This document shows, piece after piece, positions 1-43,951 of a DNA stretch of 43,951 nucleotides (its first letter is position 1; each line of letters begins with the position of its first letter). This DNA is from Terriglobales bacterium (GTDB lineage: Bacteria; Acidobacteriota; Terriglobia; Terriglobales; Acidobacteriaceae): NCBI GenBank assembly GCA_015655195.1, contig JAATFM010000255.1, forward strand, positions 1-43,951, in the 5' to 3' direction. A program made the position numbers and the translations under genes. Under the pieces are notes generated by a model, which saw only the letters and a list, made by a program, of their open reading frames with translations, was not told the DNA's origin and made no database searches.

Positions 1-1115
1 GCCTTGTCGAAGTCGATCACGCCGTCAAAGGCCCCGCTGCGGATAAAGTCATTGGCCTTTTCGCGTATCTGCTCTCCAACCTCGGTTGCGTAGCCGGCGC
101 CAACGTATGGCGTCAGCGTTGCGCCCAAAATTTTGATTCCATGCGCGTGGGCGCGGACGATGAGCTGCTTGTAGCCCGCAATCAGGTCGTCGGCGGTGAT
201 GTTGTCGCCGGGATGCGAGGGATGGGCCAGTCGTCCAATGTCGTTGATGCCTTCCAGCACGATGACATAGCGCACATTGGGCTGCGCCAGTACGTCGCGG
301 TCAAAGCGAGCCAGCGCCGAGGGGCCTGTGCCGTCGTGCAGCACGCGGTTGCCGCCGATTCCCTCATCCAGCACGGCCAGGCCGGCGGTCTTCTTGTCTT
401 CATGCAGGCGCGCTGCCAGCACATCCGGCCAGCGGCGGTTTGCGTCCGTCGTGCTGCGTGCTCCGTCCGTGATGCTGTCGCCGTAGCAGACCACCGCGCC
501 TTTGGTGTCTGTTTCCACCTCTACTCCCTTGAGGAAAAGCCAGGAGTGATTGACGGCGGGCTTATCCGGATTCGCGGCCAGGCTCTCTGCCGTCAACTGG
601 TTTCCGGCTGCCTGAAAATCTGTTTCGAGCCCGGTGCCGTGATACGAGATTGTCTCGATCTGCTGTCCCGGAATAAAGAGCGTTACCGCCAGCATCGAGA
701 GCGGTTCCACCGGCATGGCAATCGGATCGCTCACGGCCAGAGCGCCCGGCGCAATTGTGATGCCCGGCTGGCCGCCAAAGGTAACAGGCTTCGCTGACCC
801 CGGTTTGAGCGAGCCATCCGGTGCCTTGCCCTCCTCCGTGCTCGTAGGCAAAGCCACCGAGGCGCCGCCGATCTTGAGGTCCGAGGCGCCGAATTCGTTG
901 GTGAGAACAAGGCGAATCGACGACCCGCCCAGCGAGAGATGCACGTACTGGCGCAGCGTGGTGTCGGCGGCAAAGTCGTTGTTTTTATTTGCCAGGGCAA
1001 AGGGAGCCGCAGCCCATGTTCCCACCCAGGCATCATGTTTGGCGGCGTGGGCCTGAAGTGCAGGCAGGAGCAGGACAACCAGCAGGGGCACAACAAGCGA
1101 GCGGCGAATTTGCAT
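1..1115 (-). CDS. SGNH/GDSL-type hydrolase (lipase/esterase family), secreted; 3' end runs off window
   Basis: Minus-strand open frame from ATG at 1115: MQIRRSLVVPLLVVLLLPALQAHA (signal peptide), then VVCYGDSITDGARST (GDS block) and VIVLEGINDIG. Reaches window edge without stop. Confidence 0.85.
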   Translation of the reverse strand, partial: MQIRRSLVVPLLVVLLLPALQAHAAKHDAWVGTWAAAPFALANKNNDFAADTTLRQYVHLSLGGSSIRLVLTNEFGASDLKIGGASVALPTSTEEGKAPDGSLKPGSAKPVTFGGQPGITIAPGALAVSDPIAMPVEPLSMLAVTLFIPGQQIETISYHGTGLETDFQAAGNQLTAESLAANPDKPAVNHSWLFLKGVEVETDTKGAVVCYGDSITDGARSTTDANRRWPDVLAARLHEDKKTAGLAVLDEGIGGNRVLHDGTGPSALARFDRDVLAQPNVRYVIVLEGINDIGRLAHPSHPGDNITADDLIAGYKQLIVRAHAHGIKILGATLTPYVGAGYATEVGEQIREKANDFIRSGAFDGVIDFDK

Positions 1116-1368
1116 GAAAAATCCTTTCGTCCAAAGAGTAGTGCAGGAGGCTCGGATTGTCTACGCGCCGTAACTTTAATTTTTTCTCTGCATTAGCGCC
1201 GTCAGTCTGCCGGAATGGGCTGTCAAAAGATGCTAGGCTGTGCCTGTGGCCCCTGCGCAGAATGTCCGTAAATCATCCACAAGTCGGCCTTAGTAATCTC
1301 TAATTTTGCACTCTGGTGCTGTGTTGAAGGGCCTTGCCGGGCCGATAGAAAGTGTGAGGAGAAACACC

Positions 1369-1668
1369 GTGGAAATACGGAATAACAATAACTTGAATGC
1401 CTGGAACCAGATTGAGAATGTGCCCGCCGCCGGACAGAGCGAGGCAGCGGCGCAGCGTGAGGCCGCGCCCGTGCAGGCGGCCTCCGCCACGGATCGGGCG
1501 ACGGTAAGCACCGCCGGTGCGGAGGTCGCGCAGTCCGCTTCCAGCTCCGAGGTGCGCTGGGAGAAGGTGTCGGCCATTCAGCAGGCCCTGGCAGATGGAA
1601 CCTACAACGTTCCTGCATCGGCCGTTGCCTCGAAGCTCGTCGATGCGATGCTGAGCCAGAAGTCGTAG
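1369..1668 (+). CDS. flgM: FlgM-like anti-sigma-28 factor
   Basis: C-terminus RWEKVSAIQQALADGTYNVPASAVASKLVDAML matches FlgM family pattern; GTG start at 1369 preceded by GAGGAGA. Confidence 0.7.
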   Translation: MEIRNNNNLNAWNQIENVPAAGQSEAAAQREAAPVQAASATDRATVSTAGAEVAQSASSSEVRWEKVSAIQQALADGTYNVPASAVASKLVDAMLSQKS

Positions 1669-1685
1669 TAGCCGTTTTTTGCTCC

Positions 1686-1719
1686 GGCCCGTTTCTTTGC
1701 GAGACGGGCCTTTGTTTTT
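1686..1719 (+). terminator. Rho-independent terminator after flgM-like gene
   Basis: GGCCCGTTTC-TTTGC-GAGACGGGCC stem-loop followed by TTTGTTTTT. Confidence 0.8.
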
Positions 1720-1774
1720 GGCGGGTGGACTGGCGCACGCGGCGCAAAACCCGCTCCGTCGTATACTTCAATCC

Positions 1775-2362
1775 ATGATCGCCGTCGAGACCGAAGTGAA
1801 ATTCCGCATCGACGATGCAGAGTCGTTCTGCCGCCGGCTTGAGAGTGCCGGCTTTCGTTGCGAGACTCCGCGGGCTTTTGAGAGCAATACGCTCTATGAC
1901 ACGCCCGACCGCCAGATGCGCGCCCGCACCGAGATTGTCCGTATTCGCAGCTACGCCGGCCGCAATGTTCTGACGCACAAGCGCCCGCCGGAAGATGGTC
2001 CCGGAGAAGACCGCCACAAACGCCGCATCGAGACTGAAACCGAAGTGGCCGACGGCGCCGCGCTCGCCGAGGTCTTTCGCTCGCTCGGCCTCGCTCCCGC
2101 CTTTCGTTACGAGAAGTGGCGCAGTGAGTGGAGCGACGGGGAAGGGCACTGCGTGGTGGACGAAACCCCCATCGGCATCTTTGCCGAGTTGGAAGGGCCA
2201 CCGGAGTGGATTGACCGCACCGCATCGCGCCTCGGTGTCTCCGCGGCCGATTACATTACCGCCAGCTATGGTCGTCTCTTCGAGGAATGGCGCGTCGCGC
2301 ACAACTCCGCCGCCACGGACCTGACATTCGCGGCCGTGGAAGAGTCCGCTGCCGCCCGCTAG
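1775..2362 (+). CDS. CYTH domain protein (class IV adenylate cyclase / triphosphatase-like)
   Basis: MIAVETEVKFRID (ExExK signature), RARTEIVRIRSY, LTHKRPPED, ETETEV, FAELEGP, conserved CYTH order. Confidence 0.85.
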   Translation: MIAVETEVKFRIDDAESFCRRLESAGFRCETPRAFESNTLYDTPDRQMRARTEIVRIRSYAGRNVLTHKRPPEDGPGEDRHKRRIETETEVADGAALAEVFRSLGLAPAFRYEKWRSEWSDGEGHCVVDETPIGIFAELEGPPEWIDRTASRLGVSAADYITASYGRLFEEWRVAHNSAATDLTFAAVEESAAAR

Positions 2363-2443
2363 GATGACAGCGGGTGGGAAAGGTTCGTGCTATCCCACCC
2401 TGGCCGCAAAAATAAAGGCGCGGCCAGGGCGGGGCATCCGGCT
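2361..2443. repeat. Dispersed intergenic palindromic repeat, copy R1
   Basis: aggatgacagcgggtgggaaaggttcgtgctatCCCACCCTGGCCgcaaaaataaaggcgcGGCCAGGGCGGGgcatccggct; palindromic, related copies elsewhere in the window. Confidence 0.75.
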
Positions 2444-2452
2444 AGATCAGGT

Positions 2453-5497
<3,045 letters not shown>

Positions 5498-5622
5498 TGG
5501 ACTCTCCGTTTACCAAGGTAATTTGCGCGCCGGAAAGCGAATCGTGCAGTCGCAGGGCGAGGCTGGACTCACAGCTAGCAGCAGAGGCCGGCTCAAAATG
5601 CGCGGCTTGTGCTGCGTGCGCT

Positions 5623-6015
5623 TTAAGCGAAATATGTGGGCGGGGGACGCTGAAACAAGAAGGGAAGCGCAGGAGCCTGTGGCGCGCGGCAGAGAACTTC
5701 GCCAAAGCGCGAGAAAACAAGATTCAGCGGCGCCAGCAAGCCGATGAAGAGCACAGGCAGCATTGCCTGCCACACACCGGAGCCGGCAGACTGCATCTCG
5801 GCCCGCGTCTGTCTCGCAGACCAGCCATTCACCCGCTGCGGAGCGCCATGCCCGGCCAGCGTGCCAGCGTTGTGGTGCCCGGCGAGAAACTCAAGCACAG
5901 GATGCGCGTAGCTCGTTGAGCCTGCGATGCCCGCATCTGCGCGCGCTGCCGTGGCAACCGCCATCACGGCGACTGCCAGCAAGACCCACGCGCTTCTGTA
6001 TCGAGTTCCTGTCAT
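5623..6015 (-). CDS. Hypothetical small membrane/secreted protein
   Basis: ORF with hydrophobic N-terminus MTGTRYRSAWVLLAVAVMAVATAARA and internal hydrophobic segment AMLPVLFIGLLAPLNLVF; no family recognised. Confidence 0.5.
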   Translation of the reverse strand: MTGTRYRSAWVLLAVAVMAVATAARADAGIAGSTSYAHPVLEFLAGHHNAGTLAGHGAPQRVNGWSARQTRAEMQSAGSGVWQAMLPVLFIGLLAPLNLVFSRFGEVLCRAPQAPALPFLFQRPPPTYFA

Positions 6016-6073
6016 GTTTGCGGGCCGCGCAGAAAGCGGCACATCTCATATTGTGCCACAACGGGCGTCGGCC

Positions 6074-7702
6074 TCAGTGCCCGCCGCCCGCTGGGCCGCC
6101 AATCCGGAACTTGCGCGTCAACAGCACCAGAGGCGCGGCCACCAGCGTCATCACGCCGATGACGTGAAAGCAGTCCATGAATGCCAACATGCGTGTCTGC
6201 GAGCCCAGCTCCCCATAGATCCGCGCATAAGCCGCGTTCAGCGCGTCGGCGTGCGAGTAGCCGTGCGTCTGTAGAAAAGCTGCTATCTGCCGCACCTGCT
6301 CCTGCACCCACTGCGAAGGCGCGGCCAGTGTGCCGCCGGTAACAGACTGGTGGAAGCTCTGTCGCCGCTCCGTTACCGTGTTCATAAACGCGATACCGAA
6401 GCTGCCGCCCCAGTTGCGGAAGAAGTTTGTCAGCGATGAGGCCTTGTTGTTCTCGCCCGGCTTCAGTTGCGAGTAGGCAATTACCGAGAGCGGCACAAAG
6501 AAGAACGCATATCCCAGCCCCTGCAATGCGCGCGCCCAGGCATAATGCGCGTAATCCGTTTCGAGCGTGAAGTGGCTGTAATGTAGAAACGAAAGTCCCA
6601 CCACGACGACCGCGCCGAAGAGCAGAATTCGCGGCGAGACAATCTTGCGCTGGACGAGCTGCGCGCCCACCGGGGCCAGCATCGTAATCACAAACGCGCC
6701 CGGCCCCAGCACCAGTCCTGCATCAATAGCGCGATAGCCGTAGAGCGATTGCAGAAGCTGTGGAATCATCGTCGTGGAGGCGAACAGCCCCACGCCGAAG
6801 ACGAAATAGAACAGGTTCGCCAGCGCAAAGTTGCGCGACTTGAGCAGCCGAAGCTCAATTACCGGATCCTTATGATGCAGCTCCCAGAAGACCGCCGTGC
6901 CGAGGCACGCAATGGCAATCACGAACATCCATGTGATGAAGCGCGAGCCGAACCAGTCATCGATCTGGCCGCGGTCGAGCAGCATCTCAAGCGCCGCCGA
7001 GCCGATGCCGACCAGTGCGATTCCAATTCCATCCACGCGCAGCTTTCCGTTCGCGTCGCGGACTCGCTTGCGCTCTTCCGCAAACTGCGGCGGGTCGTGT
7101 ACGAAGCGCCCCGTCAGGTACATCGAGAGAATGCCGATGGGAATGTTGATGAGAAAGACCCAGCGCCAGTTGTAGTTGTCGGTGATCCAGCCACCTAGCA
7201 CCGGGCCGATAGCCGGCGCGGTCACAATCGCAATCGTGTAGAGCGCAAAGGCCGAGGCGCGCTGCGCCGGCGGAAAGGTATCGACCAGAATCGCCTGCTC
7301 CACCGGCGCCAGTCCGCCGCCGCCAATACCTTGTAGAATGCGCGCCAGCAGCATGATTTCAAGGCTCGGCGCAATGCCGCATAAAAATGACGTCACCGTA
7401 AACAGCGCCACGCACAGCATGTAGTAGTTCTTGCGGCCCAGCACGCGCGAAAGCCATGCCGACATGGGAAGCACGACAGCATTGGCGACAAGATATGTGG
7501 TGAGAATCCACGTGACTTCGTCGTAGGAGCGCCCCAGCCCGCCGGCAATGTAGGGCAGCGAGACGTTGGCAATGGAGGTATCGAGCAACTCCATGAATGT
7601 TGCCAGCGTCACGGTCAGCGCGATGACCCACGGATTCACGACGGGCCGGGAAGATGCCCTGGACGGCGCTGCGGGGGAAGGTGCGGTAGCGGTGGCGGCC
7701 AT
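6074..7702 (-). CDS. MFS multidrug efflux transporter, DHA2 (EmrB/QacA-like) family
   Basis: ATG at 7702 (MAATATAPSP...); LLDTSIANVSLPYIAGGLG, many TM segments. Confidence 0.92.
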   Translation of the reverse strand: MAATATAPSPAAPSRASSRPVVNPWVIALTVTLATFMELLDTSIANVSLPYIAGGLGRSYDEVTWILTTYLVANAVVLPMSAWLSRVLGRKNYYMLCVALFTVTSFLCGIAPSLEIMLLARILQGIGGGGLAPVEQAILVDTFPPAQRASAFALYTIAIVTAPAIGPVLGGWITDNYNWRWVFLINIPIGILSMYLTGRFVHDPPQFAEERKRVRDANGKLRVDGIGIALVGIGSAALEMLLDRGQIDDWFGSRFITWMFVIAIACLGTAVFWELHHKDPVIELRLLKSRNFALANLFYFVFGVGLFASTTMIPQLLQSLYGYRAIDAGLVLGPGAFVITMLAPVGAQLVQRKIVSPRILLFGAVVVVGLSFLHYSHFTLETDYAHYAWARALQGLGYAFFFVPLSVIAYSQLKPGENNKASSLTNFFRNWGGSFGIAFMNTVTERRQSFHQSVTGGTLAAPSQWVQEQVRQIAAFLQTHGYSHADALNAAYARIYGELGSQTRMLAFMDCFHVIGVMTLVAAPLVLLTRKFRIGGPAGGGH

Positions 7703-7727
7703 TTGGAATCCATTGGTACTTGAAATA

Positions 7728-7745
7728 TGAGACCGAACGGTCGCA
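7728..7745. promoter_or_regulatory. Putative TetR operator O1
   Basis: TGAGACCGAACGGTCGCA (core palindrome GACCG-AA-CGGTC) in the tetR/MFS divergent intergenic region. Confidence 0.75.
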
Positions 7746-7787
7746 TAATGAATCAGATTCCTGTGCGGCGACTTGGATGCGGAAATT

Positions 7788-7805
7788 TGCGACCGGTCGG
7801 TCTCA
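7788..7805. promoter_or_regulatory. Putative TetR operator O2
   Basis: TGCGACCGGTCGGTCTCA; its reverse complement matches O1 at 17/18 positions; 60 bp from O1, just upstream of tetR ATG. Confidence 0.75.
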
Positions 7806-7817
7806 CTCGGAGAGACA

Positions 7818-8420
7818 ATGGCAAGCAAGGGCGAAATCACGCGGCAGAAGATCGTCGCCGCGGCCGCGCCCCTCTTCAACCAGCGCGGCTATGAAGGCTG
7901 TTCGATGCACGATCTGATGGAAGCGACGGGCCTTGAAAAAGGCGGCATCTACCGGCATTTTTCAAGCAAAGAGGAACTGGCCGCCGAGGCCTTCCGCTAC
8001 GCGCTCAACAAGGCCGTCAAGCTGCGAACCGGCCATATCGACGGCGTGCATGGCTCGGTGGCGCTGCTGCGCTCGCTCATCAAGCGGTTTGTGGAAACCC
8101 GCTCCGGCCTGGCCGGAGGCTGTCCGCTGATGAACACCGCCATCGACGCGGACGACGGCAATCCCGAGCTGCGCCGGCTTGCGTGCGAGGGACTGCGCGA
8201 CTGGCAGACGCGCCTGGAAGCGATTGTGCGCCAGGGAATTCGCGCGGGCGAGATACGGAAGGGAACCGTGCCGCGCCGCGTGGCGAATACCATCATTGCC
8301 ACGCTTGAAGGCGCGCTGATGATTAGCCGGCTTGAGGGAACCCGTACTGCTCTCGAAGACGCCCGCGCAGCTCTTGGAGTTCTTCTCGACAGCATACAGA
8401 TCAATCAGTCCGCGAATTGA
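7818..8420 (+). CDS. TetR/AcrR family transcriptional regulator
   Basis: ITRQKIVAAAAPLFNQRGYEGCSMHDLMEATGLEKGGIYRHFSSKEEL is a classic TetR HTH; ATG at 7818; divergent from MFS gene. Confidence 0.92.
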   Translation: MASKGEITRQKIVAAAAPLFNQRGYEGCSMHDLMEATGLEKGGIYRHFSSKEELAAEAFRYALNKAVKLRTGHIDGVHGSVALLRSLIKRFVETRSGLAGGCPLMNTAIDADDGNPELRRLACEGLRDWQTRLEAIVRQGIRAGEIRKGTVPRRVANTIIATLEGALMISRLEGTRTALEDARAALGVLLDSIQINQSAN

Positions 8421-8702
8421 GCGACTGTCACGACACTCGGGCGCCTTTCTACAGGGCGCACCATTCCTCTTGGGCAACAGTTACTAAGCAATTCACTCCA
8501 GTTCCCGAATACTCCGCGCCGATTTTCATTCAAAAGTAATCTATCGCCCTCGACCCGACTTCCTGACGTGCGGTATAGTCATTGCAACCTTCGAGAAAGA
8601 TAAAAACAACAGTTCTCTATTGCTTGTATTGATTGCGGGAAGTATGCCCCATTTTTGCGTGTTTCAATTCTGCGGAAATCTACCGCAACAAAAGGGGTTA
8701 TT

Positions 8703-9213
8703 ATGAACATTACGGTCTTGTTTCTCCACCGCTCTAGGACTTGCCAGCTTCATTCTGGTGTTGCTATTCGCCCACCCTGCTGATGCTCAGAGTTTCTTAC
8801 CAGCAGCGCCAGCAGAGTGGGTCTATAATGCCATCCCGACGGTAGTCGGCCAGTACGGTCCTAACTTTGCCGGATTACCCAGCATCGTCGTTCCTGCGGT
8901 TTCTGGAGCACAGCATGTAGTCGATTGCGTATCCGTCTCTGTAGGTCTTACCAATCCCGCTGTCGCTTCTGGTTCGTACGTCATCCTTCAGCTTCAGGAT
9001 GGGGTAGCTGGATCAAAGCCTTTGATGCAATGGGCTTTCTTTCCGAGTGGGACAACTCCCCAAATCGTAAACCTTTGCGGACTCAGTGTAGTTGGGTCTG
9101 TTGGCAACGCCATGACTCTGGAATTTGTAGATGGAGCAAGTGGAGGCGAAACTTATAATAATACGACCACCACATACGCCTCATTGAATTTAGTTGGACA
9201 CGACGCGCAGTGA
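8703..9213 (+). pseudogene. Small secreted protein of unknown function, apparent frameshift in signal peptide (or GTG start at 8758)
   Basis: ATG 8703 after AGGGGTTATT reads MNITVLF. A +1 shift near 8724 gives STALGLASFILVLLFAHPADAQS, a good signal peptide continuous with ORF 8758..9213. Confidence 0.5.
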
Positions 9214-9389
9214 AAGTTTTACGCGGGCACTCATCCTGCACCAAAGGACAAGCCACTAGCGTAAAAGCGTGACTACACAAATGTGGGGCTACATGGGTAA
9301 GTTTTTCGGGGAGGCTCTAGCTACTAGCTGGTCTCCCGCTCTCCCATATGTATGTTGTTGATGTAGTTCCTCCATAATTCCGTTTGCCC

Positions 9390-11411
9390 ATGAATTTCCC
9401 GGAGTTTGCACGAATGCAGTTTCAATATGGTGATCTGGCCTCTCCTGCTACTCTGGCGAAATTGTTTAAGGACGCCCTCACTCATCATCAGCAAGGTAGA
9501 TTGACAGAGGCCGAGGAGCTTTACCGCCAAATCTTAACGCGGGACTCACGACATGCCGACAGCCTTCATCTGCTGGGACTGATCCTTCACCAGACGAACC
9601 GTTCTGAACGCGCAGGTGAGCTGATTCGAAAGGCGATAAAAATCAATGGCACCAATGCTGTCTATCATTCCAATCTCGCCTTCATCCTCGCAGGACAAGG
9701 AGAGTTCCACGAAGCCAAAACCCTATACAAAAAAGCGTTGGTTCTCGATCCGAACAATGCAGAAGCGCACTATAAACTAGGCTGTCTCCTGCAACGTCAA
9801 GACAAGTTTGACGACGCCAAAGAACAGTACCTCCAGGCAGTCCACCTCAGACATGATTATGCTGAAGCGCACTGCAATCTTAGTGTGGTTCTTGATGTAC
9901 AGGGAGAAACGCAGAATGCCATTGTTCATATACAGCTGGCCTTGGCGTTGCAGCCTGACCTCGCTGAGGCACACTACAATCTCGGCAACTTTCTTAAAAA
10001 GGAGGGCAATGTACAGGAGGCAATTGCGCACTACAAGGCAGCAATACTTATCAAAGATGACTACATCAGTGCGATCTCCAATTTAGCCCTCCTGCTTCAT
10101 AAAATTGGTCAAACAGACGAAGCCATTGGCTATTTCAATCAAGCTCTGGTACTCGCTCCAAACAATCCCCAACTTCACCTAAATCTCGGCCTTACACTTT
10201 GTGCACTGGACCGACTTGAAGAGGGTGGTGCCCACCTGGAGCGTGCGGTGGCACTCAATCCAAAATCTGCTGAAGCGCATTACAATTATGGCTTCAACCT
10301 TTATTCCAGAGACAAACTAGAAGAGGCCGTACCTCACTATGAGGAGGCGTTGGCTTTAAATCCGGATTCCGCTGAAGCACATAATAACCTTGGCGTTACC
10401 CTTGATGCTCGCAACCTACCCGATACGGCAATCACTCACTATCAACGAGCACTGAAGATATCCCCTTCAACACCCGAAGCACGCTTCAACCTCGCAATGT
10501 CACAACTGCGTTCCGGAGATTTTGCGAACGGTTGGCAGAACTATGAGTCTCGCTGGACTTCTGAGAAGTCTCCATTAGTCAGACGTGACTTCCACCAACC
10601 TATGTGGTGCGGTGAGCCTCTGGACGGAGCGCGCATCCTTCTACATGCAGAGCAGGGGCTCGGCGACACCATCCAATTTCTACGCTATGTGCCTATGGTT
10701 CAGAGAGCCGGTGGATCTGTCGTTCTCGAGGTCCAAGGCCGACTTAAACGCCTTGCGAGCGAATTAGCTGAAGTTGCCGAGCTCATTGTCGTGGGCGATC
10801 CGCTCCCCACTTTCGAATATCATTGTCCACTCTTGAGTCTTCCCCTGGCATTTGGGACAAAGCTGAATAGCATTCCGAATCAAGTGCCTTACTTAACGCC
10901 TTCTGAAGACGCACGAATAGCGGCCTCTGCACTTGCCTGGCCATCAACGGGACTAAAAGTTGGATTAGTCTGGTCGGGCAAGCAGACCTTTCTTCGAGAT
11001 CGGTATCGCTACCGCTCAGTCTCTTTATCCCTTTTCGCACCACTGTTCGATCACAAAAATATTAGATTTTTTTCGCTGCAGCATGGGGAAAGCAGTGCCG
11101 AGCTGAATGTGTTTCCTGAGTTCATCACGGATCTTGCTCCGCATGTTTTCGATATGGCAGATACTGCAGCCCACATTGAGCGGCTTGATCTTGTCATTTC
11201 GGTCGACACTTCGGTTGCCCATCTCGCCGGTGCTCTTGGTATTCCAACGTGGACGCTTCTACCGTATGCCTCCGATTGGCGCTGGTTAGTCGAGGGCAGC
11301 AAAAGCTCTTGGTATCCAACTATGCGTCTATTCAGACAAAGCACACCCGGTGATTGGAATGCTGTCATTAGGGACATTTCTGAAGCTCTTGGGGGAAATC
11401 TGTGCAAATGA
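9390..11411 (+). CDS. TPR-repeat protein with C-terminal glycosyltransferase-like domain (OGT/SPINDLY-type)
   Basis: Multiple TPR units (AEAHYNLGNFLKKEGNVQEAIAHYKAAILIKDD etc.), then LLHAEQGLGDTIQFLRYVPMV and DLVISVDTSVAHLAGALGIPTWTLLPYASDWRW. Confidence 0.85.
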   Translation: MNFPEFARMQFQYGDLASPATLAKLFKDALTHHQQGRLTEAEELYRQILTRDSRHADSLHLLGLILHQTNRSERAGELIRKAIKINGTNAVYHSNLAFILAGQGEFHEAKTLYKKALVLDPNNAEAHYKLGCLLQRQDKFDDAKEQYLQAVHLRHDYAEAHCNLSVVLDVQGETQNAIVHIQLALALQPDLAEAHYNLGNFLKKEGNVQEAIAHYKAAILIKDDYISAISNLALLLHKIGQTDEAIGYFNQALVLAPNNPQLHLNLGLTLCALDRLEEGGAHLERAVALNPKSAEAHYNYGFNLYSRDKLEEAVPHYEEALALNPDSAEAHNNLGVTLDARNLPDTAITHYQRALKISPSTPEARFNLAMSQLRSGDFANGWQNYESRWTSEKSPLVRRDFHQPMWCGEPLDGARILLHAEQGLGDTIQFLRYVPMVQRAGGSVVLEVQGRLKRLASELAEVAELIVVGDPLPTFEYHCPLLSLPLAFGTKLNSIPNQVPYLTPSEDARIAASALAWPSTGLKVGLVWSGKQTFLRDRYRYRSVSLSLFAPLFDHKNIRFFSLQHGESSAELNVFPEFITDLAPHVFDMADTAAHIERLDLVISVDTSVAHLAGALGIPTWTLLPYASDWRWLVEGSKSSWYPTMRLFRQSTPGDWNAVIRDISEALGGNLCK

Positions 11412-11487
11412 ACGTCCAGGCCACATCGGCCACCCCATTGTTAATAGCAATCTCAGAGGCAACTTTGAAATGATGGGCTTAGCAAAA

Positions 11488-11575
11488 GCCAGCGACAAAA
11501 ACAAAGGCGTCGCGAGAGCGGGGAACCCGGAGTAGTGGGTTGGTTTGCAGGGAAGCCATCCCACCCTAGCGCCTC
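11488..11575. repeat. Degenerate copy of dispersed intergenic repeat (R2)
   Basis: acaaaggcgtcgcgagagcggggaacccgg and atcccaccctagcg modules; overlaps the tmk 3' end. Confidence 0.5.
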
Positions 11576-12231
11576 TTCAACTCTGAGAGCCGCATCGCCA
11601 CTGCTTCGGCAATCTGTTCGTGAATCTCGTCGATGGTGAGGTCGCCTGCGATCACGATGATGCGTTCCGCGTCGCGCGTGGCAATCTCGCGATACTTCTG
11701 CCAGACGCGCTTGTAAAACGCATCCTGCTCCTGCTCGAATCGGCCTTCGTCCTTGCCTTCGTTTGCTGCATCGCGCGCATTGCGCCCCCGCGCACGGTCC
11801 AGGCTTCGTTCGAGCGATGGCAGTAGCAGGATTGTCAGGTCTGGCTTGAGGTCGCCGCATACCAGACGGTGCATCTCAAGCACAAGCTCCGAGCCAAGCT
11901 CGCGTCCGCCGCCCTGGTAGGCCTCGGTCGAGTCCGTAAAGCGGTCGCAGAGAACTATCTTGCCCGCCGCCAGCGCCGGCTCAATCACCTCGGTAATAGC
12001 CTGCGCCCGGTCGGCAAACATCAGCGCCATCTCGGCCAGCGGGGCGAGTCCCGCAGAGCGCGAATCGAGCAGCAGCGCCCGAATCCTGTCGCCGATCTCC
12101 GTGCCGCCCGGCTGCCGCGTTACCACTGGTTCCGCGCCGCGCTTCCGCATCCACGCCGCCAGGCGTTTGATCTGCGTCGTCTTTCCCGATCCATCCAGTC
12201 CTTCAAGCGTAATAAACAGGCCGCGTGGCAT
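11566..12231 (-). CDS. tmk: Thymidylate kinase
   Basis: MPRGLFITLEGLDGSGKTTQIKRLAAWM (P-loop), TRQPGGTEIGDRIR, LCDRFTDSTEAYQGGGR. Confidence 0.96.
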   Translation of the reverse strand: MPRGLFITLEGLDGSGKTTQIKRLAAWMRKRGAEPVVTRQPGGTEIGDRIRALLLDSRSAGLAPLAEMALMFADRAQAITEVIEPALAAGKIVLCDRFTDSTEAYQGGGRELGSELVLEMHRLVCGDLKPDLTILLLPSLERSLDRARGRNARDAANEGKDEGRFEQEQDAFYKRVWQKYREIATRDAERIIVIAGDLTIDEIHEQIAEAVAMRLSELKRR

Positions 12232-12308
12232 GGCGTGAGTCTAACATTTGTAGATTCTTGTTTCGTGACGCAGAGCGGGATGGAAGGTCAGCAGGTTTGC
12301 GGGAGTGC

Positions 12309-12363
12309 TGTCCCACCCTAGCCGGAAAAAACAAAGACCCGGCGAGAGTGGGACACCCGGCTT
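12309..12363. repeat. Dispersed intergenic palindromic repeat, copy R3
   Basis: tgtcccaccctagccggaaaaaacaaagacccggcgagagtgggacacccggctt. Confidence 0.7.
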
Positions 12364-12504
12364 CTGTGCCGCGTCCGCGCAGCCCCATTCTCGTTGATTC
12401 GCAAGTTTTTAGCATTCCCCTTGCAACTTCCCGTTGCCCGCTGGGTTCTAACCCTGTAGCTTGTGGACGCATGCAGGCTCGAACTACCCAGGAGGACGAT
12501 TCCG

Positions 12505-13536
12505 ATGCGATTTTTCCGTTCTGCGCGCTGGCTTTTGCTCGCGCTTTTGCTCCCTTTGATTCCCGCTACGCAGGCTCATGCGGGCGTGTTCATCAGCGTT
12601 GGCTTCGGGCCTCCTGTGCTGCCCGTTTATGCCCAGCCCATCTGCCCGCAGCCTGGGTTGATGTGGACCCCCGGTTACTGGGCTTATGGCCCCGACGGCT
12701 ACTACTGGGTTCCCGGCGCCTGGGTGCCTGCTCCCTATGTCGGCGCGCTCTGGACCCCGCCCTACTGGGGCTTTGAGAATAGCCTCTATGTCTTCCATCC
12801 CGGCTACTGGGGCTCGCATGTGGGTTACTACGGCGGCATCAACTACGGCTTCGGCTACGGCGGCATCGGGTTTGCCGGCGGCATGTGGCGGGGCGGAATC
12901 TTTGCCTATAACACGGCTATCATGCGCGTTGGCTCCGGCGGAGCGTGGGGCAATCGCGTCTATATGGATCGTGGCGCTGTGGACCGGGGCTATTTTGCCA
13001 GGGGAAGCCGCGTGGCCTTCAACGGCGGTCCGAACGGCATCCGTTACCGGCCCAGCACGCAGGAGCGCTCTTATATGAACGAGCGCCATGTGTCTCCCAC
13101 CAGCTTCCAGCAGCAGCATGAGGTTGGCGCGCGCAACGACCGCGGATCTTACGCCAAGGCCAATGGCGGCCGTCCGCAGAACCTCGTCGCGCAGCGTCCG
13201 CTGCAGCGGGAGGACCATGCCGCGCCCACGGCTCGCCCCGGCGGTGGCAATATGAACCGGCCAAACGGCGGCGCAAGCCGGCCCGCTCAGCAGACGCGGC
13301 CTACTTACAACCAGCAGCAGCGCCCCGAGGGCCGGCCCACGCAGACGCAACAGCGGCCTGTGCAGCAGCAGCGTCCGGAGTCGCGTCCGACACAGCCGCA
13401 ACAGCGTCCAGAATCGCGTCCCACGCCGCAGCCGCGCCAGGAGTCCCGGCCAGCTCCCCAGTCGCGCCCCGCGCAGCAGCCTCGTCAGGAATCGCGCCCT
13501 GCGCCCCAGCATGAGGAGCGCCCGCGCGGTCGCTAA
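12505..13536 (+). CDS. YXWGXW-repeat-type secreted protein with Q/R/P-rich C-terminal low-complexity tail
   Basis: Signal peptide MRFFRSARWLLLALLLPLIPATQAHA, then WTPGYWAYGPDGYYWVPGAWV; tail of repeating QQRPESRPTQPQQRPESRPTPQPRQESRP. Confidence 0.8.
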   Translation: MRFFRSARWLLLALLLPLIPATQAHAGVFISVGFGPPVLPVYAQPICPQPGLMWTPGYWAYGPDGYYWVPGAWVPAPYVGALWTPPYWGFENSLYVFHPGYWGSHVGYYGGINYGFGYGGIGFAGGMWRGGIFAYNTAIMRVGSGGAWGNRVYMDRGAVDRGYFARGSRVAFNGGPNGIRYRPSTQERSYMNERHVSPTSFQQQHEVGARNDRGSYAKANGGRPQNLVAQRPLQREDHAAPTARPGGGNMNRPNGGASRPAQQTRPTYNQQQRPEGRPTQTQQRPVQQQRPESRPTQPQQRPESRPTPQPRQESRPAPQSRPAQQPRQESRPAPQHEERPRGR

Positions 13537-13560
13537 CTATAACCCATCAGTCAACAAGAA

Positions 13561-13587
13561 GGCCCACGGTTTGCCGTGGGCCTTTCT
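13561..13587 (+). terminator. Rho-independent terminator
   Basis: Perfect stem GGCCCACGG-TTTG-CCGTGGGCC followed by TTTCT. Confidence 0.85.
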
Positions 13588-13608
13588 GTATCTGCACCGA
13601 GCACAAAA

Positions 13609-13666
13609 GTCCCGTGCCCCATTCTTGCGCCTTTCTTCTGGTGCAAGGGTGGGACGGCACGAACCC
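13609..13666. repeat. Dispersed intergenic palindromic repeat, copy R4 (opposite orientation)
   Basis: gtcccgtgccccattcttgcgcctttcttctggtgcaagggtgggacggcacgaaccc. Confidence 0.7.
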
Positions 13667-13707
13667 GCGTTTACCCTTTCGCCCTCCCGCGTCTTATCCT
13701 GTCATCG

Positions 13708-14223
13708 ATGGCAAATCTCATCTCCGTCACCGGCGACATCACGCGGCTCCACGTCGATGCCATTGTCAATGCTGCCAATGAATCCCTGCTCGGCGGCGGC
13801 GGAGTCGATGGCGCCATTCATGCCGCCGCCGGCCCGGAGCTGCTCGAAGCCTGCCGCAAGCTCCATGGCTGCGCGACCGGCGACGCCAAAGCCACGCCCG
13901 GCTTTCGCCTTCCGGCCAGATGGGTCTTTCATGCCGTCGGCCCGGTGTGGCGCGGTGGCACACATAACGAAGACGCGCTGCTCGCGGGCTGCTATCGACG
14001 CTGCCTGGAATTGGCGCTTGAAGTTGGAGCGAAGTCGGTCGCTTTTCCTGCTATCTCCACCGGCGTCTATCACTTTCCGGCAAAGCGCGCCGCAAAAATT
14101 GCCATCGAAACCGTGCGCTCGCACATCGAAGAGAGTGGCGTAAACGAGATACACTTCGTCTGTTTCAATGAAGGCACGCGGCGCGTGTATGACGATTTGC
14201 TTGGCGATACGCCGCTGCCGTAA
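13708..14223 (+). CDS. Macro domain protein (O-acetyl-ADP-ribose deacetylase-like)
   Basis: [36 protein letters not shown] and [13 protein letters not shown] are macro-domain motifs. Confidence 0.93.
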
Positions 14224-14280
14224 TCCTGTTTCGCTTCTTCTAAATTCACTTCCTTACAACCCGTTTCCAAAGGAGAAGAG

Positions 14281-15279
14281 ATGGAATACATCAATCTCGG
14301 CAAGACCGGCCTCAAGGTCTCGCGCATCTGTCTCGGCTGCATGACCTACGGTACGCCAGCCGTCGGCGAGCCCAAGCCCGGCCGCCACTACTGGGTGCTC
14401 AACGAACAAGACAGCCAGCCATTCTTCAAGCAGGCCCTCGATCTCGGCATCAATTTCTTTGACACGGCCAACGTGTATTCGAGCGGCGACAGCGAGCAGT
14501 TCCTCGGCAATTTCCTCAAGGCGAACGTGCGGCGTGAGTCGGTTGTTGTCGCCACCAAGGTCCACGGCCTGATGCGCGACGAGCCCAATGGCCGCGGCCT
14601 CTCGCGCAAGGCGATTTTGTTCGAGCTGGAGCAAAGCCTGAAGCGTCTGCAAACCGATTACATCGATCTCTACCAGATTCATCGCTGGGATTACGAGACA
14701 CCCATTGAAGAGACGCTGGAAGCGCTTCACGATGCCGTCAAGGCCGGCAAGGTGCGCTACATCGGCGCATCGTCCATGTACGCATGGCAGTTTGCCAAGT
14801 CGCTCTATCTGGCCGATCTCTTCGGCTGGACCCGCTTCGTCTCCATGCAGAACCACTACAACCTGCTCTATCGCGAGGAAGAGCGCGAGATGACCGGCCT
14901 CTGCGTCGATCAGGGAATCGGCATCATTCCGTGGAGCCCGCTGGCTCGCGGCCGCCTGGCCCGGCCCGTGAACGCCGAGAGCACAAAGCGCCTCGAAACC
15001 GACAAATTCGGCTCGACGATGTATGCGAAGACTGCGGAATCCGATGCCAAGGTGGTCGATCGTGTAGGCGAGGTGGCCGCAAAGCGCGGCGTGCCGCAGG
15101 CGCAGGTAGCGCTGGCATGGCTGCTCGCCAAGCCGGCTGTTACGGCGCCGATTGTCGGCGCGTCGAAGACGCATCATCTCGAAGACGCTGCCGCTGCGGT
15201 CTCGCTCAAGCTGACGCCGGAGGAGATCAAGTCGCTCGAAGAGCTTTACGTCCCGCACCCGGTGCTGGGCTTCAGTTAA
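14281..15279 (+). CDS. Aldo/keto reductase
   Basis: MEYINLGKTGLKVSRICLGCMTYG, FFDTANVYSSGDSEQFLG, QTDYIDLYQIHRWDYETPIEETLEALHDAVKAGKVRYIGASS; SD GGAGAAGAG. Confidence 0.95.
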   Translation: MEYINLGKTGLKVSRICLGCMTYGTPAVGEPKPGRHYWVLNEQDSQPFFKQALDLGINFFDTANVYSSGDSEQFLGNFLKANVRRESVVVATKVHGLMRDEPNGRGLSRKAILFELEQSLKRLQTDYIDLYQIHRWDYETPIEETLEALHDAVKAGKVRYIGASSMYAWQFAKSLYLADLFGWTRFVSMQNHYNLLYREEEREMTGLCVDQGIGIIPWSPLARGRLARPVNAESTKRLETDKFGSTMYAKTAESDAKVVDRVGEVAAKRGVPQAQVALAWLLAKPAVTAPIVGASKTHHLEDAAAAVSLKLTPEEIKSLEELYVPHPVLGFS

Positions 15280-15307
15280 ACAGCTCCGCTTTGCGCGCAC
15301 AACCACA

Positions 15308-15370
15308 AAAGCTCCATGCCCCATCCTTGCGCCTTATTTCTGGCGCAAGGGTGGGACACCACGAACCTGC
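15308..15370. repeat. Dispersed intergenic palindromic repeat, copy R5
   Basis: CCTTGCGCC-ttatttct-GGCGCAAGG hairpin flanked by catgcccca / gtgggacacc; between convergent genes. Confidence 0.7.
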
Positions 15371-15377
15371 TTTGTTT

Positions 15378-16385
15378 TTACGCTACCGTCATCACCAGCT
15401 TGCCGAAGTGGCCGCCGGTTTCCATCCGCGCCAGCACCTCGCGGGCGTGCGTCCAAGGGAAATCCTCTCCTACAGGCCGCAGGTGCGCCAAGGAGATAGC
15501 CTTATTCATTTCGACAAAATCCTGCCGCGAGCCGACGTAGATGCCGTGAATCCGCGCCATCTTGTGCAGGAGCGTGGGAATCGGCAGCATCTCCGCGGGC
15601 GTGGGTCCAGTCAGCACGCCGATCTGGGCAATCGTTCCGCCAACGCGAAGCGCCCGCAGCGAGCGCGGTAGCGTATCCGCGCCGCCCACTTCGACGATCA
15701 GGTCTGCGCCTTCGCCGCTCTCTTCCACCACCCAGTGGTCCCACTCCGGCACGTTCTTGTAGTTCAGGCCCGCGTCCAGGCCCAGTTCGGCGGCGCGTTG
15801 CAGCTTCTCGTCGCTGCTGGAAATGCCGAGCACCCGCGCCCCCTTGAGCCGCGCAAATTGCAGCGCGAAGAGCGAAACCCCGCCCGTGCCCTGGATCAGC
15901 ACTGTTGCGCCCGGCACCAAGTTTGCCGTTGCCAGTGCATTCCAGGCCGTTACCGCGGCGCAGGGCAGGGTCGCGGCTTCCTGATAGCTCAGGTGCTCGG
16001 GAATCTCGACCACTCCCTTTTCGTCCAGCGCCACGTACTCGGCCAGCACGCCGTCCACATCGCCGCCGAGCGCGCCTTTGATCTTCTGGAGCGTCGGCTC
16101 GCCGTCAATCCAGTTCTGCATAAAGATTCCGGCCACGCGGTGGCCGGGCTTCCATTGGGTCACTCCCGGCCCTACTGCCGTCACCTCGCCCGCGCCGTCG
16201 GAGCAGGGAATCCGCGGCAGCTTCAGCTTGGGATTGTAGACCCCCTTTGCCATCATCAAGTCACGGAAATTAAAAGAGATAGCATGGATCTTGACCAGCA
16301 CCTGACCGGGTCCCGGCTCCGGCATCGGCCGGTCCACGAACTCCAGCTTTTCCACTCCAAACGCACCAATCTGCCAGACCTTCAT
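15378..16385 (-). CDS. Zinc-type/MDR alcohol dehydrogenase (quinone oxidoreductase-like)
   Basis: MKVWQIGAFGVEKLEFVDRPMPEPGPGQVLVKIHAISFNFRDLM, IPCSDGAGEV, VLIQGTGGVSLFALQFARLKGARV. Confidence 0.93.
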   Translation of the reverse strand: MKVWQIGAFGVEKLEFVDRPMPEPGPGQVLVKIHAISFNFRDLMMAKGVYNPKLKLPRIPCSDGAGEVTAVGPGVTQWKPGHRVAGIFMQNWIDGEPTLQKIKGALGGDVDGVLAEYVALDEKGVVEIPEHLSYQEAATLPCAAVTAWNALATANLVPGATVLIQGTGGVSLFALQFARLKGARVLGISSSDEKLQRAAELGLDAGLNYKNVPEWDHWVVEESGEGADLIVEVGGADTLPRSLRALRVGGTIAQIGVLTGPTPAEMLPIPTLLHKMARIHGIYVGSRQDFVEMNKAISLAHLRPVGEDFPWTHAREVLARMETGGHFGKLVMTVA

Positions 16386-16488
16386 GCACGCTCCTTGTAT
16401 GAAAACCCCATAAAGACGGGTAACTTTCGTCCCATTCCGATGCTATTACGGCAGGAAAACCGGACAAAATCCTCGTAGAATAGAAGAT

Positions 16489-16755
16489 ATGGCCCGTGGT
16501 TGGGAAAGTAAATCGGTGGAGGAACAGATGGCAAGCGTGCAGCAGAGCGTGGTAACGCCCTTTGGCGGAAGTGTGAGCCCGGATGAGGCTCGCAGGGCCG
16601 CCCAGGCGGAACGGGCGCGCAAGGCCCGCCAGAAACAGGCGCTGAACCTGCAAAAGGAAAACATCCTTTCGCAGCGAACTTCGAACCCGGCCCGACGCCA
16701 GGCCCTGGAAGCCGCACTGGCGCAGATTGAGGCCGAGATAGCAAAACTGGATTGA
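16489..16755 (+). CDS. Small hypothetical protein, coiled-coil-like, charged
   Basis: 88 aa MARGWESKSVEEQMASVQQ...ALNLQKENILSQRTSNPARRQALEAALAQIEAEIAKLD; followed immediately by a terminator. Confidence 0.7.
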   Translation: MARGWESKSVEEQMASVQQSVVTPFGGSVSPDEARRAAQAERARKARQKQALNLQKENILSQRTSNPARRQALEAALAQIEAEIAKLD

Positions 16756-16760
16756 CCCGA

Positions 16761-16781
16761 ACCCGCGAAAGCGGGTTTTCT
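16761..16781 (+). terminator. Rho-independent terminator
   Basis: ACCCGC-GAAA-GCGGGT followed by TTTCT. Confidence 0.75.
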
Positions 16782-16799
16782 ATTGTGAGCTGTCAGTTT

Positions 16800-16950
16800 T
16801 TAGCCGTTAGCTTATCTGTGGAACAGCGGGCGGCTGTGCTGTCCCACCCTGGGCGCAAAAACAAAGACGCGCCGAGGCTGGGGCACCCGGCCTGATTTCC
16901 CACAGTCGGGCTAAAAGCTAACGGCTAATAGCTAAAAGCTGCTTTTAGCT
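16800..16950. repeat. Composite inverted repeat containing dispersed repeat copy R6
   Basis: TTAGCCGTTAGCTT (16800-16813) and its perfect reverse complement AAGCTAACGGCTAA (16915-16928) flank tgtcccaccctgggcgcaaaaacaaagacgcgccgaggctggggcacccggcc; second palindrome AGCTAAAAGC-T-GCTTTTAGCT at 16930-16950. Confidence 0.75.
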
Positions 16951-17718
16951 CTCTTTATGCAGCATGAAGGCATTCGCCTGCGCCACGGGAGTCAGCACCA
17001 CGTCGGCGATATTGACATGCGCAGGCCGCGTGGCCGCCCACACAATCACGTCTGCCACATCTCCGGCCGTGAGTGGCTGCTTCACTCCTTTATAGACATT
17101 CGCGGCGCGCTCCTCGTCGCCGCGGAAGCGCACCACGCTGAAGTCCGTTTTCACCATGCCGGGGTCCACGCTCGTCACGCGAATCGGCGTGCCGAGAACG
17201 TCCATTCGCAGGCCGTCGTTAATAGCCCGCTCGGCGGCTTTCGTCGCGCAATAGACTGCTCCATTCGGGTAGGTCATGTGGCCGGCTGTCGAGCCGAGGT
17301 TAATCACGTGCCCGCTGCCGCGCTCGACCATGCCGGGAACCACGGCGCGCGTCACGTGGAGCAACCCTTTCACGTTGGTGTCGATCATCTCGTCCCAGTC
17401 CTCGACCTTGCCCGCGTAGAGCTTTTCGAGACCGCGGCTCAGGCCGGCGTTGTTGACCAGGACTTCGATCTCCTGCCATTCCTCCGGCAGTCCGGCAATC
17501 GCCGCTGCAACCGCCGCGCTGTCGCGCACGTCAAGCTCGATCGTTTGCACGGCCTGCGCCCCACGGTCCCATGCAGCGTCGGCAACCTCGGCCAACTTGT
17601 CGGTGCGCCGGCCGGCGAGCAGCAGACGCGTGCCGAGTTCCGCAAACTTGAGCGCAGTGGCTGCGCCGATTCCGGCGCTTGCTCCGGTGATGAAGACAAT
17701 TTTGCCTTGAAGGTTCAT
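16945..17718 (-). CDS. Short-chain dehydrogenase/reductase
   Basis: IVFITGASAGIGAATALKFAELG, VLVNNAGLSRG, YPNGAVYCATKAAERAIND, DPGMVKTDF. Confidence 0.95.
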   Translation of the reverse strand: MNLQGKIVFITGASAGIGAATALKFAELGTRLLLAGRRTDKLAEVADAAWDRGAQAVQTIELDVRDSAAVAAAIAGLPEEWQEIEVLVNNAGLSRGLEKLYAGKVEDWDEMIDTNVKGLLHVTRAVVPGMVERGSGHVINLGSTAGHMTYPNGAVYCATKAAERAINDGLRMDVLGTPIRVTSVDPGMVKTDFSVVRFRGDEERAANVYKGVKQPLTAGDVADVIVWAATRPAHVNIADVVLTPVAQANAFMLHKES

Positions 17719-17830
17719 GGGGTGATTGTAAGGGAAGCAGGAAGAGGGAAGAAGCTGGGTTCCACGCCTGGCGAGTTAGCCGCGCTTCGCGCGATAGCAA
17801 GTTAGCGGGTCAGCGCAGACGGTTTTGCTC

Positions 17831-17910
17831 AGGATGACAGAGGGTGGGAGAGGTCGTGCTATCCCACCCTAGCGGCAAAAACAAAGACCCGGCGAGGGGG
17901 CATCCGGCTT
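17831..17910. repeat. Dispersed intergenic palindromic repeat, copy R7
   Basis: aggatgacagagggtgggagaggtcgtgctatcccaccctagcggcaaaaacaaagacccggcgagggggcatccggctt; close to R1. Confidence 0.75.
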
Positions 17911-17966
17911 GGAGGAAAGTATAGGAGTTGCTTGTTTTCTACTTCTAACACCCTGCTCCTTACGGC

Positions 17967-18851
17967 CTATTCTTTGTCCTTCGCGCGCTTCTGCGCCATG
18001 CGGTACTGTCCCACGGCCCAGTCTTCGCTGCCGAGGCCTTCGCGTACTGCTTCGGCAAAGATGCCTGCCATATCTTCGGCAAGGCTGAGTTTTACGCCGC
18101 CGCTTGCCGCCGCCTCGCGGAAGAGCGTCACATCCTTGAGCCCCACCGTCATTGGCGCGCCCGCTTCCTCCGGCGGATTCAGCATGACATTTGCATAGGC
18201 CGCATAGAACGGCGACTGGAAGAGCGCGCTGTTAATGGCCTCAAAGAAGACTGCGGGCGGAATCCCCTGCGAGTCGGCGTAGACGAAGCTCTCCGAAAGC
18301 GAGTGAATCATGGCGCTGATGAGGAAATTTCCGCCCAGCTTGACGGCGTGCGCCTGTGGCTGCTCCGTGCCAACCACTGTAAACCCGCGTGAGATCGGTT
18401 CCAGCGCAGGCTTGACCCGCTCGATTGCGTCCGCCGCGCCGGCCAGAACAATCCATAGCTTTCCCGCCTCGGCCACGTTGGGCCGACCGAAGACCGGCGC
18501 GGCTACAAAGGGAATTCCGCGCTTGCTGTGCTCTTCGGCGAGCCGCTCGGACAATGCCACGCTGATTGTGCTCATTGCCATGTGCGTTGCACCCGGCTCC
18601 AATGCCGCCAGCAAACCATCGGCTCCGAATACGACAGCCTCGTGTGCGGCGTCGTCGAAGAGCATCGTGATGGCAAGCTCCGCACCGCGTGCCGCATCCG
18701 CCGGAGTGGAGGCAATCTTCGCGCCACTTGCGGCAAGGGGCTCGGCGCGCGCGGGCGTGCGGTTCCACACGGTTACTTCATGTCCGGCGCCGAGCAGGCG
18801 CTTCGCCATGGGCGCGCCCATATTGCCCAGGCCAAGAAATGCAATTTTCAT
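17967..18851 (-). CDS. NAD(P)-dependent oxidoreductase, 3-hydroxyisobutyrate dehydrogenase family
   Basis: MKIAFLGLGNMGAPMAKRLLGAGHEVTVWNRTPARAEPL and KLGGNFLISAMIHSLSESFVYA. Confidence 0.92.
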   Translation of the reverse strand: MKIAFLGLGNMGAPMAKRLLGAGHEVTVWNRTPARAEPLAASGAKIASTPADAARGAELAITMLFDDAAHEAVVFGADGLLAALEPGATHMAMSTISVALSERLAEEHSKRGIPFVAAPVFGRPNVAEAGKLWIVLAGAADAIERVKPALEPISRGFTVVGTEQPQAHAVKLGGNFLISAMIHSLSESFVYADSQGIPPAVFFEAINSALFQSPFYAAYANVMLNPPEEAGAPMTVGLKDVTLFREAAASGGVKLSLAEDMAGIFAEAVREGLGSEDWAVGQYRMAQKRAKDKE

Positions 18852-18871
18852 GGGAATGACTCCTGCTGCGA

Positions 18872-19534
18872 CTACACTAACGCCACAAGCTGGTGGGCGA
18901 TGGCGAAGAGCGCCAGCTCCAGCCGCGTCGATACGCCCGTCTTGTCGAAGATGTTCGAGAGGTGCCGCTTGACCGTTTCCTCGCTCAGCCCGAAGGACTG
19001 CGCGATCTGGCGGTTCGTGCAGCCTTCCACGATCAGCCCCACCACTTCCAGCTCGCGCGGCGTGAGCCCGAAGGTCTTGCGCGCCTCGCCGTCGGCCTGC
19101 TGCATCAGCTCGTGCAGCGCGGCAACGAGGTTGCCAACGCGCCGCCCGCCGATCCAGTAGTCGCCGCCCATCACCGAGCGGATCGCGGTTTGCAGGTCGC
19201 TGGCCAGAGAGTCCTTGGTCACAATTCCGCGGGCGCCGATCTGCAGCGCTTCGATGATCTGCTGCGTGGTGATCGTCGAGGTGAGCAGCAGCACCTTGAT
19301 GGTGGGCGCGCCGCTGAGAATAGACCGCATTGCTTCCAGCCCCGGCAGCCGCGGCATCAGCAGGTCCAGCAGCAGAATATCCGGCTGCAGATCGAGCGTT
19401 TGCGTGATGGCCTCATCGCCGTCTTCCGCCTCGCCAACTACGGTGAACCCGCCGCTGTCGGCCAGCATATTCCGCACGCCGATGCGTACTACAGGATGAT
19501 CGTCCGCCACTACGATTTGAATCAGCCGATCCAT
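18872..19534 (-). CDS. LuxR/NarL-family response regulator (REC + HTH)
   Basis: IQIVVADDHPVVRIGVRNML, DILLLDLLMPRLPGLEAM; LTPRELEVVGLIVEGCTNRQIAQSFGLSEETVKRHLSNIFDKTGVSTRLEL. Confidence 0.95.
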   Translation of the reverse strand: MDRLIQIVVADDHPVVRIGVRNMLADSGGFTVVGEAEDGDEAITQTLDLQPDILLLDLLMPRLPGLEAMRSILSGAPTIKVLLLTSTITTQQIIEALQIGARGIVTKDSLASDLQTAIRSVMGGDYWIGGRRVGNLVAALHELMQQADGEARKTFGLTPRELEVVGLIVEGCTNRQIAQSFGLSEETVKRHLSNIFDKTGVSTRLELALFAIAHQLVALV

Positions 19535-19608
19535 GCACCTGCCCCCAAGCAAATTTGACCCTGCGACACCGGGCCGTCCACCATCAGCAGAAAGCGCAGT
19601 CGAAGAAC

Positions 19609-20415
19609 TCATTCCTCCGAGTCTCCGCCCACACAATCCCCAAATTCCGACTGCACTCTATTTTTCAAATTTTCAAGAGCATTCCGCAAGTGTGCGAGTA
19701 TGGTCACTGCTTCGGCACCCTCCTCAAGCTGCGCCCCCAGAAGCGCTGCCTGCCTGGCGCCAATCATTCCGCAACTGCCTTTAAGGGCGTGGCCGATGCG
19801 CCGCAGCTTTTCCTGATCGGATTGCCCAATCGCCGCAGCAATCTCTTCGAGCCGTGCTCCCATGTCTTCGAGCGCCGTGTCATAAGTCTGCCGCACGGAA
19901 GGCTCCAGCATCAGGTTGCGGAACTGGCGCAGAATTTCTTGATCGAGTACCGGCACTTCCGTGTCAGGCTCCGTATTCTGTTCCGCGCCAGCTTCCGGAT
20001 TCTGTCCCGCATTGGCCGCCTGCGGAATCGAAGCCAGAAGCGCATCCAGATCCCGCGGCGCGAAAGGCTTGAGCAGAAAGCCGTCGGCCGAGGCGGCTTC
20101 GCCTGCCCGCGGGCGGGTTGCGCTCATTGCCACAATGCACGTCCGGGTCCGCATCGCGGTTCGTCTTGGGGTCCGCGCCCGCAACGCAGCAATCAGATTT
20201 GCGCCGCCGAGGCCCTCCATTTGCAGATCGGCCAGAAGCACCTGCGGGCCGTCGGTCATGCCGGCCAGGGCGGTCAGCGCCTCGCGGCCGTTTGCTGCCG
20301 ATTCCACGGCGCAGCCATGCGCCGTGAGCACGGTGGTCAGCACCTCGCGGCTTACCGGATCGTCGTCGACGATGAGAACCGTCCGCCTTGCGGAATCAGG
20401 GGGAGTGACGCGCAT
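19609..20415 (-). CDS. Response regulator receiver + Hpt domain protein
   Basis: TVLIVDDDPVSREVLTTVL, VLLADLQMEGLGG; C-terminal Hpt motif LRRIGHALKGSCGMIGARQAALLGAQLE. Confidence 0.88.
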   Translation of the reverse strand: MRVTPPDSARRTVLIVDDDPVSREVLTTVLTAHGCAVESAANGREALTALAGMTDGPQVLLADLQMEGLGGANLIAALRARTPRRTAMRTRTCIVAMSATRPRAGEAASADGFLLKPFAPRDLDALLASIPQAANAGQNPEAGAEQNTEPDTEVPVLDQEILRQFRNLMLEPSVRQTYDTALEDMGARLEEIAAAIGQSDQEKLRRIGHALKGSCGMIGARQAALLGAQLEEGAEAVTILAHLRNALENLKNRVQSEFGDCVGGDSEE

Positions 20416-20501
20416 GACTCCAGTGTGTCACGAAAGAGGCACAGTCTGTGACGCTAAATGGTCATAGATGCGCAAAATCCTGCACAGGATGAGGCAAAAA
20501 A

Positions 20502-23303
20502 CTACTCCATGGCCGTGGCGCTTACCTCGTGCAGCCAGCCGGGAGCCTTGAGCAGCTCGCGCGGACGCGAGCCATCCGCCGGCCCAACCAGCCCGTCGCG
20601 CTCCATTAAATCGATTAAATGAGCCGCGCGCCCGTAGCCGATGCGAAGCCGCCGCTGGAGCAGGGAAGTGGAAGCCTTGCCGAACTCGAAGACCAGCCGC
20701 ACCGCGTCGTCGAACATGGGATCGTTCTCTTCCTCGCCGCCGCTTGCGCCCTCCATTGCGGCGCGCTCGTCCTTGGGTGATTCGAGGAAGCCTTCCACGT
20801 ACTCGGCCTGGCCCTGATCCTTCCAGAACTTTACGACCGCGGCGGTTTCCTTTTCGCTCACATACGGCGCGTGGAGGCGCATCAGCCGGCTCGTTCCCGG
20901 CGGCAGGAAAAGCATGTCGCCGCGCCCGAGCAGGGCCTCCGCGCCGTTGGTGTCGATGATCGTCCGCGAGTCCACCTTCGTCGAGAGCCGGAAGCTGATG
21001 CGCGTCGGTACGTTGGCTTTGATGAGGCCGGTAATCACATCCACGCTGGGCCGCTGCGTGGCGAGAATAAGGTGAATTCCCACGGCGCGCGCCATCTGCG
21101 CGAGGCGCGTGATGGATTCTTCCACGTTGGCGCGGTCGAGCATCATGAGGTCGGCCAGCTCGTCGATCACGATGACGATGTAGGGCAGCGGCTCGTCCGG
21201 CTCGCCATCGTCAAAGAGCGACGGCATCGAGCCCTCGAAGAGCTTGTTGAACTGATCGATATTCCGCACCGAGCGCGAAGCCAGCAGCTTGAGTCGCCGC
21301 TCCATCTCGCGGACGGCGTTGCGGAGCGCATTCGCCGCCAGCTTCGGCTCCGTGATGATCGGCGTGAAGAGATGTGGCACGCCTTCGTACATTCCCAGCT
21401 CCACGCGCTTGGGATCGACGAGAATCAGGCGAACCTGCTGCGGCGTGGTGCGAAAGAGCAGGCTCATAATCATGGCGTTGATTGCCACAGACTTGCCTGA
21501 GCCTGTCGAGCCGGCGATCAGCACGTGCGGCATCGATGCCAGATCGGCGGTCACGATGCGCCCATTGATGTCCTTGCCCATTGCCAGCGTGAGCCGAGAT
21601 TTGGCCTTGGCGAAGGTCTCCGATTCCAGCACGTCGCGCAGGTGAATCGTCTCGCGCTCGTGGTTGGGAACCTGGATGCCGACGGTGCTTTTGCCCGCCA
21701 TACGCTCGATCAGGATCGATTCGGCGCGCATGGCGAGGCAGAGATCGTCGGCCAGACCGGTGACGCGTGAGTATTTCACGCCGGCCTCGGGCTTGAACTC
21801 GTAGGTCGTTACCATCGGGCCGGGGTTGATCTGGACTACTTGCCCGCGAACGTCGAACTCGGCGCATTTTTCAACGAGAATCCGCGCTTCTTCGCGCAGC
21901 TCCTCGGCCTCGACGGCCTGCGGGCCGTCGCCGGGGTTGAGCAGCGTGCTGGGCGGCAGCTTGAAGCCGCTGACATGCTTCGGCGCTACGGTAACGGTCT
22001 TTTCTTCCACGTCGGCGCGCTCGTGAATCGAGATGGATTCCGGTGCTGGTTCCGGAGCGGACGCGGGCTGCAATGGAAGAGACGCGGGACGTGTTGGCGC
22101 GGGTTGCGGCGCAACCTCTGAGGGAATTGCCTGATAGCGCGATTCCGCAGGCATCTCCTGCGGAGCGGTTGGCATTCTGCTATAGGGCTGGACTGCGGCC
22201 TGGGCTTGCGGCTGAGATTGTATGGGGGCTTGCGCCCACGCGGAAGCCATTGTCGCCGGCGGGGCTACCTGCGCTGCCTCCGCAAATGCCGCTGCCGCTG
22301 CGCTTACCGGCGCTGCTTCGGTCGTGCGTTCCCAGATGCTGCGCCGCGCGGGCTCCGGCGTCCGCGATGTGACTGGAACCGGAGTTGGCGCTGCGGCTGG
22401 CATCGGCTCTGAAACCGGCTGCGCGGCTCGAACTGCTGCTGCGGCTGGCCCGAGCTCTTCGTCGCGGGCAATCTGGCGCTGAAATGCCGGAATCTCTTCC
22501 ACCGGATCGAATTCGCGCGAGCGGCTGCGCCGCCAGAAGAGCCCGGCGAGACGGCTAGGCGTTCTTTCCTCCGGCACGCTCTCTTCCGCATCGGCGTTGC
22601 CGGTGTAAAGCGTTTGCGCTGGGCCGGGATTCTCCTGTTCATCCCGAAAGGCATTTCGCTCGGCCTTGCGCTCGGCCCGCTCCTCGCGCCAATTGCGCCA
22701 GCGGTCGTGTACGGCTTCCAGGCCGATCCACCGTGCTTCGAGCAGCTCGAAGATTTCGCGGAAGCGGATTGCCAGCGCGAAGTAAACTCCTGCCGCGGCC
22801 AGAATTCCTGCCACCAGCCACGCGCCGAGGGGGTTCAGATAGCCCACCAGCATTCCTGCCATCAGCCGGCCCGCGACGCCTTCCACGGGAACGGCGTGCA
22901 TCCAGCGCCAGTGCCAGGGCAGTAGACCGAAGATCGCCGGCAGACAGGCCAGCGTTACCACGGTTCCAGCCACGCGCAGCCACGCCGGGCTGTTCCACCG
23001 CGAGCGCACCCAGCTCCACGCCACCGTGCCAAACCAAATGGGGAGAAAAAAGGCCGCAAGGCCCAGCGACTGCAGAAGCAGGTCGCTGGCGATAGAGCCC
23101 GCGGGGCCGATCCAGTTTTTTACGGCGGCTGCCGTGGTTGCGGCGGCGGGATCGACGGATGTGTTCAGCGAGGGATCGGAGGGGTGATAGGTGGCCAGCG
23201 CCAGCAGGAGCAGAACGGAGGCCAGCGCCAGCGCAACGCCCAGGATGACATTCAGGGCACGGTTGCGCGTCGGCGCAAGGGCAATCTGGATGGGCTTAAT
23301 CAT
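20502..23303 (-). CDS. ftsK: DNA translocase FtsK/SpoIIIE
   Basis: N-terminal TM segments, P/A-rich linker, PHVLIAGSTGSGKSVAINAMIMSLL, VRLILVDPKRVEL, C-terminal gamma domain SLLQRRLRIGYGRAAHLIDLMERDGLVGPADGSRPREL. Confidence 0.97.
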   Translation of the reverse strand: MIKPIQIALAPTRNRALNVILGVALALASVLLLLALATYHPSDPSLNTSVDPAAATTAAAVKNWIGPAGSIASDLLLQSLGLAAFFLPIWFGTVAWSWVRSRWNSPAWLRVAGTVVTLACLPAIFGLLPWHWRWMHAVPVEGVAGRLMAGMLVGYLNPLGAWLVAGILAAAGVYFALAIRFREIFELLEARWIGLEAVHDRWRNWREERAERKAERNAFRDEQENPGPAQTLYTGNADAEESVPEERTPSRLAGLFWRRSRSREFDPVEEIPAFQRQIARDEELGPAAAAVRAAQPVSEPMPAAAPTPVPVTSRTPEPARRSIWERTTEAAPVSAAAAAFAEAAQVAPPATMASAWAQAPIQSQPQAQAAVQPYSRMPTAPQEMPAESRYQAIPSEVAPQPAPTRPASLPLQPASAPEPAPESISIHERADVEEKTVTVAPKHVSGFKLPPSTLLNPGDGPQAVEAEELREEARILVEKCAEFDVRGQVVQINPGPMVTTYEFKPEAGVKYSRVTGLADDLCLAMRAESILIERMAGKSTVGIQVPNHERETIHLRDVLESETFAKAKSRLTLAMGKDINGRIVTADLASMPHVLIAGSTGSGKSVAINAMIMSLLFRTTPQQVRLILVDPKRVELGMYEGVPHLFTPIITEPKLAANALRNAVREMERRLKLLASRSVRNIDQFNKLFEGSMPSLFDDGEPDEPLPYIVIVIDELADLMMLDRANVEESITRLAQMARAVGIHLILATQRPSVDVITGLIKANVPTRISFRLSTKVDSRTIIDTNGAEALLGRGDMLFLPPGTSRLMRLHAPYVSEKETAAVVKFWKDQGQAEYVEGFLESPKDERAAMEGASGGEEENDPMFDDAVRLVFEFGKASTSLLQRRLRIGYGRAAHLIDLMERDGLVGPADGSRPRELLKAPGWLHEVSATAME

Positions 23304-23584
23304 GGTTGGCCGTCTCCGCCTTAAAGCCTGAAATATACTGGCCCGCCGCAAACCTGTCTTTCTTGCGCCGAGCTGCAGGGCGGAACGGGAATCCCAGAGC
23401 AATTTTGATTATCGACTCCCGGCAAGGCGAACGGCGGGCAAAAGAGGCTGGAGGAACCACGCAAGCCACCGAGGGCAGGATTCCTACCCCTACACCCTTT
23501 TCTCTTCACGGATGAATTGCCTCCGGCTCCTGCCGGCGGCTTGTCATTTTTCCTCATCCGTTGAACAGAGGCTTCCGCTTCCGG

Positions 23585-25036
23585 TCATTGGTTGGTGCTC
23601 ATCTGCTCGACTTTATCGGCTTCCTGGCTCTGGGCATTCAATTCGGACTGCGCAGCGGAATCGCTTTGTGGAGCGGCTAAAACATAGCTGTGCGCCATAG
23701 CGTTGCTCAACACGCCTTGAGCCCCGGGAAGTTTGCCTGCATCCTGTTCGGTGTGCAGGGTGTCAATTCCATGATCGACAGTGGCAAGCATGTGATTGTG
23801 CATTTCCTGCAGGTCGTCGAGGGCGATTCCAACTGTAGTGCCGGCAACGCAGTCCTTTGCGCCTTTGCTCCAGGTTACCTGTACGTTAACGGCTGGTGCA
23901 TTGGGAGCCGGAGCGGGCGGCGTGTACTGGACTATATCGCCGGGGCTCAATGCACATTCGGTTCCGCCGCTGTCGATGAGCATCAGCTTCTCTCCGGCAA
24001 TAAAGGTGTGCGGACGGTTATCACCCAGTACCTCAGCGACGCTTCCGGCAGGCGAGTTCTGCGGTTGTCCCACGCTCTCCTGCTGGTTTTCTCTCTGCAG
24101 AACGGAGATGTCGTTCTGGATTTCCTGATTGACACCGTTTTTGACATCGTTGGGAACAGGGACGACAGGAGCCGGCTGCTCATTGGCGCTCCCATCTGCC
24201 TGATCCTGCTGATAAGCGGCGTCCATGCCGTTAGCCAGCGTGTAGTCGGTGAGCCACATGGACGGTGTGTAGTAGGTCGAATAGGGCGTGAATGCTCTGC
24301 CATAGGAACCGTACCATCCGGCCGACTGCCAGCCCCAGGAGAAGGCCGGGCTGCCCCACATGCGCCCCAGCGACCAGTAATACATTGACGGATAGTAGCT
24401 GACTGGCGTGTAGATGTTGAACCGCTGGCCACCCCATGAGTAGACGCGGTAGAAGCGGGAGTACTGGACACTGTGAACGACGTAGGTGCGGCGGGCATAA
24501 TCGATACCGCGATAGGAAAACGGATGCTGCACCCATCCGTTGCCGCCGGGCCATACCGTAACGCGTGAGCCGTCCGGACGGATGGAGGAAACAATACGCG
24601 CGCCGCCTGGTCCCCTTTGAATGTTCATGCCGTTGGCGGAGGCGAAGCGCAACCGGCCGCCGCGATCATAAATCCTCTGTCCGCCGCCCTGCGTGTTCAC
24701 AACTCTTTCACCGGCGAATATCCGGGGAGCGGTCGAGGCGCCGAAGCTGTAATTGGGAGTGGGGCGCTGGGGCTGTGGCGCAGGCAATGGACGAGGCTGC
24801 TGCCTCTGGGGTTGCTGCGGCTTACGGTTAAAAGGGGTCGCCGGCTGCGCTGGCCTGGGAGGCGGCGCAGTGCGTTGTCGAGGCACGGAGACGCGCGGAG
24901 GCGGAGAGGATTTCGATGACGAACTGCTGGAGTAGCCGTGCATACCCGCGGCAAAAACCATCGCGAGGACGGCGAAGTGCCAAGTATGATGCGCAAATCC
25001 AAAGGGAGAAGAGAGAATACGCACGCGCACCTCCAT
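23585..25036 (-). CDS. Secreted P/S-rich and Y/W-rich protein of unknown function
   Basis: Signal-like N-terminus from ATG at 25036, SSSSSSKSSPPPRVSVPRQRTAPPPRP linker, RVYSWGGQRFNIYTPVSYYPSMYYWSLGRMWGSPAFSWGWQSAGWYGSYGRAF. Confidence 0.7.
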   Translation of the reverse strand: MEVRVRILSSPFGFAHHTWHFAVLAMVFAAGMHGYSSSSSSKSSPPPRVSVPRQRTAPPPRPAQPATPFNRKPQQPQRQQPRPLPAPQPQRPTPNYSFGASTAPRIFAGERVVNTQGGGQRIYDRGGRLRFASANGMNIQRGPGGARIVSSIRPDGSRVTVWPGGNGWVQHPFSYRGIDYARRTYVVHSVQYSRFYRVYSWGGQRFNIYTPVSYYPSMYYWSLGRMWGSPAFSWGWQSAGWYGSYGRAFTPYSTYYTPSMWLTDYTLANGMDAAYQQDQADGSANEQPAPVVPVPNDVKNGVNQEIQNDISVLQRENQQESVGQPQNSPAGSVAEVLGDNRPHTFIAGEKLMLIDSGGTECALSPGDIVQYTPPAPAPNAPAVNVQVTWSKGAKDCVAGTTVGIALDDLQEMHNHMLATVDHGIDTLHTEQDAGKLPGAQGVLSNAMAHSYVLAAPQSDSAAQSELNAQSQEADKVEQMSTNQ

Positions 25037-25118
25037 GATGGTGCAGCCTGTCTGCAACGTTTGGCCTGGAGTGGAAAGGAACCCCTTACCGGGAAATCCT
25101 AGCACGAAATCGACTGAA

Positions 25119-26294
25119 TTACCGCGTCAACGTCCAGTGCACAGCGCAGGAAGTTTGTACCTGAGAGGACTGGGAAATCATGATGAGCTTTTGACTGCCG
25201 TCGGGTTGATGTTTGATAAGCAATGTCCAATTAGCGCGATCCTGAACATCGAAATGGAGGAATCCGTCCGGCAGATTTTCAAAGGCCACTTGTCCCCCCG
25301 GCGGAACAGGCTCGGTGCAGTTGAGCTCTCCGGATGTGGGGCGTCCCTGCGGCACAGGCGCGGACTCGTTTACCGCGGGTTGAGCGATACCTGGCTGCGG
25401 CACAGCCTGCGGGGGAGTGTCCTGGAGGGATGACTGGTCTGTTTGCGAGACTGCGGGCGGCGTCTGGGCATCGTCCTCAGAAGGCTGCTGGGCGGGCTCG
25501 GACCTGCGAGCGATGGGAAATACGTCGATGACTACCCGCCGGGTGATTGTTCTGCCGCTTCCTGTCGCGGTAAGGGTGTAGGCCATGTTGGAAGCAGGGG
25601 TTACGGTTCTGGCGCCGTTGGAGGCTACCGCCCCGATACCATGATCGATGGTGACGATGGATGCCCCGGTCACGTTCCAGGAGAGATTTGTGGAATCACC
25701 GGCCGCGATGACCGGCCGCGAGGTGGAGAACTGCGCGGTGAGAGCAGGCCCGTCGCGGAAAGCGCCCAAGAGTGCCGAGGCGGCCCAAAAGATGACGGAT
25801 ACCACGATTCCCAGAACGACGAAAGCGCCGACGACCGTAAGGGCGATTTCGCGCCTACGGGATTTTTGTATCGTCTCCTGGCAGGAGACACAAAGAGGCC
25901 CAGCACCTTTCAGCTCCTCTTTGCAGCGCAGACATAGCCTGGTTTCGGTCCGAATGACGGCAGGGCCGGGGCCTGCGGTTCGGGGCGCAGGAAGAAGACG
26001 GGCCTCGCGGAAGCGTTCGATGAGCGGGTCCGCCAGGGGGTCGGCCTGCGTAATGACCCAGAGAAAACCACGCGCCGTGAAAACTTCCGCCGCCGACGAG
26101 TTCCACGCATCGCCATCTGCCTGCTCTGCGTGAATGCGATGCGCCTCTGCGATCTGCCGGGATCTGGCAGCGACTGGAAGATCGCCGCGGTAGGCGCGGA
26201 CTTCGCGGCCCATCCAGCAGTCCTTCGCCACGACGGGCTGACCTGTTGACCAGTCGCCGCTGTCCGGAATATCAAATCTCTGGTAGAGAAGCAT
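25119..26294 (-). CDS. Operon gene 11: zinc-ribbon/TM/Ig-like domain protein
   Basis: CLRCKEELKGAGPLCVSCQE; TM EIALTVVGAFVVLGIVVSVIFWAASALLGAF; Ig-like PVIAAGDSTNLSWNVTGASIVTIDHGIGAVASNGARTVTP. Confidence 0.75.
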   Translation of the reverse strand: MLLYQRFDIPDSGDWSTGQPVVAKDCWMGREVRAYRGDLPVAARSRQIAEAHRIHAEQADGDAWNSSAAEVFTARGFLWVITQADPLADPLIERFREARLLPAPRTAGPGPAVIRTETRLCLRCKEELKGAGPLCVSCQETIQKSRRREIALTVVGAFVVLGIVVSVIFWAASALLGAFRDGPALTAQFSTSRPVIAAGDSTNLSWNVTGASIVTIDHGIGAVASNGARTVTPASNMAYTLTATGSGRTITRRVVIDVFPIARRSEPAQQPSEDDAQTPPAVSQTDQSSLQDTPPQAVPQPGIAQPAVNESAPVPQGRPTSGELNCTEPVPPGGQVAFENLPDGFLHFDVQDRANWTLLIKHQPDGSQKLIMISQSSQVQTSCAVHWTLTR

Positions 26295-26435
26295 CCTGTA
26301 ACCCAAGACAAAAATGTAGCGGCAGTGCATGATGCAAAATCAATGGCTCTTGCTCTGCTCTCTTTTACCATGATGCGCGCATTCGTCCGCAGGCCGGGCG
26401 GCGGTGCGCCGATGCGATTCAGGCTAATCGCAGGA

Positions 26436-27485
26436 TCAATGTACCGGGCCTCCTTTTGCACATGAGGAATACAATCCGCTGTCACATGCCTTCTGGTAAT
26501 ACTCCCGAGCTTTGGTCACCACGCCGGCCTTCTTATAGAGAGAGCCGAGGCTGTCACAGGCGTTCGGGATGCCCTGGTCACATGCCAGCGCAAGGTGCGC
26601 CAGCGCATTTTTCATGCCGAGCGGGCCACCCAGCCCCAATGCTTCCATGGTGCCCAGATAGTTGCAGGCGACCATCTCTCCGCCGTTGCAGGCATTGCGA
26701 AACAATCGCCGCGCCTGCGCATAGTGCCTGGTCTTGTAGAAATTCGCGCCCTTTTGGAGATATGTTTCGACTATCCCGAATTGGCTCGGTATGTAGTAGA
26801 CAGCCGAATGCTCATCGCTGTTTCGGTGTCCCTGGGCCGCGGCAATGGCGCGAACGCGTGTTCCGTTGGCCAGTTCCCAAAGAGGGGAATTGTAAACAAG
26901 GGACGACGTGGTAGGGGTTGATCCGTCAGTGGTGTAATAGATCACGGCGCCGGGCGTTTCATCGGTGATGTAGATTGCCTGCCTCCCATTCCCGTTTTGG
27001 TACACATTGGGCGGCGCCGCTTTGGAAGAGGATGCAACCATTGCGATCAGGATCAGCAGGAAGACCAGACCTGCTCCCCCAAGCGCCCATTTCGGAAGGC
27101 CCGTATCCGGCTTAGGAACCGGAGGCTTCTTGCCGTGCGGTCTGGAAGGACCGGGGGCTTGCTGTTTGTCCTGCTGTGAGTCGTTCCGCTTTGTCTCGAC
27201 AGGGGCTACCGCGACGGATGGGCAGGTCAAAGCGGCGGAGAGCAACTTGCGAGCCGCAGCGGGCGAGCCAGCCACGAAGTAAAAGCGGCCACCGGCGGTG
27301 AAGGCATCCATAGCGCCGTCTTTGGCGACTGCGAGCAACTCCTTAATCTGTTTTGCGCGCTTCGCGGGATCGAGATCGACTTCAATGATTTGTGCACTGG
27401 TCCCGTCAATCTCATCCACCGCGGCAAGAATATGAGGTGCATCTTCACGCACGATCTGGAATTGATAGAGCTTTTTGTTCATCAA
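26436..27485 (-). CDS. Operon gene 10: cytoplasmic domain/TM/chitobiase-C-terminal-like/Sel1-like protein
   Basis: TM WALGGAGLVFLLILIAMVASS; TPGAVIYYTTDGSTPTTSSLVYNSPLWELANGTRVRAIAAAQGHRNS; Sel1/TPR-like C-rich repeats EMVACNYLGTMEALG, GIPNACDSLGSLYKKAGVVTKAREYYQKACDSG. Confidence 0.8.
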   Translation of the reverse strand: MMNKKLYQFQIVREDAPHILAAVDEIDGTSAQIIEVDLDPAKRAKQIKELLAVAKDGAMDAFTAGGRFYFVAGSPAAARKLLSAALTCPSVAVAPVETKRNDSQQDKQQAPGPSRPHGKKPPVPKPDTGLPKWALGGAGLVFLLILIAMVASSSKAAPPNVYQNGNGRQAIYITDETPGAVIYYTTDGSTPTTSSLVYNSPLWELANGTRVRAIAAAQGHRNSDEHSAVYYIPSQFGIVETYLQKGANFYKTRHYAQARRLFRNACNGGEMVACNYLGTMEALGLGGPLGMKNALAHLALACDQGIPNACDSLGSLYKKAGVVTKAREYYQKACDSGLYSSCAKGGPVH

Positions 27486-27570
27486 TCCACTTCTCCGCTA
27501 CAAGACCAGTTCGGAATTCCAGCATTGGGCTGGGTTGATGCCAACCTTTCGCCGACGATCCCAGCATGCG

Positions 27571-28800
27571 CTAATTACGGCTGGCAACAATGGCCACGGC
27601 CGTGGCCGCGCCGATAAAGACAACGAGCAGAACTACGATTCCAATGGGAAAGCCGCGCGGCCTGTTCGGCCTGTCCAAGCCTGACGACATCGCAGCGACA
27701 GGACGAGAAGGCGCATTCGACGCTACATTCAACTCACGAAGAAACTCTCGTGCTACATCAATGTCGATGGCAAAGTTCAATCCCTGCGACTCTGTCTCCG
27801 CGAAAGTAGCCTGACCCACCACCTGCCCGAACTGGTTTAGCGCAGGCCCACCGCTGTTGCCGGGATTGATGGATGCGTCGGTCTGGATCACATGCCACCC
27901 GCCGGACATTTCCTTGATTCCACTTACGTGACCAAATGAAAGCGAAGGCTGAAGCCGGCTTGCCAGCGTGAAGTTATCATCCACGTCCACTTTGCCCGGA
28001 TAGCCCATGATGAGCAGATCGGAACCGGTGCGCACGCTGCCCGTCTCCACGCCCTGGGCCAAGGGCAGCGTGGGAAGATGGTTTCCTTCGATCTTGAGCA
28101 CTGCAACATCCTTGCCGGGGATGGGCTCTCCAACCTTGATAACGGAGCATTGCCTGAGATTGAGCTTGCCGTCGGCGTTCTCTGTGGAGAGCAGGACGCC
28201 TACCTCCCGATCGAAGTGCAGCTTTGCTTCTTTACTGTATTGCCGCGTGAGTGCGGATTTGAGCCGCGCCGCTCCCTCTTCGTTGATGGTTTCGTTCGGC
28301 AAGAGTTGCTGAATGCCCTCGTCAAGCTCCTTGACATCCCGGTCGACCTGATCGGAGATTTTTTCGAGAACGGCTTTGTCGAGATCGTCTTCGTCGGGCT
28401 TGACGACATGGGCATTGGTCAGGATATAGCCATCGGGAGTTACGACAAATCCAGTTCCGAGCACATGGAACTTTGTGCTGATGTCCTGCTCTCCACCCTC
28501 CTCGCGAAGATATTCCTCCGGGGCAGAGAGAAAGGTATCCAATATCTTTTCCATCTTTTCCCGGTCCGAGTCGCCGGCGTTGATGCGCGCCCGCACATCG
28601 GCAGCGAGACGTGCAGTGTTTGGAGCAAAGGCAGGAATGGTGCCGGTGGCGCTGAATTCGGAAACGACGAGTACGGTGGCCGGTCTTGCACGATCGGCGA
28701 TTTGCGTGGGCGACAGCGGAACAAGCACGCCTCGTCCGCCTCCGCAGGAGGATAGAAGAAGGAGCCAGATCAGAACCCCCAGACGACTTCGACCATCCAT
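27571..28800 (-). CDS. Operon gene 9: trypsin-like (HtrA/Deg-type) serine protease, lipoprotein signal plus C-terminal TM
   Basis: Lipobox LLLLSSC; VTPDGYILTNAHVV (His), KDVAVLKIEG (Asp), INPGNSGGPALNQFGQVVG (Ser); C-terminal PIGIVVLLVVFIGAATAVAIVASRN. Confidence 0.88.
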   Translation of the reverse strand: MDGRSRLGVLIWLLLLSSCGGGRGVLVPLSPTQIADRARPATVLVVSEFSATGTIPAFAPNTARLAADVRARINAGDSDREKMEKILDTFLSAPEEYLREEGGEQDISTKFHVLGTGFVVTPDGYILTNAHVVKPDEDDLDKAVLEKISDQVDRDVKELDEGIQQLLPNETINEEGAARLKSALTRQYSKEAKLHFDREVGVLLSTENADGKLNLRQCSVIKVGEPIPGKDVAVLKIEGNHLPTLPLAQGVETGSVRTGSDLLIMGYPGKVDVDDNFTLASRLQPSLSFGHVSGIKEMSGGWHVIQTDASINPGNSGGPALNQFGQVVGQATFAETESQGLNFAIDIDVAREFLRELNVASNAPSRPVAAMSSGLDRPNRPRGFPIGIVVLLVVFIGAATAVAIVASRN

Positions 28801-28809
28801 ACCGACCTC

Positions 28810-29538
28810 TCACTTGTACAGGATTACGTACGCATGCAAAATTACTTCTCCAGTGCCGGGGCGTATCAGCCCGCGGCGGGTGAAGGATGCTATCCTGCCT
28901 GGAATCTTGCCCGGAGACGCCAACGTGCCGACAGGCTGATGCTGCTCTTCGTCCAGACGGTCGCCTTCAACAGGCTCGATGAAGGAAAGTTCCGCCAGTC
29001 CGGCCATCTCTCGAAACGCCGCCTGCAGCGTCTCATTCTTTCTTTGCCGATCCATTTCGTAATCCGAGAGGTGGATCAAAGCCCGCAGGATGTTGGCGGT
29101 ATTTTTCCAGAATGTGTCGGTGAGAGTCGCGGATCTCGTTTTTCCGTTTTTCTCAAGCTCCCAGGCCCACTTGATGACCGGGGGATCGAAGCGAAGCCGC
29201 TCCTGCTCACACACCCGCAGGTTTTTGAGAAACTGTCGTACCGGGTCTGACGGGCGGGCGGTTTGAACCGATCCTCGACGGGGCTGCGAACCGATGCTGT
29301 ACCGGTTATCGACAACGCGAACTGCAAGGCGCTCATTGATCTTTTGGATCACATTGTCGAAGCCGGTCTGAGGAACGGCCCACATCAGGCTGTTGCCTGC
29401 GTGTTTGAGCTCCATGAGCCGTGTCAGCATCTTGCCTGCCTGCCGTTCTTCTTTGCCGGGGTGAAAGAGGATCAGCGCCGCAAGCGCAATTCCACACACC
29501 AGCAAGACAACCGTCGAAACGGCCATGAGGAAATTCAT
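28810..29538 (-). CDS. Operon gene 8: membrane-anchored GrpE-like protein (candidate nucleotide exchange factor)
   Basis: ATG at 29538: MNFLMAVSTVVLLVCGIALAALILF TM; C-terminus FIEPVEGDRLDEEQHQPV...PGRIASFTRRGLIRPGTGEVILHAYVIL follows the GrpE C-terminal pattern; starts 13 nt after the upstream Hsp70-like stop. Confidence 0.7.
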   Translation of the reverse strand: MNFLMAVSTVVLLVCGIALAALILFHPGKEERQAGKMLTRLMELKHAGNSLMWAVPQTGFDNVIQKINERLAVRVVDNRYSIGSQPRRGSVQTARPSDPVRQFLKNLRVCEQERLRFDPPVIKWAWELEKNGKTRSATLTDTFWKNTANILRALIHLSDYEMDRQRKNETLQAAFREMAGLAELSFIEPVEGDRLDEEQHQPVGTLASPGKIPGRIASFTRRGLIRPGTGEVILHAYVILYK

Positions 29539-29551
29539 TTCGTCATCCTTC

Positions 29552-32260
29552 TCAAGGACGGATGTTTCCACCCACCCGATGGAAGAACACTTCCCCACCT
29601 TGTGAGCCAACCGCCGAAACCTGTAGTTGAAAGTCCTTGAGTACGAGGAGCAGCGTCCATGGCTGCCCATCGCCGAGTGGTACTGTGCGCTCCGGCTTCC
29701 AGGTTCCCAGCTTGGCCAACAATTCGTCGTGCAAAGCAACCTCGACGTCTTCGTCTTCCAATGCCAGGTTTTCCCAAAGCGAAATCTTCTCCTCGCCGAA
29801 CCAGTACCCCTTTAGCTCGCCCTTGAGTCCGTCGGCTGGAATATCCCTGTCAACGGGAAGGATCGTGCTGAAGACGCGCGTTACAACGTCAAAGACGCCA
29901 ATGCTGGACGTGGTGCGCTGCGCGCCAAAGGGAAGCACGAGCCGACGCTTCGTGCTCTTGCGCATCGAAACCGAAAGGCATGCGCCGGCGACAACGCATT
30001 CCTTGGGATTCTTTGCAGGGATGATTTTTGCGCGTGGAAATGCCTGATGAATCGTCTCTTCCACGATGGGCAGAAACGATGTTTTGCCGGATAGATGGAT
30101 ATAGTCGAGAGTCTGTACCTTTGCCGCGCACTTGCGCAGGATCTCCACCAACTCGTGCAATTTCCCGCGAGTATGGTCCGCGAACTCTCTTTCAATATCT
30201 CTTCCGCCGGCTGCTCGAATATCGCTGAATGAGAAAATGCGTTCCTGTACCGACTGTGTCTGCTCAACATAGATGGCGAGATTGATTTGATGCGGCGCAG
30301 TGTTTTTCTCGCGGCTTAGACTTGCCTTGAAACTCTCGGCGGTCCTGCGCAGCTCGGACTTGTTGCGGAGAGCGGTATCCGGCAAGACGCCGCTCATCCT
30401 TTCTCGAACTACGCGCTCCCCGGGATGCATGGTTTCGAGAAAGCGATTGCAGTTCTCAAGCAGGCGCGTTTCGAGGAAGGTAGTCAAGTCTTCTCCGCCG
30501 AAGCGCTTGCCACGGGAGTTGATAATCTGAGGCCGAATCTCGGTGAAACCGTATTGACTTTGCCCGCGATGCACCACAAGCACAGCGATGTCCGTTGTTC
30601 CTCCACCCAGGTCGAATGAGGCTACGGTAAAGTCGTGGCGGGGAGCATCACTGCGGCTGGTGATGTCCTTGATAAGGGGCACCACTGCGGCGACTGGCTC
30701 CTGCAGCCAATGGATCGTGCCATCGCCGAAGGCCTGTTTGATGGCGTGGTTCAGGTTGCGGAACTGGTCGTACGAACAAATTGAGGGATGCGTAACGAGG
30801 AACTCGTGGAAGACGGCGTTTTTCTTCGTCTCTGCGGTGCGGCGTATCTCATGCAGGTAGTCGGCGGCGACAGTTGCCGCGCTGCGTTTGAACCATAGCT
30901 CACTGTTCTGAGGACGCACGATGAGCTCGGCGTTCGTCTCTCCCAGTTTCTGCTTGAGGGCGCTGAGCGTGCCTGCCGCTACGGCTTCGTCGACGGATGC
31001 CAGCATTTTGGGGTCGGAACCGATGCGTACTTCCGGCTCAGTGGAGGCGAGGCTCAGGTACTGGACATACGTGGGAGAGATGGGCTTGTCGCCTTCCAGC
31101 GGGATCAGTTCCAGGTCGCAGTCCGTTTCCAGGGCTGCGCAGGTAGTGTTGCTCGATCCAAAGTCGATGGCAAGCATTCCTTCAAACGGCCGCAAAGGCT
31201 CGATGATAAAGGGAACGCGGCGCCTGGCCACAGGAACGTTTGCCGTAACATCCAGAACGAAATGAAACAGGTTCGTAGGCGCGCGCTGCATGTGCTCCAG
31301 ATTCAAATCGAACTCGATTGCGCCCTCCTGGCCGCCGAAAATCTCTATCGGCAACCTGGTAAGAGGCTGGATGACAGCGCCAACACACTCCTGCGGAGGC
31401 GTCAGCGTGACCGATTGAATCGTCAGCTTTGCATTCTTGCGCCCACCCTCCAGGTCGTCATCGGCCTGATTTCGCAAGGCAAAACGCAGATGCTGTCCGG
31501 CAGTCTGGAAGCGAGTCTCCGCAGGCTTGTTCGGATCAGCCCAGCTCAGTTGTGGCGCACTGCGCACCGCCGCGCCGATCCTGACTTCCTTTTCACTTTT
31601 TCCATGGGCTCCCTCGAAACGCACGAGCAGCGTGGCATAGGGTTTCTTTACCAGCAGACCGCTCTCGGCATGGAGATCGAGGGGCAACCGGCATGTCGCC
31701 GAAGACCGGAACGGCTTTTTGAGTGCCGTTGCCACGTTCAAGCCGGTACTGCCACCGGACTCCACTGCATGAATTGTCAGCTCGCCTGCACGGGGCGCCA
31801 TTTCGATTGAGACTTTCTGGCGGGCGCGGCTCGGGGACTCCCATACCTCGATCTCATCCGGAGTACAGACAATTGCCGGGTCTTCGTCGATGGCGCTTAC
31901 ACTGTGCGTAGCATCGCCGATGCTGGTGCGGATGGTGATTTCTCCGCCCTGTGGCTGCGTGAGCGTATCCGTCGCGGCGCGGCACAAGAACCGGCACTCT
32001 CCCCCCGGCTCCACAGTGCGGCCGACGCATGGCTCGACCGTCAGCCATTCCGGCGCAACGATAGAAGAGATGGTAAGCGGCGACAAGGTGGGATTACGCA
32101 GCAGGATGCCGAGGCGCGGTGCTACTTCTCCAACAATCAGGATCGAGGGCTTGACGATGAGCTCGATTCGGCTGCACGGCGATTTGCAATAACCGCACCA
32201 GGCATCCTCGGCCTTGCACACCCATGCCTGGCAGCTCTCGCAGATGCGCGGATCAGACAT
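29552..32260 (-). CDS. Operon gene 7: zinc-ribbon/Ig-like/Hsp70 fusion protein
   Basis: MSDPRICESCQAWVCKAEDAWCGYCKSPC; beta-rich middle; Hsp70 motifs MLAIDFGSSNTTCAAL, VASFDLGGGTTDIAVLVV, YIHLSGKTSFLPIVEETI. Confidence 0.87.
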   Translation of the reverse strand: MSDPRICESCQAWVCKAEDAWCGYCKSPCSRIELIVKPSILIVGEVAPRLGILLRNPTLSPLTISSIVAPEWLTVEPCVGRTVEPGGECRFLCRAATDTLTQPQGGEITIRTSIGDATHSVSAIDEDPAIVCTPDEIEVWESPSRARQKVSIEMAPRAGELTIHAVESGGSTGLNVATALKKPFRSSATCRLPLDLHAESGLLVKKPYATLLVRFEGAHGKSEKEVRIGAAVRSAPQLSWADPNKPAETRFQTAGQHLRFALRNQADDDLEGGRKNAKLTIQSVTLTPPQECVGAVIQPLTRLPIEIFGGQEGAIEFDLNLEHMQRAPTNLFHFVLDVTANVPVARRRVPFIIEPLRPFEGMLAIDFGSSNTTCAALETDCDLELIPLEGDKPISPTYVQYLSLASTEPEVRIGSDPKMLASVDEAVAAGTLSALKQKLGETNAELIVRPQNSELWFKRSAATVAADYLHEIRRTAETKKNAVFHEFLVTHPSICSYDQFRNLNHAIKQAFGDGTIHWLQEPVAAVVPLIKDITSRSDAPRHDFTVASFDLGGGTTDIAVLVVHRGQSQYGFTEIRPQIINSRGKRFGGEDLTTFLETRLLENCNRFLETMHPGERVVRERMSGVLPDTALRNKSELRRTAESFKASLSREKNTAPHQINLAIYVEQTQSVQERIFSFSDIRAAGGRDIEREFADHTRGKLHELVEILRKCAAKVQTLDYIHLSGKTSFLPIVEETIHQAFPRAKIIPAKNPKECVVAGACLSVSMRKSTKRRLVLPFGAQRTTSSIGVFDVVTRVFSTILPVDRDIPADGLKGELKGYWFGEEKISLWENLALEDEDVEVALHDELLAKLGTWKPERTVPLGDGQPWTLLLVLKDFQLQVSAVGSQGGEVFFHRVGGNIRP

Positions 32261-33260
32261 TCTCGATCTCTCCCGGATCGTCGAGAACCCACTCATTCCC
32301 ATTCGCGAGCAGCTTGGCAGCCTTGATTAAGCACTGACGGCTTCCCGGCGTGTAAGTAAAAATGCCTTCGATCCACTTTCGATCCAGGCCGTAATCTATC
32401 CTGAAACTCGGAAGCGCATAATTTATGCCTCCTTTGTTCACCTTGATAAAGTTCCCTTTAACGTCCTCGACAAGGCGCAGGTCTCTGGGGCGATTATTGG
32501 CTCTGGCTTCAATGTTCAACCATGAGATCGGGGTTAACTGGTAATGCTTTGCAAACCACGACTCGTTGCGCAACGAAACGGCGCGATTGTAGTCCGCTTC
32601 GAGATTCCCGCTTGGACCATCCGATTGCAGCGCATTGCCGGCTGCGGAAGAACCTATCTCCAATGAGTCGTCCGGCGATGGGTAGACGGCGCCTGCCGGA
32701 CTATCGCTGAACGACAAGACGGGGTCTGGCGATGATTCACTCGCCGGATACGTGTCCGTCGGCGCGCTCTGCGACCTCGGCTGATTGGAAACCGCTGCCC
32801 GCCTCAAGGCTTCCAGTGCATCCCTGACCGCTTCCTCTGACGCGGCACGCTTTTCCGCTTCCGCGGACAATGCCCGGGACAGCTCTTCCACCTTTTGGAG
32901 TAAGTTGTTCATCTCTTCGGGCAATTTATTTACCTTCGTCTGGAGGGTTGCGATGCTTGCGGTGGTCGTAGAGATCGATTCTGCCTGCTCGCCACTCAAT
33001 GTCAGAACACGGGGCTTGCGCATCAAAATGACAATAAGGAGCACCAGCAACACCAGCCCAAGGACCAGTGGCGCCAGGGGCGAAGTCAGCGCCTGGGCCA
33101 GCTCATCAAGATACCCCTGCAGGCCGTCAGCCCGGGCCGGCGGACTATCGGAAGGATCGGCCAGATTACCATATGCGGCGGTCGCCGACGCTGTGCCGCA
33201 CGCCAGTGCCGCAAGAAGCGCGGCGACGGCAGCTCTTGTATATCCCCCCTGATTTCTCAT
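32253..33260 (-). CDS. Operon gene 6: signal peptide/TM/coiled-coil protein with unknown C-terminal domain
   Basis: TM PLAPLVLGLVLLVLLIVILMRKP; coiled coil TASIATLQTKVNKLPEEMNNLLQKVEELSRALSAEAEKRAASEEAVRDALEALRR; C-terminal WLNIEARANNRPRDLRLVEDVKGNFIKV; ATGA overlap with gene 5. Confidence 0.82.
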   Translation of the reverse strand: MRNQGGYTRAAVAALLAALACGTASATAAYGNLADPSDSPPARADGLQGYLDELAQALTSPLAPLVLGLVLLVLLIVILMRKPRVLTLSGEQAESISTTTASIATLQTKVNKLPEEMNNLLQKVEELSRALSAEAEKRAASEEAVRDALEALRRAAVSNQPRSQSAPTDTYPASESSPDPVLSFSDSPAGAVYPSPDDSLEIGSSAAGNALQSDGPSGNLEADYNRAVSLRNESWFAKHYQLTPISWLNIEARANNRPRDLRLVEDVKGNFIKVNKGGINYALPSFRIDYGLDRKWIEGIFTYTPGSRQCLIKAAKLLANGNEWVLDDPGEIENV

Positions 33261-36200
33261 AGCTGGGCCAACCTTAGCATCCGGGTTTGCAGGAACTCGC
33301 TGAGGGCTTCAAAGAAGACCGGCTTTCTCCTGAGCAATGCCTCTGCCTTGATGCGATCCGAATCTTCCGGGGGCTTCGTGATCGCGTGAGCAATTGTGTT
33401 GAGCGTGTTCTGAATGCGGCCGCCAATCGTCTCGATTTCACGGTCGGAGAGTGCAAAGTGCAGCTCGGAATCGAGCGACTTCAGAAACCTTGCGAATACA
33501 GGCAGGGCAGGATCGATCTGAGCCCGCAGGCTGGCAACGTCTGCCTCCGTAAGCGGCTCCGACCACTCACGGTCAGGTCTGTCGCTGCCGGTGATCTTGA
33601 ACGCTTCCCCTGCCATGGGCTCGACGAAGCCGTCTTCGATCCTGACAATCGTTCCAGGGGCGACAAGCCCCGCGGCAACCTCTTCTTTTGGATCGTCGCT
33701 GAGATGAATCTCCACGTTCGCTTTCAAGCCCGGAACCGCTTCCCCCACTCCGGCGAGAAAGCTTCCCGCAAAGCTCTTGTAGAAGGCCGTTTCGGCCTCG
33801 AATGCGCCAAGTCCGCACCACTGGAACAGCTTCGATCCATTCCCGCCGATAAAAATCGGGATGGTCGGGGTGTTGTTGGAGGAGCCGTCCTTGATGACGT
33901 AGGAGCCATCCTTGACGAGCTTGCCGACAAGCAGCCCGGAGTAAAACCCGATTCCGCAGAGGCCGACTTCCAGGATTTTGAGAAACTCCTCGATTACCGG
34001 AATGCGCGCTTTTTGCGCAATAGTGGCCAGCATGGCGTCGCCGTGAGCGGCGACGATAGCATTGAGAAGGCCTGTATAGGCGTCGCCGATGACTGTGTTC
34101 AGCCTGTTGATTGGCGCATTGCCGGCAAGCATGGTCAGGATTTCCGGCTTTTCGCGGAAAGGCGCCAGAAAGATGTCGTTTCCGGCAAAGAGCACCGAGA
34201 GATGCGCCAGCAACGAAGGCTTGTCATTGTCATCTTTGTTCCAGACGGCGACATCGGTGGTGCCTCCGCCAATGTCGAGCGTGACCGCGCCCTGTTGAAT
34301 CGCGAGACCACGCCTGACCGCGAAATAAAGTGTTGCAGCCACCGCCTCACGGCAGAGCCTGTCATCCTGCGCAGGCTCAACCGCAATGCTGGTGCCTGCC
34401 TGCAGGTTTCTGAGAATGGCCTTCCAGTTTCCCGCCCACCGGGTTTTGTCCCTGAGATGGAAGGCAGTCGGATACGAATAACGCACTTTGACCTTGCCAA
34501 CGCCCTCGTTGACGAGCTCGGCCAAAGCCTCCATGCAGACTTGCGTTAAAAAGCCTTGCGCGGCGGTATTTTCATGCTCGCTGCCCCACTTCATATTCGA
34601 GTGGATCGAGCTGTCCTCGCCGACAAAGAAACCTGTGGCATCACCGACTGCGGGGAAAAGGACATGACCATCGCGCACGGCGGCAGCATCATCGGCGGCA
34701 TATAACTCTTTGCCATTCCGCGGAAATACCTGATAAACACTCAGGATTCTGCCGGAGTCCCTGGCATTTTCGGCCCCGTTGCCCTGCGGGATGAAATACT
34801 GGCGCGTTAATTTGCTGAATTGGCCTATATCGAGGCTTGTGACCTGAAAGAGACGGCTCTTGAAGTCAACACGCTCCGTCGCATTGGGGCCGTTGTCGCC
34901 CTCGATGCGTCGGTAAATAGTTGTGCCGGTGGTGCCGAAATCGACTCCGAGCGTCGCCGTGCGTGCGTGATTGGACAACTTCGGCACCGGGGCCTTGAGA
35001 AAGAGAAGGCCCTGCGGAGGCTTGCCTATCTTCGTTCGCGGCCTGTCCGGGTCGGAGGGCATGGTGCATACAAGCACCTCCGGAAAACGCTTCATGGGAT
35101 AAATCTGAAATCTTTCGTCGCTAGAATTTTCATCCTTCAATGCGATCATCCGGTGTGCTTCGGTGTTTACGCCCCATGGGCGCACGGCGAAGACATTTGT
35201 ATCGCGGCCGCCCCAGTACTCGAAGAGGAAGTACCGCGTCCAGGAATTCTGTCCCTGATCTTCATCCTGGAAGCTGAAATCCGGCCAGATGCATACGGGC
35301 GGAATACGAAGCCTGCGCACATTGTCCTGCAGGTCTGTCGTATCGGACTTTGTGTAATTTTTTTCAATCGTGACGGTATGGCGAGCCCCCTCTACATTGC
35401 CCTGCCTGCCTTTCACAAGAGTGCGCACAGTGAAACGTAACCGGCAGGTGGCACTGCCGTCAGGGTGCCACTCCACTGAAAAGTTTTCGACCAGCTCGCC
35501 GCCAGAAAACAGCGTGATGGCATCTTCCGTCAGCGGGAAAACGATCTCGCGCACCTGGCTTTGCGGAGGGTTGGAAGAATTGGAAGTTTTCGCCATGAAG
35601 CAGCCCGGAAACTCTCCGCCCTTGGCATTGGAAGCGTCGTAGAAGAGAGTGTCTTCAAAGAAAAAGTTCGCGGAGCACCATTTCATCCCATCCGGAATGC
35701 CGTCGAAGGAGCCTGATGTACGACCGGTCTCTTCGGGAATGCCTTTCGCGGATTCCAGGGTGAAGTTGCGATAGACCACAATTTCGTTTTCCGCTCTCAG
35801 TTGCCCGCTATCCGGGCTCAATACCGCACGCACACCTGTATTGATGAGCACGTAGCCGGTAGGCCCCTTGTCGCGGCTGACAATCTCCAACTCTGTGATC
35901 TCGCCACCAATGTCGCTGTTGTGCGCACCTGCAAGGTGACGGAAGATACCTCCGATCAGCGGCAGGGGCGAATCCGTGGAAAGAATCGAGTCATCGGGAT
36001 CTTTCTGTGCCCCTGCATCGAGACCGTTTGCATAGCTCTCCAGCAGCTTCAACAGATCACCGAGGCGGGTTGTTTTGGACTGGCTGCCGCTGATCTTCTT
36101 CCTTAACAGATGAAGCCACTCGGCGAGGGCCGTCTTTTCGCGCTTGTTCAGAAATGGAGTCGGATCGGTCAGATACCTGCCGTCAAACCACGGAACGTCA

Positions 36201-36799
36201 TTCGGATCGAAAAAGCCTTCATAGGAAGCGCCAGTGGCCACGAGTGTGCTTGCCGAAGTCATTCCGAAGACCGCATATTCGCTCGGCGCCTGGCGTACCT
36301 TCAAGAGGTTGAATTTCTCAAAAGTCGTATTCAGATCGATGAAATCATCCGGGCCGGGCTGCAGCTCTGCAAGCACGCGCAAAAAGCTGCCTCGCCCTTC
36401 CTGCCTGGCGTTGGAAAGATCCACGGACTGCCCCGCATCCAGGGCGTTGAATCTCCGAATCTCGCGGAGAGCCAGGATTGCCAGCAATCCGCGCCATTCG
36501 CCTAGAATGCGGGCGTGCATGGGGTGCGTCCCATCGTAAAGTCCGCGCGCGAAGAGAAGAACCCTGCCCCATGGGTCCGGAATCGAATGGATCTCCGTGT
36601 CCTCGGTTTTGGGCTTCGTCTCTTCCGCTGCCGGTTTCTTTTCCTCTTTTGCCGATTGCGTGGCCAGAGCCTTGGCCAGGATGCTTGCGCGCATGTCTTG
36701 ATCCGGGTTATCCCAGACACCCGCGTTTGCCGGCAGCGTCAGCTCATTTTCAGGGCCTGCCTTCAACCTGGGCAAATAAAGAGCATTCTCAGCTTTCAT
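33257..36799 (-). CDS. Operon gene 5: very large Hsp70/actin-fold ATPase (possibly SrfB-related)
   Basis: 1180 aa from ATG 36799; TLGVDFGTTGTTIYRR, GAVTLDIGGGTTDVAVWNKDD, IPIFIGGNGSKLFQWCG; about 600-aa N-terminal region without recognised motif. Confidence 0.82.
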   Translation of the reverse strand: MKAENALYLPRLKAGPENELTLPANAGVWDNPDQDMRASILAKALATQSAKEEKKPAAEETKPKTEDTEIHSIPDPWGRVLLFARGLYDGTHPMHARILGEWRGLLAILALREIRRFNALDAGQSVDLSNARQEGRGSFLRVLAELQPGPDDFIDLNTTFEKFNLLKVRQAPSEYAVFGMTSASTLVATGASYEGFFDPNDVPWFDGRYLTDPTPFLNKREKTALAEWLHLLRKKISGSQSKTTRLGDLLKLLESYANGLDAGAQKDPDDSILSTDSPLPLIGGIFRHLAGAHNSDIGGEITELEIVSRDKGPTGYVLINTGVRAVLSPDSGQLRAENEIVVYRNFTLESAKGIPEETGRTSGSFDGIPDGMKWCSANFFFEDTLFYDASNAKGGEFPGCFMAKTSNSSNPPQSQVREIVFPLTEDAITLFSGGELVENFSVEWHPDGSATCRLRFTVRTLVKGRQGNVEGARHTVTIEKNYTKSDTTDLQDNVRRLRIPPVCIWPDFSFQDEDQGQNSWTRYFLFEYWGGRDTNVFAVRPWGVNTEAHRMIALKDENSSDERFQIYPMKRFPEVLVCTMPSDPDRPRTKIGKPPQGLLFLKAPVPKLSNHARTATLGVDFGTTGTTIYRRIEGDNGPNATERVDFKSRLFQVTSLDIGQFSKLTRQYFIPQGNGAENARDSGRILSVYQVFPRNGKELYAADDAAAVRDGHVLFPAVGDATGFFVGEDSSIHSNMKWGSEHENTAAQGFLTQVCMEALAELVNEGVGKVKVRYSYPTAFHLRDKTRWAGNWKAILRNLQAGTSIAVEPAQDDRLCREAVAATLYFAVRRGLAIQQGAVTLDIGGGTTDVAVWNKDDNDKPSLLAHLSVLFAGNDIFLAPFREKPEILTMLAGNAPINRLNTVIGDAYTGLLNAIVAAHGDAMLATIAQKARIPVIEEFLKILEVGLCGIGFYSGLLVGKLVKDGSYVIKDGSSNNTPTIPIFIGGNGSKLFQWCGLGAFEAETAFYKSFAGSFLAGVGEAVPGLKANVEIHLSDDPKEEVAAGLVAPGTIVRIEDGFVEPMAGEAFKITGSDRPDREWSEPLTEADVASLRAQIDPALPVFARFLKSLDSELHFALSDREIETIGGRIQNTLNTIAHAITKPPEDSDRIKAEALLRRKPVFFEALSEFLQTRMLRLAQL

Positions 36800-36816
36800 A
36801 CTCCCCCGTTTCGTAT

Positions 36817-38385
36817 TCAGAACAAGTTGCACGCGTCGTACAAAGCACGGATCAGATAGCCGGAGCCGTTTGGCGGATTACCGTGAAACGTCATTTCAGT
36901 GGCATGGTCCAAAATGCTTCTGAGATTGAGCTTGACGCTATCGGCGGGAAACAGCCCTTCGCGGATGAGTGTGCCGTCACTGAACTCTCCAACCTCTTTC
37001 AACCGCCAGCCGCCATTGGCAGGAACGGCGAAGATGCTGATATTGGCCAGAGAGGCTTGAAATCCGCTGCGATGCGAGGTGGAGACGCCGAGCAGCCAGT
37101 CCAGAAACTTCTCCGCAAAATTATTGACTTTGAGGATGTCCCCAAGCAGGACCGTACTCGGGTTGTTGGTCCCTTTGTTTCCATCCGCGCCCGATTGCTT
37201 TTCATCGGCGTGCGGATTCACTTGAGCGATGTATGGAAGAACCTGCTTGCGGACAATCGTGGTGGTCGAAGCGCGCAGTTTCCTGTCATTCGCAGCCTCA
37301 CGATTCATCCATGGGGCATAGACATAGCGGAAAAGCACCGCGAAGAGGATCATCTGCTTGAGAGCGGCGGTGTGCTTCTGCTTCAGGGCTTCTTCGAAGG
37401 GCAGATCGGACCAATGCAACTGCGGTTCACGCTCTCGCATGGCGATCGAAAGCGTGTGATCCTTGTCGCCCTGCGGAAACCCGGAGAAGAACCGGACTCC
37501 GCCGAGCGAGGCGACCAATTCCAGGAAGTGAGGAGGGTTCGTCTGTTCTCCTGCTCCGACAGCGGAAACCGGCATGGGGGCAGGGAACTGCTCGCCCAGT
37601 GTGTACATGGAGTTGGCCAGCTTCAGGAATCCTCGCTCGTGGTAATACTGCAGTGCCTCGGCAGTGGCCTCCGGGAAGGTGGACGGGTCGGCTTGCACGA
37701 CGGGCTTGCCATCTTTGCTGATCACCTGGTTGAAGGTGAAATAAGGCAACATCAGAATCAGTCCCAGCCTCTTGGATTTGACCGCATCCAGTTCCCTGGC
37801 CAGTAAGCGGAAGATAGTTGGCACGCCGGCCGCGCCCGTTCCGCCAAAAACGGAACCAACGAAGAGGACGGGGACCTTGCCGTCATTGGCGGCATTCCGG
37901 ATGCCTTCAACGAGTCTGTACCAGCGGTCCGTTCTATCCTGAAAATTGACCCGGTCGGCAAGGATCGCCGAACCAATGGCCGGCCGGCCGCGAAATCCCT
38001 GCCCGATCGCCATCTCGCGCTCTTTGGGCGGGTAGAACAACTCCATCAGACTGGCTTCGACTGGCCTTTGTTTTCGCTTTTCCGCGTAATGAAAGAATTC
38101 GTCGAACTTCTGGCCTTCGTTGTTCCTGACCGGCGTCCAGGCTTTCTCGTCCAGGCTCACACTGGTTCGGAACAGGCTGGTGGAGCCGAGCATGAGGCTC
38201 TTACATGCCTTGTAAGCCGCAAAGGCATCCTGGCAAGCGTTGATATTTCCATTTGACCCATCGGCATCCACCAGCAGACACTCAAGGTCGCCGACATCCG
38301 GCATCATGCCGGCCGCGCTCATGAACAGCATGGCGTGTATGAACTTTGCTCCGGAACCACCTACTCCAATCAGGAAATAACGCAA
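36817..38385 (-). CDS. Operon gene 4: tubulin/FtsZ-fold GTPase-like protein
   Basis: LRYFLIGVGGSGAKFIHAM glycine-rich N-terminal loop; G-box-like VLFVGSVFGGTGAAGVPTIFRLLAREL resembling FtsZ GGGTGTGAAPVVAE; TTG start at 38385 after GGGGGAG. Confidence 0.8.
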   Translation of the reverse strand: MRYFLIGVGGSGAKFIHAMLFMSAAGMMPDVGDLECLLVDADGSNGNINACQDAFAAYKACKSLMLGSTSLFRTSVSLDEKAWTPVRNNEGQKFDEFFHYAEKRKQRPVEASLMELFYPPKEREMAIGQGFRGRPAIGSAILADRVNFQDRTDRWYRLVEGIRNAANDGKVPVLFVGSVFGGTGAAGVPTIFRLLARELDAVKSKRLGLILMLPYFTFNQVISKDGKPVVQADPSTFPEATAEALQYYHERGFLKLANSMYTLGEQFPAPMPVSAVGAGEQTNPPHFLELVASLGGVRFFSGFPQGDKDHTLSIAMREREPQLHWSDLPFEEALKQKHTAALKQMILFAVLFRYVYAPWMNREAANDRKLRASTTTIVRKQVLPYIAQVNPHADEKQSGADGNKGTNNPSTVLLGDILKVNNFAEKFLDWLLGVSTSHRSGFQASLANISIFAVPANGGWRLKEVGEFSDGTLIREGLFPADSVKLNLRSILDHATEMTFHGNPPNGSGYLIRALYDACNLF

Positions 38386-38416
38386 GTTCTCCCCCTTCTT
38401 TTCTTCGGCGAAACTG

Positions 38417-38926
38417 TCAATGGGGCAAGTATTTTGCCGGCCAGATGCGGTAACGCGCATTCAGCGGCGAACAGAAAACCGAGGCCGTCCAGTAGAGAAA
38501 GATGCTGACGCCAATGTAAAACGCGGCGACATAGCCTGGTTTGTAATCCTCTGTAAATCCATTCAATACAGGCATGGCAACAAAACTGACGATGCAGGCA
38601 GAGACCAGAATGACAACCAGAAGCAGCCACCACACCAACAGCCAGGTAGAGGATCGAGCGGTGGGACGGATGACAGCCGCGGTCAGGACATGCCACACGA
38701 GGAAACAGACCAGCGATACGCTAAGAACGATTGCGGCATATGTCTGAAAGGATGTGACCAGATTTATTAACTGAGTGACCTGCTGCTGTCCACCATGCGG
38801 GTCAAGCTCCGTGCCGAGAACCTTGAGAACGAGCGGATTGTCCTCTCCCTGCACAAGGATGGCGGCAAAGGCGATGCAGTAGAACAAAAGCGCTATGACA
38901 ATCTTGACGAGTGTGCTGTTTTTCAT
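38417..38926 (-). CDS. Operon gene 3: integral membrane protein (about 4 TM)
   Basis: Hydrophobic segments LVKIVIALLFYCIAFAAILV, YAAIVLSVSLVCFLVWHVLTAAV, TWLLVWWLLLVVILVSACIVSFVAM, YVAAFYIGVSIFLYWTASVFC. Confidence 0.85.
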   Translation of the reverse strand: MKNSTLVKIVIALLFYCIAFAAILVQGEDNPLVLKVLGTELDPHGGQQQVTQLINLVTSFQTYAAIVLSVSLVCFLVWHVLTAAVIRPTARSSTWLLVWWLLLVVILVSACIVSFVAMPVLNGFTEDYKPGYVAAFYIGVSIFLYWTASVFCSPLNARYRIWPAKYLPH

Positions 38927-38932
38927 GGTTCC

Positions 38933-40447
38933 TCAGTCGGCATGAACAAAAATGTAGTGATGATTCATAATCCGTTGTTCTTTATCGTTGAAAACCTCAG
39001 TCTGCAGAACCCTCAAAAATTCCGTTAAATCGGGTGTCAGCCCTGGACTGGAATCCTCAATCCCGGCAATCTTCCTGAAATGCCCGTCTGGATAGCTGGC
39101 CGGATTCATCGCTTTGGGCATTGCGATGCTCCAGATATGCAGCGGCGCTGCGTCGTCCGTATCTTCCAGGTTCGAGGATGCAGACTCCTTAACATCCACG
39201 CGGAACCGATAATTGCGCCCCGGAAGCAGCGCCGTGCGGTCGATGGCGATGCAGGTCTCGACTCCCTGGGAGCAGGAGACCGCCGAGATGGCTGCCGCCT
39301 TGTCGTCTTTCGGGGGATTGTGCGCCCCGTTTTGATTTCCATACACAACCGCGCTGATGCTATCGCCGCCACGAGCACCCGCTGCAATCGACCATGCTGG
39401 TTTCCACCCCGTCGTGCTCGCCCATGCATCTGTCGGCGGCTCCGTCCACTTTGCCGTCAGTTTCCCCTTGTCCAGCTTGTAAAATGCAATTGTCGAGCCC
39501 CGATAGTTGGAATCAAAGATGTGAGGCCGGTCCCGATCGCCTTTCACATCTCCATCTCCCAGCGCAGATCCGGTATACCCGCTCTCGCTCTTCGAGAAAT
39601 AGACCAGTTGTGCCTTACCTGTACTGAATGCGTCCACGAGTTTCGTCCGGTCCAGCAGAAACCGCACTCCATATTGCACGTCCGTTGCCGGGCCGCTCAA
39701 AATCACGTAAAAAGGCATTGAGGTTGCCTCCGGCTTCACAGGCAGATCTTCCACTTTCCCGTAGTACGGATTCCGAATCGCAAGAACGGCTACCGCGGTG
39801 GCATCGCTACGCAAATAGCGTTCTCCGATCTGTTCCCCCAGCGCGTTTAGGATTTGTTTATTCGGATCGCTCTCATACAAATCCGAAATCAGAATCTTCA
39901 ACTCCGGCGAGTTATCCAGTTTGTGCTGCGGCCGCAGCTTCTGCGGGCATAGCGCCGTTGGATCGGCGCTGAAGGGAATCCTGAGCTTCGTGTCCTTTTC
40001 CTGGAATCTGCCTGCCGGGTCGTTCCCCATCGTTGCAGCCTCTCCCGCGGGAAGAGGAATTGGACAATCTTCTCCAAAGCGCCAGAAATGAACCTTATCT
40101 TTTCCCCACTCCGAGGACCCCTCCTGTGACTCAATTCTTTCCAAAAGGGTCTGCAGGTAGTTGGTTCCGGAGACTGGCTGTTCCTCGGCTTGTGCCCGCT
40201 TGTCAGGATTATGGAGAAAGTGTTCAATCGATCCCGATCCGTCGATGTAAATGTTCACCACCAGTCCCGGCGTTGGCTTATAACCTGCCTGGGAAGAAAC
40301 GGGCTCCGACGGAACTTCGAGATCCTTTGCAGGCGGAGGGGCGCAGGCAGATACGCTTACGATGACCCCCACCGTAAGCACACCGGCCAGCATCGACCCG
40401 ACCATAGTGAGGTTGTTCACGCCAGATAGCTCCTTAAAAAGCATCAT
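38933..40447 (-). CDS. Operon gene 2: VWA-like lipoprotein
   Basis: Lipobox-like VIVSVSAC; VVNIYIDGSGSIEHFL (MIDAS-like DxSxS); ELKILISDLYES; 4-nt ATGA overlap with gene 1. Confidence 0.78.
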   Translation of the reverse strand: MMLFKELSGVNNLTMVGSMLAGVLTVGVIVSVSACAPPPAKDLEVPSEPVSSQAGYKPTPGLVVNIYIDGSGSIEHFLHNPDKRAQAEEQPVSGTNYLQTLLERIESQEGSSEWGKDKVHFWRFGEDCPIPLPAGEAATMGNDPAGRFQEKDTKLRIPFSADPTALCPQKLRPQHKLDNSPELKILISDLYESDPNKQILNALGEQIGERYLRSDATAVAVLAIRNPYYGKVEDLPVKPEATSMPFYVILSGPATDVQYGVRFLLDRTKLVDAFSTGKAQLVYFSKSESGYTGSALGDGDVKGDRDRPHIFDSNYRGSTIAFYKLDKGKLTAKWTEPPTDAWASTTGWKPAWSIAAGARGGDSISAVVYGNQNGAHNPPKDDKAAAISAVSCSQGVETCIAIDRTALLPGRNYRFRVDVKESASSNLEDTDDAAPLHIWSIAMPKAMNPASYPDGHFRKIAGIEDSSPGLTPDLTEFLRVLQTEVFNDKEQRIMNHHYIFVHAD

Positions 40448-41853
40448 GCAAACCGCCAGTGGGCAAGCTTCAGTCCTTCGGTCCCAGGATTGGTAGAGAA
40501 TTTTAAAAACGGTACCACCACATCGTTTCGGTCAATTAAAATCCCGCAGCAGGAATCCTCATTGCATTCGTTCCGCTGGTCTGGGAAAAGCGCCGACACC
40601 GCAGCGGCGCCCGAACCAATCGCAATCTTCCGCCAGCCGGGCTCCGGGTCCGGGTAGAAATATGCCGCTCGCCCGGCATCGAAGCCAACCGGCATCGCAG
40701 CCCTCATGGTGTGCCGCAGGGCCGGCTCATCGGGCTGCCCTGGAAACTCGATGCCCGCAGATGTGGCGGTAAAGAACCTTCCCTCCGGGAGGCTATGCAC
40801 GGCGAAACTTTCGCCATTGGCAACGTCATGGAAAGAGTATTCGCCCCGATCGAGCGAGACCTCAAGCAACACTGGACGATGCGACTCCTGTCCCCCGATC
40901 CTCTCTACGCGGTAACCGGCAATCCATGCATGTGGACCGCTGTCTGCGGCGACCGCCGCCATCGGCATCTGGCTCAGGGGCACGCCAATCCCTTTCGCTT
41001 CGCGGTTCATCATGGGCAGGAAATTCTCCGGTAAAGGAACAGCGCGTGTGCGCCCGGAGTCTATATCGAGCACTCCAATCGATTCCTCGCTGCAGAGAAT
41101 GATAAATTGACCGCTGAGCGCCGGACCGCAAACATCGGCTCCGCTGATTTTGAGAGGCTGCTCGACGGGTCGGTCGCCAGAGAAATACACAAGCGTCAGT
41201 GCGATCTCGCCGCCGCTGGTTCGGACCGCGACGGCGCAGAAATTCGGAGTGGCCGCCACACCCTTGAAGCCAGGCGAGTCCGCCTCAATGGAATTTGCAA
41301 GGATCTTTTCGTTCTCCTGCGGCTTGTAGAGGAGAGAAACCTGCCTGGTGGCAAGCGATACCGCTTCCAGACCGGACGGGCTGACCGCCAGGTACAGATA
41401 GCCGCGCAATCCCTTTTGCGAGTGCGCCGCCTCCACTATCGCACCGGCATTGAACCCCGCCCGGCCGAATTTGAGCTGCGCTACTTCACTGGATTGTGCA
41501 CTGCTGCGGGGAGCAATCGAGATTAGCTTGCCGCCGATGTCGAGCAGATACAACAACCCGTTAGCCAACAGCGGCGGGCGCCGGAAACATCCCCGCACGG
41601 AGAGAAAATCAGCCTTCGGAGCCTCGCCGGCAATCGAGGCGGCTGCGGGAGGCTCAAGATAGGCTCGGCAGGCGCGGCAATAGTGCGCGCCTGCGCGGTT
41701 CAGCGCCGAGCAGGATGGGCACACTACGATTGTTTGGCGAAGCTCACAGGAACACACAGTCGAGCGATTGACAGTGTCCTGTATTCGTTCGCACAACGCA
41801 AAGGGACAAAGGCGTGCTGAGGTCGCCATTGAAATCAACGGGAGCTGGTTCAT
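40444..41853 (-). CDS. Operon gene 1: zinc-ribbon and beta-propeller-like protein
   Basis: VVCPSCSALNRAGAHYCRACRAYLEPP zinc ribbon; repeated beta blades (LLANGLLYLLDIGGKLISIAPRS, GYLYLAVSPSGLEAVSLATRQVSLLY, QFIILCSEESIGVLDIDSGRTRAVPLP); ATG at 41853. Confidence 0.78.
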   Translation of the reverse strand: MNQLPLISMATSARLCPFALCERIQDTVNRSTVCSCELRQTIVVCPSCSALNRAGAHYCRACRAYLEPPAAASIAGEAPKADFLSVRGCFRRPPLLANGLLYLLDIGGKLISIAPRSSAQSSEVAQLKFGRAGFNAGAIVEAAHSQKGLRGYLYLAVSPSGLEAVSLATRQVSLLYKPQENEKILANSIEADSPGFKGVAATPNFCAVAVRTSGGEIALTLVYFSGDRPVEQPLKISGADVCGPALSGQFIILCSEESIGVLDIDSGRTRAVPLPENFLPMMNREAKGIGVPLSQMPMAAVAADSGPHAWIAGYRVERIGGQESHRPVLLEVSLDRGEYSFHDVANGESFAVHSLPEGRFFTATSAGIEFPGQPDEPALRHTMRAAMPVGFDAGRAAYFYPDPEPGWRKIAIGSGAAAVSALFPDQRNECNEDSCCGILIDRNDVVVPFLKFSTNPGTEGLKLAHWRFA

Positions 41854-41886
41854 AACCACTCTTGGAATGTTAGACCCGAGGGGATA

Positions 41887-41915
41887 AGTATAGGCCCGGC
41901 ACAATTGCGCGTCAA
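41887..41915 (-). promoter_or_regulatory. Sigma70-type promoter for the operon
   Basis: Minus strand TTGACG (41915-41910), 17-bp spacer CGCAATTGTGCCGGGCC, TATACT (41892-41887), about 34 bp upstream of ATG 41853. Confidence 0.75.
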
Positions 41916-42409
41916 CAGAATTAGGGCAATCAGCCAGGGATGGCTGCGAAGCTCTGCTCAAGCACACTAACAATCAACGGACGGCGCCGTGACTACGCCT
42001 GCATCTGCGACGAGCGCATCTCGCACCAACTTGTATCGTGCTGCACGAAGGCGGATAAGTTCTTCCAATCCTACTTATGGGGATTTTCACTCTGGCTTAA
42101 CAATTTGCAGCGAATCATCGTATAGAAAAGAAGTATTCCTACAGTGATCTGTAGTTATGATGCTGAGCGGGCATCGTGGATATCTACGTGTACGTATTGA
42201 TCGAATTGCGTGCTCGCTACACACGAAGATCTGCAACAAATCCTTCACATAAAAATATCAATCCTTGCTGTTGAGAACAGACCGGCTCAACAGTCACTGC
42301 GATAGAGGGAATGTTTCATAACTTTCCTCTCGAATGCCGCACCACGCCCATGCCACGCGATAAGTGTCCTGGCGAAGTGGAGAGCGCGCAGCATCTTATG
42401 GAGGCTTTT

Positions 42410-43951
42410 GTGCGATTTCTGTCGAAGGTGTTGTCGGGTAGCCGGCTGATAGCTACGAGCGTTGCGCTGGTAGGCGTTCTAATGATGATGGGTTGCGGAA
42501 GCAGTTCATCCTCCATGTCGGGCAATGGGACCGCAACGCCCACCTTTAGTCCCGGTGGCGGAACATACAACACATCGCAGTCAGTTACGATTGCCGATAC
42601 GACACCTGGCGCCGCGCTTTATTGCACCACTGACGGAACTACACCCACAACAGCCTCTCCGCATTGCAGCCAGCCGACCACGGTATATCAGACGGAATTT
42701 CTGCAGGCGATTGCGGTCGCTCCGAATATGGCGCCCAGCGCGGTGGCCTCGGCTGGATACACGATCAATCTGAATGGCGCGGCTACGCCGACCTTCACTC
42801 CTGCGGGCGGTACCTATACTTCCGCGCAGACGGTGACCATCGCTACAGCGACGACCGGCGCGAATATCTACTACACCGTTGACGGTTCTGTGCCGACACA
42901 GAATTCGACGTTGTATGCGGGGCCGGTGACAGTCTCTCAATCGGAGACGCTCAGCGCGATAGCTGTGGCAAGCGGGCTTAGCAACAGCGGCGTAGCCAGC
43001 GCGACCTACTCCATCGTTGCGGCGGGTTCGACACCTGCGGCAGCGCCCGCGATCTCGCCCAATGGCGGCACATTTACGTCTGCGCAGACTGTGACGATTA
43101 CAGATACGAGTAGCGGCGCGAACGTCTACTACTCTATCGATGGCAGCACTCCGAGTGCTACCTCACCGACCTCGACGCTCTATAGCGGACCGATTACGGT
43201 TTCGGCATCGGAGACGATTAAGGCGATCGCTACCGGCGGCGGCTTTACCGACAGCCCGGTAACGACGGCGGCCTTCACCATCAGTTCGGTAACCACGACG
43301 CCTGCTGCGGCTCCCACGATCTCGCCGAACGGCGGCACATTCACCTCCGCGCAGACGGTGACAATCGCGGATAGCAGCACTGGCACGAGCATCTACTACT
43401 CCGTTGATGGCAGCATGCCGAGCTCTACCTCTTCCACCTCGACACTCTATAGCGGCCCGATCACGGTATCGGCGACGGAGACTGTCAAAGCAATCGCGAC
43501 AGGTGGCGGTTTCACCGATAGCCCGGTAACGACGGCGGCCTTCACCATCACTGCGGTAACCACGACACCTGCTGCGGCTCCCACGATCTCGCCGAATGGC
43601 GGTACATTCACATCGGCGCAGACGGTGACAATCGCAGATGACAGCACTGGCGTGAGCATCTACTACTCCGTTGATGGCAGCACGCCAAGCTCTACCTCTT
43701 CCACCTCGACGCTCTACAGCGGTCCGATTACGGTATCGGCGACTGAAACTGTTAAGGCCATCGCAACCGGCGGCGGCTTTACCGATAGCCCGGTAACTTC
43801 GGCAGCCTTCACTATCAGCGTGCCTACACCGGCGGCTGCGCCCGTCTTCTCTCCGAATGGCGGTTCCTTTACATCGCAGCAGACGGTGACGATTACGGAT
43901 GCCAGCATGGGCGCGAGCATCTACTACTCCGTCGATGGCAGCACGCCGAGC
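42410..43951 (+). CDS. Lipoprotein with tandem chitobiase/beta-hexosaminidase C-terminal-like repeats; 3' end runs off window
   Basis: GTG 42410 after GGAGG-N5 (ATG 42398 also possible); lipobox VLMMMGC; at least six units of type PNGGTFTSAQTVTIADSSTGTSIYYSVDGSTPSSTSSTSTLYSGPITVSATETVKAIATGGGFTDSPV. Confidence 0.85.
   Translation, partial: MRFLSKVLSGSRLIATSVALVGVLMMMGCGSSSSSMSGNGTATPTFSPGGGTYNTSQSVTIADTTPGAALYCTTDGTTPTTASPHCSQPTTVYQTEFLQAIAVAPNMAPSAVASAGYTINLNGAATPTFTPAGGTYTSAQTVTIATATTGANIYYTVDGSVPTQNSTLYAGPVTVSQSETLSAIAVASGLSNSGVASATYSIVAAGSTPAAAPAISPNGGTFTSAQTVTITDTSSGANVYYSIDGSTPSATSPTSTLYSGPITVSASETIKAIATGGGFTDSPVTTAAFTISSVTTTPAAAPTISPNGGTFTSAQTVTIADSSTGTSIYYSVDGSMPSSTSSTSTLYSGPITVSATETVKAIATGGGFTDSPVTTAAFTITAVTTTPAAAPTISPNGGTFTSAQTVTIADDSTGVSIYYSVDGSTPSSTSSTSTLYSGPITVSATETVKAIATGGGFTDSPVTSAAFTISVPTPAAAPVFSPNGGSFTSQQTVTITDASMGASIYYSVDGSTPS
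43030..43951 (+). repeat. In-frame 267-bp tandem repeats within the lipoprotein gene
   Basis: Antisense ORFs at 43180, 43447 and 43714 recur at exactly 267-bp spacing; units share long near-identical DNA blocks. Confidence 0.9.

Follow-up and report, generated by a model that had tools for sequence, protein, structure and literature searches.

Does a bacterial nucleotide-exchange factor of the GrpE type work from the membrane, on an Hsp70 of its own? This question is raised by two adjoining genes in a 43,951-nt stretch of DNA (hereafter the window; contig JAATFM010000255.1 of assembly GCA_015655195.1) from a Terriglobales bacterium living in soil. Reviews describe GrpE as the sole known type of Hsp70 exchange factor in bacteria, one that inserts its beta-domain as a wedge in the cleft of DnaK and turns subdomain IIB, leading to ADP release, and they discuss localised nucleotide exchange for eukaryotic factors (PMC4753570, PMC8215388). 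In Escherichia coli, GrpE is evenly distributed across the cell (PMC8215388). An earlier note on the window had read one of the two genes as a GrpE-like protein that begins with a transmembrane (TM) helix and the other as its Hsp70-like partner. The features concerned are the following:

28810..29538, minus strand: P0001, single-pass TM-anchored GrpE-like protein, 242 aa
29464..29520, minus strand: P0001 transmembrane helix, residues 7-25 (VSTVVLLVCGIALAALILF), predicted N-out/C-in
28819..28998, minus strand: P0001 GrpE-type beta-domain, ~residues 181-240
29552..32260, minus strand: P0002, Hsp70-like protein, 902 aa from ATG 32260

Gene start and predicted membrane topology of P0001

On rechecking, the open reading frame of P0001, its strand, its coordinates and the C-terminal residues that had been quoted were all correct, as was the 13-nt spacing between the stop of the Hsp70-like gene and the start of P0001. 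The ATG at 29538 is preceded by AAGGA (AAGGA-N7-ATG). A longer frame from TTG 29739 is mechanically possible, but it would overlap the Hsp70-like gene.

The protein does begin with a TM helix, as the earlier note held (residues 7-25, mean Kyte-Doolittle 2.82). By comparison, none of 29 canonical GrpEs drawn from Acidobacteriota genomes contains a TM-like segment (Kyte-Doolittle maximum 1.19). No K or R stands ahead of the P0001 helix, whereas the 20 residues after it contain five, and most of the protein should therefore be cytoplasmic. In all five proteins measured, a single N-terminal TM precedes a stretch of 20 residues with 3-5 K/R; four have no K/R ahead of the TM, and the single R of the fifth stands before the Met at which that protein likely starts. 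The residue charges thus support a topology with one N-terminal TM, a positive-inside bias and a cytoplasmic C-terminus. A hydrophobic N-terminus is in principle cleavable, and P0001 could instead carry a signal peptide and work in the periplasm. We consider this very improbable, given that P0001 has no positive n-region, that the positive charges come after the hydrophobic segment in 5/5 proteins measured, and that P0002 starts Cys-rich (MSDPRICESC) without any hydrophobic stretch. Moreover, two GrpE-like domains in other membrane proteins (the second copy in G071 and the G324 protein, below) are placed N-terminal to a TM, on its K/R-rich side.

Profile-level homology to GrpE

Searched alone, P0001 scored 11.9 bits (E=0.19) against Pfam GrpE (PF01025), below the cut-off of 25.8, although this weak match fell exactly on the beta-domain (P0001 181-226 vs. 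profile 107-151). An NCBIfam scan of the single sequence was likewise too weak to be decisive. Its closest relative, from Terracidiphilus gabretensis S55 (G071, same genus as the window genome), reached 18.3 bits. The earlier note had let its reading depend on a GrpE hit; as a single sequence P0001 has no significant Pfam match, whereas the profile of its family does match GrpE. This four-member profile (A1: P0001, two stretches from G071 and one from genome G052) aligned with the 29 canonical GrpEs over 134 columns in hhalign (score 51.8, prob 93, P=3.4e-7). Control scores were far lower, with 200 column shuffles averaging 13.4 (SD 2.6, maximum 26.8) and the reversed profile giving 18.8. The C-terminal 60 columns alone scored 37.1, where 60 shuffles reached no more than 18.6. 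The GrpE-like C-terminus that had been claimed therefore stands above chance in profile-profile comparison. Run against 396 whole genomes, the A1 profile retrieved, after its own members, the canonical GrpE of the host, five other evident GrpEs and a pair of additional GrpE-domain proteins (L009 and L012).

P0001 resembles canonical GrpE (PF01025; 1DKG) in the beta-domain pattern G-x3-D-x3-H ... G-I/V ... G ... A-x-V, and in having an Hsp70 as partner gene. The helical region ahead of the beta-domain was also covered by the 134-column alignment; the stalk/dimer helices were not clearly recognised. In a MAFFT alignment, G192, D196, H200 and G223 of P0001 fall on positions that canonical GrpEs conserve to 90% or more, and I216 is aligned with a conserved V; G214 and A236 agree with the GrpE motif when read by hand and in the family alignments A1/A6. 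Other near-invariant positions are changed, among them the F and the P of FDP (L195 and E197). Unlike canonical GrpE, P0001 has an N-terminal TM anchor and a sequence below the Pfam cut-off, and it is an extra copy beside the host GrpE, its gene fixed next to a non-DnaK Hsp70.

Structure-based comparisons were less informative. A plain HMM search of the PDB with the four-member profile matched no GrpE; a seven-member profile found GrpE 1DKG at 3e-4, which is not independent because that profile includes overt GrpEs. The AlphaFold models of P0001 and P0002, built on only 3-4 aligned sequences, were of low confidence (pLDDT 55 and 47), and a Foldseek search with the P0001 model returned no match to the GrpE fold. 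The weak single-sequence Pfam score and the lack of a fold match from this poor model are what would speak for a chance resemblance, with P0001 an unrelated membrane protein. That idea is scarcely credible and was rejected, since the profile far exceeds all 200 shuffles, the whole-genome search retrieved GrpEs, and bridging homologues that are overt GrpEs likewise carry the TM and sit in the equivalent gene position. Homology at the profile level supports P0001 as a divergent member of the GrpE superfamily.

The adjoining Hsp70-like protein

The neighbour of P0001 proved to be a genuine Hsp70 relative, in agreement with the earlier note. P0002 comprises N-terminal zinc-finger-like Cys motifs (four Cys within the first 25 residues), a beta-rich region, an Hsp70 nucleotide-binding domain (NBD, ~residues 362-770) and a C-terminal region. 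In a PDB HMM search it matched best the NBD of DnaK in its complex with GrpE (1DKG, E=3.7e-11), and hhalign against 30 DnaKs gave prob 98.6 and P=1.2e-15. Within that alignment, the DnaK stretches TIYSIKRFMG (with Lys70), NEPTAA and DFGGGTFD are paired with TLSALKQKLG, QEPVAA and DLGGGTTD of P0002, respectively. The catalytic motifs of the NBD are retained, with AIDFGSSN, ALKQKLG, QEPVAA, DLGGGTTD and LSGKTS all opposite catalytic or nucleotide motifs of DnaK; P0002 therefore probably cycles. The alignment with DnaK extends some tens of residues beyond the NBD. However, the tail alone had no clear significance as an SBDbeta, so that a lidless SBDbeta is only suggested as a possible identity of the C-terminal region.

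The GrpE signature of Hsp70s is located in a loop of lobe IIB. The corresponding stretch is 31-35 residues long in the window relatives vs. 28 in the only two DnaKs measurable by pattern, which makes this a weak test; as far as length goes, P0002 relatives seem to have the signature, which is reported to be missing from HscC (PMC8215388). Elsewhere, the host genome encodes its own soluble canonical GrpE and two DnaKs, and P0001 and P0002 are thus an additional, system-specific set.

Membrane-anchored GrpEs beside Hsp70 genes in other genomes

Three genomes of another acidobacterial class (G388, G458 and G521) encode overt GrpEs with an N-terminal hydrophobic helix, all above the 25.8-bit Pfam cut-off:

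L048:10692-11372, minus strand: G388 TM-anchored GrpE (= L012), Pfam GrpE 31.6 bits, 12 nt after an Hsp70-type gene
L088:9660-10430, plus strand: G458 TM-anchored GrpE, Pfam GrpE 33.6 bits, 6 nt after an Hsp70-type gene
L089:3070-3831, minus strand: G521 TM-anchored GrpE, Pfam GrpE 31.0 bits, 19 nt after an Hsp70-type gene

These sister proteins, in the equivalent gene position, support the reading of P0001 in the earlier note as a membrane-tethered GrpE-like protein. They are also infrequent, being present in only 3/162 genomes of their class. With the TM part removed, the window family aligned to this clade with a score of 45.3 (shuffle maximum 20.7). An Hsp70-type gene followed by a TM/GrpE-like gene occurs at seven loci, in the window, G071, G052, L047, G388, G458 and G521. 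The copy on L047, a contig from an alphaproteobacterial metagenome-assembled genome (MAG), is strongly diverged, has lost the conserved His and has no Pfam match; its assignment as the GrpE-like counterpart rests on synteny, through its position, together with its TM.

GrpE-like domains were also found in two other membrane proteins. In G071, a second one (L046:20746-21177, plus strand; L006:16572-17975) forms part of the TM protein with CHB_HEX and Sel1 that the operon also encodes, and is located where K/R are enriched relative to the TM of that protein; the window homologue of this protein (P0008) is without it. A protein of G324 (L049:1806-2849, minus strand) combines a GrpE domain above the Pfam cut-off (35.8 bits), situated on the K/R-rich side of a weak TM segment, with a C-terminal LysM slightly below cut-off (20.4 vs. 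20.9 bits), and no Hsp70 gene was recognised beside it. From these two cases, GrpE-type domains seem to be attached to the membrane in more than one architecture.

Operon context and comparison with known systems

P0001 and P0002 belong to a predicted minus-strand operon that runs from 41973 to ~25119, with a gene order largely kept in G071, G052 and L047: zinc-ribbon, vWA-like lipoprotein, small TM, tubulin-like, actin-like, TM coiled-coil, Hsp70-like, GrpE-like, trypsin-like and CHB_HEX/Sel1 TM protein. Around the pair, it contains the following:

40444..41973, minus strand: zinc-ribbon protein whose beta-rich, repetitive region may form a propeller
38933..40447, minus strand: P0006, predicted lipoprotein with a vWA-type MIDAS motif (IYIDGSGS)
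38417..38926, minus strand: small protein with several TMs, also kept in G052 and L047
36817..38460, minus strand: P0005, tubulin-like (Tubulin_2/FtsZl1-like), with a GGTG loop
33257..36832, minus strand: P0004, 1191 aa, actin/Hsp70-like phosphate motif DIGGGTTD in the C-terminal half
32253..33260, minus strand: TM protein of 335 aa with a coiled-coil-like stretch, a conserved operon gene
27571..28800, minus strand: trypsin-like protease with a predicted lipoprotein signal and a C-terminal TM
26436..27485, minus strand: P0008, N-terminal domain, TM, CHB_HEX/Fn3-like and Sel1/TPR

Several of these assignments are below formal thresholds. P0005 matched Pfam Tubulin_2 at E=0.0027 and 17.5 bits (cut-off 27), and the DGSGS motif of P0006 was seen by eye, with no Pfam vWA match. 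The N-terminal half of P0004 has a conserved IHSIPDPW motif and is covered by no Pfam family. PADLOC returned solely generic protease and coiled-coil matches on the operon. Beyond the operon, at 42311-43951 on the plus strand, a secreted-looking protein with many similar CHB_HEX/Fn3-like repeats runs off the contig end.

A whole-GTDB scan with two short P0004 peptide patterns found only T. gabretensis and one alphaproteobacterial MAG, and it missed G052; within the reach of two such patterns, the exact operon appears rare. Nearly the entire operon is present on the 76.9-kb L047 contig, which reflects either horizontal transfer or a mis-binned contig. Among the Tubulin_2 loci examined in our phylum sample, the Hsp70/TM-GrpE pair occurred only at G388:C13, and the operon around the G388 relative includes an unambiguous Tubulin_2 (6e-62).

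With its phosphate motif of the actin/Hsp70 type and its place in the same operon, P0004 could itself be the protein that the GrpE-like domain serves, rather than P0002. We regard this as quite improbable, since the Hsp70-type gene is the immediate upstream neighbour of the GrpE-like gene in 7/7 loci and since G458 and G521 have no detected P0004 homologue in the stretch searched.

The window operon resembles two described kinds of system. It recalls the vWA/FtsZl1 operons, which are predicted membrane-remodelling machinery, in its candidate tubulin-like protein, its candidate vWA-like protein with a MIDAS motif seen by eye and its many TM proteins, which are lineage-specific in those operons (Makarova and Koonin 2010, PMC2875224). 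By contrast, the tubulin-like protein of the window falls below the Tubulin_2 cut-off, and the main text on those operons includes neither Hsp70 nor GrpE (PMC2875224). The second kind is the predicted conflict-type systems with a GAP1-N2 DO-GTPase. In the part of Kaur et al. 2020 (PMC7159879) covered here, HSP70 and GrpE occur in 14% of their neighbourhoods, mainly in actinobacteria and firmicutes, and tubulin in 52%. Their pairing of a dedicated HSP70 with GrpE has its parallel in the window, as have the tubulin and vWA proteins of others of the class and the themes of trypsin, zinc ribbons and TM parts. However, the description in that part makes no mention of a membrane-anchored GrpE, and 12 operon-region proteins of the window gave no GTPase/GAP1 match among the Pfam models of the library used. 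A further parallel is E. coli HscC with membrane-inserted DjlC (and tail-anchored DjlB), likewise a specialised Hsp70 with a co-chaperone at the membrane (PMC8215388). In that case it is a J-protein that is anchored, and HscC is without the GrpE signature, whereas the anchored partner in the window is GrpE-like.

A proposed exchange factor at the membrane

We propose that P0001 is probably a dedicated, membrane-localised nucleotide-exchange factor for P0002, an activity that we infer from homology and gene order. The N-terminal tail of GrpE would be replaced by a transmembrane anchor, and the beta-domain would face the cytoplasm and open the nucleotide cleft of P0002, as GrpE does for DnaK. 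Release of ADP from P0002, ending the bound state, would then occur at the membrane. There, the two proteins would sit with the membrane or periplasmic products of the operon (TM coiled-coil protein, vWA-like lipoprotein and trypsin-like protease), to be joined by the cytoplasmic tubulin-like and actin-like NTPases. The contact between P0001 and P0002, the exchange itself, any coupling across the envelope and a role in the wider system are all inferred steps. Recurrence of the pairing in other bacteria suggests that the chaperone cycle operates at the membrane rather than cell-wide. A more speculative extension, which we put forward tentatively, is a second, spatially restricted Hsp70 cycle, in which the anchored GrpE confines exchange on the zinc-ribbon/Hsp70 ATPase to the inner membrane and tubulin-like and actin-like assemblies are switched upon a periplasmic signal.

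The main competing explanation is that P0001 keeps the GrpE fold without exchange and serves as a tether or scaffold, recruiting P0002 (or holding it open) so that it assembles at the membrane with the tubulin-like and actin-like products of the operon. This is consistent with the partial retention of near-invariant GrpE positions, chiefly Gly/His, with operon neighbours that are mostly membrane or cytoskeleton-like, and with the adaptor-like embedding of the second GrpE-like domain of G071 in a different membrane protein. Yet the GrpE motif of the sister clade is good enough to pass the Pfam cut-off, and the catalytic motifs of P0002 are kept, as expected of an ATPase that probably cycles. 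We therefore rate a pure tether as unlikely, though worth weighing, and favour nucleotide exchange.

GrpE partners dedicated to a system-specific Hsp70 have been reported before (PMC7159879). What is new, as far as our searches go, is the transmembrane anchor on a GrpE-like protein and its recurrence; the phrase membrane-anchored or transmembrane GrpE was absent from open-access full texts, a body that leaves most subscription journals outside. If our proposal is true, bacteria, too, place nucleotide exchange at a chosen site, via a GrpE that is anchored in the membrane and paired with an Hsp70 of its own. Operons with tubulin, Hsp70 and vWA are poorly understood and are thought to act in membrane remodelling or defence. 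Exchange by the soluble domain on the partner NBD is a simple assay and would give a biochemical handle on them.

Variations on the pairing were seen at other loci. The Hsp70-type proteins beside two of the anchored GrpEs (L048:11385-14576, minus strand; L088:6003-9653, plus strand) begin with 75 residues that resemble a J-domain without HPD (hhalign 23.2; maximum 20.0 over 100 shuffles), and such a J-like domain fused to Hsp70, plus an anchored GrpE, would make a compact chaperone system. In G513, an extra GrpE without an obvious TM (L050:5830-6603, plus strand; 63.1 bits) lies immediately ahead of an additional Hsp70 gene and is, with it, another predicted dedicated GrpE-Hsp70 pair.
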